Source: Gammaproteobacteria bacterium (GTDB lineage: Bacteria > Pseudomonadota > Gammaproteobacteria > SZUA-152). Taken from it: 64,000 bases of DNA. The first letter of the stretch is position 1; each line of letters opens with the position of its first letter. Shown piece after piece: positions 1 to 64,000 of this stretch. The notes below the pieces were generated by a model. That model had not been told where the DNA came from, ran no database searches, and saw only the letters and a list, made by a program, of their open reading frames with translations. The stretch spans positions 62,001 through 126,000 of the forward strand of contig JAKIUF010000003.1 of NCBI GenBank assembly GCA_021647705.1, read 5' to 3'. The translations under genes and the position numbers were made by a program.

Positions 1-76
1 GACGCTTGAGACCTTCAATGGTCAACAGGTGGCGCAGGCGACCGTGTTCATCCAGTTGCAGGTTGCGTCGTTTCAC
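1..76 (-). CDS. pyrB: aspartate carbamoyltransferase catalytic chain, N-terminal fragment
   Basis: Only the first 25 codons lie in the window; the gene continues past position 1. The predicted N-terminus contains LQLDEHGRLRHLLTIEGL, which resembles the start of class-A/Pseudomonas-type PyrB, where a short leader precedes the first helix. The enzyme joins carbamoyl phosphate to aspartate in pyrimidine synthesis. The start is GTG at 76-74, whose GTGA overlaps the TGA stop of pyrR, so the two are probably translationally coupled. The identification rests on this short stretch plus the conserved pyrR-pyrB order. Confidence 0.8.
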   Translation of the reverse strand, partial: MKRRNLQLDEHGRLRHLLTIEGLKR

Positions 77-564
77 GGTGTTTCCACCACTTCCAGTTGT
101 AACGGTTCGGGCCCGGTGAGTTTGACATGTTCGTGTTCGCTAAGTTGGATATGCCTGCCCACCACATCGGCCTGAATGGGCAATTCACGGCCACTGCGTT
201 CGCCCAGCACGGCCAGGGTAACTGTTGCCGGTCGGCCATAATCAAAAATTTCGTTGAGTGCAGCACGAATGGTGCGACCGGTGTGCAGGACATCGTCCAC
301 CAGAATAATGTGTGCATCGTCCACCGAGGTGGGCAGTTGCGAGGGTTTGACCTGCGGATTCATGCCGATGCGTGAAAAATCATCACGGTAAAACGAAATA
401 TCCAGTTGTGCCAGGGGTTGTTTGATGCCGAGTATTTGATGCAGGCGTTCTGCCACCCAGACACCGCCAGTGTGAATGCCAATCATCAGTGTATCTTCAA
501 TAGCGATATCGTGATCGAACTTATGACGCAGTTTTTCGGCGATTTGTGTGATGAGTTGTTGCAT
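73..564 (-). CDS. pyrR: bifunctional pyr operon regulator / uracil phosphoribosyltransferase
   Basis: 163 residues, close to the usual PyrR length. The type I phosphoribosyltransferase PRPP loop is VDDVLHTGRT at residues 89-98, and SFYRDD near 57-62 is typical of PyrR. Family members convert uracil and PRPP to UMP; in Gram-positives they also bind pyr mRNA, and in gammaproteobacteria the regulatory role is less certain. The ATG at 564 lies 2 bases after the ruvX stop, and the stop overlaps the pyrB GTG, so it sits within the yqgE-ruvX-pyrR-pyrB operon. No pyr attenuator is visible upstream because ruvX abuts directly. Confidence 0.95.
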   Translation of the reverse strand: MQQLITQIAEKLRHKFDHDIAIEDTLMIGIHTGGVWVAERLHQILGIKQPLAQLDISFYRDDFSRIGMNPQVKPSQLPTSVDDAHIILVDDVLHTGRTIRAALNEIFDYGRPATVTLAVLGERSGRELPIQADVVGRHIQLSEHEHVKLTGPEPLQLEVVETP

Positions 565-566
565 TG

Positions 567-1031
567 TTACCCTTTTTGTTCCCGCGCCTGTTGCGCCATT
601 AACCAGGATTCCAGAATGATTTTTGCCGCGACCTTGTCGATATCGGCAGCCTGTATCTTGCGTGATTTACCTTTGAGTTCCCGCTCTGCGTCCAGTGAAG
701 ACAGACGTTCGTCCATAAAATGGGCGGGTAAATTGTACCGTCCGTGTAACTGATTCCCAAATCGCTGTGCCCGGTAACTCAATTCGTGAAAGCTGCCATC
801 CATGTTCAACGGCAAACCCACCACCACTTCGTCTGGCTGCCATTGTTCGATGAGTTTGCTGATGGCATTCCAGTCCGGTTTGCCATCATTGGCACGCACG
901 GTGAGCAGTGCCGATGCGGTGCCGGTGAGTTCTTGTCCCACGGCCACGCCGATGCGTTTCAGGCCGTAATCGAATCCCAATAAGGTGCGTACTTTTGCGC
1001 TGTCGGTATTCTTGATTATCACGTGGTTCAC
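567..1031 (-). CDS. ruvX: Holliday junction resolvase-like protein / pre-16S rRNA nuclease YqgF
   Basis: 154 residues with an RNase H-like fold. The first acidic motif is GFDYGLKRIGVAVG at about residues 19-32, VVGLPLNMDGS follows near 70-80, MDERLSS comes next, and IDKVAAKIILESWL lies near the C-terminus and carries the last catalytic Asp. The family matures the 5' end of 16S rRNA and was first proposed as a resolvase. The start is GTG at 1031-1029, whose GTGA overlaps the yqgE stop, a strong sign of coupling. The yqgE-ruvX pair is conserved across gammaproteobacteria. Confidence 0.95.
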   Translation of the reverse strand: MNHVIIKNTDSAKVRTLLGFDYGLKRIGVAVGQELTGTASALLTVRANDGKPDWNAISKLIEQWQPDEVVVGLPLNMDGSFHELSYRAQRFGNQLHGRYNLPAHFMDERLSSLDAERELKGKSRKIQAADIDKVAAKIILESWLMAQQAREQKG

Positions 1032-1591
1032 GCGTGTCCCACTGCGCCGGTCAGCTGGTGAATATCAATGCCGATCAATGCGGCGGCGGCTTCCCAGCGG
1101 TTGTCTATTTCAGTTTCGAATAATAACTTGCTGTCTGCCGGGCAATTCAGCCAGGCGTTGTCACAAATTTCCTCTTCCAGCTGGCCTGCTCCCCAGCCAG
1201 CAAACCCCAGCGCCACCAGACTTTGTTCCGGGCCGTGCCCTTCGGCCATGGCGGTGATGATGTCATTTGATGTTGTGAGAAAGATATTGTCGGTTATCGG
1301 TAGCGTCGCTTCCCACTGGCTGCCCGATTGATGCAAAACAAAACCACGATCCACATCTACCGGGCCGCCACGAAACACGGGTTTTTCTGATAGCGCCGTT
1401 TTGGGGGCTTTGTGTTTCATTTGCTCAATCAGCTCACCCACCGTCAAATCTACCGGCTGATTAATGACGATAGCCATAGCGCCATGCTGATTATGTTCAC
1501 AGATATAAGCGACACTGTGGAAGAAATTGGGATCCAGCAATGTGGGCATTGCGATGAGAAACTGATTTTTCAGATAACCGGACTCGGCCAT
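1028..1591 (-). CDS. yqgE: YqgE/AlgH family protein (UPF0301)
   Basis: 187 residues. The N-terminus contains LKNQFLIAMPTLLDPNFF, then SVAYICEHNQHGAMAIVINQP, the hallmarks of the YqgE/AlgH family. FRGGPVDVDRGFVLH lies in the middle, and GFAGWGAGQLEEEI toward the C-terminus. The biochemical role is unknown; AlgH in Pseudomonas was linked to alginate regulation. ATG at 1591. The stop overlaps the ruvX GTG. It lies 67 bases downstream of the tonB-like gene on the same strand, probably in the same transcript. Confidence 0.95.
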   Translation of the reverse strand: MAESGYLKNQFLIAMPTLLDPNFFHSVAYICEHNQHGAMAIVINQPVDLTVGELIEQMKHKAPKTALSEKPVFRGGPVDVDRGFVLHQSGSQWEATLPITDNIFLTTSNDIITAMAEGHGPEQSLVALGFAGWGAGQLEEEICDNAWLNCPADSKLLFETEIDNRWEAAAALIGIDIHQLTGAVGHA

Positions 1592-1658
1592 GTGTCTAGT
1601 ATGAAGCTAAGCAACAGCAGTCACAAGTTTTTGTTGCGAGTCAGAGGGTGTTTTCCGG

Positions 1659-2573
1659 TTATTTTGCGGAAAATCGCTCACCGGCTTCAAATACCCAGGT
1701 GCGGGTAATCACCAGCTCGTCCACCTCTTTGCGAATATCTTCCGAGAAACGCGCAAAGGGTGCAGCCAGACGCACAATGCGTATAGCGCCGTCATCGAGA
1801 ATTTTATGCCCCGATGACTGGCGGATTTTGATGGATTGAATGCTGCCATCCTTTTTGAGCGTTACCGCCATAATCAGGCTGCCGGAGAGCTTGTTACGCC
1901 GTGCCTCGTCGGGAAAGTTGATTCGGCCAATACGCTCCACTTTTGCACGCCAGGCTTCTTCGTAGCTGGCATATTTATATTCTTTGGTGCGCGCAGAAAT
2001 ATATTTGCGTTTGGGGCGATGGGCAAATACCCGCTGGGTCTGGTCGATCTCGGCGGATAAACGCGCAATTTCCTTGCTGCGCGAGAGCAATTGAGCAGCG
2101 GTGAGATGTTGCTCATGCTGTGGTGTGTTGAGACCTGCTGCCACTTTGCGCTCGGAATTAGCCGTGGTGAGTAATTCCTGCTGTTGTTGCTCGGACTGGG
2201 TGGCAATTTTTGTTTCCGGCACAAATTCCCGTACCTCGCCAGTCTCGCCCGTGGGCACCACAGGCACCTCCTGCGTGGATGGCCGTACTTTTTCTTCCGT
2301 ATCGCCACCCCCTTCCTGATTAGCCTGGGCAAGAAAGTCGGCGTCTTCGATTTCTTTGTCACTACGACTTTGCACCAGGGTCACTTCCAGTCCGAGTAAT
2401 TTTTGCGGCGGTTGAGTGCGGTCTTCACCGCTGAAACTAATGCCAAGAATGATCAGGCTGTGTAGCACGATGGCAAAAAAGACGGTCAAACTGAGGCGGT
2501 CTCCAGTGCTGATTGTGGGGCGCATAGGAGGCCGGACGGGCGGGTGTGTTTGTGTTGCCTGGGCAGTAGCCAT
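1659..2573 (-). CDS. tonB: energy transducer TonB (TonB3-like)
   Basis: 304 residues. A cytoplasmic Pro-rich lead (PPVRPPMRP) precedes one signal-anchor helix at about residues 26-48. A long Gln/Glu-rich periplasmic linker follows, and the TonB C-terminal domain runs from about 205 to 300 (INFPDEARRNKLSGSLIMAV, then ITRTWVFEAG). The linker lacks the long Pro-Lys/Glu-Pro runs of classical TonB. No exbB/exbD lie nearby. In Pseudomonas the gene at this position (tonB3) is needed for type IV pilus twitching, which fits the Pil-Chp operon next door; carrying that role over to this gene is inference. Confidence 0.88.
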   Translation of the reverse strand: MATAQATQTHPPVRPPMRPTISTGDRLSLTVFFAIVLHSLIILGISFSGEDRTQPPQKLLGLEVTLVQSRSDKEIEDADFLAQANQEGGGDTEEKVRPSTQEVPVVPTGETGEVREFVPETKIATQSEQQQQELLTTANSERKVAAGLNTPQHEQHLTAAQLLSRSKEIARLSAEIDQTQRVFAHRPKRKYISARTKEYKYASYEEAWRAKVERIGRINFPDEARRNKLSGSLIMAVTLKKDGSIQSIKIRQSSGHKILDDGAIRIVRLAAPFARFSEDIRKEVDELVITRTWVFEAGERFSAK

Positions 2574-2611
2574 GATTACGGGATCGAGTGTCGTTGCATA
2601 GAATCGGTTGA

Positions 2612-3157
2612 TTATACTGGATTGCCGCCAGATGGTGCGCTATTCAACCGCGCCAGCACGGTGCGGGTCAACAGCCCGCTGACAATTCCCAGCACGGTGG
2701 CCAGTGTCATCAACAGAGGATACAGGGTTAACAAGCCGGAATGCGGCACAAAAACCGCGTAGGCTACCCAGAATTGCCCGCTCATATGCGCTAATGCAGC
2801 CGCCACTCCGTAGCCCATTGGTCCTACGGCCCAGCCTGGAAGCGCACGGGATACGGCAAATAGCAGACCCAGCACAGCGACGCTGGCCAGAGCACCGGCA
2901 GCCGACAGAAAAAACGTGGGTGATAAAAAAGTGCCAATTAAAATACTGCCCACCAACACACGCAGTAGCGACACCCAGGCCGCCATCCGCCAGCCGTAAC
3001 GACACAACACTACCAGCGTCACCACGTTGGCCAGTCCTGGTTTGATGCCGGGAAGGGGACTGGGCAAGGCGCTTTCGGCGATGTGAATAGTGATCGCCAG
3101 TGCAGCAAAACCGGCGATGAGGTAGTCGTCGCGGGTGGTTTGGAGGGTACGGGTCAT
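2612..3157 (-). CDS. Gx transporter family membrane protein (Hpre_diP_synt_I, heptaprenyl diphosphate synthase component I-like)
   Basis: 181 residues, almost all hydrophobic, with five or six predicted helices. The N-terminal region has FAALAITIHIAESALPSPLP and GIKPGLANVVTLVVL, which match the Gx-transporter/Hpre_diP_synt_I family (PF07456). ATG at 3157. The family is often found with NusG domain II and ApbE proteins in clusters for extracytoplasmic flavin-based electron transfer. Here both partners lie just upstream (3469-4904), separated by a 311-base gap that holds a dispersed repeat. A prenyl synthase activity is not supported by any visible catalytic motif, and the transported substrate is unknown. 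Confidence 0.85.
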   Translation of the reverse strand: MTRTLQTTRDDYLIAGFAALAITIHIAESALPSPLPGIKPGLANVVTLVVLCRYGWRMAAWVSLLRVLVGSILIGTFLSPTFFLSAAGALASVAVLGLLFAVSRALPGWAVGPMGYGVAAALAHMSGQFWVAYAVFVPHSGLLTLYPLLMTLATVLGIVSGLLTRTVLARLNSAPSGGNPV

Positions 3158-3188
3158 GATTTTATGTCACTGATGTTACGCAGGTCTC

Positions 3189-3310
3189 AAATGTGAATTA
3201 AGCACTAAAAACATCTGTTTTTAAGAATCACCGGGTATTTAACGCAGAGGCGCAAAGGACGCAGAGAAAAACACTAAAAACGTTGCGCCCTCTGTGTTTA
3301 TAACACACCA
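3189..3310 (-). repeat. copy of dispersed intergenic repeat (reverse orientation), interrupting the redox cluster
   Basis: The stretch starts with GTGAATTAAGCACTAAAAAC, passes through ACCGGGTATTTAACGCAGAG and CGCAAAGGACGCAGAG, and ends CTCTGTGTTTATAACAC. In reverse complement this matches the right half of the copies at 41930-42218 and 58159-58450 (CGTGTTATAAACACAGAGG ... GTTAAATACCCGGTG ... TTAATTCACAT). The rest of the 3158-3468 gap shows no gene. It separates the Gx-transporter gene from the NusG-II gene. Confidence 0.75.
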
Positions 3311-3468
3311 TTTGTCAGTATCACGAGAATATAACCTCTCAATAGACTGGAGCGATTGTCCGATTGAATTCACCGTATGGGTGATATGTTTTCGCCCAAA
3401 ATAACCTGAAAAACGCTTTATCTGCTGCACCTTAGTCGCTCTCGCTACGGTTTAACGGATGCGTTAGG

Positions 3469-3843
3469 TTAAAAACCTATCGCATCAAAACGAGGGTCGC
3501 TGCCCAAAATCTGCAAGCTCACCTTGTTCGGTAGGCAGATGGATACTTCACCACCTTGGCTGAGCCAGCCGGTATGCACACAAAGCTGGTTAGGACAGGG
3601 GGAGTTTACGAAGCGTACCTGACCATCACGTACCTGGATATGACTATGGCCCAGTGGCCCTGGCACATCGAGATCCTGATTCTGAAACAGGTCGAGCCGC
3701 GCCCAGCGTTTGCCGTTCACCAGGACCACCGCCTCGGCACCGTGGCCATCGGCCTGCCAGAACATCATGTACAAACTCACCAGCAGCGTTGCCGCCAGTA
3801 ACCACACCACGGCATCGCCCCGACTGAGTTTTACCCCGTTCAT
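3469..3843 (-). CDS. NusG domain II-containing membrane-anchored protein
   Basis: 124 residues. One N-terminal helix at about residues 11-28 anchors a small periplasmic beta domain of the NusG_II type (DUF1312). The diagnostic CPNQLCVHTGW lies at 83-93 and CLPN at 103-106, so three Cys are conserved. It is not a transcription factor despite the domain name; family members cluster with ApbE and Gx transporters in flavin redox modules. ATG at 3843 overlaps the apbE stop, so apbE and this gene are coupled. The exact role is unknown. Confidence 0.85.
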   Translation of the reverse strand: MNGVKLSRGDAVVWLLAATLLVSLYMMFWQADGHGAEAVVLVNGKRWARLDLFQNQDLDVPGPLGHSHIQVRDGQVRFVNSPCPNQLCVHTGWLSQGGEVSICLPNKVSLQILGSDPRFDAIGF

Positions 3844-4904
3844 AATGCTGCGCTGATGCGAATCTCAAGGTTTGTTTGTTCGTTCTCAGCAGGCGGTATA
3901 AAATAAATACGCTTGCGGATGCCCGGCGTCAGTTGTACCCGACCATCGTCATCCACCAGCATCACGCCACTGACCCCCATGGCACGTGCCACAGGTAACC
4001 AGTCTTTTTCATCTGGGCCTGCTACAAACAGTGCGGTGGCTGCCGCATCGGCGAGATCCGCTTGCCGGGCAAATACCGTCACTGAGCTCAAACCCTGAGC
4101 CGGATAACCGCTACGCGGGTCGATGATGTGGTCATAACGTGTGCCTTGCCAGTCAAAATAACGCTCGTAATCGCCGGAAGTGAATATGCTCTCGTCACCT
4201 TCCACTTCCACTGAAGCCAGGATGCCTGCTGCCCGTGGGTGACGAATGCCTACTCGCCAGGGGCGATCACCGTGACGACCGATGGCACGTAAGTCACCAC
4301 CGGCATTTACCACCGCGTTATTAATGCCTAGCTCGCGTAGCACATCAATGGCACGGTCCACGGCGTAACCCTTGGCGAAGGCACCAAAGTCCAGTTTCAG
4401 TACCGGATTAGCGGTTTGTATCGTGAGACCCGTCAGACGGATATCTTTCATACCGGGGTGCTGGTCAAGAATAGCGCGAATGGCTTCGGCGCTGGGCGGT
4501 GGGCCTTTGGGTGGGTCGTCGCTGGCAAACCCCCACAATGCGGTGAGTTTGCCAATGGCCGGATTAAACAGGCCGTTGCTACGCTGGGATAATTCACTGC
4601 TTCGCTGAATTAATGGCAGAATAGAGGGCGGCAGGGTAAATGATTCGCCGCTGGCCAGTAGCTGATTAACTCGCCCCAGTGGCCCGGGGTGCCAGGCATG
4701 CCAGGCGTTGTGCATGTAATCAAAATCATCGGCCAGACGTGCCACAGCCTGTCGGCCCAGTGTTTCCTCTACGCCCCAAAGTTTAACGTCTACCACGGTG
4801 CCAAATACCAGCAATTGCTCATGATAAGCAACGGGTTTGTGATCACAGGCCGCTAAAAAGGCCAGGATAAATATCAGCAAAATGCGGCTAAATGTTTTGA
4901 TCAT
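3840..4904 (-). CDS. apbE: FAD:protein FMN transferase, lipoprotein
   Basis: 354 residues. A lipoprotein signal ends at LAAC with lipidated Cys20. The ApbE fold shows FGTVVDVKLWG near the N-terminus, LDFGAFAKGYAVDRAI, NAGGDLRAIG, and HIIDPRSGYPAQGLSSVTV, which bears the catalytic His/Asp region. The enzyme moves FMN from FAD to Thr/Ser in periplasmic flavoproteins such as RnfG or NqrC. The start ATG at 4904 overlaps the 3' end of the gshB remnant, and the stop overlaps the NusG-II start. No obvious FMN-binding target protein is in the window, so its substrate lies elsewhere. Confidence 0.95.
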   Translation of the reverse strand: MIKTFSRILLIFILAFLAACDHKPVAYHEQLLVFGTVVDVKLWGVEETLGRQAVARLADDFDYMHNAWHAWHPGPLGRVNQLLASGESFTLPPSILPLIQRSSELSQRSNGLFNPAIGKLTALWGFASDDPPKGPPPSAEAIRAILDQHPGMKDIRLTGLTIQTANPVLKLDFGAFAKGYAVDRAIDVLRELGINNAVVNAGGDLRAIGRHGDRPWRVGIRHPRAAGILASVEVEGDESIFTSGDYERYFDWQGTRYDHIIDPRSGYPAQGLSSVTVFARQADLADAAATALFVAGPDEKDWLPVARAMGVSGVMLVDDDGRVQLTPGIRKRIYFIPPAENEQTNLEIRISAAL

Positions 4905-5296
4905 GCGTTTAATTTATGCTCAATGATATCCATTAGCTGGCCGCGGATATCCAGCCCGTAAAGTGTGTCCAGCTCACGAATACCGGTGGGGCTGGTGACG
5001 TTTACCTCGGTGAGAAAGTCACCGATGACATCCAGTGGTTTAATGATGATGTCGTTGTGTTCGGCCAACGGCTGATCCTGTGGTTCGTCCAGGCTGAACC
5101 CGTCGTTATTGTTGTCGCGCACGGCCAGCTCCCGCAAACGGGCACAGGCTTGCCCGTTATGCAGATACAGATCATCCATTTCCAGATAGTGTGATGCCCA
5201 GCCACGCGCCTGTGCCGCCAGCGCCATAGCAAGGCTGCTGTCTTTTTGTGGTTTGATGGTGGCAATGGGGTCCATCAACAAAGCGAGCGTTGTCAT
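4901..5296 (-). pseudogene. gshB: internally deleted glutathione synthetase remnant (in-frame, 131 residues)
   Basis: The first ~75 residues match the GshB N-terminus (LALLMDPIATIKPQKDSSLA, HYLEMDDLYLHNGQACAR, DQPLAEHN). The frame then jumps to DIIIKPLD, which in full-length GshB lies about 70 residues later, and at once to VIGDFLTEVNVTSPTGIREL, the C-terminal tail about 105 residues further on. Length is 131 against about 315 in the family. The ATP-grasp core (Gly-rich loop, Mg ligands) is missing, so synthetase activity is not expected. The frame is open with intact start and stop, and it overlaps apbE by 4 bases. It sits exactly where full gshB is found in related genomes. It could be a decayed gene with a second gshB elsewhere, or an assembly error. 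Confidence 0.85.
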
Positions 5297-5768
5297 TGAA
5301 TGATTTGTTTGTTTTTAAAGTGCATTGATTAAAAAAACACCACTTTTGTTCTGAAAATAAGTTATAAACGGCTATTGCGATTGGTAAGTGGCATTTTCTA
5401 CAAAAAATTGGGTGATCTTTTAAGTATCCGCGACCCTGGCCGATAGTTTGCATGAGCTGCCCACCGTGCCAATATAGCTTTGAGTGGCAGGGACTTATGG
5501 ATTGTACTTGAATAATGTGATAAATAAACGGGACGATGCCTTTGATTTAACAGGTGAGTTTCTGGCAGCGCACCTTGTCAACGCAACACGCGCATGAAGT
5601 GCCTGACCAGGGAGCATTAATTTCCCGTCAACCCGTAAGGGGTGCGATAATGGAAGTCAGCCTGCAAATGGCCTTTTCCTTAATAATATTCTGGGTTTAG
5701 AAGGCGCGACTAAAACGTAGTGCCCTGAGCTCATGAAAGACTGCAACCCAATCATTAGAGGTGGAGTG
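5297..5768. other. 472-base divergent intergenic region between gshB remnant and pilG, with possible structured leader
   Basis: No convincing gene was found in either direction. The part near gshB is AT-rich and should hold the minus-strand promoter. Within 5560-5640, CTGGCAGCGCACCTT can pair with AAGTGCCTGACCAG across a ~20-base loop, and ATTAATTTCCCGTCAACCCG follows. This would make a folded 5' leader for the pil-chp transcript. I compared it by eye with c-di-GMP (GEMM) riboswitch consensus and did not see the conserved core, so the class is unassigned. Confidence 0.35.
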
Positions 5769-6173
5769 GTGCCGAGCGATACAGAAGAAACCAGCCTGGA
5801 AGGCGTCAAAGTGATGGTCATTGATGATAGTAAAACCATCCGCCGTACCGCAGAAACCCTGCTGAAAAAAGCGGGTTGTGTTGTGGTTACTGCTACTGAT
5901 GGTTTTGAGGCTTTGGCAAAAATTACCGACCAAAACCCGGATGTTATTTTTGTCGATATCATGATGCCGCGCCTGGATGGTTATCAAACTTGCGCACTGA
6001 TCAAAAAAAACCATAACTACAAAAATACCCCTGTGATTTTATTAACCAGCAAAGATGGCCTGTTTGACCGGGCCCGTGGACGCATCGTCGGCTCTGATCG
6101 TTACCTGACAAAGCCCTTTACCAAAGATGAGTTGTTAAGCGCCATAAAAGAACATTTGGCTATGGAACATTAA
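5769..6173 (+). CDS. pilG: twitching motility response regulator PilG
   Basis: 134 residues from the chosen start; a stand-alone CheY-like receiver. VKVMVIDDSKTIRRTAE carries the acidic pair, DVIFVDIMMPRLDG the phospho-acceptor Asp, LLTSKDG the Thr/Ser switch and YLTKPF the Lys. The DDSKTIRRTAETLLKKAGC stretch is nearly identical to Pseudomonas PilG. GTG at 5769 is preferred because AGAGGTGGAG lies just upstream and it gives the family length; an ATG at 5733 would add 12 residues with no clear ribosome binding site. PilG receives phosphate from ChpA and promotes pilus extension. First gene of the Pil-Chp operon. Confidence 0.95.
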   Translation: MPSDTEETSLEGVKVMVIDDSKTIRRTAETLLKKAGCVVVTATDGFEALAKITDQNPDVIFVDIMMPRLDGYQTCALIKKNHNYKNTPVILLTSKDGLFDRARGRIVGSDRYLTKPFTKDELLSAIKEHLAMEH

Positions 6174-6243
6174 TGACATACAAGGTTTAGCGCTTTACTG
6201 TTTCGCATATTCGACTAAATATTAAAATCCGGAGAGGCATTCC

Positions 6244-6609
6244 ATGGCAAACATCCTGATCGTAGATGATTCACCCACTGAAATTCATGTTTTGACTTCC
6301 ATGCTGGAAAAACATGGTTTTTCCATTGCTACGGCCAGTTGTGGTGAAGAAGGCGTGGATAAAGCCAAGACGGGCAAGCCTGACCTGATTTTGATGGATG
6401 TGGTGATGCCTGGTATGAACGGTTTTCAGGCCGCACGCCAGATTTCCTCAGATTCAGAAACCAGTGATATCCCAATTATTATTGTCAGCACTAAAGATCA
6501 GGAAACAGATAAAATGTGGGGTTTGCGTCAGGGTGCGAAAGATTATGTAACCAAACCCGCCAATGAAAAAGAGCTGATCAGCAAAATCAACAGCTTGCTT
6601 GGCGTTTGA
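6244..6609 (+). CDS. pilH: twitching motility response regulator PilH
   Basis: 121 residues, a single receiver domain. ANILIVDDSPTEIHVLTSML is the PilH-type N-terminus, DLILMDVVMPGMNGFQAAR holds the phospho-acceptor Asp, IIIVSTKDQETDKMWGLRQG is characteristic of PilH, and YVTKP gives the conserved Lys. In Pseudomonas PilH is the second ChpA target and acts as a phosphate sink or retraction regulator. ATG at 6244 with GGAGAGG about 8 bases upstream. It follows pilG by 70 bases. Confidence 0.95.
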   Translation: MANILIVDDSPTEIHVLTSMLEKHGFSIATASCGEEGVDKAKTGKPDLILMDVVMPGMNGFQAARQISSDSETSDIPIIIVSTKDQETDKMWGLRQGAKDYVTKPANEKELISKINSLLGV

Positions 6610-6636
6610 TCGTCCGTCATTACGAATATCTGAAAC

Positions 6637-7176
6637 GTGGATAACAAAATACATCCCTTTGATCTCCTGCAAACGCTGGAGGAACAAAGCAAAAATAATG
6701 CAAAGGGTTTACCGCAGCAAATTGAAACCCACACCCTATGGAGTGGCATCGGTTTTCGTCTTGGTGATATTGAGATGGTTGCACCACTTACCCAGGTTAA
6801 CGAGATTTTGCATTTTCCAAACCTGACATTGGTGCCAGGTACTTTGCCGTGGATAAAGGGGCTCGCTAACATTCGCGGCACGTTGTTGCCAATTGTGGAT
6901 TTACAAAATTATCTGGGACAGCCTGCTATTCATTTGCAGCAACAGACACGTATTCTGGTCATTAACCAGGGTGAGTTGATTGTAGGGTTGCTGGTTGATG
7001 AAGTCGTTGGTCTGCGCCATTTTGATCCGGAAGACCGGATAACGCGTATCCGAAAAATGAACCCGGCAATGAAAATACATATTCGTGGCGCATTCAAACA
7101 AAATGAAAAAATCTGGCATTTGTTTGATATGTCCACACTGATTGAAGATCCACAATTTTATAAAGTCGCGGTTTAA
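6637..7176 (+). CDS. pilI: chemotaxis coupling protein PilI (CheW-like)
   Basis: 179 residues with one CheW domain from about residue 35 to 170. SGIGFRLGDIEMVAPLTQVN, PGTLPWIKGLANIRGTLLPI and VDLQNYLG are typical of PilI, which links the PilJ receptor to ChpA. The start is GTG at 6637 (GTG GAT AAC AAA), 28 bases after the pilH stop, with a weak ribosome binding site. The C-terminus (WHLFDMSTLIEDPQFYKVAV) matches PilI ends. Cytoplasmic, in polar arrays. Confidence 0.92.
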   Translation: MDNKIHPFDLLQTLEEQSKNNAKGLPQQIETHTLWSGIGFRLGDIEMVAPLTQVNEILHFPNLTLVPGTLPWIKGLANIRGTLLPIVDLQNYLGQPAIHLQQQTRILVINQGELIVGLLVDEVVGLRHFDPEDRITRIRKMNPAMKIHIRGAFKQNEKIWHLFDMSTLIEDPQFYKVAV

Positions 7177-7273
7177 CAACAAACACGTAACAATAAATTA
7201 AAAATTACACTACCTATAACACACACAGCCTCATACTGAACGCCAAAAATTATGGGGCCAGGAGCCGAGCACG

Positions 7274-9295
7274 ATGAAAACAGCATCTGATTCAAAATTT
7301 TCCGCAGACACAGGCTTACTGCTATTGGGTGGGACGCTCCTGGTCCTGTTGGCATTGGCCGCGGCAACATTCTTTTATGTTGGGACACAAACTAATTACG
7401 ATAAAGAATACATCAGTTTGGCGGGTGAGCAGCGTGTTCTCTCTCAAAGTATTGTGAAAAATGCTGTGGAATCATCCAGTGCCACGGTATCGGCATTTCG
7501 GCTTTTAAAGCAGGCCCGTAATCAGTTTGAAAATAATCTCAACCTGTTGCGTGAGGGGAATCCTGAAACCGGCTTACCACCTTCTCCAGCAACAGCGCAG
7601 GACAATTTGGCGGCAGTCGAAGCGCTCTGGAAAGTTTTTGGCAAAAATGCTGACACTGTTCTACGTGCCGAAGGCACTATCCGCATGTTGAGCGAATTTG
7701 TTGGAGCGGTGAATGAAACCATGCCGAACTTGTTGGCGCTTTCTGACGAAGTGGTTAGCTTGATGATTGAAACCGGTGCGAACTCCAGTCAGGTTTATAT
7801 CGCCAGCCGCCAGCTTATGCTGGTGCCACGTATTTCAGTTAATGCAAACAAAGTGCTGGCAGGTGGTGCTGGTTCCTCTGCGGCAGCCGAGCGTTTCGGC
7901 CGTGACGCGGCATTGTTTGGCCGAGTGCTGGACGGCATGTTAAAAGGTAATCGTAAAATGAACATACGCCGGGTGTCTGACCCGGATGCGCGTGAGAAAT
8001 TGAAAGAGGTCGCGGAGCAATTTGAAACCGTTCGTGAATTGGTTGGCCGTATTCTTGAACAAACTCCGGCACTGTTTGAAGCGCAAAAAGCATCAAGCGA
8101 TATGGCGACAAAAAGTGAAGCCTTGCTCAACGCGACCACGGAATTACGCAACACCTATACCCGGTTAGGCAATGAACGCTTTGTAAGCAATACGACAGGT
8201 AATCTGTTGAGTGCGGCTGCGTTGTTCATTTTAATCTGGCTGGGCGTTAAAATACAAACAGACACCCGCAAGCGTTTGACGATAACGGCACAACAAAACA
8301 AACAAAATCAGGACGCGATCATGCGACTCCTGGATGAAATTGGCGATCTCGCCAATGGTGATCTCACAACCTCTGCCACTGTGACAGAAGACATCACCGG
8401 CGCTATTGCGGATGCTATCAATTACACCATTGACCAGCTGCGTCGATTGGTATCGACCATTAATGAAACGACGGTGCAGGTATCGTCCGCTGCACAGGAA
8501 ACGCAGGCCACGGCCATGCACCTTGCCGAAGCCAGTGACCATCAGGCGGAACAGATAACTGCTGCGTCTGCTGCTATTAATGAGATGGCCATTTCCATCG
8601 ACACGGTATCCGGTAATGCCACTGAATCTTCTGAAGTGGCAACACGTTCCGTGGATATTGCGAAAAAAGGTGCTGCTGCTGTACAGGACACCATTCGGGG
8701 TATGGACACGATTCGTGAACAAATTCAGGAAACCTCAAAACGTATCAAACGCCTGGGTGAAAGCTCGCAGGAAATTGGTGATATGGTCGAGCTGATCAAC
8801 GATATTGCCGACCAAACCAACATCCTCGCGTTGAATGCGGCTATACAGGCTGCGATGGCCGGTGAGTCGGGTCGTGGTTTTGCGGTGGTTGCCGATGAAG
8901 TGCAACGACTTGCTGAAAAATCCACTGATGCGACGCGACAGATCGAAGCCTTGGTGAAAACCATCCAGTCCGATACCAACGAAGCGGTTGCCTCCATGGA
9001 ACAATCCACTACGCAGGTGGTGGAAGGGGCCAAACTTGCACTCAATGCGGGTGACTCACTGGCAGAAATTGAAGGGGTATCGACACATCTGGCCGACCTG
9101 ACTACATCCATTTCAGATTCTGCACAGCAACAGGCCACGGCTGCTTCCAGTATTTCGGAAAGTATGAATGTCATCCAGGAAGTCACTACGCAGACATCGG
9201 CGGGTACCAATGAAACATCGGCATCCATCGGTAATCTGGCAGACTTATCGAACGAGCTACGCAAATCGGTAGCTGGCTTCAAATTGCCGGATTGA
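7274..9295 (+). CDS. pilJ: twitching motility methyl-accepting chemoreceptor PilJ
   Basis: 673 residues. TM1 is at about 12-37 and TM2 at about 305-323, enclosing a periplasmic PilJ-type sensor ([15 protein letters not shown], then [10 protein letters not shown]). A HAMP and poly-helical region follows, then the signalling hairpin. The tip reads [20 protein letters not shown], with the Gln/Met variants seen in PilJ in place of the usual AAIEAARAGE. ATG at 7274 with AGGAG 9 bases upstream. PilJ senses pilus state and signals through PilI to ChpA; methylation sites would be set by PilK and ChpB encoded downstream. Confidence 0.95.
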
Positions 9296-9344
9296 TTGGT
9301 ATTAGTATTTTGCGATTTATTCAGATTAAACGGTTACGTTTTAT

Positions 9345-10268
9345 ATGAAACCGAATATGGAATATCTACCCGGTTACGAAGAGCTGGTGGTCAAGCGCCT
9401 GCCGCAAATGGAGCCTGCACAGTTCCAGCAATGGGCTGTTTTGCTAAAAAAACGTACAGGCATGCGCTTACCTGATAATCGTATTTCATTTTTAGTCACC
9501 AATCTTGGTATGCGCATGCGCGAGCTGGGCATTAATGATTTCCAGGTCTATTTTGACTATGTGCAAAATGGGCGTGAAGGTGCGATTGAGTGGGATCAAT
9601 TGGTGCATCATCTCACTGTGCATGAAACCCGTTTTTTGCGACAAGAAAGTGTGCTTGCACTGATTTGCGAAAAATACCTGCCCCTCCGATACGATGAATG
9701 TGCGGCTTCACCTGTTACCATCAATGTCTGGAGTGTGGGTTGTTCCACGGGTGAAGAGCCCTATAGTATTGCCATGGCTATTGATGACCATATGCGGCAA
9801 CTTAATCATCAGTATTATTTGGGTGTTACTGCCAGCGATATCAGTCGTAGCGCCTTGGCACATGGACGCAAAGGTATTTATACTCGTCAGCAAATTAAAG
9901 CCATAGAATCAGAATGGCTTAATAATTATTTTACTGTCACCGAAAATGACAAGTTTCAAGTCAATGAAGAGCTGCGAAAGCGTGTTTGCTTCAATCATTT
10001 GAACATTCTTGACATTGGTGCAGCACCCATTGGCAAAATGGATATCATTGTTTGTCAAAACCTGTTGATTTATTTTGACAAAGAGCAACGTATTGATATT
10101 GCCAATACCCTGGCCGACCATTTACAACCTGGCGGCTTGTTAATACTCGGTGTAGGTGAATTATTGAATTGGGAACATCCCGATGTCACACGGTTCACTT
10201 ACGCAAACACCTTGGCCTTCAAACGCCAACAAAACATTCCTGATGGCCACGACGGTCTCGACGCATAG
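9345..10268 (+). CDS. pilK: CheR-type chemoreceptor methyltransferase PilK
   Basis: 307 residues. The CheR N-terminal helical domain covers about 20-85 (QFQQWAVLLKKRTGMRLPDN) and the SAM-dependent domain about 90-295. VWSVGCSTGEEPYSIAMAI at about 126-144 is motif I with the CheR-type TGEEPYS; CQNLLIYFDKEQR lies further on. The enzyme methylates glutamates of PilJ using S-adenosylmethionine. It lies 49 bases after pilJ and 15 bases before chpA. Confidence 0.93.
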   Translation: MKPNMEYLPGYEELVVKRLPQMEPAQFQQWAVLLKKRTGMRLPDNRISFLVTNLGMRMRELGINDFQVYFDYVQNGREGAIEWDQLVHHLTVHETRFLRQESVLALICEKYLPLRYDECAASPVTINVWSVGCSTGEEPYSIAMAIDDHMRQLNHQYYLGVTASDISRSALAHGRKGIYTRQQIKAIESEWLNNYFTVTENDKFQVNEELRKRVCFNHLNILDIGAAPIGKMDIIVCQNLLIYFDKEQRIDIANTLADHLQPGGLLILGVGELLNWEHPDVTRFTYANTLAFKRQQNIPDGHDGLDA

Positions 10269-10283
10269 GCGCGCAAAATCATT

Positions 10284-13200
10284 ATGGGTGAACAACTCGA
10301 TTACACCACACTGACGTGGGTCAAAGATGAAATCCAGGAAAGCCTGAATCAAACACATCAGGCGCTGGAAGCATTTATCGAAGACACCAGTGACACTACG
10401 CAAATCCGTTTTTGTGCAACTTACTTGCACCAGATTTACGGTACTTTGCAGATGGTGGAAATCTACGGCGCAGCATTACTTGCCGAAGAAATGGAAAAAG
10501 TCGCTAATGCGTTGCTCAACGGACAAATCACTCAGCAGCAGGATGCTTTTGAGGTATTGATTCGCGCTACGCTGCAATTGCCCGCTTATCTTGAGCGCCT
10601 GGAAAATGGTCATCCCGATTTACCGGCTGTGTTGACGCCCCTGCTCAATGATATGCGCGCAGCACGAGGCGAGCCGCTGCTCAGTGAAAATGCTTTCTTT
10701 TCGCCTGATTTAGAAATATTGCCACCCGAGAAACGGCTTGTGCCTGGGAAAAACTATCCCGAAATACAAGGTTACGCAAAAAAATTACGGCCCATTTATC
10801 AAATTTCATTGCTGGGTGTACTGCGTGACAAAGACCCGGACGGCAGCCTGAAAAAAATGGCCGCAGTGCTGCGCGAATTACAAAATACCTGTCACTCCAT
10901 TGCTGCTCAGCGCCTTTGGTGGGTTGTGGGGGGAATTATTGAATCGCTCATCGATAAAGGTCTGCAAAACAGCTCTGCACTAAAAATGTTATTGGGTCAG
11001 GTTGATCGGGAAATCCGACGTTTGATCAAAGGCGGTGAATCTGCGATTGAAACCGCTGAATCTTCTGACCTGATTAAAAATTGTCTTTATTACACGGCGA
11101 CGGCCACATCGACAGGCCCACGTGTTAGCACGTTGAAGCAGGTGTTTAATCTCGAACAATTATTGCCTTATAGCGGTTCAATGGAACAGGCTGCGGATGA
11201 GCTCAAGGGCTCAACAGCTGACATTATGGACAGTGTTTCTACTGTGCTTAAAGATGATTTACTGCACGTAAAAGATCAACTGGATATTTTTGTACGCAAT
11301 ACTGACCGTGAAATCAGTGAATTGTCGCCATTGGCCGAAAATCTAGCACGTACTGCTGATACTCTGGCTATGCTCAGCCTGGGTGATTTACGCAGAGTGA
11401 TACAGGGTCAGGTTACGCACCTCCAACAGCTCGTTGAAAATGGTGAAGATCCTGCAGACGCTGATTTAATGGAAGTCGCCAGCGCATTGCTTTATGTCGA
11501 ATCTTCACTGGATCATTTAAAAGAAGCCAAGCAAACACATGCCGAAACTGATGCGCCGGACCTTACTGTTAACGACGATACAGATTCTCCTGAAGTGTTG
11601 TTGCCACCCACTGAACAGGTACAAATAACCAATCTGGTTATCAAAGAAGCCAAATCTGTACTTGCTGATGTTAAGGAAAGTTTTAATACTTTTGCGGTTG
11701 AGCCTAATCAGTTTGATGTTATTGCTGAGGTTCCGGCAAAGCTCGCACAAATTCAGGGCGCACTGGCAGTGATGAATCTTGAACGTGCGGCAAAATTATT
11801 GGGTGCCGCCAATGCTTTTATCCGCGAAGATGTAATTTCTGCGCAGATGTACCCTGATCCTGAAAAATTCGATAATCTTGCCGATGCCATTACCAGCATC
11901 GAATATTATCTGGAAGCTATTGAGGAAGGTCGCGGTCAGCCCGAAGGTGTGTTGGCGGTCGCAGAAATCAGTGTGGAACAACTAGGCCACCCTGTTGAAT
12001 CTGTTTCCGCACTTATTAATGTTGAGGCAGATATTCTGCCAACTGGAAGCAAGCCTTCGGGTTCAGTTAGCAGTTCATCGAGTGAAGCAGAAACTGCTAT
12101 CGCAGTAAGTGATAATCCTAATCAAACACAGGAACTGGTGGCGGACGCATCATTTCCTAATGTCTCTAGCGCTAGCGAGACAACGCAAGAAATTGTTTCT
12201 CCTGGAGAATTTGAGTCGGGAAGCCCATCAGCAACAGAAGCACCGGCCAAAGTCGAAGAATATCAGGAAGAAAATATCGATGAAGAAATTCTCGAGATTT
12301 TTGTGGAAGAGGCCGACGAAGTACTTGGTACCATGACTGATTGTCTGCATGCTTGGCGTGCCAATAACGATGATACAAAGTCATTGGAAACCCTGCGCCG
12401 GTCTTATCATACTATCAAGGGAAGCGGTCGTTTGGCGGGGGCCACGGTCATGGGTGACTTTGCCTGGTCCATTGAAAGCCTGCTCAATCGGGTGCTGGAC
12501 AATAAAGTTGCGCTTAACCCTGGCATATTTACCTTGCTGGACAAGGCAGAAACAGTTATTCGTGGATTGCTGGCGCATCTGAAAAAAGAAACTGATGTCC
12601 GTCCGCCCGTTAAGGCTCTGGCCGCACAAGCTGATGCGATGAGCAGTGGGAGTGAGTTCAATGTTAACGACATTGTCTCCGTGGCTATACCTGCGACAGC
12701 GAGCACTGTGGTCGATATTGATGTACCACCGAGTGAAGTTGAAACGATCCCACTTGTCCAGGATGAAGAGCTGTCACCGCTTGATCAGGATGTTGTCTCT
12801 GATGACGGTTTGTTGGCAACCCTGGATCTTTCTTCCGTAGATGAAAACCCATCACTCGATGTTTCTTTTTCCCCCGAAGAAGATGCTGTCATTTCCGAAG
12901 AAATGTTTGCGACTGATGATGCACTTTCGTTGGAGAGTTCTATCAGCGAGTTGGAAGATATCGCGCTTGAGCTCACACCTTCAGCAGAACTGGATGAAGT
13001 TTTTACCGAAGAGCCTGAAGTTGCCCCAGCGCGTGAATCGGCTCTTGTCGAAGTTTTTCAGAAAGAAACGGCAACACACATTAGTACCATTCGGGAATTT
13101 CTGTCCGATGCTGGTGGCAATGAAGCTGTAGTGGATGATGATTTGCACCGTGCTTTGCATACTCTGCATGGCAGTGCGCGCATGGCTGATGTCATATCTA

Positions 13201-16200
13201 TTTCTGAACTCAGCGAACCTATGGATCGATTGATTCGGGCGATGCATGAACGAGCACTTCCTCTGGATAGTGCCGGACAAAACCTACTCCGCCAGATTGC
13301 CGACACCATCGAAATTATTGCGGCTGTTTTTGCTGACGCGACGTTTAGTGCACCGGATCAATCTGATTTATTGAGTCAGATCGCTGCTTTGCATGAAACT
13401 GTTTTGGCTACTCCAGCACCCGAAACACCGAATCTGGATAATTTTGTTACAGCGGCAGCAGCGCTTAACGATACTGATGATGAAGATGCCGAGCTCATTG
13501 CTATTTTCACCGAAGAGGCTGATGAAATTCTGGCCAGTATCGATGGCTTGATGCAGCAATGGGCTTCCTCCGATGATAGTGATCATGTTGTGCTCACAGA
13601 ATTACAACGTGCGCTACATACTCTGAAAGGGGGTGCGCGGCTGGCCAATATTTTTGCCATTGGTGATTTAGCACATGATCTGGAATTTGCGCTGGAAAAT
13701 ATCACTGAGCGCCATTTGCCTGCGACAGAACAATTACCGGAATTAGTGCAACAGGGTCTTGACTGGTTAGTGCTTGCTATTCAACAGGTGCGCAATGGCG
13801 ATATACCGGAAGATGCCAGCGAGTTACGCGCACAAATTACCCGCCTCGCAACGACAGTGGAGACTGAAGAAAGCAAATCAATTCAAGAAAGCAATGATCC
13901 CCTTGTCATTGATGAGCCTGTGGTTGATACGTCTGATGTTGTTGAAGAAGCCATTGTCAATGAGGTGAGTGATGGTGACTTATTGCCTGAAGAAAAAGGT
14001 GTTGATGAATTAATTATTTCTACCGATGACGCAGTCCCGGAAGAGTTGCCGGAAAGCGCCTTTGAAGAGTTGCTTGATGAAGTTGCTGATTTAAACATTG
14101 TCAATACTGAACCGGAAATGGTTTCTGTAGCAGTTGATGTGGATTACGATCCGGATCTGCTTGAAGTGTTCCTTGAAGAGGCTGATGAACTACAGGAAAG
14201 CACGGAAAATACTTTGCAGAAATGGGCCACTCAACACGATCAGCTTGATCATGTTGCCGAGTTACAACGTTTGTTGCACACCCTCAAAGGTGGTGCTCGC
14301 ATGGCCAACGTACTGGCGGTGGGTGATCTCGCTCATGCGATGGAATCCCTGCTGGAACGTATTGCCGATAGGCGTATTGAGCCTTTGCCCGCACATATTG
14401 ATGTGATTCAATCCTGTCATGATTGGTTGATTACGGGGTTGGAAGCCGCGCGTAAATTACAACCTGCTTCCGCGCCCGCCGATTTGCTCGCGCAGCTTGA
14501 TGCTGCCATTAATGGTAAGCCTTTTGACAGCTCTGCTATTACTGAAGTATCTCCAGTTGTTGAAACAAAAATTAAAACAGAAATAATAGAAGCGGATTTA
14601 TCTGAATCTCCCGCAATTGCTGTGGAAGAAATGGAAGAGCTGACTGAAAATATTTCACTTGATCAGGTTGGCAAGACCGAAGTCACGAAAAAAACAGCCA
14701 CAAGTGATGAGCAGGTGCGTGTACGAGCAGACCTGCTGAACAATTTGGTGAATTATTCAGGTGAAATCAATATTTATAATTCCCGTATTACCCAACAACT
14801 AGGGGCTTCTCGCTTTAACCTTGCAGAATTGGATCAGACCGTGCTGCGTTTACGGGAGCAATTGCGCAAATTTGAAATTGAAACCGAAACTCAGATCATG
14901 TACCGGCATGAAACCAGCTCTACTGATACGGAAGATTTTGACCCGCTGGAAATGGATCGTTTTTCCACCATGCAACAGCTTTCCCGGGGTATGGTGGAAA
15001 GCCTTGGGGATTTAACCAGCATTCAGACGCTACTGGACAATTTATCCAGCGAAACCGATGTGTTGTTGCTGCAACAACAACGTGTCACTAGTGAGTTGCA
15101 AGAAGGCTTGATGCGCACCCGCATGATTTCTTTCTCCAGTGTGTTGCCGCGTTTGCGTCGTATCATGCGCCAAACGTGTAAAGAAATTGGTAAAGATGCG
15201 GATTTGCTGGTGACGGGCGGTGAAGGAGAGATTGACCGCACCCAGCTCAATCGTATCGTACCCGCATTGGAGCATATTCTGCGTAACGCCATTAGCCACG
15301 GCTTGGAAATGCCGAATGATCGAGCTAAGGCGGGTAAGTCCACCAAAGGTAGTGTGCATATTGCCTTTACGCATGAAGGCTCCGAAGTCGTGCTGGCTAT
15401 TTCGGATGATGGTGCTGGCATTAATCTTGAAGCATTGCGCAAAAAAGCGATTGAAAAAGGCCGTATGTTGGCCGATGCCAATTTAAGCGAGTCTGAAATC
15501 ATGAAGTTCATTCTCGAACCCGGTTTCAGCACCGCCGAAGAAGTCACCCAGGTTTCCGGCCGTGGTGTTGGCTTGGACGTGGTCAATACTGAAGTCAAAC
15601 AGTTAGGCGGTACTTTACATATTAACTCTGAGGCGGGCAAAAGCACTACGTTTACCCTGCGCCTGCCGCTTACTGTATTGGTCAATCAGGCTTTGATGGT
15701 GCAAGTGGCCGATGCAACTTATGCCATTCAATTGCCTAATATTGAACATGTGGTGCGTGTTGGCAGCGACGAACTGGTGCCATTGATTGCTAATGAAAAA
15801 ACGCACTTTGAATATGCCGGGCAACGATACCAGTATCTAAATCTTGGTACGGTATTGCAGGGTACAACACCACAGCTACCCGCTAAACGCCAACGAGTTC
15901 CGTTAATGCTGATTCGTGTCGCCGAGCATCGTATTGCGCTGCATGTAGACAGTCTGCTGGGGCGGCAGGAAATTGTTATTAAATCTGTGGGGCCACAGTT
16001 GAGCACTGTTGGTGTGTTGTCTGGTGCGACTATTTTGCCCGATGGACAAGTCGCATTGATTCTTGATATAGGGAATCTGGTGCGTTCTGCTCTGGCACAA
16101 CAACATGGCCAAGCTGTGCCGTTAATGCCAAGTATCGAAGAAGCGGCAGCAGCAGAAAAACAAATGCCGACAGTAATGATTGTTGATGATTCCATTACTG

Positions 16201-16538
16201 TGCGCAAAGTTACTGAGCGTTTGTTGAAACGCTATAACTACAACATCATTACTGCCAAAGATGGTGTTGATGCGCTCACGGTGATGCTGGAGCAAACTCC
16301 CGACATCATGTTGCTGGATGTTGAAATGCCACGTATGGATGGTTATGAACTTGCTACCACCATGCGTAATGATGAGCGCCTAAAAACAATACCCATTATC
16401 ATGATCACCTCTCGTACTGGCGACAAACATCGTCAGCGTGCCTTTAATATCGGTGTTAACCAATACATGGGCAAGCCGTATCAGGAGCAGGAACTCATCG
16501 AAAATATTCGAATGCTTATTGACGTTAAGCAGCATTAA
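10284..16538 (+). CDS. chpA: hybrid CheA-type histidine kinase ChpA (PilL) with multiple Hpt domains and receiver
   Basis: 2084 residues. The first ~480 are helical, FimL/Hpt-like, with no canonical phospho-His. Four canonical Hpt sites follow: HTIKGSGR (His709), HTLHGSAR (His959), HTLKGGAR (His1112) and HTLKGGAR (His1332), separated by acidic linkers. Next come the CheA dimerisation domain (from ~1475), the ATPase with N-box HILRNAISHGLE and G-box SDDGAGINLEAL, STAEEVTQVSGRGVGLDVV, a CheW-like P5, and a C-terminal receiver with IVDDS and LLDVEMPRMDG (Asp2012). Pseudomonas ChpA is ~2470 residues with eight phosphotransfer modules, so this form is shorter. It phosphorylates PilG and PilH. ATG at 10284. 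Confidence 0.95.
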   Translation: MGEQLDYTTLTWVKDEIQESLNQTHQALEAFIEDTSDTTQIRFCATYLHQIYGTLQMVEIYGAALLAEEMEKVANALLNGQITQQQDAFEVLIRATLQLPAYLERLENGHPDLPAVLTPLLNDMRAARGEPLLSENAFFSPDLEILPPEKRLVPGKNYPEIQGYAKKLRPIYQISLLGVLRDKDPDGSLKKMAAVLRELQNTCHSIAAQRLWWVVGGIIESLIDKGLQNSSALKMLLGQVDREIRRLIKGGESAIETAESSDLIKNCLYYTATATSTGPRVSTLKQVFNLEQLLPYSGSMEQAADELKGSTADIMDSVSTVLKDDLLHVKDQLDIFVRNTDREISELSPLAENLARTADTLAMLSLGDLRRVIQGQVTHLQQLVENGEDPADADLMEVASALLYVESSLDHLKEAKQTHAETDAPDLTVNDDTDSPEVLLPPTEQVQITNLVIKEAKSVLADVKESFNTFAVEPNQFDVIAEVPAKLAQIQGALAVMNLERAAKLLGAANAFIREDVISAQMYPDPEKFDNLADAITSIEYYLEAIEEGRGQPEGVLAVAEISVEQLGHPVESVSALINVEADILPTGSKPSGSVSSSSSEAETAIAVSDNPNQTQELVADASFPNVSSASETTQEIVSPGEFESGSPSATEAPAKVEEYQEENIDEEILEIFVEEADEVLGTMTDCLHAWRANNDDTKSLETLRRSYHTIKGSGRLAGATVMGDFAWSIESLLNRVLDNKVALNPGIFTLLDKAETVIRGLLAHLKKETDVRPPVKALAAQADAMSSGSEFNVNDIVSVAIPATASTVVDIDVPPSEVETIPLVQDEELSPLDQDVVSDDGLLATLDLSSVDENPSLDVSFSPEEDAVISEEMFATDDALSLESSISELEDIALELTPSAELDEVFTEEPEVAPARESALVEVFQKETATHISTIREFLSDAGGNEAVVDDDLHRALHTLHGSARMADVISISELSEPMDRLIRAMHERALPLDSAGQNLLRQIADTIEIIAAVFADATFSAPDQSDLLSQIAALHETVLATPAPETPNLDNFVTAAAALNDTDDEDAELIAIFTEEADEILASIDGLMQQWASSDDSDHVVLTELQRALHTLKGGARLANIFAIGDLAHDLEFALENITERHLPATEQLPELVQQGLDWLVLAIQQVRNGDIPEDASELRAQITRLATTVETEESKSIQESNDPLVIDEPVVDTSDVVEEAIVNEVSDGDLLPEEKGVDELIISTDDAVPEELPESAFEELLDEVADLNIVNTEPEMVSVAVDVDYDPDLLEVFLEEADELQESTENTLQKWATQHDQLDHVAELQRLLHTLKGGARMANVLAVGDLAHAMESLLERIADRRIEPLPAHIDVIQSCHDWLITGLEAARKLQPASAPADLLAQLDAAINGKPFDSSAITEVSPVVETKIKTEIIEADLSESPAIAVEEMEELTENISLDQVGKTEVTKKTATSDEQVRVRADLLNNLVNYSGEINIYNSRITQQLGASRFNLAELDQTVLRLREQLRKFEIETETQIMYRHETSSTDTEDFDPLEMDRFSTMQQLSRGMVESLGDLTSIQTLLDNLSSETDVLLLQQQRVTSELQEGLMRTRMISFSSVLPRLRRIMRQTCKEIGKDADLLVTGGEGEIDRTQLNRIVPALEHILRNAISHGLEMPNDRAKAGKSTKGSVHIAFTHEGSEVVLAISDDGAGINLEALRKKAIEKGRMLADANLSESEIMKFILEPGFSTAEEVTQVSGRGVGLDVVNTEVKQLGGTLHINSEAGKSTTFTLRLPLTVLVNQALMVQVADATYAIQLPNIEHVVRVGSDELVPLIANEKTHFEYAGQRYQYLNLGTVLQGTTPQLPAKRQRVPLMLIRVAEHRIALHVDSLLGRQEIVIKSVGPQLSTVGVLSGATILPDGQVALILDIGNLVRSALAQQHGQAVPLMPSIEEAAAAEKQMPTVMIVDDSITVRKVTERLLKRYNYNIITAKDGVDALTVMLEQTPDIMLLDVEMPRMDGYELATTMRNDERLKTIPIIMITSRTGDKHRQRAFNIGVNQYMGKPYQEQELIENIRMLIDVKQH

Positions 16539-16550
16539 GGCTTTATTTCA

Positions 16551-17642
16551 ATGTCTGATGCCATAAATCATCCAGCCACCCGGGTTGCGATTCTTGCCAC
16601 CTCGGAAAAAACACAGCAACGGCTTGCATCGTTGTTGAAAGATGCGGGCTTGAATGTTGTCGCGCATGAATTGCCGGGCGATGGGTTTTTGGCTCAATTG
16701 GAAAATGCATCACCGGATGTATTACTGGTCGATTTGAGTGAAGAAAATGGTGCCGAAACCGATGTCATAGACACCTTGCTCGACTACGATGCACTGCCCA
16801 TTTTCTTTAATGACAGCAGTCCTGCGGGTGGTGGTGCCAATGCGCTGTGGGCCAAAAAACTCGCACGTAAATTATCAGATATCGCCACACGTCACGAACC
16901 TGTGATTGAACCTGTTGGAAAGCCGGATGTAACAGAAACAACACCGGATACCTTGCTAGTACATAAATCGATAGCCATTATCGATGTAATGGATGCTAAA
17001 GCAGTGAGCATTGATCCGGTTAGCGAAGCAGTAATCGTTCCTGATGCAGTGATTCCCATTGAAAAACCTAAGGACGCGGCTGCCAACATTTGGGTGCTCG
17101 GCGCTTCGTTAGGTGGGCCACAGGCAGTACGTCAGTTTCTTGCAGCGGTTGAAGAAGATTTACCTGTCGCATTTATTCTGGCTCAGCATATTGGTGCTAA
17201 TCATATCTCCTTGTTGGCAGAGCAGCTCAATCGTGTCACACCTTTCGTTGTTTTGGCTGGTCGGGCCGGACACCTGATTCGACATCATGAAGTCATTCTT
17301 ACTCCGGCTGATAAAGATATAAAAATTACTGAAGATGGTTATTTTTCTCTCATGCCTGCGATGGAAAATGCTATTTATTCTCCCAGCATTGACAACGTTA
17401 TGAGTGCGGTGGCCAATCACTATGGCAACATGGCGGGCACCATTGTGTTTAGTGGGATGGGTGATGATGGTGCTCGTGGCTGTGAGGCGATGGCACGACA
17501 AGGTGGTATCGTCTGGGCACAGGATGTCGATAGCTGCGTGATCAGTAGCATGCCAGACCAGGCACGCAAAACTAATACGGTAACTTTTAGTGCTAATCCA
17601 CAAGCCCTGGCGGAAAGACTTTATCAGTATTACCGTGATTAG
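16551..17642 (+). CDS. chpB: CheB-type protein-glutamate methylesterase ChpB with degenerate N-terminal receiver
   Basis: 363 residues. The C-terminal half is a CheB methylesterase with the catalytic triad visible: Ser186 in LGASLGGPQAV, His213 in LAQHIGAN and Asp306 in GMGDDGARG. The N-terminal ~110 residues resemble a receiver (RVAILATSEKTQQRLASLL, DVLLVDLSEENG) but lack the acidic pair at the end of the first strand, so normal phosphorylation is unlikely. The enzyme removes methyl groups from PilJ and opposes PilK. ATG at 16551, 12 bases after chpA. Confidence 0.92.
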   Translation: MSDAINHPATRVAILATSEKTQQRLASLLKDAGLNVVAHELPGDGFLAQLENASPDVLLVDLSEENGAETDVIDTLLDYDALPIFFNDSSPAGGGANALWAKKLARKLSDIATRHEPVIEPVGKPDVTETTPDTLLVHKSIAIIDVMDAKAVSIDPVSEAVIVPDAVIPIEKPKDAAANIWVLGASLGGPQAVRQFLAAVEEDLPVAFILAQHIGANHISLLAEQLNRVTPFVVLAGRAGHLIRHHEVILTPADKDIKITEDGYFSLMPAMENAIYSPSIDNVMSAVANHYGNMAGTIVFSGMGDDGARGCEAMARQGGIVWAQDVDSCVISSMPDQARKTNTVTFSANPQALAERLYQYYRD

Positions 17643-17678
17643 CCGGTTCAAACTTTTTAGCGACCAGAGAATGAGAGC

Positions 17679-18158
17679 ATGACGCAGACAAATGAAAAAA
17701 GCAGTGTTATTCGTGCCCAGCTGATTCCGCTTTCGAATATGACCATAGTATTACCGAATACCTGCATTGCTGAAGTTATCAGCCTGGGTGAATTGAATCC
17801 GGTAAAGAAGACACCCAGATGGTTTTTGGGCATGATGAATTGGCGTGGTGTGCGCATTCCGGTCATTTCCTTTGAAGCCGCTAATGATATTGCTAGCAAT
17901 ATGCCAATGCATAATGTGCGTGCCACAATACTCAACGGTATTAACGGCAATGATGAATTGCCTTTTTACGGTATGGTGTCACAGGGTATTCCTAAGCTCA
18001 TAAGGCTGGATAAATCCGCCATTAGTGTGATTGAAGCACCTGAACAGAAACTTCCGCTGGCCAACGAGCAAGCTCAACTTGCTGATGTCACTGTGGTCAT
18101 TCCTGATCTCAATAAAGTTGAGACATTACTGGTAACAGAGATCAGAAAAATAAAATAA
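17679..18158 (+). CDS. chpC: CheW-like protein ChpC
   Basis: 159 residues with a single CheW-like domain. RAQLIPLSNMTIVLPNTCIA, then LGMMNWRGVRIPVISFEA and YGMVSQGIPKLIRLD match ChpC of the Pil-Chp system, an alternative adaptor that may feed further receptors into ChpA. ATG at 17679, 36 bases after chpB. It is the last gene of the operon; the region downstream carries a dispersed repeat rather than chpD/chpE. Confidence 0.88.
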   Translation: MTQTNEKSSVIRAQLIPLSNMTIVLPNTCIAEVISLGELNPVKKTPRWFLGMMNWRGVRIPVISFEAANDIASNMPMHNVRATILNGINGNDELPFYGMVSQGIPKLIRLDKSAISVIEAPEQKLPLANEQAQLADVTVVIPDLNKVETLLVTEIRKIK

Positions 18159-18169
18159 TATTTCGTTAT

Positions 18170-18366
18170 AAATTAAGCGCTAAAACATTCAACCAAATAA
18201 AATCATTGGTTGATATTCGGTAAAGCAGACTGTCCCTCGACCACGAATTACAACGTCATAAAACCCAACGCAAAGGGTTATGAAGATAACGGTCAAAAGA
18301 TATAAAAAATCTCAAATACTGTGGGTCTCCGCGTCCTTTGCGTCTCTGCGACCTCTGCGTTTACAT
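18170..18366 (+). repeat. copy of dispersed intergenic repeat, variant 2
   Basis: Begins AATTAAGCGCTAAAACATTC, continues AACCAAATAAAATCA, TCGACCACGAATTAC, AAAAAATCTCAAATACT, and ends in the core GCGTCCTTTGCGTCTCTGCG plus ACCTCTGCGTTTA. The copy at 59955-60180 matches it in reverse complement along nearly the whole length. It fills most of the 353-base convergent gap between chpC and nhaD; no gene is seen there. Confidence 0.75.
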
Positions 18367-18511
18367 GCACTAGATTTGACCAAGTACGCTTAACTTAATG
18401 GTATTGGTGATTTAGCCCTTGATTTATATTTCAGTGTCCGCGTACTGCGGCAAGGTAATATCTGTTCATCGTTTTGAATTAATCAATTGAACATGCTATT
18501 TTTCGATTTTA

Positions 18512-19909
18512 TTAAAACAAACTGGCATTGATCCACATATGCACACCAATGCTGGCGATATAGCCTAGGGCGATTACGGGTGCCCATTTGAGGTGGGAAA
18601 AAAAGGTGTACTGGCCGCGTGCCTGACCCATCAGGGCCACTCCGGCGGCTGAGCCGATGGACAGCAAACTGCCACCGACGCCAGTAGTCAAAGTTACCAG
18701 TAACCACTGACCCGTGGACATGTCTGGGTTCATGGTGAGCACAGCAAACATCACCGGGATATTATCGATGATGGCTGATAATACACCCACGGCAATGTTG
18801 GCATTGGTTGCACCCCACTGGGCGTACATCATTTCCGAGGTGAGCGACAGATAACCGATGAACCCCAGCCCGCCCACGCATAAAACCACGCCGTAAAAAA
18901 ATAACAAAGTGTCCCATTCGGCGCGCGCCACTTTGTTGAAAACATCGAAAGGCACCACTTCTCCCATGCCGCTATTACTGTTGTTACTCTCATCAAAGCG
19001 TGCTGTTTTTTTCAGGAAATAACCAAACAATTGTAAATAGCTCAAGCCTGTGAGCATGCCGATTACAGGTGGCAGATGCAAAAAGTTGTGGAAGCTGACG
19101 GCGGTGGCGATGGTGAGCAGGAACAGGCCAATGATGCGCCGAGCACCGCGCTTCATGGATACCATGTCATTGCTGGCGGTGGGTTGTTCAACAGGAATGG
19201 CAAAATGCATGATGGCTGCTGGCAGCATGAAATTGACCATAGAGGGTAGAAATAGTGCGAAGAAGCCCCAGAATTCCACCATGCCTTTTTGCCACACCAT
19301 CAGGGTTGTGATATCGCCGAAGGGACTGAAAGCGCCACCGGCATTGGCAGCAACAACAATGTTAATGCAGGCAATGCTGACGAAGCGGGTATTGTCGCCG
19401 CCCACTGCCAGTACCACGGCACACATCAGTAGAGCGGTGGTGAGATTGTCCGCCACGGGTGAAATAAAGAAAGCAAGGGTGCCGGTGAGCCAAAACAACT
19501 GGCGGAAACTGAAGCCTTTGCGAATCAGCCAGGAGCGCAGGGTGTCGAACACCCGGCGCTCTTCCATGGTGTTGACGTAGGTCATGGCGACCAGCAGGAA
19601 CAGCATCAGCTCGGCGTATTCCAGCAGGTTATGACGTACTGCGGCTTCAGCCTCGTGGGTCATGCCATTGCTGACGTAAACAGCGGCAATCATCGCCCAG
19701 ATAATGCCGGCGGCGAGGATCACCGGTTTGGACTTGCGCAGCTGAGTGAATTCTTCGGCCATCACAAACAGGTAGGCCAACACAAAAATAGCGATGGCGA
19801 TATAGCCGACAGGGTGCTTGGTCAAATCCAGCGTTTCAGCACCTGTGGTGGAGGCTGTTGCAAGTTCTGGCAACATAATGATCACGATGACTAGCAGAAA
19901 TTTGCTCAC
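18512..19909 (-). CDS. nhaD: NhaD-type sodium:proton antiporter
   Basis: 465 residues. An N-terminal signal-like helix is followed by about a dozen membrane helices of the NhaD/ArsB (IT) superfamily. Diagnostic stretches are FISPVADNLTTALLMCAVVL, AANAGGAFSPFGDITTLMVW, DNIPVMFAVLTM and GVGGSLLSIGSAAGVALMG, with buried Asp/Asn/Thr. NhaD exports Na+ or Li+ in exchange for H+ and is common in marine and haloalkaliphilic gammaproteobacteria. ATG at 19909. It lies 63 bases downstream of the SLC13-type permease on the same strand, so co-transcription is possible. Confidence 0.93.
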   Translation of the reverse strand: MSKFLLVIVIIMLPELATASTTGAETLDLTKHPVGYIAIAIFVLAYLFVMAEEFTQLRKSKPVILAAGIIWAMIAAVYVSNGMTHEAEAAVRHNLLEYAELMLFLLVAMTYVNTMEERRVFDTLRSWLIRKGFSFRQLFWLTGTLAFFISPVADNLTTALLMCAVVLAVGGDNTRFVSIACINIVVAANAGGAFSPFGDITTLMVWQKGMVEFWGFFALFLPSMVNFMLPAAIMHFAIPVEQPTASNDMVSMKRGARRIIGLFLLTIATAVSFHNFLHLPPVIGMLTGLSYLQLFGYFLKKTARFDESNNSNSGMGEVVPFDVFNKVARAEWDTLLFFYGVVLCVGGLGFIGYLSLTSEMMYAQWGATNANIAVGVLSAIIDNIPVMFAVLTMNPDMSTGQWLLVTLTTGVGGSLLSIGSAAGVALMGQARGQYTFFSHLKWAPVIALGYIASIGVHMWINASLF

Positions 19910-19972
19910 AAACAGATTCCTTCTTCCGTGTTCGATTACCTGTTAACGCGATATTGATAGCGTTACATGTTT

Positions 19973-21943
19973 TTAGAAAATGATATTCATCATCACCATC
20001 ATTACTATCAGGAAAAGAATCGTCATGATGCCACCCGCCTTCATAAAATCGAATACTCGATAACCAGCGGGTCCCATGATCAGGGCATTCACTTGATGGG
20101 TGGGAATCAGGAATGAGTTGGATGTGGCAATGGCGACGGTAAGTGCAAACACTGCCGGGTCTGCGCCTGCACCAATGGCAATGTTTACCGCCAATGGTAC
20201 CAGCAATACGGTGGCTCCCACGTTGGACATGACTAGCGTAAAGAAGGTGGCTAGCAGGGCTACCGCACCCTGAATGACCCAGATGGGCATATCGCCCACC
20301 ACGGACAGCGTCTGCTCGGCGATCCATTTGGCGGTTCCTGTTGTTTCTACTGCCAGTCCCAATGGGATCAAGCTGGCAAGGAGAAATACCGTCTTCCACG
20401 ATACTGCGGTGTATGCTTCTTCGATTTTTAACACGCCGGAGAGGATCATGCCGATGGCACCGGTGAGCAGTGCGACGGATAAACGCAGATCTGTGAACAA
20501 CACCAGTCCCAACGCCAAAGCGAAGAAAAACAGCGCGACCCCTACCTTGTTTGGGCGTATTTCTTCGTGTGGATATTCGGTGGTTACTAATACAAAATCT
20601 TTGTTGTGGCGCAAACGTGCAAATGCGTCCCAGGTGGTGTGTACCACCAATGTATCGCCTGCTTGTAGTGGCAGGTCACGGATACCTTCGCCTTCACGCA
20701 GGGTTTCGCCGTTGCGATGCAAGGCCACCATGGCGATGCCATAGGTTTTGCGCATCCATACATCACGCGCACTTTTGCCGATAAGACCTGAACTGGGTGG
20801 AATGACCACTTCACCAATACCGGCTTTGCTGGCGGCGAGGGACTCGGAGAATGTCAGCAGATCATTGTGCAGATCCAGGTGGTATTTTTCCACGAAGGCG
20901 TTGAGATTTTCCGGAGAGGCAAGAATACCCAGCACGCTGTTGGCCTCGATGCCGACATCGCGGGCGAGTCCACCGGGACCGATTCGCAGATTGTCGGCAC
21001 CGCGTTGTGAGGCGATAACACGAATTTTGCAGGCATGCTCCACATCGTCGAGCATGTGTCCCACCAGCGGGCTTTCTGGTGGGACAGAGACTTCAAACAG
21101 CGCGTAATCCAGGCCGTAGATATTTTGAAAATAGGCCATGGTGCTGGTGGCTGAGCCGACATCCTGTTTTTCGGTGACCGGGAGTACAAAGCGCCCGGCT
21201 AACATGAAATAGACAATGCCGGTGACTACCAGTGCGAGGCCGATAGGTGTCACTGAAAATAATGACCAGGTTTCCATTTGCTGTGTGGCAGGTAGAGCGG
21301 TGTTGGAGGTGAGGATTAGATCATTGAGTAAAATCAATGGACTGGAGCCCACCATGGTGACGGTACCTCCAAGAATGGCGCAAAAGCCCATGGGCATCAG
21401 CAGGCGTGACATAGGCAGACCGGAGCGTGCTGAAATACGTGATACCACAGGCAGGAAAAGTGCTGCGGCACCGACGTTTTGCATAAATGAGGAAATCACT
21501 CCCACAGTGCTGGAAATAATGGGAATAATGCGTTTTTCGCTGTTACCGCCGACTTTGAGAATAAAGGTGGCCACTTGGCCCATCAATCCGGTTTTATCCA
21601 AACCAGCACCGAGAATCATCACCGCAATAATGGACATCACTGCGTTGCTGGAAAAGCCATTGAACAGATATTGGGTGTCCACGAGCCCTTCTTCCAGTCC
21701 CATTAACGGTGCCAGCAGGGTGGTCAGTCCAAGGATCACCATAATGCTTACTGCGGCGACATCGACTCCCACAATTTCAAAAGCAAACAGGTAAATAGTC
21801 AGTAGTAGAATAGCGGTGACCCAGGCTATCTCGATACTCGGCACCACACTGGCCAGATACAGGCCGAGCAGGGCAAATAGCGCGGCGGCAACAAGTCGTT
21901 TTAGTAAAACAGGGTTAAACGTCGGTTTGTCGGAATCGCTCAC
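19973..21943 (-). CDS. SLC13/DASS family permease with two TrkA-C domains
   Basis: 656 residues. Two blocks of membrane helices (about 10-245 and 445-655) flank a soluble middle with two TrkA-C (RCK_C) modules near 260-340 and 350-430 (FEVSVPPESPLVGHM; GEVVIPPSSGLIGKSARDVW). Membrane motifs SSFMQNVGAAALFLPVV and ATSNSFLIPTHQVNALIMGP fit the SLC13/CitMHS permeases. Members carry Na+-coupled sulfate or dicarboxylates; the substrate here cannot be told. The TrkA-C domains may bind nucleotides or ligands for gating. ATG at 21943. Confidence 0.88.
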   Translation of the reverse strand: MSDSDKPTFNPVLLKRLVAAALFALLGLYLASVVPSIEIAWVTAILLLTIYLFAFEIVGVDVAAVSIMVILGLTTLLAPLMGLEEGLVDTQYLFNGFSSNAVMSIIAVMILGAGLDKTGLMGQVATFILKVGGNSEKRIIPIISSTVGVISSFMQNVGAAALFLPVVSRISARSGLPMSRLLMPMGFCAILGGTVTMVGSSPLILLNDLILTSNTALPATQQMETWSLFSVTPIGLALVVTGIVYFMLAGRFVLPVTEKQDVGSATSTMAYFQNIYGLDYALFEVSVPPESPLVGHMLDDVEHACKIRVIASQRGADNLRIGPGGLARDVGIEANSVLGILASPENLNAFVEKYHLDLHNDLLTFSESLAASKAGIGEVVIPPSSGLIGKSARDVWMRKTYGIAMVALHRNGETLREGEGIRDLPLQAGDTLVVHTTWDAFARLRHNKDFVLVTTEYPHEEIRPNKVGVALFFFALALGLVLFTDLRLSVALLTGAIGMILSGVLKIEEAYTAVSWKTVFLLASLIPLGLAVETTGTAKWIAEQTLSVVGDMPIWVIQGAVALLATFFTLVMSNVGATVLLVPLAVNIAIGAGADPAVFALTVAIATSNSFLIPTHQVNALIMGPAGYRVFDFMKAGGIMTILFLIVMMVMMNIIF

Positions 21944-22314
21944 CGGGCTTCCTCTCCAGAAATCAGCTGATGTGTTAGGTTTAATAACGGTACTTTTTTA
22001 CATGCCACGATGCCTTTCCTCATATCTCCCTTATGCATGGAACGGGGCTCCGAAAAAACTAAATTATAATACACTGATTTAGAACTGCTCCCCAATTGAA
22101 GCCACGAATGGGGGAATTAACCAAGACAATGAAAAAATGCGTTATATGCTCGTAGTGATTGAGATTTAGGCGCTCATTGCACCCCTCCCTTCATTCCATG
22201 GCGGCGTTGAAATTCCCCACAATAGACTAGCAATTATTCGTCATTTCGCTTCGCCTAAAAGCACCTACTTTTGATGCCGTGAAATGAATATGACGCACAC
22301 TGAACACCTAAATC
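21944..22314. other. 371-base intergenic region with inverted TTGAGATTTAGG ends
   Basis: No gene was found. It should hold the promoter of the permease (AAATTATAATACA near 22062-22074 is AT-rich and -10-like on either strand). TTGAGATTTAGGCG near 22163 and its inverse CACCTAAATCTCAA near 22304 form a 14-base inverted pair about 130 bases apart. The right arm runs into the trmB stop codon. A third match, TTGAGATTTAGGG, lies near 43111. Confidence 0.4.
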
Positions 22315-23061
22315 TCAAATGTTACGGGTGTTTCGCTCAAAGAGTAAATCCCAGACACCATGGCCGAGGCGGTGGCCGCGTTGTTCAAATTTGGTCAGTG
22401 GACGCCAATCCGGGCGGGGTGAATATTCGCCGATATTTGCGCAATTTTGATAATCGGGTGCAGCTTCAAGCACGCTCATCATCTGTCGGGCATAGTGTTG
22501 CCAGTCAGTGGCCAGATGAAATATGCCACCGGGCCGGAGTTTTGTTGCGATGAGTGCTGCGAACTCTGGGCTAACAATGCGCCGTTTGTGGTGGCGTCGT
22601 TTATGCCAGGGGTCGGGGAAAAACAGTTGCACCCGGTCGAGGCAGGCATTGGGCAGGCGGTGTCTGAGAATTTGCACAGCGTCGTCGCAGAGCACCCGGA
22701 CATTGTGCAGTTTGTGCTCCTCCAGCAAACGCAACAGATTACCTACGCCGGGGCGGTGTACTTCAATACCGAGATAATCGTGATCCGGCAGGGTGGCGGC
22801 CATTTTCACCAGCGAACTTCCGTTGCCAAAGCCGATCTCCAATACTGTTTGTCGGTTGGAGCCGGGCTCCCGGTTGAAACAGTCAGCCAGCATCAGTATG
22901 GGTTCATTACGGGCAATGCGTTTGGGCTCCAGAATGTCGGGCCCGGCACTGTCGATGCCATAGCGTGACCACAGTGCATCAAGAGCGTATTGCTGGCCGG
23001 AGGTCAGACGACCTTCGCGACGTACAAAACTGCGGATGGGGCGATGTGTGTCTTCAGACAT
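22315..23061 (-). CDS. trmB: tRNA (guanine-N7-)-methyltransferase
   Basis: 248 residues from ATG at 23061; a TTG at 23094 would add 11 residues but has no homology support. RSFVRREGRLTSGQQYALD is the classical TrmB start. VLEIGFGNGSSLVKMA is the SAM-binding motif and LFFPDPWHKRRHHKRRIV the catalytic/tRNA-binding signature. It makes m7G46 in tRNA. The stop codon lies inside a short repeat arm (TTGAGATTTAGG) shared with the intergenic region. Downstream of thiG on the same strand but separated by a hairpin array. Confidence 0.96.
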   Translation of the reverse strand: MSEDTHRPIRSFVRREGRLTSGQQYALDALWSRYGIDSAGPDILEPKRIARNEPILMLADCFNREPGSNRQTVLEIGFGNGSSLVKMAATLPDHDYLGIEVHRPGVGNLLRLLEEHKLHNVRVLCDDAVQILRHRLPNACLDRVQLFFPDPWHKRRHHKRRIVSPEFAALIATKLRPGGIFHLATDWQHYARQMMSVLEAAPDYQNCANIGEYSPRPDWRPLTKFEQRGHRLGHGVWDLLFERNTRNI

Positions 23062-23103
23062 TGGTTTTTCGAGTGTCCAGAAAAAAGCTTTCAATGCAAA
23101 GAC

Positions 23104-23280
23104 GGTAGGGTGGGCACGTTGTTTGTGCCCACGCGGTGATTTTATATCCGCGTGGGTAACAAAGCATGCTCACCGTAGGGGCAACCCTTTGTGGTTGCCC
23201 TAGTGTTCGTCGTCCTGCATGTTGGTTGTTTCGATATCGGTATTTCTGGCGTAGCATTGGACACCCACAAGGGGTGTCCC
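23104..23280. repeat. array of four hairpin-forming palindromes between trmB and thiG
   Basis: Four perfect or near-perfect stems lie in 180 bases: GTGGGCAC/GTGCCCAC (23110-23132); CCCACGCGG/CCGCGTGGG (23128-23156), which shares bases with the first; GGGCAACC/GGTTGCCC (about 23176-23202); and GGACACCC/GGGTGTCC (23259-23279). The outer parts read GTAGGG and CCCTAC, as in REP-type intergenic palindromes. A similar hairpin is at 63142-63163. They may act as terminators or mRNA stabilisers. Confidence 0.65.
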
Positions 23281-23333
23281 TACGGTATTTTTTATAGTGT
23301 CAGTAAGCCAACATTTACGTTTTATACATCCAG

Positions 23334-24134
23334 TCAGAAAAAAGTGCCGTCCAGTGGAGATGAAGCCGAAGCATAACGTTTGCGCGGAATACGCCCGGCA
23401 AGAAAGGCTTCACGCCCGGCCTCAATAGCTTTTTTCATCGCTGAAGCCATGAGCACAGGGTTTTGCGCACCGGCAATGGCGGTGTTCATCAACACGCCGT
23501 CACAACCCAGCTCCATGGCAATGGCCGCATCCGAGGCGGTGCCGACACCGGCATCCACCAAAATGGGCACACTGGCATTTTCAATAATAGTGCGTAAATT
23601 ATATTTATTTTGAATACCCAAGCCAGAGCCGATGGGTGCGGCCAGTGGCATGACTGCGCAGCAGCCGATGTCTTCCAGGCGTTTGGCGAGAATGGGGTCA
23701 TCACTGGTATAAACCATTACGTCAAAACCCTCTTTTACCAGTGTCTCGGCGGCTTCAAGGGTGGCAGTGACATCCGGGTACAGAGTTTTCTCATCACCCA
23801 GCACTTCCAGTTTTACCAGTTTGTGTCCATCCAGTAGCTCGCGTGCCAGACGGCAGGTGCGTACGGCGTCTTCGGCGGTATAACAACCGGCGGTATTGGG
23901 TAGGATGGTGTATCGGCTGGGTGGTACTACATCCAGCAGGTTGGGTTCATCCGGGTTCTGACCAATATTGGTGCGGCGGATGGCGACGGTAATAATTTCA
24001 GCACCACTAGCCTCGGTAGCCTGTCGGGTTTCTTCGAGATCTTTGTATTTACCGCTGCCCACCAATAGGCGGGAGTGATAGGTGGTGCCCGCGACAACGA
24101 AACCGTCATCCCGTAAATTTGCGTTTTCTGACAT
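23334..24134 (-). CDS. thiG: thiazole synthase
   Basis: 266 residues, full length. [20 protein letters not shown] and [13 protein letters not shown] open the protein; [30 protein letters not shown] (with the Schiff-base Lys region), [11 protein letters not shown] and [20 protein letters not shown] are all ThiG signatures. It joins DXP, dehydroglycine and ThiS-thiocarboxylate to form the thiamine thiazole ring. ATG at 24134. thiS lies 113 bases upstream on the same strand. No TPP riboswitch is seen before either gene. Confidence 0.96.
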
Positions 24135-24247
24135 AGTTGTAATACCAATGCGTGTGGCGCGGTGCGCCGGAATATTGAGGCGGTGGCTATTATATACCCA
24201 TTGGCGGGCATTTATGCAGGATGATGCTCCAGCTACCGGAGCGTTTT

Positions 24248-24448
24248 TTAACCACCACCGATGGCATGCACAATCTCAATTTGATCACCTTCGTGCAGCT
24301 GATGTTGTGCGTAAGTAGTACGTGGCACGATTTCCCGGTTGACCTCCATGGCCAGACGTTTGCCGGTGAGTTCCAGTAGTTCAACCAGATTCTGAGCGTT
24401 ACTGTGGTCGGGGATGTTGCGGTTTTCACCGTTAAGTTGGATTTGCAT
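24248..24448 (-). CDS. thiS: sulfur carrier protein ThiS
   Basis: 66 residues with the ubiquitin-like fold and the obligatory C-terminal Gly-Gly (EIVHAIGGG). [20 protein letters not shown] and [20 protein letters not shown] match the family. The C-terminal Gly is adenylated and thiocarboxylated to give sulfur to ThiG. ATG at 24448, 41 bases after the stop of the diguanylate cyclase gene on the same strand, so all three could share a transcript. Confidence 0.94.
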
Positions 24449-24489
24449 AGGTGTGGAGATTAACGAGCGTCTAACAGACGGTCAACCAC

Positions 24490-25494
24490 TCAAAACAGTT
24501 TGTAGCTTTGCGGGTGCTCGCTAATGGTCGGCACAATGTCGCCCTTATCCAGCCACTCAAAGGCATTGGCTTGATTGCGGCCATGGTTTTTGCCGAAATA
24601 CAAAGCCTTGTCAGCACGCTCAATAAGTTTGTCGGCTTGCAGATACGGGGTGATTTGTGTCACACCAATGGTAACGGTGACTTGGTTCAACTGGGCAAAA
24701 TTGTGTTGCGCGATGGTTTCACGAAAACGCTCCAGCACCATCAGCGCGGTATCGAGATCGGTGTCACTGAGTACTGCGGCGAATTCTTCACCCCCGTAAC
24801 GAAACAGCAGGTCGTTATAACGAAATGATTCGCGCATCAGATCAGCAAATATCAACAATACCTCATCACCGTATAAATGACCTTTGGTGTCATTGATGCG
24901 TTTGAATAAGTCAATATCGAACATGGCAAAACAGCCTAGCGGTGTATCGCTGCCAGTGTCACTGGCACGGCGTTCGGCATGACGATCAGCGGTGAGTGCC
25001 TTGCCCATCCAGTTTTGTAATGCTACCCGATTGTACAGGCCTGTCAGCCCATCGCGTTGTTGATGATTCAACAGGGATTGCTGGTTGGCATAAATGGACA
25101 TCAGCCCTTCAATCACATCACTCTGTTGGTCGTAAGCATGTGCATGTTCACGAATCATCAGCCCCACCACGTTGCCTTGTTCCAGTACGGGATGGATCAT
25201 CTGGTGCCCGTTTTTTGTCGCCACAGTGATTGTATTGTGACCTTCGATACAGGCACGTAAACCAGGACGTACATCCAGCGGGGTAATGTGACTACCAACA
25301 GGTTCGTTATTGCTGGCTAACACTTTGGCGGAAAGATGACCAAGTTCACCTCCCAGCGCATAAACACTGGCGGAGTCTGTATTGGTGAGTGTAAGAATGG
25401 CATCAACCAGAGCGTCCGCGAGTGTTTCCTGGTCGCGTTGTGCAGTGAGCTTGATGATGGCGTCAAGCAATGGATGGCCTACCGATAGAGACAC
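24490..25494 (-). CDS. GAF-like/GGDEF diguanylate cyclase
   Basis: 334 residues. A GAF-like sensor covers about 15-140, followed by a GGDEF domain from ~148 (RDGLTGLYNRVALQNWM). The active site is RYGGEEF with GGEEF at 234-238, and an inhibitory RxxD site is present (Arg225 to Asp228). The key Asp of the metal site is in FDIDLFKRINDTKGHLYGDE. So it should make c-di-GMP and be product-inhibited. No membrane helix. ATG at 25494. It may feed the type IV pilus or biofilm switch; that is inference. Confidence 0.93.
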   Translation of the reverse strand: MSLSVGHPLLDAIIKLTAQRDQETLADALVDAILTLTNTDSASVYALGGELGHLSAKVLASNNEPVGSHITPLDVRPGLRACIEGHNTITVATKNGHQMIHPVLEQGNVVGLMIREHAHAYDQQSDVIEGLMSIYANQQSLLNHQQRDGLTGLYNRVALQNWMGKALTADRHAERRASDTGSDTPLGCFAMFDIDLFKRINDTKGHLYGDEVLLIFADLMRESFRYNDLLFRYGGEEFAAVLSDTDLDTALMVLERFRETIAQHNFAQLNQVTVTIGVTQITPYLQADKLIERADKALYFGKNHGRNQANAFEWLDKGDIVPTISEHPQSYKLF

Positions 25495-25636
25495 TTATGG
25501 ATCACTCAATGCTGGGATAATACGCAGAATATTAGCACAGGATTGCTGATGCATGGCGAACCTTTTTCTTGTTTGAATCCACAGTTTGTGATGACAGAAT
25601 AATATCCTTACGATAGGGTACATCACGACAGGTCGT

Positions 25637-25710
25637 GCGGGTGTCGTATAATGGTATTACCTCAGCTTCCCAAGCTGATGACGTGGGTTCGATTCCCATC
25701 ATCCGCTCCA
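25637..25710 (+). tRNA. tRNA-Gly, anticodon CCC
   Basis: The acceptor arm pairs GCGGGTG with CATCCGC. The anticodon stem TCAGC/GCTGA holds the loop TTCCCAA with anticodon CCC. The T arm is TGGGT-TCGATTC-CCATC-like, and CCA is encoded at 25708-25710. It is closely similar to E. coli tRNA-Gly(CCC). It stands alone in the plus strand between two minus-strand genes. Confidence 0.93.
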
Positions 25711-25739
25711 CTGATTTGCATAAATATTAAACAATTTTA

Positions 25740-26507
25740 TCATCTGCCCCATACACCTGCTTTCACTTCTACATCCAGGTTACGTTTAATAAGATACACA
25801 ATAGGTTCTCTGTCAGCTTCCAGTACAACATCCATACGCATGCTGAGAATGCTCATGCTATTTTTGTTAGCCATGCTGTTAATACGAGCAGCATTATCAA
25901 TAAGGCCCGATTGATAATAAATCCGTCCACCGCGTTTAAGATAATTGTTCACCTCGGCGAAAAAACGCTCATGCAGTTTCCAGAGTCCTTGGGTTGCCTC
26001 GTTGTAGGGATAATCAATATTAAACAGAATGACATCAAATTTTTCATCCTTGGTTATTGGCGAAAATAAATCGCCTTGTCGGACATCGATAATATTATCT
26101 GCCCCATTTCTTTGCGCATTCAATCGGGCTATTTTAACGGCTGCTGGGTTGATGTCTGTGGCCACAACCAGACTGGCTTTGTCAGCAGCAAAAACTGCCT
26201 GTACGCCGGAGCCGGTGCCTATATCCAACACAGTTTCGCCATCAAAAATCTTCCAGTGAGTCAGCAAATACAGACTTTGTACCGAAGGCAAAACAACATC
26301 ATCGACGGCTAAAAACTCCCGGCCATCTACTGTAGCCATAGTATGCAAAGGGAATTCCTTCGATGGCGCGTGATAAACCAGTTGATATTTTCCTGGATGT
26401 GGAACCGTCATAAATGGCTGGTCAATATGTGTTGTATGCATGCAGCTGACGATAAAGGCCGTAGCAAACAACAACACGCCTATTCTGATAAAAACTGGGT
26501 GCGTCAT
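25740..26507 (-). CDS. predicted lipoprotein SAM-dependent methyltransferase
   Basis: 255 residues from ATG at 26507, with AGGAT 6 bases upstream. An N-terminal hydrophobic stretch ends IVSC with Cys22 in a plausible lipobox. A class I methyltransferase fold follows: VLDIGTGSGVQA at about 93-104, ATDINPAAVKIARLNAQRNG, and FNIDYPYNEAT in the place of the NPPY motif of PrmC/RsmC/TrmN6-type enzymes. The fold is intact, but the export signal would place it outside the cytoplasm, where SAM is not known to be available. Either the signal is only an inner-face anchor or the enzyme is repurposed. Substrate unknown. Convergent with the tRNA-Gly gene. Confidence 0.75.
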   Translation of the reverse strand: MTHPVFIRIGVLLFATAFIVSCMHTTHIDQPFMTVPHPGKYQLVYHAPSKEFPLHTMATVDGREFLAVDDVVLPSVQSLYLLTHWKIFDGETVLDIGTGSGVQAVFAADKASLVVATDINPAAVKIARLNAQRNGADNIIDVRQGDLFSPITKDEKFDVILFNIDYPYNEATQGLWKLHERFFAEVNNYLKRGGRIYYQSGLIDNAARINSMANKNSMSILSMRMDVVLEADREPIVYLIKRNLDVEVKAGVWGR

Positions 26508-26638
26508 TTGTAGATCCTGATTATAGTGTGGAGTGGGTTTAACTGAATGAGGTGCTATAGTAGCAGCACGTGGCGGGTAGAGTGCCACGCAGAATATTGT
26601 AGTACACCAGACAACCTATTTTCATACAGGATTTTTTC

Positions 26639-27562
26639 ATTACTTCATTCCAGTCTCATCTTTTGGGTGCCGTTGCCGCTTTGCTGTCGGCGCTTTGCTG
26701 GGCCGTTGCCGCCATTTTGTTTCGACGTATCGGTGACCGCATTACGGCCATGGGCATCAATTTGGCCAAGGGGCTGGTGGCGATGCTTTTTATGGCGGTA
26801 TTGTTATTGCCTGGATTTTATTCCGGGCTGGCGTCGTTGGATACAAACAGTATTGCGGCACTGGCACTTAGTGGCATTATTGGTATCTGTTTTGGAGACA
26901 CGCTGTATTTTCTCGCCTTGATGCGACTGGGCGCTCGACGCACCCTGTTACTCGGTTCGTTGATCCCGGTCACCACCGCACTGATTGCCGTGATTTTTTT
27001 AGGTGAGCAGATTTCCATTTTGGCCTGGTCGGGTATGGTGCTGGCCATTGCCGGTGTCACCTATGTGCTGTGGCAACGCGCACCGCGAGAAAATACGCAA
27101 CAACAACCTTGCGAAAAATACCGTAGCGGACTTTTTTTTGGTTTGTTGTTTGTCGTCGCCAATGCCCTGGGCATTATTGCCACCAAGGTGGGTGTGGCCG
27201 ACATACCCGCACTGGAAGCTACCTTTGTTCGTCAGGCATTTGCTATTGCCGGTTTGACTTTTTGGGGGCTGATGGTGCGTGACCTGCTGGGCTGGGTCAC
27301 CCCGCTACGTGAGGGGAAATTGTTGAAAGTTCTACTGGTTGCTTCATTGATCGGTGCTTTACTGGGTACTTGGTTATCCGTCGTGGCACTGAAATACACC
27401 TATGCCGCTGTTGCCGCCACACTCAATGCCACCAGCCCTCTGTTCATTTTACCGCTGGCCGTTTTTTGGCTGAAAGAGCGTGTCAATTGGCATGAAATCG
27501 CTGGCGCACTGGCCGCCGTCACCGGCATCGGACTCTACTTCAGCAGTTTACGTTTGTTATGA
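26639..27562 (+). CDS. EamA/DMT family transporter, probable ATT start
   Basis: About 307 residues with ten membrane helices and two EamA repeats (GAVAALLSALCWAVAAILFR; then ATKVGVADIPALEATFVRQA ... LKYTYAAVAATLNATSPLF). Drug/metabolite-type exporter; substrate unknown. No ATG or GTG opens the frame. The only standard start is TTG at 26663 with no ribosome binding site, whereas ATT at 26639 has AGGA 7 bases upstream and gives the usual N-terminus TSFQSHLLGA. The frame is closed by TAG at 26600. I prefer ATT; if wrong, the gene starts at 26663. Confidence 0.8.
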   Translation: MTSFQSHLLGAVAALLSALCWAVAAILFRRIGDRITAMGINLAKGLVAMLFMAVLLLPGFYSGLASLDTNSIAALALSGIIGICFGDTLYFLALMRLGARRTLLLGSLIPVTTALIAVIFLGEQISILAWSGMVLAIAGVTYVLWQRAPRENTQQQPCEKYRSGLFFGLLFVVANALGIIATKVGVADIPALEATFVRQAFAIAGLTFWGLMVRDLLGWVTPLREGKLLKVLLVASLIGALLGTWLSVVALKYTYAAVAATLNATSPLFILPLAVFWLKERVNWHEIAGALAAVTGIGLYFSSLRLL

Positions 27563-27582
27563 ATGCGATATGATAAGTGCTG

Positions 27583-27631
27583 CCGGATGTTTTTAGCCGA
27601 AATCCAAGCGTTAAATACCCATCGTTTTTTA
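27583..27631 (+). repeat. deleted fragment of dispersed intergenic repeat
   Basis: CCGGATGTTTTTAGCCGAAA and TCCAAGCGTTAAATACCC are followed by a T-run and AAG. These join two blocks that lie about 150 bases apart in the longer copies (GGCATGTTTTTAGCCGGAAT and GCGTTAAATACCCGGTG), as if the CGCAGAG core had been lost. It lies between the EamA gene and the ABC importer. Confidence 0.6.
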
Positions 27632-27683
27632 AGATGAGGGTGTTTTAATTTTTAATCCATATTTGAATCAACGGAAATAAATT

Positions 27684-28703
27684 ATGTCCCTACCCCACCT
27701 GCCCATTTTTCTTTTTTTGCTGATCAGCTTGTTAACCAGCCACAGTTCTGCCACCGAATTATTGGAAGTGCCTGTTGGCATTTCCCCGGTGATGAGTTCT
27801 GCTGCCATGTTCATTGCCAAAGAGCGGGGGTATTTTCGTGAAGAAGGTATTGATGTCGTCATCAATCCCTTTAAAGCTTCTGGCGCAAAAATGGTGCCCT
27901 TCCTCGCCACAGGACAATTGTTTGTCGCTGGCGGCAACGTTAATGCCGGCATGTACAATGCTATTGCTCAGGATATCCCCATCAAGATCGTTGCAGATAA
28001 AGGCACGGTGAGCCCCGGTCACGGCTACCTCGCATTAATCGTGCGCAAAGATCATCTGGACAGCGGTCGTTATCGCGACCTCAAAGACCTGAAAGGTATG
28101 ACGCTGGCGGTTACCGCCAAGGGTGTCTCACAGCAAATTGTTATTGAAAAATATCTGCGTAAGGCTGGATTAATATTAAAAGACATCAAATTGGTTACGC
28201 TGGCTTATGCAGACATGAATATTGCTTTGGCCAACAAGTCCATTGATGCCACTGTACAAATCGAACCTTTTGTTGCCGTCGCGATTAAACATGATTTTGC
28301 TGTGCGTGTTGCGGGCAATGACGAGATTTATCCGGACCAACAAAGCGCGGTCATTTATTATTCGCCCATATTTATGCAACAACACCCAAAGCAGGCACAA
28401 GGATTTATGAATGCCTATGTGCGCGGTTTGCGTGACTACAATGACGCCTTTGAAAAAGGCGAAGGCAAACAGGATATTATTCGTATTCTCACACAGTCCA
28501 CACGTATTAAAGATGCCTCTATTTATCAAGCTGTGGTACCGGTTGGCCTAAGCCCGGATGGTTTGGTGAATATACAAAGCTTAAAAGCTGATGCGCAATG
28601 GTACTATCAACAAGGTTATCTGAAAGCCATGCCAGACGTTGATACTATTGTTGATCTCAGTTATGCCCGCATGGCAGTTAAAAAACTGGGGGACTACCCA
28701 TAG
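27684..28703 (+). CDS. ABC transporter substrate-binding protein (NMT1/SsuA-like)
   Basis: 339 residues. A Sec signal peptide covers about 1-23 (FLFLLISLLTSHSSA). The mature NMT1/NrtA/SsuA-type fold shows VPVGISPVMSSAAMFIAKER, GYFREEGIDVVINPF, ATGQLFVAGGNVNAGMYNAI and ATVQIEPFVAVAI. Relatives bind sulfonates, taurine, nitrate or the thiamine precursor HMP; the ligand here is not evident. ATG at 27684. Followed by the ATPase and permease genes in a tight operon. Confidence 0.9.
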   Translation: MSLPHLPIFLFLLISLLTSHSSATELLEVPVGISPVMSSAAMFIAKERGYFREEGIDVVINPFKASGAKMVPFLATGQLFVAGGNVNAGMYNAIAQDIPIKIVADKGTVSPGHGYLALIVRKDHLDSGRYRDLKDLKGMTLAVTAKGVSQQIVIEKYLRKAGLILKDIKLVTLAYADMNIALANKSIDATVQIEPFVAVAIKHDFAVRVAGNDEIYPDQQSAVIYYSPIFMQQHPKQAQGFMNAYVRGLRDYNDAFEKGEGKQDIIRILTQSTRIKDASIYQAVVPVGLSPDGLVNIQSLKADAQWYYQQGYLKAMPDVDTIVDLSYARMAVKKLGDYP

Positions 28704-28722
28704 CGAGTTGCACAAAATTTTC

Positions 28723-29508
28723 ATGCAAATTTCCATTGCCCATTTAAGTAAAATTTTTTTCCGAAAAAAACAACGAACTGTTGCTTATGAAAATCTGACT
28801 TTTCAAATCAAGCAAGGTGAATTTTTTTGTATTCTCGGCCCCAGTGGCTGTGGTAAAACCAGTTTGCTGCGCACCATCGCAGGCCTGGAAACTGCAACAT
28901 CCGGTGAACTGACTATTCAGCCGCAGGGCTCTTCCAAACCAGGCACTATTGGTATGGTGTTTCAGGAGCATGGTTTATTTCCGTGGATGACGATACGCAA
29001 CAATATTCGTTTTTTACTGGAAAACAATATTCATATGGTTAATCGTGATCTCGATGCCATTGTTAATGAGTTTATTGATCTGGTTAGATTGACAACATTT
29101 GCAGATTATTTTCCGCATCAATTGTCTGGCGGTATGCGTCAACGTGTCAGCATTGCCCGCAGCTTTGCCAACGAGCCGGGTCTCCTGTTAATGGACGAAC
29201 CGTTTGTATTTCTTGATTACCAGACACGATGCGCATTGCATGGTTTGTTATTGGACATCTGGCAACGCAAAAAAAAGACCCTGGTGTTTGTTACTCATGA
29301 TATTGAAGAAGCCGTTTTTCTCGCCGACCGGGTGCTGGTGATGAGTGCCCATCCTGGCACGGTAAAAAGTATCATTGATATTAATCTGCCACGACCTCGG
29401 GAGTTTTTGACCTTGCGCAAATCATCGGCTTACCAGAACCAAGTCAGCGAACTCATGGAATTGTTGCGTGAAGAATGCGAGCCTTTTAAGAGCAATCAAT
29501 CTGCCTGA
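28723..29508 (+). CDS. ABC transporter ATP-binding protein (SsuB/TauB-like)
   Basis: 261 residues from ATG at 28723. Walker A is GPSGCGKTSLL, the Q-loop is VFQEHGLFPWMT, the signature is LSGGMRQRVSIARSF, Walker B is LLLMDEPFVFLD, and the H-loop is VTHDIEEAVFLADRVLVMS. This is the nitrate/sulfonate/taurine ATPase type. An upstream in-frame ATG would overlap the substrate-binding gene and add an unrelated hydrophobic tail, so it was not chosen. The stop overlaps the permease start. Confidence 0.93.
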   Translation: MQISIAHLSKIFFRKKQRTVAYENLTFQIKQGEFFCILGPSGCGKTSLLRTIAGLETATSGELTIQPQGSSKPGTIGMVFQEHGLFPWMTIRNNIRFLLENNIHMVNRDLDAIVNEFIDLVRLTTFADYFPHQLSGGMRQRVSIARSFANEPGLLLMDEPFVFLDYQTRCALHGLLLDIWQRKKKTLVFVTHDIEEAVFLADRVLVMSAHPGTVKSIIDINLPRPREFLTLRKSSAYQNQVSELMELLREECEPFKSNQSA

Positions 29509-30266
29509 TGCTTAAAAATCGCTATTTTTGGTTGTTCATGTCGCCGTTGAGTGTTTTATTGCTATGGGAAACAAGTACCCGCAGTGGTTTGCTTGACGCC
29601 CGGTTTTTCCCCGCACCCAGTGCCATTTTTTATTATTTGATTTTCACCAGCCCTGGTGAGGGCTTGTGGACAGATATCAGCGCCAGCCTCTATCGTATTT
29701 TCTGGGGTTATCTGGCAGGTTGTGCCAGCGGTATTGCCCTAGGTGTGACTATGGGCCTTAACCATACTGTGCGTGTGATGATTTATCCGCTAGTGGCTTT
29801 ACTTTATCCCATACCCAAAATTGCCATTTTACCACTGATTATGCTTGTTTTTGGTATTGGTGAAATGTCTAAAATTGTCGTCGTTGCCATCGGTAGTTTT
29901 TTTTTAGTGTTGATCAATACTTTACATGGTGTAGACAGTGTGGCAAAAATTTATCACGATGTTGCACAAGTCTATCGCATCAAAAAACATAATTTTGTAT
30001 TGCGAGTGATTTTGCCCGGTGCATTACCTGCTATTTTTACCGGCTTGAAACTGGCTATTGGTTACAGTTTGGTTATCGTGGTGGCTGCGGAGTTTTCGGG
30101 TGCCGATGCCGGTATTGGTTATTTGATTTGGCAGTCGTGGGAAACTTTTTCTATTAAAGCCATGTATGCGGGCATTTTTGTGATTGGCGCTTTAGGGCTG
30201 GCTTTCTCTTTGACACTTAATTTTTTTGAACGCTACCTGACCCCCTGGCGTGATAGTGATAAATAA
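29508..30266 (+). CDS. ABC transporter permease (SsuC/TauC-like)
   Basis: 252 residues with about six membrane helices. The inner-membrane coupling loop is VYRIKKHNFVLRVILPGALP, followed by AIFTGLKLAIGYSLVIVVAA and GIGYLIWQSWETFSIKAMYA, as in nitrate/sulfonate/taurine permeases. ATG at 29508 shares its A with the ATPase TGA stop (TGATG), so translation is coupled. It completes a three-component importer whose substrate is unknown. Confidence 0.92.
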   Translation: MLKNRYFWLFMSPLSVLLLWETSTRSGLLDARFFPAPSAIFYYLIFTSPGEGLWTDISASLYRIFWGYLAGCASGIALGVTMGLNHTVRVMIYPLVALLYPIPKIAILPLIMLVFGIGEMSKIVVVAIGSFFLVLINTLHGVDSVAKIYHDVAQVYRIKKHNFVLRVILPGALPAIFTGLKLAIGYSLVIVVAAEFSGADAGIGYLIWQSWETFSIKAMYAGIFVIGALGLAFSLTLNFFERYLTPWRDSDK

Positions 30267-30270
30267 GTGA

Positions 30271-30292
30271 TTTAGCGCTTAATTCACATTTA
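30271..30292 (+). repeat. end fragment of dispersed intergenic repeat
   Basis: ATTTAGCGCTTAATTCACAT is the right-end sequence of the longer repeat copies. It lies 4 bases after the permease stop. With the fragment at 27583-27631 it brackets the ABC operon. Confidence 0.6.
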
Positions 30293-30447
30293 GATATATC
30301 AAACTAAATCCCCGCCCTCATTCGAAAGGTTCGTTAACGCAACTATTAAGTGTCGCAAGCGTTGAGCAAAACCGAGTATCTTGTTGCCTGGACGAAAGAG
30401 GCGGTATGATGCTTACCACTATTTTAACGATTGCAGCGAGACATACG

Positions 30448-31485
30448 ATGGAATACCGGAAACTGGGCCGCACAGATATCGACGTCAGTGTGCTGTCTCT
30501 GGGAACCATGACCTGGGGTGAGCAAAACACCGAGGCGGAGGCGCATGCGCAGTTGGATGCGGCATTGGCGGCGGGGGTGAATTTTATTGATACCGCCGAG
30601 TTATATCCGGTGCCGCCAAAGGCAGAGACTTATACACTCACTGAACAGTACATTGGCAATTGGCTTAAACGCCGTGGCGGGCGTGATGATATCGTGCTGG
30701 CCAGCAAAGTAGTAGGACGAGCTGACTGGTTGGATTATATACGCGATGGTCAGGTTTGCCTTGATCGTAGCAATATTGAAGAGGCTTTGCATGGCAGTCT
30801 TGAGCGTCTGCAAACGGACTATCTTGATTTGTATCAATTACATTGGCCGGACCGTAACACCAATTTTTTTGGTGAGTTGGGTTACACGCACACACCAGAA
30901 CAGAATGTGCCCATCGAAGAAACTTTACGAGTGCTAGCGGATTTGGTGCAGGCAGGTAAAGTTCGTCACGTTGGTTTGTCCAACGAAACCCCATGGGGGG
31001 TAATGGAGTTTTTGCGCTTGTCGGAGCAATGTGGTTTGCCGCGTGCAGTTAGCGTGCAAAATCCGTACAGTCTGCTCAATCGCAGTTTTGAAGTGGGGCT
31101 GGCCGAGATAGCACACCGTGAAGAGTGTGGTTTGCTGGCTTATTCGCCGCTGGGTTTTGGGGTGCTGAGCGGCAAATATCTGCGAGGCCAGCAGCCTGCG
31201 GATGCACGTATTACCCTTTACGAACGTTTTTCGCGATACTCTAACGTCCAGGCAGTAGCGGCGACGGAAGCGTACGTGACTCTGGCGTGTGAGCATGGAC
31301 TGGATCCGGCACAAATGGCCTTGGCTTATGTCTCTAGTCGGCCATTTTTAACCAGCAGTATTGTTGGTGCCACCAGTATGGCACAGTTGCAAAGCAACTT
31401 GGCCAGTGCGGAGCTGGACTTAAGTGAGGATGTTATCAACGGCATTGAGGCCATCCATCAGGGCCAGCCTAATCCGGCACCCTGA
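30448..31485 (+). CDS. tas: Tas-like NADP(H)-dependent aldo/keto reductase
   Basis: 345 residues from ATG at 30448; an ATG at 30406 would add 14 residues without family support. It is similar to E. coli Tas over the whole length: LSLGTMTWGEQNTEAEAHAQ, DTAELYPVPPKAETYTLTEQ, HVGLSNETPWGVMEF, QNPYSLLNRSFEVGLAEIAH and YSPLGFGVLSGKYL. The AKR tetrad Asp/Tyr/Lys/His is present (DTAELYP, ASKVVG, LHWPDR). Natural substrate unclear. Confidence 0.93.
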   Translation: MEYRKLGRTDIDVSVLSLGTMTWGEQNTEAEAHAQLDAALAAGVNFIDTAELYPVPPKAETYTLTEQYIGNWLKRRGGRDDIVLASKVVGRADWLDYIRDGQVCLDRSNIEEALHGSLERLQTDYLDLYQLHWPDRNTNFFGELGYTHTPEQNVPIEETLRVLADLVQAGKVRHVGLSNETPWGVMEFLRLSEQCGLPRAVSVQNPYSLLNRSFEVGLAEIAHREECGLLAYSPLGFGVLSGKYLRGQQPADARITLYERFSRYSNVQAVAATEAYVTLACEHGLDPAQMALAYVSSRPFLTSSIVGATSMAQLQSNLASAELDLSEDVINGIEAIHQGQPNPAP

Positions 31486-31558
31486 AATAAATTTGAGCAA
31501 TTCTGGAACAGTAACGTTGCGGGTTGAAATGTTTTGAATCAGCAACAAGGGGGGAGAA

Positions 31559-32203
31559 ATGAACAATAGTATCCAGTGGATCAAAGTCTGTGTGATAGCG
31601 GTCAGTATTGCATTGTTAATGGCCTGTGCGACGGTCAATAACAAACACCCTGACGTTGTGTCCGGCGAAATTACAGCGGAATCAAAAAAGCAATTGGCCA
31701 CCGTGTATTTTATTCGTCCCAGGGCATACAAAAGTAAGGGTGTAGCAGACAATGCGGTGCGTATCGAATTTCAGGGGCAGACCCTGCTGACTCAGGATGA
31801 AGGTGCTTATACGTTGTTATATATCAAGCCCAGCAAGGGAGCGCTGAAAATCCATTCTAAAACGGTGTATGCCGATCAGCGTATACCGATAGATGTGTGG
31901 CGTGAACGGGTATACAAGTTTATCGCAGGCAGGACTTATTTTATTTATGTGCGACAAATTGATGAGGAATTTCGTGGCGTATTTTATGAACCGCAACTGG
32001 TGGATTTGCAGGAAGCCAAGCAGTTGATCGTACCAGGGTCGGGCCATTTTAGTAGCACCCGGGCTTCCGGTGCGGCACGTAACGCACCCATTGATGAACT
32101 TACTGAAGTGGATATGCCACCAGCCAGTGCGGTTAAGGAACTGACCCCGGCGATGCCAGAAAATCTCTACAAGCAGGGGAAAAACCTGCGCAAGGCGAGA
32201 TAA
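31559..32203 (+). CDS. DUF2846-like lipoprotein
   Basis: 214 residues. The lipobox LMAC gives Cys23. The mature part has TVYFIRPRAYKSKGVADNAV, LLYIKPSKGALKIHSKT and AGRTYFIYVRQIDE, a small beta-sandwich pattern as in DUF2846 lipoproteins. ATG at 31559 with GGGGAGAA upstream. It lies 9 bases before the LVIVD propeller gene, also a lipoprotein, suggesting one envelope unit. Function unknown. Confidence 0.75.
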   Translation: MNNSIQWIKVCVIAVSIALLMACATVNNKHPDVVSGEITAESKKQLATVYFIRPRAYKSKGVADNAVRIEFQGQTLLTQDEGAYTLLYIKPSKGALKIHSKTVYADQRIPIDVWRERVYKFIAGRTYFIYVRQIDEEFRGVFYEPQLVDLQEAKQLIVPGSGHFSSTRASGAARNAPIDELTEVDMPPASAVKELTPAMPENLYKQGKNLRKAR

Positions 32204-32212
32204 ACTTCAACG

Positions 32213-35200
32213 ATGCATTTTGTTAGAAGGATAAAGTCATCACGACGAAAGGTCACCGTTGTGGCCGCCATGTTGTACCTGTTCGCCATTGTGTTGTTAA
32301 CAGGTTGCGCGGCGGTTTCCGTTGATTCTCGTATCGCCGCGCTTAGCCCCAGTGTTTTGCAGCAGGGCAAAGCCACTGAGGTTATTGTGCAGGTTGAGCA
32401 GTGGACACCTGATTCGCAGTTGGTGTTGATGTCTGCCGGACCGTATGTAACTCATCGTCTGACTTTGCCTGCGTTACCACAGAGTATGACTACGGACGGT
32501 TCACTGGCCTATCTGGCGACGACCGACCGGCAGTTATTCATTGTGGATTTCCCGCCACAAACCGATTCCGCTCGTCTTTTGAAACAACTCACCCTCATTG
32601 CCCCGGCAACACAATTACATGTCATTGATCAGCAACTACTGGCGGTGCTGGCTAATGGCAATTTGCAATGGTGGGATGTGTCGCGGCCCAATGCACCTGT
32701 GATACGGGCGACGCTGACAGCGTCAGGCAAACTGCTGGATGTGCAGGCAGATGCCAGGAATGTTTATTTATTGTTGGATGCTGGTGCAGGCATGACACAA
32801 CTGCAGCGTTGGAAATTTGCCTCCGTTTTCGCGGCCTCGCTCAAGCTTGACCGGGAATGGTTGTTACCCGTGGCCGCCGATGCTTTTGCTGTACGCGGCC
32901 AGCATTTGTGGACAGTGGGTACAAGAGGTATCACGGTGCTGGACATCAGTGGTGAACAGGCTTTGCTCAAAGATGCTCAGGTCACTTCCGGTATTTCCGC
33001 CGATGTACAGTTGCAGGATCAACTGGCTCTGGTCGCTGATGGGGACGGTGGTTTGGTATTGTTCGATATCAGTGAACCGGATGTTTTGCAGTGGCGCGGC
33101 AGCTTCAACAAACGCGGCGCGATTCATGGTTTTTCAACGGACAAAGAGTCTGCTGACGATAAAAGCGCCTTGTTGGTTTTGCGCAATGGTGGTGTATTGC
33201 GATTGAGTCTGGGCAATCCCGAGCTGCCTGATAGCGGCGCGGCCTTCCATACAGATGTGCCAATAATGCTCAGTACTTTGCAAGATAATGTCGCTTTGTT
33301 AGCCACGGAAAGTGGTCTGCAACGGGTAATGATGCTGGGTGATGGTGATGGTGCTATTTCGTCCGAAGGACTGAACCTGGGCGGCAGTCGTCGGGGTGCC
33401 TTTGGTACGGGAAATAAAGAGAATGTTCTTTATGTCGCGGACTGGTTTTCCGGCTTGCATTTGTACGATATCAGCAATCCGCGTCAACTGCGTTACCTTT
33501 CTAATTATCACACGCCAGGGTCGAGCAAAGGTGTGACCCTGATGGGCAATTATGCACTGGTGGGTGATGATGACCGGGGTTTGCAGATCATCAATATTGA
33601 AGATCCGCACCGCCCACACTGGGTTGCCGAATTACCACCTGAAGCTATGGCTGGACTGGGGCTGGCCTATACCATGAAGCGGGTAGATACGACATTATAT
33701 CTGGCTGACCATCGCGGTGGGTTTCACATTATTGATCTCAGTGACATTAAGCATCCACAGCGGCTAGGGGGTTACGACACACCGGGAAAGGCCTGGGATA
33801 TTGATGTTGCGAATGGCGTGGCTTTTGTTGCAGATGACCGCGCGGGTCTGCTGGTATTTGATGTCAGTGATTCCGGTAAACCCGAACCCCTCACTCAGTT
33901 CAATCCCGGAGGTCAGGCAGAGGCTGTGGTTTTGCAGAATGGTCGTGCCTACGTGGCTTTTTTTGACAAGGGGTTATACACGCTGGATGTTCGTGATCCC
34001 CGTCAGGCCAGAGTCATCGGCCACACACCCATCCCTGGCAATGCCCGTGGACTTGAGTTGGGCGACGGGTTGATTTATGTCGCCAGCTGGGAAGCCGGTC
34101 TACAGATTGTGGATACGCGAAACTCTGTTGTACCGCGCATTATCGGCAGCTTTGATAGCGACGGTGCCGCCTGGGGCGTGAAAGTCAAAGAGGGTTATGC
34201 CTATGTGCTGGATTGGTGGGGCGGTATCAAAGTGGTCGATGTGGGACAGCCCTCATGGCCGACTTATGTAGGTCGTTATCAGGCGCGCGGCATTTTGCAG
34301 CAACTGCATAGCAAGGGCACTTATTTGTATGTTGCCAGCGGTGTTGGCGGGTTACAGGTGTATGACGTCAAAAACCCGCTTAATCCTATTTGGGTCACAG
34401 GGCTGGATGTAGAAGATCAGGCTCAGGGATTGTGGGTCGAGGACGAGCGGGTTTACGTGGCGGCAGGCGAAGACGGGGTGATTATTGTTGATATCCGCGA
34501 CCCGTTTTATGCACGCCAAACAGGCCATGTGGATACCTTGGGTGCAGCCACGGCGGTGACTACAGGCAACGGTTATTTGTACATCGCCGACGATCAGGCA
34601 GGTTTGCTGGTGGTAGATGCGAGTAACCCGAAGCGACCCGTAGAGGTGGCTAGCTATGAGATGTCAGTGCAGGATATGTGGTTGCACGAACAGACCCTGT
34701 GGTTAGTGACTGACGCAGGTCTGTCAGGATGGGAAGTGGCCGAAGACGGCCGTCTGAACCAAAAAACCACCATACCCGGTGAATTTATTGCCGTGCGGGC
34801 ACAGGGTGATTTAGTGGTTGCGGCGACCCGGGACGGGGTCGTCAGTTTATGGCGATGGACGTCGCAGGGACTGGATGTGCTCGGACAGTACGCCAGCAGC
34901 GATACTGTCACCAGCCTGCAACTGGATGGGAAATTGCTGTATTTACTGGGGCCGCGCGATGGTCTCCAGGTTGTGGATATTCATCAGCCGGAATCAGCAC
35001 GGCTGGTGACGATTTATCCGGCTACCGGCAATCATACCCGGTTTGTGATTGCCCGTGACGCCGCTTTTTTAGCCGGAGAAGCGAAGCTGGCCTCGGTGAC
35101 CCTGTTGCCGACATTGACCGTCACGGTGAAAAACGAAAAAGAACTGTCAATACAGGTTCCTGCCAAATTGCCACGAGGTGATTATCATCTGCTGGCAGTG

Positions 35201-35359
35201 GAACGGAGGGGTCAGCGCCAGATATTACCCAATGCACTCAAGTTGCAAATCACTGCTCCGGGAAAGAAAAATATCACGCTGGAAGCCTTTCGGCAAATGC
35301 TGAAGCCCCCCCTCAAAGCCCCCGTGGAATCGTTGACCGACCTGCCCGCGTCACCCTAA
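32213..35359 (+). CDS. giant LVIVD-repeat beta-propeller lipoprotein
   Basis: 1048 residues. Signal with lipobox LLTGC, Cys32. More than a dozen ~43-residue repeats follow with cores like LYVADWFSGLHLYDISNPRQ, ALVGDDDRGLQIINIEDPHR, AFVADDRAGLLVFDVSDSGK and LYVASGVGGLQVYDVKNPLN, the LVIVD pattern, enough for at least two propellers. The N-terminal ~60 residues resemble an IPT-like strand region. Likely a surface or periplasmic binding scaffold. No catalytic motif was seen. It ends with a Pro-rich tail, and downstream to 35641 there is only a promoter region. Confidence 0.85.
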   Translation: MHFVRRIKSSRRKVTVVAAMLYLFAIVLLTGCAAVSVDSRIAALSPSVLQQGKATEVIVQVEQWTPDSQLVLMSAGPYVTHRLTLPALPQSMTTDGSLAYLATTDRQLFIVDFPPQTDSARLLKQLTLIAPATQLHVIDQQLLAVLANGNLQWWDVSRPNAPVIRATLTASGKLLDVQADARNVYLLLDAGAGMTQLQRWKFASVFAASLKLDREWLLPVAADAFAVRGQHLWTVGTRGITVLDISGEQALLKDAQVTSGISADVQLQDQLALVADGDGGLVLFDISEPDVLQWRGSFNKRGAIHGFSTDKESADDKSALLVLRNGGVLRLSLGNPELPDSGAAFHTDVPIMLSTLQDNVALLATESGLQRVMMLGDGDGAISSEGLNLGGSRRGAFGTGNKENVLYVADWFSGLHLYDISNPRQLRYLSNYHTPGSSKGVTLMGNYALVGDDDRGLQIINIEDPHRPHWVAELPPEAMAGLGLAYTMKRVDTTLYLADHRGGFHIIDLSDIKHPQRLGGYDTPGKAWDIDVANGVAFVADDRAGLLVFDVSDSGKPEPLTQFNPGGQAEAVVLQNGRAYVAFFDKGLYTLDVRDPRQARVIGHTPIPGNARGLELGDGLIYVASWEAGLQIVDTRNSVVPRIIGSFDSDGAAWGVKVKEGYAYVLDWWGGIKVVDVGQPSWPTYVGRYQARGILQQLHSKGTYLYVASGVGGLQVYDVKNPLNPIWVTGLDVEDQAQGLWVEDERVYVAAGEDGVIIVDIRDPFYARQTGHVDTLGAATAVTTGNGYLYIADDQAGLLVVDASNPKRPVEVASYEMSVQDMWLHEQTLWLVTDAGLSGWEVAEDGRLNQKTTIPGEFIAVRAQGDLVVAATRDGVVSLWRWTSQGLDVLGQYASSDTVTSLQLDGKLLYLLGPRDGLQVVDIHQPESARLVTIYPATGNHTRFVIARDAAFLAGEAKLASVTLLPTLTVTVKNEKELSIQVPAKLPRGDYHLLAVERRGQRQILPNALKLQITAPGKKNITLEAFRQMLKPPLKAPVESLTDLPASP

Positions 35360-35641
35360 AAACGAGTACATCATCAATGGCCTTGAACGATGTACTGGAA
35401 CACGTTTTGCCAGACAGTTCACAGTCCTGTTTTTTTCATCTGGTCAGAAAACACATAAAAGTATAGGGTTTCCACGAGCACCTGTTGTTAATCAATTGCT
35501 TATGATTAGAGTTTATGAGAACGACCCACCGCCAAACTGGTGAGTGGCTCAGGGTTTTGTCGAGATCATGACTACATTTTTCTGTGTCTTGGCCGCTATG
35601 TGCTGAAGCCACTCAGAATCTATTCAAAGCAAAGGGTTAAC

Positions 35642-37075
35642 ATGTCTACCTCGATTACTGTCCGACGTTATCTCGACAAACAGGATGTGCAGTATTCCAT
35701 TATTCATTGCCCGGTAGATGCACAGGGCAGATGGCAAGGGGATATTGGCGACATCTCACCGTTTCGGGTTGCGCGGGCGATGATTTTGAAAGACATCAGC
35801 GGCATGGTGATGGCAGTGCTGCCCATTACTCATCGATTGAAGCCGGATGCGTTGAATCGCCAGTTGCATCGCAAGCTTGTTCCCGCGGAAGAGCGTGATT
35901 ATCGAAGCGTGTTTGCTGATTGCTCATCAGGTATTTTGCCAGCATTGGGCGAGGCGTATAACTTTGAAACAGTCATTGATGACTCGCTGCTGGATCAGGA
36001 TTTTGTGTATGTCGCTTCCGGCAATGCCGGGGAGCTGGTGCGTATCACCGGACAGGATTTTCAATTACTGCACAGCAATGCCTGGTACGGCAATACATTT
36101 TCACAAATCTCGGAACAGCGCCCGAAACAACGCGCAGTACAGCAGGATGCGGAACAAAAAACGGAAACCCGACAGGCTGAAAAGGAGACTGATGTGGAAG
36201 AAGTTGATATAGCGCCAGTGACCAGCATGCGCCAGCGTATCGAGCGCATTACACAGTTACCGGCTATGCCGACGTTGGCGCAAAAAATCATTCAGCTTAA
36301 TGCCAATCCATACGCGCATGCTGAGGATCTGGCCAAACTGGTAGAAAAAGACCCCAGCCTTTCGGCGCAGATTGTGCGTTATGCGCAGTCCCCTCTTTAT
36401 GCTTATCAAGGCAAAGTGGCTTCGGTGCGTCAGGCTATTTCCCGTGTGCTGGGTTATGACATGGTGATGAATATCTCCCTTGGTGTGGCGGCTGCTCGAC
36501 CTTTTAAAGTGCCGCCAGAAGGTCCATTGGGCCTCAATGCTTTTTGGCGGGATGCAACTTACAGTGCAGCCCTCACTCAAGCCTTATGCAACGTGGTGCC
36601 GCGTGAACTGCGTCCACGCCCGGGTACGGCGTATCTGGCCGGCCTGTTACACAATTTTGGTTTTTTATTACTGGGCCATTTGTTTCCAAAGGAATTTGCG
36701 GTGTTACAGCGTGCAATAAGCAAGGAGCCTGAAGCGCCTGTTGTCGAGCTGGAAAAGCGCTTAATCGGTAGTACGCATATGGAGATGGGTGCCTGGTTGA
36801 TGGAAGCCTGGAATATGCCAAAAGAAATCATTGTTGTGCAGGAGGAGCACCACAACCCAGCTTACGACGGGTTACATGCCAATTATGTGCAGGTAGTGGC
36901 GCTGGCTGACCGGTTGCTCAAGGGCTTGGATATGGGGGATGCCGAAAGTGATGAATTGCCCGCGAGCCTGTTGGACAGCATCGGTCTCAATACTGAACAA
37001 GTGGCCAAGGTACTGGAGCGCACGGTGGAAAGCCGCGAAGAACTGGACACGATGGCGAGGCAGCTAGTGGCGTAA
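35642..37075 (+). CDS. YbaK-like / HDOD domain signalling protein
   Basis: 477 residues from ATG at 35642, with AAAGGG 6 bases upstream. Residues 1-155 resemble a YbaK/ProX aminoacyl-tRNA deacylase fold (RVARAMILKDISGMVMAVLP with the conserved Lys). An acidic linker follows, then an HDOD domain at about 205-410: ITQLPAMPTLAQKIIQLNAN, VEKDPSLSAQIVRYAQSPLY, HNFGFLLLGHLFP. HDOD proteins lack the HD metal residues and act as signalling adaptors, often with c-di-GMP and pili. A terminator follows at 37108-37140, before a diguanylate cyclase gene. Confidence 0.85.
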   Translation: MSTSITVRRYLDKQDVQYSIIHCPVDAQGRWQGDIGDISPFRVARAMILKDISGMVMAVLPITHRLKPDALNRQLHRKLVPAEERDYRSVFADCSSGILPALGEAYNFETVIDDSLLDQDFVYVASGNAGELVRITGQDFQLLHSNAWYGNTFSQISEQRPKQRAVQQDAEQKTETRQAEKETDVEEVDIAPVTSMRQRIERITQLPAMPTLAQKIIQLNANPYAHAEDLAKLVEKDPSLSAQIVRYAQSPLYAYQGKVASVRQAISRVLGYDMVMNISLGVAAARPFKVPPEGPLGLNAFWRDATYSAALTQALCNVVPRELRPRPGTAYLAGLLHNFGFLLLGHLFPKEFAVLQRAISKEPEAPVVELEKRLIGSTHMEMGAWLMEAWNMPKEIIVVQEEHHNPAYDGLHANYVQVVALADRLLKGLDMGDAESDELPASLLDSIGLNTEQVAKVLERTVESREELDTMARQLVA

Positions 37076-37107
37076 AGCAGGCTTGTTAATCTCATGTAAT
37101 CAAAAAC

Positions 37108-37140
37108 ACGCCAGCCTCACCGGGGTTGGCGTTGTTTTTT
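37108..37140 (+). terminator. Rho-independent terminator after the HDOD gene
   Basis: A 9-bp stem ACGCCAGCC/GGTTGGCGT, loop TCACCGG, then TGTTTTTT. It ends 18 bases before the next start codon, so the diguanylate cyclase is read either from a promoter within this stretch or by read-through. Confidence 0.8.
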
Positions 37141-37157
37141 GGCGCGAGGTAAATTTG

Positions 37158-38258
37158 ATGCAAGTGAGTAACGATCTCTATCATGAAAATCAGCTTTTGC
37201 GCCGTAAACTGCGGGAATTTTTAAGCCAGGCGCGTGAAAATGAACAAAAACAACGGCGCTTTCATGAACAGGAACTGCGTCTGATTAGTACGCCATCGCT
37301 CACAGAATTACTGCAACGGTTGTTATTCAACTACCGCACAGCCTTCCGGCTGGATACAGTGAGTTTGGTATTGCACGACCCTGAATATGAAATCCAACGC
37401 ATCCTTGAAGAAGAAGGTGTGCGTCTGGAAGAAATGGAACAACTTCTTTTTCAACATGATGCCGATAGTCTGGATAATCTGTTTGGAGTTTCGGCGGAAC
37501 CCAGGCTAGGCAAGTATCGGAAGCACGAACACAGGTTTTTGTTTGCAGAAAATACCACCCGTCTACACAGTGTCGCTTTGCTACCTCTGGTGCGTTACGG
37601 CAAAGTAATCGGCAGCCTCAACCTCGGTAGTACACAGGAGGGGCGTTATCTCGACGGTGCGGCCACGGATTTTTTGCAACGCCTCGCGACGGTAGTGGCT
37701 ATTTGTGTAGAGAATGCCACCAATCACGAGCGTCTTAAACGTGTCGGTCTGACCGACTCGTTGACCGGAGTGAATAACCGCCGTTTTTTTGATCAACGTT
37801 TACAAGAAGAAGTGGGGCGTGCGCAACGCAGCAATGAGCCGCTGACCTGCCTGTTTATGGACGTGGATCATTTCAAAAAGGTTAATGATCAGCATGGCCA
37901 CCAGACTGGGGATCAGGTGCTACGGGTAGTAGCCGGTTTGATCCGTGAACAACTTCGAGCCAGCGATGTGCTGGGTCGTTACGGCGGTGAAGAATTTGCC
38001 GCGCTGTTGGTTAATGCCCCCAGTGAAGCGGCGATGGAAATTGCCGAGCGTATTCGTGCAGTGATTGAGGCTCATTTGTTCAGAACGCTGGAGGGTGAAT
38101 CGCTGTCGGCAACCATTTCCATCGGGGTAGCGAGTCTACAGCGCATTGAAAATGAGAATGATCCGAGTGTGTTAGCAACGGGTTTGGTGGACCGCGCCGA
38201 TCAGGCTGTGTATAGCGCAAAAAATCAGGGACGTAATCGGGTGGTGTTAGAGGGGTAA
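37158..38258 (+). CDS. GAF (DUF484-like)/GGDEF diguanylate cyclase
   Basis: 366 residues from ATG at 37158 with GAGGT 6 bases upstream; a longer frame from 37083 would run through the terminator and was rejected. A short coiled coil (residues 5-40) leads into a DUF484/GAF-like sensor (about 45-190), then GGDEF (TDSLTGVNNRRFFDQRL). Active site GRYGGEEF with GGEEF at 276-280 and RxxD inhibitory site Arg267-Asp270, so active and product-inhibited enzyme is expected. Paired with the HDOD gene upstream. Confidence 0.92.
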   Translation: MQVSNDLYHENQLLRRKLREFLSQARENEQKQRRFHEQELRLISTPSLTELLQRLLFNYRTAFRLDTVSLVLHDPEYEIQRILEEEGVRLEEMEQLLFQHDADSLDNLFGVSAEPRLGKYRKHEHRFLFAENTTRLHSVALLPLVRYGKVIGSLNLGSTQEGRYLDGAATDFLQRLATVVAICVENATNHERLKRVGLTDSLTGVNNRRFFDQRLQEEVGRAQRSNEPLTCLFMDVDHFKKVNDQHGHQTGDQVLRVVAGLIREQLRASDVLGRYGGEEFAALLVNAPSEAAMEIAERIRAVIEAHLFRTLEGESLSATISIGVASLQRIENENDPSVLATGLVDRADQAVYSAKNQGRNRVVLEG

Positions 38259-38261
38259 CGC

Positions 38262-38492
38262 CATAGCCGTCAGGCTAAACAAGCTTGTTTATTGTTGATA
38301 AGGTCATGGTGGAACAAGCGTAGCGGTTCCACCAAATGGGACAAGGATATCTTCAACCTGAGTTAACCAAATCGGTGTTTTGGAGAAAAATGATGGATAT
38401 TGGCGGGCCGGAAAAGGCCGTCATTTTTTGCGCCTGAAAATACTGTATCCAACTGATATTTATAGGCTTATTTTCTTAGCCTGACGGCTATG
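38262..38492. mobile_element. MITE-like 231-bp element with perfect 17-bp terminal inverted repeats
   Basis: The left end CATAGCCGTCAGGCTAA (38262-38278) and right end TTAGCCTGACGGCTATG (38476-38492) are exact inverse copies. GGTAACGC lies just outside on the left and GGTTAACGC on the right, perhaps a degenerate flanking duplication. The interior has no reading frame of note; GGCCGGAAAAGGCC followed by a T-run forms a small hairpin. It fills the gap between the convergent diguanylate cyclase and rhlB. No transposase gene in the window matches it. Confidence 0.6.
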
Positions 38493-38505
38493 AGGTTAAC
38501 GCCCC

Positions 38506-39795
38506 CTAGCCTGAGCGGTTACGCGAATGTTTCCGGTTGGCAGAATTTCTTTTTCCGCTGGAGCGTTGTCCCCCACCGTGGGGCCGGGGTTTCCGTTCGA
38601 TGCGTACCGGAGGTGCCAGGTCAGTGGCAATTAGTTCGTTGCTGATTCTGCCGCGTGGAATTTCATAACCAATGAACTCCTGAATATCAGCCAGCGAAAA
38701 GGCGTAGTCCTCGCAAGCAAAACTGATGGCATCGCCGCTGGCACCCGCGCGCGCAGTACGACCAACACGGTGTACATAGTCTTCGCTGTCCTGCGGCAAA
38801 TCATAATTGATGACATGGCTGACATCGGGGATGTGCAACCCACGGGCTGCCACATCGGTAGCAACCATGATCGCCAGCTCACCCTTTTGAAATTCGTCCA
38901 GCAGACGCAGACGTTTTTTCTGAGGTACATCGCCGGAGAGCAGGGCAGATTGAAAGCCATTGCTTTCCAAAAAACCCCAGATTTTTTCCGCAGCGCGTTT
39001 GGTGTTGACAAAAATAATAGTGCGGACCGGCTCCACATGACGGAGCAGGCCAATAAGCAGTGGAATTTTTTCGTCGTTGGAGGGCCCATAAACGATTTCT
39101 TCCACTTTGTCGGCGGTGACCTTGTTGGTTTCGACCTTCACCGTGACAGCGTTGTTCATATGCTCATAGGCAAGTTCAGTTACGCGCAATGGCAGCGTCG
39201 CGGAGAAACACATGTTGAGACGTTCGGTGGGTGGCGGCATGCGGCGCAGCATGTAACGGATGTCTTTGATGAAACCCAGGTCGAACATGCGGTCGGCCTC
39301 GTCCAGCACCATGGCCTGGATTTCTTTGAGATCGTAAACATGCTGTTTGAAATAATCGATGAGCCGGCCCGGCGTGCCGATGAGAATATCGACACCTTCT
39401 CCGATGTCGTTACGTTGTTGTTCGTAACCAGAGCCGCCGTAAACGACACGTAGCCGCATATCGCAACCCTCGGCCAGAGGTAACGCATCTTTGTGGATTT
39501 GCACCGCCAGTTCGCGTGTCGGGGCAATGATGATGGCGCGTGGTTGATTGTTTTTTCGTCGAGGATTGACCGGTGTTGTGAGCAAACGGTGTAACACGGC
39601 GAGTAAAAACGCGGCAGTTTTACCCGTGCCGGTTTGTGCCTGACCCAAAATATCCTGCCCATTCAGCGTTAGTGGGAGGGTTTGTGCCTGTATCGGTGTG
39701 CAGTGGGAAAAGCCCGCAGTGTCTACGCCTTGTAACAGAGGCTCAGCAAGTTTCAGTTCGCGAAAAGAGGTTTTTGTGGTGTGTGTATCGGTCAT
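38506..39795 (-). CDS. rhlB: ATP-dependent RNA helicase RhlB
   Basis: 429 residues. DEAD-box motifs: GQAQTGTGKTAAF (I), PTRELAVQ (Ia), VLDEADRMFDLGFIKDIR (II), FSATLP (III), HRVGRTARAG (VI). FSHCTPIQAQTLPLTLNGQD, CFSATLPLRVTELAYEHMNN and ATDVAARGLHIPDVSHVINY are close to E. coli RhlB, and the basic Arg/Ser/Gly tail (RSSGKRNSANRKHSRNRSG) fits RNA binding. It acts in mRNA decay with RNase E. ATG at 39795. Divergent from trxA, the same arrangement as in E. coli. Confidence 0.93.
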   Translation of the reverse strand: MTDTHTTKTSFRELKLAEPLLQGVDTAGFSHCTPIQAQTLPLTLNGQDILGQAQTGTGKTAAFLLAVLHRLLTTPVNPRRKNNQPRAIIIAPTRELAVQIHKDALPLAEGCDMRLRVVYGGSGYEQQRNDIGEGVDILIGTPGRLIDYFKQHVYDLKEIQAMVLDEADRMFDLGFIKDIRYMLRRMPPPTERLNMCFSATLPLRVTELAYEHMNNAVTVKVETNKVTADKVEEIVYGPSNDEKIPLLIGLLRHVEPVRTIIFVNTKRAAEKIWGFLESNGFQSALLSGDVPQKKRLRLLDEFQKGELAIMVATDVAARGLHIPDVSHVINYDLPQDSEDYVHRVGRTARAGASGDAISFACEDYAFSLADIQEFIGYEIPRGRISNELIATDLAPPVRIERKPRPHGGGQRSSGKRNSANRKHSRNRSG

Positions 39796-39967
39796 GGCCG
39801 TAAAGAATAACAGGAATGTGGCGATATTGTGCTTGAAATGTGCGGGCGATTAGGCTGAAATGGGTTGCCAAGCTGTAACTAATACTGGGTGTGTGAGTCA
39901 AACCACACTGTAAACACTAATGACACATAACAATGACACAGGTTAAATTCCTGATGGAGGCCTATCA

Positions 39968-40294
39968 GTGAGTGGAAACATCGTTTATCTCACAGACGAT
40001 TCTTTTGAAGATGAAGTTGTGAAAGCGGAAGGTCCGGTACTGGTCGATTATTGGGCTGACTGGTGCGGCCCTTGTAAAATGATTGCGCCAATTCTTGATG
40101 AAATTGCTGAAGAATATAAAGATAAAATCAAGATTGCCAAACTGAATATTGACGAAAACCCCGGTACGCCGCCCAAATACGGCATTCGTGGTATTCCCAC
40201 CCTGATGTTGTTTAAGGGTGGGAACGTGGAAGCGACCAAGGTGGGTGCTGTTTCCAAGTCACAATTGACGGCATTTATTGACAGCAATGTTTGA
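39968..40294 (+). CDS. trxA: thioredoxin 1
   Basis: 108 residues with the active site WCGPC at 32-36, [20 protein letters not shown] before it, [20 protein letters not shown] and the cis-Pro TL. The start is GTG at 39968 with GGAGG 9 bases upstream. General cytoplasmic protein disulfide reductant fed by thioredoxin reductase. It precedes rho as in many gammaproteobacteria. Confidence 0.96.
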
Positions 40295-40671
40295 TTTTCA
40301 GGGCTAAATCACGGTTTTGCCGGTTGCCTTTCGGTGGAAGGTGGCCGGTCCGTGTCAGACAGAGGGCTGGACGGCGTCCGGTCTTCGTGGTAGTTTAGCG
40401 CAAAACCAATGTCTCAAAGCGTTTGCTTCACGCCGTGCCCCAGTCTTCTTTCCGCGTAAAACAGGCTAAACTCAAGTAAACGAACTGATTTCCTGGTAAG
40501 TCCTTAAAAAAACAAAATCCCTTTAATAACTCCTTTTTAGAGCACCCTTTTCATTACCCATTTTTGTTTGTCGCACAGAATTTCAGATTCTGAACATACC
40601 AGACGCCAGATCATGGCACTGGTGAGTCCCCCAAATTCTATCCCTTAAACTATTCCAGTGATCCTATGCCT
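40295..40671 (+). promoter_or_regulatory. long untranslated leader before rho
   Basis: 377 bases without a gene. Near trxA, CCGGTTGCC and GGTGGCCGG can pair loosely. Further on is a C/T-rich, G-poor stretch (CCCCAGTCTTCTTTCCGCG and later ACTCCTTTTTAGAGCACCC). In E. coli rho is autoregulated by Rho-dependent termination in a leader of this kind; carrying this over here is inference. No leader peptide could be fixed with confidence. Confidence 0.4.
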
Positions 40672-41928
40672 ATGAACCTGACCGAACTGAAACAAAAAAC
40701 CGCCTCTGAACTTACCGAACTTGCCCAAAGTACCGGCGTGGAAGGTATGGCCCGGGCCCGCAAGCAAGACATTATTTTTGCGCTGCTCAAAGCACACGCC
40801 AAAAATGGTGAAGATATTTACGGCGATGGTGTGCTGGAAATATTGCAGGACGGGTTTGGGTTTTTAAGGTCGGCAGACAGCTCGTATTTGGCCGGGCCGG
40901 ATGATATTTATGTGTCACCCAGCCAGATTCGACGTTTCAGTTTACGCACAGGTGATACCATTTCCGGTAAAATTCGTCCGCCGAAAGACGGTGAACGGTA
41001 TTTTGCGCTGCTCAAGGTGGGTGAAATCAATTTTGACCGACCGGAAAATGCCAAAAACAAAGTACCGTTTGAAAATCTTACGCCATTGTTTGCCAATGAA
41101 CGCCTGACCCTGGAAATCGGTAACGGCAGTACGGAGGATTTAACGGCGCGTGTTATTGACATGGCCGCACCGGTAGGCAAGGGCCAACGTGGGTTGATCG
41201 TTTCTCCACCCAAGTCAGGTAAAACAATGATGTTGCAATACATTGCCCAAAGTATCGCGGCCAATCACCCTGAATGTATTCTCATTGTGTTGCTTATTGA
41301 TGAGCGGCCTGAAGAAGTCACAGAAATGGCGCGTTCGGTGCGGGGTGAAGTGGTATCCAGTACCTTCGATGAGCCCGCCAGCCGCCATGTGCAAGTGGCG
41401 GAAATGGTTATCGAAAAAGCCAAACGTTTGGTGGAACACAAAAAAGACGTGGTCATCCTGCTGGATTCGATTACACGTCTGGCGCGTGCTTATAATACGG
41501 TGATCCCTTCTTCCGGTAAGGTGCTGACAGGTGGTGTGGACGCTAACGCTCTGCATCGGCCCAAGCGTTTTTTTGGTGCGGCACGGAACATTGAGGAAGG
41601 TGGCAGTCTCACGATTCTGGCCACCGCCTTGGTCGATACCGGATCGCGCATGGATGATGTGATTTATGAAGAATTCAAAGGCACCGGTAACATGGAGGTG
41701 CATTTGGACAGACGCATTGCCGAAAAACGTATTTATCCTGCTATTGACATCAATCGTTCCGGTACACGTCGTGAAGAGCGTCTTACTAAGCCTGATGAAT
41801 TGCAGAAAATCTGGATTTTACGCAAGCTGTTGCATCCCATGGACGAACTGGCGGCCATTGAGTTTTTATTGGATCGTCTGAAAGATACAAAAGTGAATAC
41901 TGAGTTTTATGCGTCAATGAAGCGTTAA
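40672..41928 (+). CDS. rho: transcription termination factor Rho
   Basis: 418 residues from ATG at 40672; an ATG two codons earlier (40666) is equally possible, but [17 protein letters not shown] matches the E. coli start. N-terminal RNA-binding domain ([36 protein letters not shown]). Walker A region PPKSGKTMM with Ser in place of the usual Ala, Walker [11 protein letters not shown]-like, R-loop [21 protein letters not shown] hexameric RNA translocase that ends transcription. The gene is followed by a dispersed repeat rather than a terminator. Confidence 0.97.
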
Positions 41929-41929
41929 A

Positions 41930-42218
41930 TGCGAATTAAGGGCTAAGCCACTTTGTTAGTTTTTTTACCACTGAATGCACCGTCATTCCGGCATGTTTTT
42001 AGCCGGAATCCAGGGGGGGGGTAAACTCTCGGGCAGGCATTTTAGTACAGTGGGAGATTATGTTGTGACGGCATTGATAAGGCAGCGTGTTATAAACGCA
42101 GAGGTCGCAGAGACGCAAAGGACGCAGAGAAAAACACTAAAAACTTTACGCCCTCTGCGTTAAATACCCGGTGATTTTTTAAAAGCAGAATGTGTTTAGC
42201 GCTTAATTCATATGTAAA
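41930..42218 (+). repeat. full-length copy of dispersed intergenic repeat, variant 1
   Basis: Left end GCGAATTAAGGGCTAA; hairpin block CCGTCATTCCGGCATGTTTT plus TAGCCGGAATCCAG (stem ATTCCGGC/GCCGGAAT, like widespread dRS3-type repeats); a variable middle; CGTGTTATAAACGCAGAGG; core GTCGCAGAGACGCAAAGGAC; GCGTTAAATACCCGGTGA; right end TTTAGCGCTTAATTCAT. The same blocks in the same order lie at 58159-58450. It fills the gap from rho to the ankyrin gene. Confidence 0.8.
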
Positions 42219-42282
42219 CTTGGATTAACACAATAACAGGTTTATTTTGTATTTCTGGTTAATATTTCCGAAGGCTCAAGTC

Positions 42283-43044
42283 ATGAATAACAGGTGGGTA
42301 AAACGTGCAGCATTGTGCGTTATGGCGTTAAGTATAGTGTTATTGAGTGCTTGTTCACGCGAATACACTTCTGAAATGATGAATGCTGCCAAAGACGGTA
42401 ATTTAAAATTTGTACAGGCTGCCGCGCAACGCGGGGCTGACGTTAACCAACGCAGTAACAAAGGCAAAAATGCCTTGATGTTTGCCGCTTCTGAAAATCA
42501 TCATGAGGTGGCTCAGTGGTTGATTGAGCAAGGTGTTGATGTGAATGCTACGGATAATTATGGCACAACGGCGTTAATCGTTGCGGCAACGGCAGGGCAT
42601 CACGAAGTGGTGAAACTACTGTTGGATAGCGATGCCAATGCACAGCTACGTGACGATAGTGGTGGCGCACCGTTGGTTAATGCCGTTTATTTTGGGCATT
42701 TGGAAACCGTACAGTTACTGTTGGACAACTTGCAGCAAGGTAAAACACCCATGCTGGATAAGCGCGATGGCGAAGAATTACTGATGCTGGGAGCCGGGCT
42801 GGGGCACGCCGATATTGTCAGCCTCATGGTAAAAGTGGGCATTGATGTCAATGGCCGTGGATTGAAGCAGCGCACCCCGTTAATGGCGGCTGCGGCCTTT
42901 GATCAGTCTGAAGTGGCTAAGGTGTTGTTGGCGCAAGGTGCTGACCCAGCAGCGAGTGACGAAGATGGTCAGACTGCTCTTAGTGTGGCAAAGGATAGAG
43001 GCAGCGATAAGGTGGCGGCATTGTTAGCCGCCGAGGTGCGTTAG
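42283..43044 (+). CDS. ankyrin-repeat lipoprotein
   Basis: 253 residues from ATG at 42283; an upstream in-frame start at 42247 lacks a signal-peptide fit. Lipobox LSAC gives Cys24. About six ankyrin repeats follow (GNLKFVQAAAQRGADVNQRS, NALMFAASENHHEVAQWLIE, ALIVAATAGHHEVVKLLLDS, and TPLMAAAAFDQSEVAKVLLA). Predicted periplasmic, membrane-tethered protein-binding scaffold. It is flanked on both sides by copies of the dispersed repeat. A related ankyrin lipoprotein is at 43964-44524. Confidence 0.87.
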   Translation: MNNRWVKRAALCVMALSIVLLSACSREYTSEMMNAAKDGNLKFVQAAAQRGADVNQRSNKGKNALMFAASENHHEVAQWLIEQGVDVNATDNYGTTALIVAATAGHHEVVKLLLDSDANAQLRDDSGGAPLVNAVYFGHLETVQLLLDNLQQGKTPMLDKRDGEELLMLGAGLGHADIVSLMVKVGIDVNGRGLKQRTPLMAAAAFDQSEVAKVLLAQGADPAASDEDGQTALSVAKDRGSDKVAALLAAEVR

Positions 43045-43055
43045 CATGCGTTCAA

Positions 43056-43244
43056 GTGTGAATTAAGGGCAAGGTTACCTGTTTTCACGCATATGTTGGC
43101 TTGAGCCTGAATTGAGATTTAGGGTTTGACGAAACCCGCATACAAATTAAAGCCATAACCGCAATTGCTACGGGCACATATCTTTCTGCCTGTTGTTCTT
43201 TAAGTTATCTAAGTTCTTTACGCTCTCTGCGTCTTCGCGTTAGA
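43056..43244 (+). repeat. diverged copy of dispersed intergenic repeat
   Basis: Starts AGTGTGAATTAAGGGCAAGG and ends with a CTTTACGCTCTCTGCGTCTT / CGCGTTAGA core, the same end and core types as the other copies with an unrelated middle. Includes TTGAGATTTAGGG near 43111, which also occurs at 22163 and, inverted, at 22304. Confidence 0.6.
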
Positions 43245-43246
43245 TT

Positions 43247-43918
43247 TTATTCAGTTTGTAGGGGTTGAGTTGGTGGTATGCCCAGCGATTCATTCCAGCG
43301 TTTGGGTGTCCCTTCATGAGGGACATTGTGGCAGCGTTCGCAAGTCCACAGTGAAAAAGCAACCTTGTCATGACAGCGGCCACAGTGTTCACCCGCAAGA
43401 ATGCTATCCATAGACAGTTTGTTGGCTCCTTTCTTCTCAATGAAGATGGCCGGGTGGCAATTGGAGCAGGCTAGCCATTGGGTATGTGCGGCGTGAGGGA
43501 ATTTCACCCAGGGCATCTGGCCGGTGTTTTTGAACATGACATCCATGTCCAGTACCGTCATCTTGCCCTGCCCGAGCAGGTCGGCGCGCGGCTCAATGAT
43601 GCCCAGATCCAGAGCCTTGACCCAATCGACATCACCCCGGCGGCTTAGCGGGAAGGCGCTGAGTGCTTCGGCGGGTTCTTGTAAAGCGTGAATGGCATCG
43701 TTGTCAGGATCGTGAATACCGTCTGTGGCCAATGCTTCGGTTTTCACTTCAACAGCAAAGTGACGGTTATCGCGTCGCCAACGTTTGCCTTCGTCTATGC
43801 CGCTTTCCACTACGTATTGAGTGCTACGGGTGGAAGAGCTTGAGGTAGGTGTGCAGGCAGCGAGAAGGTATATTGATACCCCGGATACAAAGATTAATAC
43901 GATCAATCCACGAATCAT
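43247..43918 (-). CDS. triheme c-type cytochrome lipoprotein
   Basis: 223 residues from ATG at 43918, with GAGGT 9 bases upstream; a TTG at 43942 is the alternative. Lipobox LAAC gives Cys22. Three CxxCH haem sites lie near the C-terminus: CSNCH (151-155), CGRCH (179-183) and CERCH (193-197), with extra His in FPHAAHTQW as likely distal ligands. The pattern fits the c7-type triheme domain family. The N-terminal ~130 residues (HFAVEVKTEALATDGIHDPD, DVDWVKALDLGIIEPRADLL) match no fold I know. A membrane-anchored periplasmic electron carrier is likely. It sits between two ankyrin lipoprotein genes. Confidence 0.88.
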   Translation of the reverse strand: MIRGLIVLIFVSGVSIYLLAACTPTSSSSTRSTQYVVESGIDEGKRWRRDNRHFAVEVKTEALATDGIHDPDNDAIHALQEPAEALSAFPLSRRGDVDWVKALDLGIIEPRADLLGQGKMTVLDMDVMFKNTGQMPWVKFPHAAHTQWLACSNCHPAIFIEKKGANKLSMDSILAGEHCGRCHDKVAFSLWTCERCHNVPHEGTPKRWNESLGIPPTQPLQTE

Positions 43919-43963
43919 CGTGTTGCTACCTCGCTTGCTCAAGTCATAGATTATAGGTTGTTA

Positions 43964-44524
43964 TTATTTGGCACCAGCTTCTTGTAATACATCTAAAATG
44001 TGATTGTGCTTTTCATTTCGTGCAAGGTAGAGTGCTGTGCGCCCATTTTTGCCTTTCGCATTAACGTTAGCGCCATTGGCAATTAATAGTTCGAGGATGT
44101 CGCGATAGCCACGATTGCTTGCCCATAACAGCGGTGTCCAGCTATTTTTATCCGCCAGTTCGGTGTCGGCTTTGCGTTGCAGCAGCAACTGTACAGCAGC
44201 AACATTGCCCTTGGTAGTGGCACGCATCAATGGTGTCCAGCCGTCATCGTCCTGGGCATTGATGTCGGCACCGGCATCAATGAGTACCGCCATGGTAGCT
44301 GTCTGGTCTTGTCGGGCGGCATGCATGAGTGCTGTCCAGCCAAAGTTATTGCGTGCATCAACGGGCGCACCGTTGGCCAGATCGGCTTGAACCGCAGAAG
44401 GGTCGCCATCCAGCGTGTGTTTCATTAGCTCAGTATTGCCATCACAGGCTGTCAGCAGGTTGCCGACTGCAACAAGCAAGAGGAGCTGTATGCACAGGGC
44501 AGTAGAGAAAACAGGTTTTTTCAT
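43964..44524 (-). CDS. small ankyrin-repeat lipoprotein
   Basis: 186 residues from ATG at 44524, chosen because it begins a clean lipoprotein signal (lipobox LTAC, Cys27); longer in-frame starts give no signal. About four ankyrin repeats: WTALMHAARQDQTATMAVLI, WTPLMRATTKGNVAAVQLLL, WTPLLWASNRGYRDILELLI, and RTALYLARNEKHNHILDVLQ. It lies 45 bases upstream of the cytochrome on the same strand, so the two may be co-transcribed. A paralogue of the protein at 42283-43044. Confidence 0.87.
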   Translation of the reverse strand: MKKPVFSTALCIQLLLLVAVGNLLTACDGNTELMKHTLDGDPSAVQADLANGAPVDARNNFGWTALMHAARQDQTATMAVLIDAGADINAQDDDGWTPLMRATTKGNVAAVQLLLQRKADTELADKNSWTPLLWASNRGYRDILELLIANGANVNAKGKNGRTALYLARNEKHNHILDVLQEAGAK

Positions 44525-44789
44525 GGTGAGAGGCAGGTATCCTGTATGGGAAGTAATAAAAGACATGTTTAGAGAGTAAAAGTGTACCAAGCTGACTGGT
44601 GTGAGCATAGAGCAGTAGGAATCTGTCAGATTCAGGCTGAATCTATGAAGAGAAATCCGTTTTGGCCCATTTTTCAATCACGACGATTTAAATGATCAAA
44701 AATGGACTCAAAATGATTGTTAACACCCCTTAAGTCCGACATCATTCAACACATCTGTACACATGAAAAATGTGCAGGGAGAATAACAA

Positions 44790-45386
44790 GTGACCGACAC
44801 TGCGAAAAAAATAACCACCATTAAGACCTTGTTGCAGGATTCTATCGACGTTAAACAACGTCTGGTGGCAGACGCAGACATGCTCGTCAGCATTGCTGAC
44901 GTAGCACAGTATTGTGTCGATGCGTTGCGCGGAGATAACAAGTTACTGTTGGCCGGTAATGGTGGCAGTGCTTCCGATGCCCAACACATTGCCGCTGAAC
45001 TGGTGGGACGTTTTGAGCTGGAGCGTGATGGGATGCCTGCGATGGCACTTACCACTAACGCTTCGCAGCTTACTGCGCTTTCCAACGATTACGGCTATGA
45101 AGCGGTATTTTCCCGTCAGCTACAGGCCTTCGCTAAAAAAGGCGACGTATTTTTTGGTTTGTCCACCTCCGGTAACTCAGCCAACGTGGTGGCCGCCGCA
45201 GAAGTTGCCAAAGCGCGTGGCGTGTTTGTGGTGGGCATGACCGGACAATCCGGCGGTAAGCTGGAGGTTTTGTGTGATGTCTGCCTGAAAGTGCCATCAG
45301 ACAACACTGCGCGCATTCAGGAGGCACACATTACCATTGGACACATTGTGTGCGCGCTGATTGAGCGGGCGTTGGTGGCTGAATAG
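44790..45386 (+). CDS. gmhA: phosphoheptose isomerase (SIS domain)
   Basis: 198 residues. LLLAGNGGSASDAQHIAAEL, ELVGRFELERDGMPAMALTT, GLSTSGNSANVVAAAEVAK and IQEAHITIGHIVCALIE are GmhA signatures, with the SIS sugar-phosphate site. It converts sedoheptulose 7-phosphate to glycero-manno-heptose 7-phosphate for LPS core. Start GTG at 44790 with GGGAG upstream. DiaA-type SIS proteins are similar, and in E. coli DiaA binds DnaA, so the exact paralogue is not certain. Confidence 0.85.
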   Translation: MTDTAKKITTIKTLLQDSIDVKQRLVADADMLVSIADVAQYCVDALRGDNKLLLAGNGGSASDAQHIAAELVGRFELERDGMPAMALTTNASQLTALSNDYGYEAVFSRQLQAFAKKGDVFFGLSTSGNSANVVAAAEVAKARGVFVVGMTGQSGGKLEVLCDVCLKVPSDNTARIQEAHITIGHIVCALIERALVAE

Positions 45387-45529
45387 TTTTGTTCGCTAAA
45401 TCCTGAGAGCACTTGTAGGGCCACTCAAAGGGCTGGGCCACTTATCGCGTATAAATGGCGTCTATAAAATCATTGGATACTTTTTCGCCAGGCGGTAAAA
45501 TGCACGGCTCTGTTTTTTGGTAATGCCCC

Positions 45530-47467
45530 ATGTTTTTCCAGGATCGATTCGATGTGATTGTTGTCGGCGGTGGACACGCCGGTACCGAGGCCGCGCTGGC
45601 TGCGGCCCGCAGTGGCGCACGCACGGTTTTGCTGACCCACAATCTCGACACGCTGGGGCAGATGTCCTGCAATCCTGCCATCGGCGGTATTGGTAAAGGG
45701 CATCTGGTGAAAGAGGTGGATGCGCTGGGTGGTTTGATGGCCAAGGCGGCCGACCGCGCAGGCATCCAGTTTCGTCGCCTTAATGCGCGTAAAGGCCCAG
45801 CGGTACGGGCGACACGGGCACAGGCTGATCGGGTGTTGTACCGGCAAGCGGTGCGTGGCGTGTTGGAAAACCAGCCCAATTTGACGTTGTTCCAGCAGGC
45901 GGTGGATGATCTGTTGGTGGAAGATGGTCGTGTTATCGGTGTGCTGACACAGATGGGTCTTAAATTTCAGGCTCCTGCGGTAGTGCTCACCGTAGGCACT
46001 TTTCTCGGTGGTCGTATTCATATCGGATTAGAGAGCCATCAGGGAGGTCGCGCGGGTGATCCGCCCGCCAATGCATTGGGCGAACGTCTGCGCGAGTTGC
46101 CATTTCGCGTTGATCGATTGAAAACAGGCACTCCGCCACGCATCGATGGCAGTACTATCGATTATTCGGTGTTGGAAGCACAGCCGGGTGATGATCCCCG
46201 GCCAGTGTTTTCTTTCATGGGATCAGTCGCCGACCATCCGCGTCAGATGCCTTGTTACATTACGCACACTAATACACAGACTCACGATATTATTCGTGCT
46301 GGTCTTGATCGCTCGCCCATGTACAGTGGCGAGATTGAAGGCGTGGGGCCGCGTTATTGTCCGTCCATCGAAGATAAAATTGTGCGTTTTGCCGACAAAG
46401 ATTCACATCAGATTTTTGTGGAGCCCGAGGGGTTGACGACTCATGAAGTCTATCCCAACGGCATTTCCACTAGCCTGCCCTTTGATGTACAGCATGCGCT
46501 GGTGCGTTCCATGCGGGGTTTTGAAAATGCGCATATTACCCGGCCGGGTTACGCTATCGAATACGATTTTTTTGATCCGCGTGACCTCAAACCTTCGTTG
46601 GAAACCAAACACCTGCCAGGGCTGTTTTTTGCCGGGCAGATTAACGGTACCACGGGTTACGAAGAGGCAGCAGCGCAGGGGTTGCTGGCAGGTATTAATG
46701 CAGCGCGGCAGTCGCGGGAAGAAGAAAGCTGGAGTCCCCGTCGTGATCAGGCCTATCTGGGTGTCTTGGTGGACGACCTCATTACCAGCGGCACGAAAGA
46801 ACCCTATCGTATGTTTACTTCACGTGCCGAGTATCGCCTGTTACTGCGCGAAGATAATGCTGATCTGCGACTGACCGCTATCGGTCGTGAGCTGGGGTTG
46901 GTGGATGATGGGCGCTGGATGGCTTTCGAGAAAAAACGTGACGCGGTTGAACGCGAAAGTCAGCGTTTGTGTAAGATGCTGTTGCGGCCGAAAATGGTGG
47001 ATGCTGCCGCCGCTGAACAGGTGCTGGGTCAGCCGCTGAACAAGGAGGCGCATCTGGACGAGCTGTTGCGCCGTCCCGGTGTGGATTACGCTGGGCTCAT
47101 GTCGCTGCAAGGTGCAGGGCAAGCTGTGACAGACCCGGTAGTAGCGGAACAGGTGGAAATTCAGATCAAATATTCCGGTTACATTGCACGCCAAAGTGAT
47201 GAAATTGCCCGTCATCAGCGCCAAGAGGGAATGCTCCTGCCAGATGACCTGGATTATAGTCGGGTGAGTGGCCTCTCCAATGAGGTGAGTCAGAAGCTGG
47301 CTTCGCAGCGGCCTGTGACGCTGGGACAGGCATCGCGTATTTCCGGAGTGACGCCCGCAGCGGTTTCCTTGCTGTTGGTGCATCTGAAAAAACGTGATCT
47401 GGCTCAGCGTATCCAACAGGTGCCTGAGCCAGAAAACACAATGCGGGATTCCTCAGGAGAAAGTTGA
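45530..47467 (+). CDS. mnmG: tRNA uridine-5-carboxymethylaminomethyl modification enzyme MnmG
   Basis: 645 residues, full length. FAD-binding [19 protein letters not shown] near residue 5, [60 protein letters not shown] and [16 protein letters not shown]. With MnmE it modifies U34 in several tRNAs. ATG at 45530. The stop (TGA) overlaps the ATG of the DUF302 gene. First gene of the mnmG-rsmG-parAB-atp block. Confidence 0.97.
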
Positions 47468-47988
47468 TGAAAATGCGCAGCGTAGTACCGGTCACAGTAC
47501 CGGCCATAGTGGGTCTCATGTTTATGCTTGCGGGTCTGGCACAGGCAGGTGATGGACATGACGATGATCAGCATACGAATAATCGTCAAGGCATGATCAG
47601 TAAAAAAAGTGCGTATGGCGTGACCGAAACACTGGACCGCCTGGAAATGGTACTGAAGAAGAAAGGGATTACTATTGTCACGCGCTGGAGCCATGATGCC
47701 GGGGCAAAAAAGGTGGGGATTTCGCTACGGCCCACCGAGTTGTTGTTATTTGGCAACCCCAAGTTGGGCACCCACCTGTTCACCAGTACACAGACGGCAG
47801 GTATTGACCTACCGTTGAAAGCGCTGGCCTGGGAAGATGAGAAGGGTCAGGTATGGTTGACGTACAATGACCCGTCCTATATTGCGAATCGTCATGGTAT
47901 TACTGACCGGGCAGAAATCATCACAAAAATGACGGGTGCGCTGGACAAGCTCACTGCTGCGGCTATCAAGCCAGCCAGTAAACCATAG
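47467..47988 (+). CDS. secreted DUF302-domain protein
   Basis: 173 residues from ATG at 47467, overlapping the mnmG TGA (TGATG) with GGAG upstream. A signal peptide of about 29 residues ends at AQAG; a His/Asp-rich stretch follows (GDGHDDDQHTN), then a DUF302 domain: TLDRLEMVLKKKGITIVTRW, LRPTELLLFGNPKLGTHLF and LKALAWEDEKGQVWLTYNDP. DUF302 proteins are small periplasmic proteins of unknown function, some linked to sulfur or metal stress. It is inserted in the usual mnmG-rsmG pair. Confidence 0.87.
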   Translation: MKMRSVVPVTVPAIVGLMFMLAGLAQAGDGHDDDQHTNNRQGMISKKSAYGVTETLDRLEMVLKKKGITIVTRWSHDAGAKKVGISLRPTELLLFGNPKLGTHLFTSTQTAGIDLPLKALAWEDEKGQVWLTYNDPSYIANRHGITDRAEIITKMTGALDKLTAAAIKPASKP

Positions 47989-48003
47989 CCGCTGGAGAAA
48001 ACA

Positions 48004-48693
48004 GTGTCATTGCAAGCGGAATTGCCCGCCGAATTACTTTCTGCCGGAATAAAAACGTTAAATCTGGATTGTCCACTTGATGTTCAGGCTCAGCTTCTGG
48101 ATTATGTACGGCTCCTCCATAAATGGAATCGCGTTTATAATCTGACAGCGGTGCGAGAGCCTGAGCAAATGGTGACACGACATTTGCTGGATAGTCTTAC
48201 CGTGTTGCCTTGCCTGGATAACGAGTCAGGCAAAAAATCAGCAGACCAGAGGGTTTTGGACGTAGGAGCCGGTGCGGGTTTGCCGGGTATTCCTTTAGCG
48301 CTGCTGAGCGCAAAATCGCACCCTGAGCGCAGGTTTGCGCTTTTGGACAGCAACAGTAAAAAGACCCGTTTTATGCAGCAGGCCGTGACGGAGCTGGGAT
48401 TGCACAATGTGCAGGTGATACACGCCCGTACTGAGGCTTTTCAGGCGGAGCAAGGGTTTGATGTTGTGTTGTCGCGGGCTTTTGCTTCGATGACGGACAT
48501 GTTGGCTGGAGCAGGCCAGCACTGTATGCCGGGAGGAGTGATGCTGGCAATGAAAGGGGCCAATCCCGTAGCGGAATTAACAGATTTACCCGCAGCCTTT
48601 ACGTTAGAAAAAGTGCATTCACTACAAGTGCCAGGGTTGGATGAAGAGCGGCATGTAGTGTGCCTGCGGCGGATTGAGATGGAAACCGGATAA
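48004..48693 (+). CDS. rsmG: 16S rRNA (guanine527-N7)-methyltransferase
   Basis: 229 residues. KWNRVYNLTAVREPEQMVTR, HLLDSLTVLP, VLDVGAGAGLPGIPLAL (SAM motif I) and LLDSNSKKTRFMQQAVTELG are typical of RsmG/GidB. It methylates G527 of 16S rRNA. The start is GTG at 48004 with CTGGAG 6-7 bases upstream. It lies 15 bases after the DUF302 gene and 37 bases before parA. Confidence 0.96.
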   Translation: MSLQAELPAELLSAGIKTLNLDCPLDVQAQLLDYVRLLHKWNRVYNLTAVREPEQMVTRHLLDSLTVLPCLDNESGKKSADQRVLDVGAGAGLPGIPLALLSAKSHPERRFALLDSNSKKTRFMQQAVTELGLHNVQVIHARTEAFQAEQGFDVVLSRAFASMTDMLAGAGQHCMPGGVMLAMKGANPVAELTDLPAAFTLEKVHSLQVPGLDEERHVVCLRRIEMETG

Positions 48694-48730
48694 CGACACA
48701 AGGCAGTTAAATTTAGGCGGGACAGGAAAT

Positions 48731-49528
48731 ATGGGAAAAATCATTGCAGTAACCAATCAAAAAGGCGGAGTGGGTAAAACCACCACCAGCGTGAATCTGG
48801 CGGCATCGCTGGTCGCAACGCAACGCAAGGTATTGCTGGTGGATCTCGATCCGCAAGGTAATGCCACTATGGGTAGCGGTGTTGATAAACATGCCGTGGA
48901 GCTGTCGAGCTATCATGTGCTGATGAAAAAGGCGACGATGGCCGAAGCAACAGTGGCCACAGGCGAAGCCGGTTATGACATGCTGCCTTCCAATGCTGAC
49001 CTCACCGCTGCCGAAGTTGAGCTGCTGCAAGAGCCGCAACGCGAGCGCCGCTTGCGTGATGCGCTCATGGAAGTCGTCGGTAATTATGATTATATACTTA
49101 TCGATTGCCCGCCCTCGCTGAATATGCTGACGCTGAATGCGTTGGTGGCCTCGCAGTCGGTAATGATTCCCATGCAATGTGAATATTATGCATTGGAAGG
49201 GCTCACCGCGTTGGTAAACACCATCGAAGAAGTCAAAGGTTCGCTGAATCCTTTTCTGCAAATTGATGGACTGTTGCGTACGATGTACGATCCGCGCAAT
49301 CGGCTGTCCGGTGATGTGACTGAGCAGCTCAATAAACACTTTGGTGACAAACTGTTCCGCACCGTGATTCCACGCAATATTCGTCTGGCAGAAGCACCGA
49401 GCTACGGTTTGCCCGTGCTGGTATACGATAAAAGCTCACGCGGTGCCAAAGCCTATCTCGCACTGGCAGGCGAAGTGCTTCGCCGCGACAAGGCGATAGA
49501 CAGTCAAACGCTAGTCGCCAACGTCTAA
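48731..49528 (+). CDS. parA: chromosome partitioning ATPase ParA (Soj)
   Basis: 265 residues from ATG at 48731 with AGGAAAT upstream. Deviant Walker A KGGVGKTTTSVNLAASL, Walker B DYILIDCPPSLNMLTLNALV and CEYYALEGLTALVNTIEEV. No N-terminal HTH, as in chromosomal ParA. It forms ATP-dependent gradients that move ParB-parS complexes. Followed by parB 40 bases later. Confidence 0.96.
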   Translation: MGKIIAVTNQKGGVGKTTTSVNLAASLVATQRKVLLVDLDPQGNATMGSGVDKHAVELSSYHVLMKKATMAEATVATGEAGYDMLPSNADLTAAEVELLQEPQRERRLRDALMEVVGNYDYILIDCPPSLNMLTLNALVASQSVMIPMQCEYYALEGLTALVNTIEEVKGSLNPFLQIDGLLRTMYDPRNRLSGDVTEQLNKHFGDKLFRTVIPRNIRLAEAPSYGLPVLVYDKSSRGAKAYLALAGEVLRRDKAIDSQTLVANV

Positions 49529-49568
49529 CCGTTTGAGAAGACATTAAAATCAGAGGTCGTAGATCAAC

Positions 49569-50435
49569 ATGGTGGCAAAAAAACGAGGGTTAGGGCGAGG
49601 GCTGGGGGCATTGTTGGATGGCTCCATGGCAAAGGCCGTTGAAGAGCCCCCCAGAAGCACAGACCTGCGTGAAGTGCCGGTGGATCTGTTGCAGCCGGGC
49701 AAATACCAACCGCGTACAGATATGCACGCCGAAAGTCTCGAAGAACTGGCCAGCTCGATCAAAGCCCAGGGCGTCGTGCAGCCTATTGTAATACGTCCCA
49801 TCGGCGGTGAGCGTTACGAAATTATCGCTGGCGAGCGGCGCTGGCGAGCCGCGCAAATTGCCGGTTTGCATGAAATTCCCGCCGTGGTGCGTGATGTGCC
49901 TGATGAGGCAGCCATCGCTATGGCGCTCATCGAGAATATTCAGCGCGAAGACCTCAATCCCATCGAAGAAGCGATTGCGCTGCAACGCCTGATCGACGAA
50001 TTTGAAATGACCCATCAGCAAGCGGCTGGAGCTGTAGGGCGTTCCCGTGCTGCGGTGAGCAATCTGTTACGACTGCTCAGTCTTAATGATGATGTGCGCA
50101 AAATGCTGGAGCATGGTGATCTGGAAATGGGTCATGCTCGCGCCTTGCTGGCGCTGGAAGGCCAGGCACAAAGTGCGGCGGCGCGAGATGTGGTCGCCAG
50201 GGGTTGTACGGTGCGGGAAACTGAACAAATGGTGCGTCGTCTGAACGATGCTCCTGCCAAAACAAAAAAAGAGGCCAAGTCAGTAGACCCTGACATTAAA
50301 CGCCTGCAAGACGAATTGGCGCAAAAGTTAGCTGCCAAAGTGCTGTTTCAGCATGCCCCCAAAGGCAATGGTAAATTGGTGATTCATTACAACAGTCTCG
50401 ACGAGCTGGATGGCATTTTACAGCGAATCCAGTGA
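49569..50435 (+). CDS. parB: chromosome partitioning protein ParB (Spo0J)
   Basis: 288 residues. KKRGLGRGLGALLDG opens the protein. The CTPase domain shows LQPGKYQPRTDMHAESLEEL and GERYEIIAGERRWRAAQIAG, then ALIENIQREDLNPIEEAIAL and an HTH (MTHQQAAGAVGRSRAAVSNL). The C-terminal dimerisation domain ends at LDELDGILQRI. It binds parS and clamps DNA. No clear parS (TGTTTCACGTGAAACA-like) was spotted in this window. Confidence 0.96.
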   Translation: MVAKKRGLGRGLGALLDGSMAKAVEEPPRSTDLREVPVDLLQPGKYQPRTDMHAESLEELASSIKAQGVVQPIVIRPIGGERYEIIAGERRWRAAQIAGLHEIPAVVRDVPDEAAIAMALIENIQREDLNPIEEAIALQRLIDEFEMTHQQAAGAVGRSRAAVSNLLRLLSLNDDVRKMLEHGDLEMGHARALLALEGQAQSAAARDVVARGCTVRETEQMVRRLNDAPAKTKKEAKSVDPDIKRLQDELAQKLAAKVLFQHAPKGNGKLVIHYNSLDELDGILQRIQ

Positions 50436-50644
50436 TTTTATCAGCTGAAGTGGATGCAAAGAATTTTTGGGTAACGTGTTTGATTTATCGCTTTGATAAT
50501 GGTCTGCGATCCGGTTTTTAGCAAAATATAATAAATATCTCCGCGTAGGCGCTTGCCGCAGTCAGGGTGGCTGGTTATACTTCGGGCCCAATTTTGGGGT
50601 ACTTTCCAGTTGTATGAATGTATTCCGGTCTTGCAGGGTTGTCG

Positions 50645-50857
50645 ATGGCCAAAAGTAAAACAAAAGGCCCCGGACTGTTATTAATCAGTGTTGGCACCAT
50701 GCTCAGCTCGATGGCGGTAGCTGGTTTTTTACTGGGCTACTGGGTGGACGGCTGGTTAGGGACATCGCCGATTTTCATGTTGGTGTTTGGCGGCATGGGT
50801 CTGGTAGGTGGATTCCTGAAAGTGTATAGATTATTGAATGACCCGAGAATGCAGTGA
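50645..50857 (+). CDS. atpZ: AtpZ/AtpI-type small membrane protein of the ATP synthase operon
   Basis: 70 residues from ATG at 50645, with AGGG about 6 bases upstream; a longer frame opens at 50618. Two membrane helices (LLLISVGTMLSSMAVAGFLL and FMLVFGGMGLVGGFLKVYR) with G-Y-W-V-D-x-W-L-G between them, the AtpZ (F0F1-ATPase assembly/Mg or Ca transporter) pattern. The stop overlaps the GTG of atpI. Upstream, TATAAT at 50527-50532 is a possible -10 for the operon, with a poor -35. Confidence 0.85.
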   Translation: MAKSKTKGPGLLLISVGTMLSSMAVAGFLLGYWVDGWLGTSPIFMLVFGGMGLVGGFLKVYRLLNDPRMQ

Positions 50858-51300
50858 GTCTTCCCGTAACGAACGGCGTAACGAAAAGTCCGATGAATAA
50901 TATCGATAAAGGACTTGCGGGAAAGGCGCGACGGGTTGTTGTCGTTCAGTTGTTGATGACATTGTTTGTCGCAGCGGTATTCTTTGGCATGAGTGCTGAA
51001 GAAGGTTTATGGGAGGCGTTGTCGGCCGGTTATGGAGGTCTGTCCAGCGTGGTGCTCGCCCTGATATCGATCATGGGCTTCAAGCGCGCAAATGCGCTTG
51101 CATTGAGTGATCCCAAACAAAGTGTAATGATTTTATACATCGGTGCCGTGGTGCGATTTGCGGCGGTGATTGTGTTGCTGGGTATCGGGCTTGGATTATT
51201 GAAGCTCGACGCGATGGCCGTTTTTGTCGGCTTCGCCCTGGCACAAACCAGTTATTTGATGGGTGTGCGTGACCGGAAAGCGGCGCGTAGCCCGGATTGA
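50854..51300 (+). CDS. atpI: ATP synthase subunit I
   Basis: 148 residues with four membrane helices (VVVVQLLMTLFVAAVFFG; AGYGGLSSVVLALISIMGF; SVMILYIGAVVRFAAVIVLL; AMAVFVGFALAQTSYLMG). It matches the gammaproteobacterial AtpI that aids c-ring assembly. GTG at 50854 overlaps the atpZ stop (GTGA); an internal ATG at 50893 is the other candidate start. Confidence 0.88.
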   Translation: MSLPVTNGVTKSPMNNIDKGLAGKARRVVVVQLLMTLFVAAVFFGMSAEEGLWEALSAGYGGLSSVVLALISIMGFKRANALALSDPKQSVMILYIGAVVRFAAVIVLLGIGLGLLKLDAMAVFVGFALAQTSYLMGVRDRKAARSPD

Positions 51301-51309
51301 AAACGTTAA

Positions 51310-52143
<834 letters not shown>

Positions 52144-52219
52144 GACAAAATTTGCCAAGTACTTGGTTTGTTCAGTACAAGGTTTGGTTCTATTTGTAAT
52201 CGGTTTTATTAATTATTAA

Positions 52220-52531
<312 letters not shown>

Positions 52532-52616
52532 TAGTTAGTTTATTAAAGTCAAGGCTACTAACTTGGTGATGATCTGCTGCATGTACAAGCAGAGATAAAC
52601 CGGGAGGAATAAAACA

Positions 52617-53087
52617 GTGAATATTACAGTAACCCTTTTTGCGCAGATGATCGCGTTTGTCCTGTTGATCTGGTTTGTCAACAGGGTGATGTGGGGCCCT
52701 CTGTCCGGGATCATGGAGGCACGCCAAAAGCGTATCGCCGATGGTCTTGCCGCCGCTGAAAAAGGCAAGCACGAAGAAGAGCTTGCCAAAAAGAAAGCAC
52801 TTGAGCTTCTGAAAGAAGCGAAAGGTCAGGCGAGTGAAGTTGTGGCACAAGGTCAGAAGCGCGCGTCCGAAATCGTTGAAGAAGCCAAAGAAACAGCACG
52901 CACTGAAGGTGAGCGTATTGTTGCAGCGGCTAATGCAGAGATTGAACGTGAAGTGAATCAGGCGAAAGAAGTTCTTCGTACACAGGTAGCCGCGCTTGCG
53001 GTAGCCGGTGCTGAAAAAGTGCTGAAACGTGAAATCGACAGCAAGTCGCACGATGCCTTGTTGAATGATTTGGCGGCAGAGATTTAG
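52617..53087 (+). CDS. atpF: F0F1 ATP synthase subunit b
   Basis: 156 residues. One N-terminal helix ([20 protein letters not shown]), then a long charged coiled coil ([20 protein letters not shown] onward). Peripheral stalk. The start is GTG at 52617 with GGGAGGA upstream. Confidence 0.96.
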
Positions 53088-53090
53088 GCC

Positions 53091-53627
53091 ATGGCTGAGA
53101 AATCCACCATTGCCCGACCTTACGCCGAAGCGGTTTTTCAACTGGCCGATGCCAATGGTCAGTTGAAGGAATGGTCAGCTATGTTGCAAACCGTGGCGCT
53201 CATTGCGACGGATGCAGGCATGCAAGGCATCATCGGTAATACCAGTGTCAACAAGGCGCAATTAGCGCAGTTGGTTATTGATGTTGCTGGCGATGTGTTG
53301 ACTGACTCCGGCCGCAACCTGATCAAACTGTTGGCAGAGAATCGCCGCCTGGACGTGATCGCTGAAATCACCGTGCAATTTGAAATCCTGAAAGCCGAGA
53401 CAGAAAAAACTGTCGAGGCGGAAATGGTTTGTGCGCAGAAGGTCAGTGCGAAACAGCAATCGATGATCGCCGCAAAACTCAAGGCACGACTGGGACGTGA
53501 AGTGTCTCTCAAGTGTACCGTGGACGAATCCCTGATGGGGGGTGCCATTATCAAGGCAGGCGACATGGTGATTGATGGTTCAGTGAGCGGTCAACTAAAC
53601 AAGCTTTCCGTGGAGCTGGCGGGTTAA
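53091..53627 (+). CDS. atpH: F0F1 ATP synthase subunit delta
   Basis: 178 residues. TIARPYAEAVFQLADANGQL at the start and GGAIIKAGDMVIDGSVSGQL near the end are OSCP/delta signatures. Links the b stalk to the alpha3beta3 head. ATG at 53091, 3 bases after atpF. Confidence 0.96.
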   Translation: MAEKSTIARPYAEAVFQLADANGQLKEWSAMLQTVALIATDAGMQGIIGNTSVNKAQLAQLVIDVAGDVLTDSGRNLIKLLAENRRLDVIAEITVQFEILKAETEKTVEAEMVCAQKVSAKQQSMIAAKLKARLGREVSLKCTVDESLMGGAIIKAGDMVIDGSVSGQLNKLSVELAG

Positions 53628-53677
53628 CACTGGCTGTTCTTACGCAGCCATGAACCGCCAATAGAGGAAAAAAGAAA

Positions 53678-55219
<1,542 letters not shown>

Positions 55220-55278
55220 TAGGTGCCTGACTTAAGGTCAGGAGCTTTCCGTTAGGAGCTTTTCGTTAGGAGATAGGC

Positions 55279-56139
55279 ATGGCAGTCGGTAAAGAGATAC
55301 GCACAAAGGTCAAAAGCGTCCAGAATACGCAAAAGATCACGCGCGCCATGGAAATGGTGGCGGCGAGTAAAATGCGTAAGGCACAGGATCGCATGGCGGC
55401 ATCGCGCCCCTATGCGAAAAAAATTCGCAATGTGATTCACCATCTGGCGCAATCGCATCCGGAATATAAACATTCCTACATGCAGGACCGTGAGGTCAAA
55501 CGTGTCGGTTTTATTGTGGTCTCCAGTGATCGTGGTTTGTGTGGTGGATTGAATGCCAATCTGTTTCGCGCCACCCTGAGGTCGTTGAAAGCGTGGGATG
55601 CAAAGGGTGTCGGCATTGATGTTTGCACCATTGGTTCCAAAGGTACCAGCTTCTTCAAACGACTGGGCAGCAACATTACTGCGGAAACCAGCCATCTTGG
55701 TGATGCCCCGCGCATCAACGATATGTTTGGCACTATCAAGGTGATGCTGGATGCCTATGACAATGGCACGATTGATCGTTTGTTCGTGGTGTATAACGAG
55801 TTCGTCAGCACCATGGCTCAGGATCCTACGATTGATCAGCTGTTGCCGATTGAGGCCAAAGAAGAGAAAGAATACGCCCACCACTGGGATTATCTCTACG
55901 AGCCGGAAGCCAAAGAGGTGATCACCGATCTGTTGACGCGCTATGTAGAATCACTGGTCTATCAGGCTGTGGTGGAAAATGTAGCCTGTGAGCAGTCAGC
56001 ACGAATGGTGGCGATGAAGGCCGCATCGGACAATGCCGGTGACATCATCGACGAATTGAATCTGGCCTATAACAAGGCCCGCCAAGCAGCGATCACCCAG
56101 GAAATTTCCGAGATCGTTAGTGGCGCGGCAGCTGTTTGA
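55279..56139 (+). CDS. atpG: F0F1 ATP synthase subunit gamma
   Basis: 286 residues. [36 protein letters not shown] and the C-terminal [20 protein letters not shown] form the central-shaft coiled coil. ATG at 55279 with TTAGGAGATAGGC upstream; the preceding bases contain two tandem GTTAGGAG copies (CCGTTAGGAGCTTTTCGTTAGGAG), so the ribosome binding site is duplicated. Confidence 0.97.
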
Positions 56140-56158
56140 TCCACTGGATCTTCAATAG

Positions 56159-57601
<1,443 letters not shown>

Positions 57602-57642
57602 CCAGCGGTGTTTTATTGACGGTTCAGAGAGGAGAGTAGGTA

Positions 57643-58071
57643 ATGGCGATGACTATGCATGTAGACGTTGTAAGTGCTGAAGAGGAAATTTTTTCCGGGC
57701 CAGCGACAATGTTGTTTGCGCCGGGAGCGATGGGTGATCTGGGCATCATGCCCCGTCACGCACCCCTGATGACACGTATTAAACCCGGTGAGGTGCGCAT
57801 TGTCACCGAACAGGGTGATGACGAAATCGTGTTATATGTTTCCGGTGGTATGCTGGAGATTCAGCCGGAAGCCGTGACTATTCTGGCGGATACTGCGCAA
57901 CGTGCCAGCGACATTGATGAAGCCGCAGCGCTTGAGGCCAAAGAACGTGCCGAGAAACTGTTGGCCGATCAGAAAGATGACATCGACTACGCTGCTGCAT
58001 CGGCAGAGCTTGCCGAGGCCATGGCGCAGTTGCAGGCGATTTCGCGTTTGCGGAAAAAAGTCGGGCGGTAA
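57643..58071 (+). CDS. atpC: F0F1 ATP synthase subunit epsilon
   Basis: 142 residues. An N-terminal beta sandwich ([40 protein letters not shown]) and a C-terminal helical hairpin ([20 protein letters not shown]). Regulates ATPase activity. ATG at 57643 with AGAGAGGAG upstream. Last gene of the operon, followed by a strong terminator. Confidence 0.97.
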
Positions 58072-58092
58072 GTTCATTGATAAACAAGCAAT

Positions 58093-58124
58093 AAAAAAGG
58101 GCGGTTTTTACCGCCCTTTTTTAT
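58093..58124 (+). terminator. Rho-independent terminator of the atp operon
   Basis: AAAAAAGGGCGGT pairs with ACCGCCCTTTTTT across a TTTT-type loop, a 13-bp stem that, being A/T symmetrical, could also work on the minus strand. It lies 22 bases after the atpC stop. Confidence 0.92.
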
Positions 58125-58158
58125 TGCCGTGAATGTATTACTAGAATGCGAATAAAAA

Positions 58159-58450
58159 TGCGAATTAAGCGCTAAATCGTTTTGTTAGCGCTTTCGTTAC
58201 TGAAAATACCGTCATTGTGGCATGTTTTTAGCCGGAATCCAGAAGCTTACTTCCTCCGGACAAATGCTCCGGTGCATGGGGAAATGATGTTTAGTGGTGC
58301 TGGCAAATGACGTGTTATAAACACAGAGGTCGCAGAGACGCAGAGGGTACAGAGTGTTTAGTGTTTTTCTCTGCGGTCTCTGCGACCTTTGCGTTAAATA
58401 CCCGGTGGGGTTAAAAACAGCATGTTTTCAGCACTTAATTCACATTTAAA
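58159..58450 (+). repeat. full-length copy of dispersed intergenic repeat, variant 1
   Basis: Left end TGCGAATTAAGCGCTAAAT, then TACCGTCATTGTGGCATG and TTTTTAGCCGGAATCCAG, a variable middle, CGTGTTATAAACACAGAGG, core GTCGCAGAGACGCAGAGG and TCTCTGCGACCTTTGCG, GTTAAATACCCGGTG, right end CAGCACTTAATTCACAT. Block order is the same as at 41930-42218. It fills most of the 449-base gap between atpC and glmU. Confidence 0.8.
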
Positions 58451-58520
58451 CCATAGTCTAACGCGTAATTTAAGGCCATAATCCAAGCCATATTTTATTT
58501 CATAGGGACTGGTATTTGTT

Positions 58521-59903
58521 ATGTCTGTTGATTTATCACTTAGCGTTGTAGTGCTGGCCGCCGGTCAGGGTACACGCATGAAATCCACCTTACCCAAAGT
58601 CTTGCACTGTATTGCAGGTCGGCCATTGGTGGAACACGTCATCACCGATGCGCAGGAGCTGGGTGCGACGGATATTCATATTGTATTTGGTCATGGTGGT
58701 GAGCAGGTACAACAAGCCTTGTCATCTTATGACCTCAACTGGGTGGAACAAACAAAACAACTGGGTACTGGCCACGCTGTCGAACAGGCGCTGCCTGCCA
58801 TTCCCGATGATCATCTGGTGTTGCTGTTATACGGCGATGTACCACTGATTACTGTACAGACCCTGCAACGACTTATTGCTGCTACGGAGGGTAATGCCCT
58901 GGCTCTGCTGACGGCGAAACTGGCCGATCCTACCGGTTATGGCCGCATCGTGCGTGATGCTGCGGGAAAAGTGCAATGTATTGTCGAGCAAAAAGATGCC
59001 AGTACAGATCAACTGTCCATCGATGAAATCAATACAGGCATGTTGGCGGTAAAAGCGGACAGGCTGAAAAAATGGATTGCCGCACTGGATAACAACAATG
59101 CCCAGGGCGAGTTTTATTTGACGGATATTGTTGGTTTTGCCGTGGCGGATGGTGTTGTTATCAACACTGCAAACCCGGATGAAATTTGTGAAATTGAAGG
59201 CGTGAACAACAAACGCCAACTGGCTGAATTGGAGCGGGCTTATCAACTACGGCAGGCACGACAACTGATGGAGGCTGGCTTGACCTTGCGAGACCCCGCT
59301 CGTTTCGATTTGCGCGGCGAACTTATTATTGGCCGGGATGTTGAAATTGATATCAATGTGCTTATCGAAGGTCGAGTGGAACTGGCGGATGGCGTACAGG
59401 TTGGCCCTAACGTGATACTGAAAAATGTCAGCATCGGTGCAGGCACACAAATACATGCCAACAGCCTGTTGGAAGAAAGTATCACGGGTACACAGTGCGA
59501 TATTGGCCCCTATGCTCGCTTGCGACCGCAGACAAATCTGGCGAATAAAGTAAAAGTGGGTAATTTTGTCGAAATCAAAAAATCCAACATCGCCGATGGC
59601 AGTAAAATAAACCATCTGAGTTATGTAGGCGACACGACGATGGGTAACGATGTGAACGTGGGCGCAGGTACGATTACCTGTAATTACGACGGAGCGAATA
59701 AGTATCAGACGATTATTGGTGATAACGTATTCATCGGCTCTGACACGCAACTCGTTGCGCCTGTGGTTATCGCTGACGGAACGACTATTGGTGCAGGATC
59801 CACTATTACCAAAGATACTCCGGCGGATGCCTTAACTCTGAGTCGGGCAAAACAGGTGTCGGTAAAAAGCTGGAAAAGGCCCAAAAAAATAAAGGAAAAA
59901 TAA
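58521..59903 (+). CDS. glmU: bifunctional GlmU: N-acetylglucosamine-1-P uridyltransferase / glucosamine-1-P acetyltransferase
   Basis: 460 residues. Nucleotidyltransferase half with VVLAAGQGTRMKSTLPKVLH, QLGTGHAVEQALP and YGDVPLI, then a left-handed beta-helix acetyltransferase (NVILKNVSIGAGTQIHANSL, GPYARLRPQTNLANKVKVGN, NVGAGTITCNYDGANKYQTI). Makes UDP-GlcNAc for peptidoglycan and LPS. ATG at 58521 with AGGGAC upstream. Bracketed by two repeat copies, so it probably has its own promoter apart from the atp operon. Confidence 0.97.
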   Translation: MSVDLSLSVVVLAAGQGTRMKSTLPKVLHCIAGRPLVEHVITDAQELGATDIHIVFGHGGEQVQQALSSYDLNWVEQTKQLGTGHAVEQALPAIPDDHLVLLLYGDVPLITVQTLQRLIAATEGNALALLTAKLADPTGYGRIVRDAAGKVQCIVEQKDASTDQLSIDEINTGMLAVKADRLKKWIAALDNNNAQGEFYLTDIVGFAVADGVVINTANPDEICEIEGVNNKRQLAELERAYQLRQARQLMEAGLTLRDPARFDLRGELIIGRDVEIDINVLIEGRVELADGVQVGPNVILKNVSIGAGTQIHANSLLEESITGTQCDIGPYARLRPQTNLANKVKVGNFVEIKKSNIADGSKINHLSYVGDTTMGNDVNVGAGTITCNYDGANKYQTIIGDNVFIGSDTQLVAPVVIADGTTIGAGSTITKDTPADALTLSRAKQVSVKSWKRPKKIKEK

Positions 59904-59954
59904 AAGGAAAATTGTTCTTTCTGTTCATTATTCTGATGTAGACCTGAATAATGA

Positions 59955-60180
59955 AAATTTAACGCAAAGGTGCAAAGATGCAGAGGGCGCAAAGAGTGGG
60001 AAGATAACGAACAAAAGAGATAAAAAATCTCAAATGCTATGGACTACTGTATTCTTTTTCGTGCCTTTACGTTGAATTGTATGATGCGGTGATTCGTGGT
60101 CGAGAAACAGTTTGTTCCACTGAAAGTAAATCAGTGATTTTATTTAGTTGAATGTTTTGAGCGCTTAATTCACATTTAAG
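59955..60180 (-). repeat. copy of dispersed intergenic repeat, variant 2 (reverse)
   Basis: Runs from AATTTAACGCAAAGGTGCAA through AAAAAATCTCAAATGCTATG, TTCGTGGTCGAGAAACAG and TGATTTTATTTAGTTGAATG to GAGCGCTTAATTCACATTT. Its reverse complement follows the copy at 18170-18366. It lies between glmU and glmS; no gene is seen in the gap. Confidence 0.75.
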
Positions 60181-60267
60181 CCTGAGCAAAGACTTTTATG
60201 GCAAAATTTGTTTTTACAGAGAGCGAGACCAACCTCGTTACTTGAATCTGGAGACTGGAAATTAATC

Positions 60268-62100
60268 ATGTGTGGAATTGTGGGTGCTGTAGCAGACAGG
60301 GATGTAGTGCCAATTCTGGTGGAAGGCTTACGTCGGCTTGAATATCGTGGTTATGACTCTGCGGGTGTCGCCGTATTGGATGGTGCAAACAATCTGGACC
60401 GTGTGCGCTCCATGGGTAAGGTTGCCGCACTGGTGGAGGCAATAGACGGAAAGCTCAAGGGTAAAGTGGGCATTGCACATACCCGCTGGGCCACTCACGG
60501 TGTGCCAAGTGAAAATAATGCCCACCCTCATGTTTGCCGCAACGTTGTATCGGTCGTACATAACGGCATTATCGAAAACCATGAACAGTTGCGTGAAGCG
60601 CAAATTCAGGCAGGCCACATTTTCACCTCGGAAACCGACACGGAAGTCGTGGTTCATCAAGTCTACGACTATCACGTTGAACAAGGGAAAGATCTGCTGT
60701 CGGCAGTGCGTGCTGCTGTCGCTGATTTTGAGGGTGCGTATGCCCTGGGAGTGATCAGCGCAAAAGAAGAAGGGCGTTTGATTACCGCACGCCGGGGTAG
60801 CCCACTGGTAATAGGCGTGGGTATCGGTGAATATTTTATTGCCTCGGATGTGGCCGCATTGTTACCCGTCACACAACGATTTATCTTTTTGGAAGAAGGT
60901 GACATTGCAGACATTCGTCGCAACAGTTTGGTTATTTACAATGCCCAGGGCAACGAAGTACAGCGCCCCATCAAAGAAAGCGAACAGTCAGCTGACGCAG
61001 TAGATCGAGGTGAATACCGCCACTACATGCTCAAGGAAATTTATGAGCAACCTCAGGCCATTGCCGACACTCTGGAAGGCCGAATCAGCGGTGGACGGGT
61101 ATTGGAACAGGCTTTTGGTGCAGGGGCATCGGACATTTTTGACAAGGTGCAAGGTGTTCACATCATCGCCTGTGGTACCAGCTATCACTCGGGATTGATT
61201 GGCCGTTATTGGCTGGAATCCATTGTTGGCATCCCGTGCAGTGTTGAAGTGGCCAGTGAATTTCGTTATCGCAAACCGGTTGTACGCAATAATTCTCTCA
61301 TTGTCACCTTGTCACAGTCGGGCGAAACGGCGGACACGCTGGCCGGTTTACAAGAAGCTAAACGCCTGGGCTTTGGTCATTCCCTGTCAATCTGTAACGT
61401 GCCAGAAAGTTCGCTGGTGCGGGAGTCTGACCTCGTCTTGCTAACGCGAGCGGGCCCGGAAATCGGTGTTGCCTCCACCAAAGCGTTTACGACACAGTTG
61501 GTGGCGTTGATGTTGTTAGTGATCACCCTGGGCAGACGCAACGGCCTATCGGCAGAAAATGAAACCCGCATGGTGGGTGAGCTGGAAAAGCTGCCGGGTG
61601 AAATTGATCGGGTATTAAAACTCGACAAGCCCATCCAGGAAATTGCCCAACAGTTTGCCGACAAACACAACGCTTTATTTTTGGGGCGCGGCGCACAATA
61701 CCCCGTGGCCATGGAGGGCGCGCTCAAGCTCAAAGAGATTTCCTACATTCATGCCGAAGCCTATCCGGCAGGAGAACTGAAGCATGGCCCGCTGGCATTG
61801 GTGGATGAAAATATGCCGATTATTGCGGTGGCACCCAATAATGAATTATTGGAAAAGTTAAAATCCAACTTGCAGGAAGTGCGCGCCCGGGGCGGTGAAC
61901 TGTTGGTCTTTGCCGACATGCACTCCGAACTGCAACAGGCTGATGGCATACAGGTAGTAAATGTTGCACCCGTGGATGATGCCATGTCGCCTATCGTGTA
62001 TACCATTCCGCTGCAATTGTTGTCCTACTACGTGGCCGTACTCAAAGGCACGGATGTGGACCAACCTCGTAACCTCGCGAAATCGGTGACTGTAGAGTAA
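60268..62100 (+). CDS. glmS: glutamine-fructose-6-phosphate aminotransferase (isomerizing)
   Basis: 610 residues from ATG at 60268; Cys2 must be the N-terminal nucleophile, which fixes this start ([16 protein letters not shown]). Glutaminase half with [16 protein letters not shown] and [20 protein letters not shown]; two SIS domains ([36 protein letters not shown]), ending [12 protein letters not shown]. Makes glucosamine-6-phosphate, upstream of GlmU. No glmS ribozyme is visible. Confidence 0.98.
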
Positions 62101-62207
62101 AGACTGTGTATCAATGTTGTCAGTTGTGACTGGAAATAAGCGTTCGAACCTGTGTTTGCGTGGGAATATCGAAGTCTCCAGCGACCAGATAAATTATGAT
62201 GAATAAG

Positions 62208-62427
62208 TTATGTGAATAGCTGAGCTATGGTTTTCATCGGAATAAACATTCTTGTTTTACCATTGTATTTACATGATTTCTCAAACTCATATTTAAAGTA
62301 ATAATGCTCTGCATTATCGTTCAAACAATCAACGACAATTGCGTACGCCTTCATATGCACATTTATTTCCAGCAGATACTCAAGCCTCTTTATAAGGGTA
62401 ATCTTTCCTAACCCTTGATTTTGATTG
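62208..62427 (-). pseudogene. C-terminal remnant of a GNAT acetyltransferase (TacT toxin-like)
   Basis: Reading from about 62427 down to the TAA at 62210-62208, the frame gives NQGLGKITLIKRLEYLLEIN (the Q/RxxGxG/A acetyl-CoA loop region), KAYAIVVDCLNDNAEHYYFK and RMFIPMKTIAQLF. The last is the C-terminal signature of TacT-type GNAT toxins. The N-terminal half is missing and there is no proper start; an in-frame ATG would leave only 48 residues. It lies just downstream of the GFA gene in AT-rich DNA. The remaining sequence to glmS (62101-62207) holds no gene. Confidence 0.7.
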
Positions 62428-62466
62428 CTTCGTCCAGCCTCATGTTAAGGCGGGTGGCAGCTATTA

Positions 62467-62886
62467 CTATTCTCCTAGTCCAGGGGGAAGAATCTCATAT
62501 TTTGGGACATCTGCTGGAAACACTGCCCATTTGGGGGCTGATGAAGTGTAAATAGCCATTTGGGGAGAGAACTCATCGTTATTGTCCAGTGTTGACGCTG
62601 CGACAGAATAAAAATTACCGACGGTAACCTCTACACATAACGTCGCGCCACAATCACCACAGAATTGATGATTCATGTCTTTTCCAGAATCCCCAAGGCG
62701 GGTAAAGTTTGATGGCGTACCTTTGGTAAATTTGAATTTATCAACGGGTACCCATAATCCAAACCATTTATCGGAACCGGTATGTGTCTGACATTCTTTG
62801 CAATAGCAAAATGCTGAATTAATAGGTTCTCCTTCAAAACAGTATTCTATATTTCCACAACTACATTTTCCCTTATGTTTTTTCAT
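62467..62886 (-). CDS. GFA family (glutathione-dependent formaldehyde-activating enzyme-like) protein
   Basis: 139 residues. Zinc-binding Cys pattern: C8-x-C10, C27-x-C29-x2-C32 (FCYCKECQ) and C76-x2-C79 (QFCGDCGATLC), the GFA/CENP-V fold. Members bind S-hydroxymethylglutathione or related adducts, and many are of unknown function. ATG at 62886. AT-rich composition and A-rich codons differ from the housekeeping genes nearby, suggesting transfer. The stop is followed at once by the GNAT remnant. Confidence 0.9.
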   Translation of the reverse strand: MKKHKGKCSCGNIEYCFEGEPINSAFCYCKECQTHTGSDKWFGLWVPVDKFKFTKGTPSNFTRLGDSGKDMNHQFCGDCGATLCVEVTVGNFYSVAASTLDNNDEFSPQMAIYTSSAPKWAVFPADVPKYEILPPGLGE

Positions 62887-63056
62887 ATCAGCCTCAAAAT
62901 AATCTTAAAAAGTGTGTTTGGTGTTGATTTCAGGTATGAAATTAACGGTGCTTCGGGCGATGTGTCAAGCACGGTTATATATGTAATGCCGATAAAACAT
63001 CCTTTGCCAAATAATCACCATCCATGGGTTGAGAGACGGAGTATAAACCCAGCCTG

Positions 63057-63074
63057 CTGACACCCTGGTGTCAG
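63057..63074. promoter_or_regulatory. short perfect palindrome CTGACACC-CT-GGTGTCAG
   Basis: Two 8-base arms around a 2-base centre in the gap between the GFA gene and the HemN-like gene. It could be a repressor site or a small hairpin. No neighbouring regulator gene is present in the window to suggest a partner. Confidence 0.35.
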
Positions 63075-63141
63075 TATGGCTGTTTTCGATCTCATTTTTT
63101 ATGCAATGTTAGGCAATGAACCCTTTGGTTTCGAGTGCAGC

Positions 63142-63163
63142 GTGGGCACAAAAACGTGCCCAC
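63142..63163 (-). terminator. hairpin downstream of the HemN-like gene
   Basis: GTGGGCAC and GTGCCCAC flank AAAAAC, 15 bases past the stop of the minus-strand gene. The same arms occur at 23110-23132 with the loop in inverse orientation, so it is a second instance of that palindrome type. No T-run follows on the minus strand, so termination is only a guess. Confidence 0.4.
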
Positions 63164-63177
63164 TCTTGGTGTTGGGT

Positions 63178-64000
63178 TTAACCTGTGGCGGTATCGGCGA
63201 TGCGTGTGACATCCGAGAAAGGCAGGTAGTCAGGGTCAAAAAACTGGGTGGCAATTTCATCGGCAAAAAAACGACCGCGTGTGGTAAGCCATACATGGTT
63301 GTCATCTTCTGCAATCAAGTCCAGTGCTTTAAAACCGTTTATCGTATTGCCAAAGCAGTGTTCGATGGTTTCTCCCGTACGTTCGGTAAACAGTGCTTTA
63401 CTGACACGCGCATTTTTCAGCGGCAGGATAAAACAGCGCCGACGTTCGTCGTCCACGGTGCGAATTTTTCCACGATTGACAGAGACTTTTCCTTGGCGCA
63501 CTAGTTGGTAGTAGTTTTCCAGGTTGGCATCGCCGACGTTCATGGAAAATACGCCGCGTAGATTGGACCAGGATGATACGCCCACGCCGGTGACATCGGC
63601 GAGGTCGCAGGCCCAGTCGCGCAGGTAGTGGGAGATGTCCTCCGCTTTGCGGGCGAAGATGCGGGTTTGGTGTTCACCGTAGCCGTGGCGTTCTGACATC
63701 ATGATGCCAAGGTATTTCATTAGTTGAATGTCGTCGGGTTCGGGAAATTTTTCCGGTGCGCTGTTGTGTACTTTGAGGATGTTACCGTCGCGGTCTCCGT
63801 GCGGACGGATGCGTAACCGGTAAAGTTGATAACCTTCGATGTCCAGATTGACTGCGGTGAGTATGTTTTTGACCCAGTGCTCCACGGTTTGGCCGGGATA
63901 GGCGTATATCAGGTCGATAAAAATGTTTTCGATACCGGCACGGCGCATTTGTTGGATGGATTCCAGAGTGTCTGCATTGTTATGGGTGCGGCCCATGGCG
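63178..64000 (-). CDS. HemN/HemW-like radical SAM protein, C-terminal part (truncated by window end)
   Basis: At least 272 residues; the N-terminal part with the CxxxCxxC cluster is beyond 64000. GRTHNNADTLESIQQMRRAG and FIDLIYAYPGQTVEHWVKNI are the conserved core of coproporphyrinogen III oxidase-family radical SAM enzymes. The C-terminal half has a winged HemN_C-like region (INGFKALDLIAEDDNHVWLT, TRGRFFADEIATQF). SERHGYGEHQTRIFARKAED replaces the HemW YEISNFARPG motif, so it is neither HemN nor HemW proper and may belong to a side family such as HutW/ChuW. Exact function not determined. Confidence 0.8.
   Translation of the reverse strand, partial: AMGRTHNNADTLESIQQMRRAGIENIFIDLIYAYPGQTVEHWVKNILTAVNLDIEGYQLYRLRIRPHGDRDGNILKVHNSAPEKFPEPDDIQLMKYLGIMMSERHGYGEHQTRIFARKAEDISHYLRDWACDLADVTGVGVSSWSNLRGVFSMNVGDANLENYYQLVRQGKVSVNRGKIRTVDDERRRCFILPLKNARVSKALFTERTGETIEHCFGNTINGFKALDLIAEDDNHVWLTTRGRFFADEIATQFFDPDYLPFSDVTRIADTATG

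Follow-up and report, generated by a model that had tools for sequence, protein, structure and literature searches.

Pseudogenes that arise by deletion between short direct repeats are a known kind in bacteria, and the truncated glutathione synthetase gene (gshB) described here resembles them in that each of its deletion junctions keeps one copy of a repeat and that apparently neutral substitution followed. It differs from them in no way of kind; the only oddity is that the same gene was hit in three genomes of one genus. On the metabolic side, the closest described cases are bacteria that possess gshA without gshB and use gamma-glutamylcysteine as their major thiol, among them Leuconostoc and Lb. 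reuteri; the excerpted account presents Leuconostoc as devoid of both gshB and gshF, with gamma-glutamylcysteine as the major thiol and with gpo and gshR kept (PMC3462692). Haloarchaea are likewise described, in an excerpt, as using gamma-glutamylcysteine as a thiol (PMC7278568), and a gshB deletion mutant of P. aeruginosa is characterized, again in an excerpt, as far more sensitive to paraquat, with a tolerance toward N-ethylmaleimide equal to that of its parent (PMC6191110). The gammaproteobacterium studied here, whose own assembly (4.44 Mb in 82 contigs, 96% complete) we denote G000, is similar to Leuconostoc, Lb. reuteri and the haloarchaea in that it possesses a full-length gshA, that no gshB or gshF was found in it, and that it has kept a homologue of glutathione reductase. 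It differs from Leuconostoc and Lb. reuteri in that a remnant of gshB is retained in place.

The remnant lies at positions 4901-5296 on the minus strand of the window, the whole stretch of 64,000 nucleotides that was analysed. It is an open frame of 131 codons, compared with 315 codons in intact relatives; it begins with ATG, and its stop overlaps the start of its intact downstream neighbour apbE (3840-4904, minus strand, 354 aa) by the four bases ATGA (4901-4904, minus strand). Pfam and TIGR01380 matches identify the frame as gshB and at the same time reveal how much of it is gone. The Pfam domain GSH-S_N is matched over positions 3-83 of 119 (E 4.2e-21), the remainder being deleted, and of GSH-S_ATP solely positions 142-173 of 175 are present, so that a complete ATP-grasp domain is lacking. 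The NCBIfam models TIGR01380 and NF003573 score the remnant at 112.4 and 116.5 bits, far below their cut-offs of 299.05 and 272, respectively, and the genome-wide scan with TIGR01380 touched the remnant only at model positions 3-84 and 262-311 of 312. We mapped the losses against the intact 315-codon gshB of a genome of the same genus, G007, whose product aligns with E. coli GshB (PDB 1gsa) from residue 2 to 313 in both proteins, gapless in the printed alignment. Measured in this way, deletion 1 comprises residues 80-153 (74 codons, 222 bp) and deletion 2 took out 110 codons (330 bp) from a stretch bounded approximately by residues 163 and 274. While the N-terminal 79, the middle 8-10 and the C-terminal approximately 42 residues align securely with GshB (TIGR01380; 1gsa), 184 of the 315 codons (552 bp) are missing, and nearly all of the essential ATP-grasp domain is lost with them. 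A preceding sequence-only reading had proposed just such an in-frame remnant, devoid of the ATP-grasp core, with deletions of about 70 and 105 residues on either side of the piece DIIIKPLD and with start, stop and apbE overlap intact; each of these points was borne out, and its estimates of the deletion sizes were close to those measured. Taken with the evidence on the junctions and on the kept codons given below, it is very probable that 4901-5296 is a gshB pseudogene which originated from short-repeat deletions and is now decaying.

To inspect the junctions, we aligned the DNA of the three broken gshB genes with that of four intact ones and then checked the bases one by one. At the junction of deletion 1 (5059-5067, minus strand) a single copy of the 9-bp direct repeat TGGCCGAAC remains, and at that of deletion 2 (5029-5035, minus strand) a single copy of the 7-bp direct repeat CTGGATG. 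In intact genes, the same repeats flank the lost stretches at both ends: TGGCCGAAC does so in G003, the left copy in G007 having one mismatch, and CTGGATG does so in G007, G002 and G008, with G003 carrying CTGGA only. Replication slippage, or some other exchange between short repeats, probably made both deletions; slippage between the copies of TGGCCGAAC would have removed residues 80-153, and slippage between those of CTGGATG about residues 164-273. In G003, whose gene is intact, no exact direct repeat is longer than 10 bp, and the two that reach this length are located at the sites of G000 deletion 1 and of a deletion in a further relative, G004. This tie between the longest repeats and the junctions rests on G003, because the longest direct repeats differ in the other intact genes: G007 has five of 9 bp, which include the one at the G004 deletion and lack the one at G000 deletion 1, and the longest in G002 and G008 are others, found at neither of these two junctions. 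Deletion assisted by a hairpin was considered and set aside, as a segment of the intact G003 gene, folded as DNA, yielded a z value of -1.34, with 16 of 200 shuffles folding equally well.

That both deletions keep the reading frame is no sign of selection in itself, since the distance between short direct repeats in gshB is usually divisible by three. When identical words of 6-8 bp separated by 30 bp or more were paired in each of the four intact genes, 63-86% of the pairs proved to be in codon phase, and for 9-bp words the counts are 5 of 5, 9 of 9, 6 of 9 and 3 of 4, one longer repeat scoring as several words; an in-frame outcome is therefore what slippage within gshB is likely to give. In-frame deletions could also have been favoured if frameshifts in gshB were to lower the translation of the overlapping apbE, an explanation, concerning the frame only, that we regard as rather doubtful. 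The ATGA overlap fits it, all five deletions across the three broken genomes are in frame, and apbE is still constrained in G000, with 2 amino-acid-changing (N) and 15 silent (S) changes unique to this genome; it is nevertheless superfluous, because the codon-phase repeats already make five in-frame deletions out of five unsurprising. A weeding out of frameshifts through the apbE overlap could possibly add to the effect and is compatible with the pseudogene reading. The remnant thus provides a clean case in which the retention of the frame by both deletions comes from codon-phase repeats and not from selection, which is a trap when such remnants are interpreted.

The frame has stayed open after the deletions, and the kept codons have gathered lineage-specific changes at a neutral ratio. 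In comparison with four intact relatives, the kept codons of G000 carry 13 N and 5 S unique changes, that is 72% N, at a neutral expectation of 67-73%; purifying selection on the remainder is hence not apparent, the numbers being small. The count of 13 N holds under every way of counting, with codon 308 contributing two, and the silent count varies: it is 3 if agreement with G004 is also required, 7 with G007, G003, G004 and G002 as the comparison set, and 8 in an automatic alignment. Two of the replacements, W66G and C289G, affect residues that are identical in the other eight compared sequences and in E. coli; G302R was rejected as a further change at an invariant site, given that the relatives vary at position 302. 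Several controls were compared. Pooled over 21 neighbouring genes of G000, the changes number 163 N and 382 S (Fisher p 0.002 against the matched remnant count of 13:7); the whole gshB genes of G007 and G003 together give 12 N and 34 S (p 0.001), and the same kept codons in these two genomes 5 N and 10 S (p 0.04), to which intact G003 contributes 4 N and 2 S and G007 1 N and 8 S when viewed singly. Less favourable to decay are the value of G003 and those of two of the 21 neighbours, of which one, apparently intact, reaches an equally high ratio with 14 N and 5 S, and another shows 9 N and 10 S. Together, the kept codons look as if they decay freely by near-neutral substitution.

The neighbour with 14 N and 5 S occupies 25743-26615 of the window (minus strand; 87743-88615 of the contig) and is not visibly broken. 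Its N:S ratios are also high in G003 and G004, and its predicted product resembles a methyltransferase with a lipoprotein-like start.

The substitutions bear on two further proposals of the sequence-only reading. A very recent event is not supported, given that about 18 substitutions have accumulated at a neutral ratio; the deletions should nonetheless be younger than the split from the intact G007. It had also been suggested that the fragment might have acquired a new role. In that case it would be a small gene whose product is made and selected, perhaps regulating another protein or acting as its binding partner. The intact start, stop, apbE overlap and reading frame would suit such a gene. 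We consider it highly improbable, however, as the ratio of 13 N to 5 S is near neutral and betrays no purifying selection, residues that the other compared sequences all share are lost, and the same 131-codon short form is absent from every one of the family's 23 other genomes. Nor does the open frame tell against decay, because the probability that 18 neutral changes produce no stop is about 0.57-0.60, so that at this age an open frame is expected by chance. As a pseudogene product, the fragment would be inactive, its ATP-grasp domain being gone. In the literature that we searched, chiefly titles and the openings of abstracts, no report of a gshB remnant of this kind was found.

An artefact of assembly or amplification, in which the true genome has gshB in full length and two pieces of it were passed over in the contig at short repeats, had likewise been raised, and there are circumstances that would favour it: both junctions are at short repeats, the genomes used for comparison are for the most part drafts split into many contigs, and one of the deletions found in G006, another member of the genus, is near a contig end. 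Even so, the repeats at the junctions, 7-10 bp long, are shorter than the word lengths used by assemblers; the kept part bears near-neutral substitutions of its own, which would be unexpected of an artefact; and different gshB deletions are present in two other assemblies, the contig name in G004 giving a coverage of 56. We also surveyed gaps in the open frames of 60 codons or more that either strand of G000 contig C21 contains (many of which are not genes), compared at 60% identity or more with 433 frames from G002, 307 from G003, 152 from G007 and 152 from G004. In this survey, which is blind to frames broken by frameshifts, gshB was the only case of a loss of at least 10 residues on the side of G000. 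Gaps of 10-18 residues on the side of the relatives occurred in two proteins, and relative to G010, a more distant genome (67 frames), one 2084-residue protein of G000 is short of 23 and 35 residues and the one after it of 10. With this evidence, an artefact appears very unlikely, and we retain the reading of a genuine pseudogene.

A full-length match to gshB is present in 21 of 24 genomes of the family, G000 included in the 24 (22 of 24 are over the cut-off if the two pieces of G004 are summed). The three genomes without it, G000, G004 and G006, all belong to this one genus of 12 genomes, and the in-frame deletions in the two others differ from those of G000. The gshB of G004 has lost 47 codons; that of G006 lacks 134 codons, where no clear repeat marks the junction, and a further 27 codons at a GLDI-coding repeat near the contig end. 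In their kept codons, G004 shows 6 N and 10 S (p 0.52) and G006 14 N and 18 S (p 0.14), ratios which alone do not show decay. G004 also carries a 42-bp tandem duplication across the gshB stop and the apbE start (locus L046, contig C102 near 3860-3980), so that the start region of apbE is present twice.

In a tree built from 7874 codons, G004 groups with the intact G003 at a support of 100/100, and each of the three arrangements tested for a clade of G000 and G004 is rejected. Consequently, unless gshB has passed from one lineage to another, it has been lost on at least two separate occasions, and the G004 deletion arose independently of those in G000. The three broken lineages do not form a clade in a tree of 3357 nt that includes G006; a single ancestral loss shared by all three is neither favoured nor rejected by these data (AU p 0.146). 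Because gshB deletions have arisen independently at least twice in the genus, glutathione synthetase seems to be dispensable in some of its lineages. The pseudogene itself is ordinary gene decay in kind, and it is its repeated loss in one genus that is mildly unusual.

As the sequence-only reading had advised, we looked for a second gshB or a gshF elsewhere in the genome. None was found, although a second gshB could be missing from an assembly that is 96% complete: within it, TIGR01380 matches the two pieces of the remnant only, and the model for GshF hits nothing but the frame of gshA. At E values up to 10, PF02955 matches in G000 nothing other than the remnant and, weakly, a 1078-codon frame that we take to be a carbamoyl-phosphate synthase. 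A replacement ligase was sought with the RimK-type ATP-grasp model PF08443 in seven genomes of the genus, and nothing specific to G000 emerged; its sole match there was discarded as a candidate, since a counterpart of similar span is present in six of the six other genomes.

The gshA gene of G000 shows 5 N and 10 S. Its constraint is modest, because the gshA of G007 shows 9 N and 5 S, and any sign that gshA is specially kept in G000 is weakened by this free change in G007. The glutathione reductase homologue of G000 (gor) is intact, scores above the curated cut-off and shows 4 N and 14 S. Across the genus, PF04262 (gshA) was found in 9 of 12 genomes, with no match in G003, G004 and G006. A linked loss of gshA in G004 and G006 was considered and dropped as uninformative, the contig that carries the left side of the gshA neighbourhood ending, among the matches listed, before the point where gshA would start. 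For G003, which is 73% complete, a search with the gshA neighbourhood matched dispersed repeats only. Glutathione S-transferases were likewise dropped as evidence of glutathione use, the best GST_N_3 match resembling what is presumably SspA.

Two dispersed repeats were seen alongside, next to each other on G000 contig C6 (locus L087). One, at 6918-7081, is an element of about 160 bp with the inverted ends TATACCCGTAGCG...CGCTACGGGTATA; among the matches listed it has many in G002, G003, G004, G006 and G007, there are two on G000 contig C21, and the window has one weak copy at about 22144-22329. It looks like a small mobile element. The other, at 7154-7436, is a repeat of about 280 bp that is present in many places in the relatives, among the matches listed; contig C21 has four pieces of it, none of them within the window.

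Beyond the family, we surveyed 370 gammaproteobacterial genomes with a completeness of 90% or higher; a gshB match of some kind is present in 350, and in 330 it exceeds the cut-off. We searched for gshA in 28 of the 39 others below the gshB cut-off, namely every one of the 20 that lack a match plus, chosen by eye, the 8 with the weakest matches, and found it in 4 of these 28. As far as incomplete genomes allow such a conclusion, other members of the Gammaproteobacteria thus also seem to have gshA without gshB.

For the cell to which the remnant belongs, the gene content suggests that it probably lives on gamma-glutamylcysteine supplied by its intact GshA, on imported glutathione, or on both. 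It is conceivable, if rather speculative, that the genus as a whole is replacing glutathione by gamma-glutamylcysteine as its main thiol, with GshB being lost repeatedly and independently and GshA and the glutathione reductase homologue being kept. If this were true, such a thiol switch could be studied by comparing sister species that have GshB with those that lack it. Apart from that, the repeated breakage of gshB in the genus, together with the gshA kept in G000, provides close pairs in which gamma-glutamylcysteine could be tested as a stand-in for glutathione in the Gammaproteobacteria.
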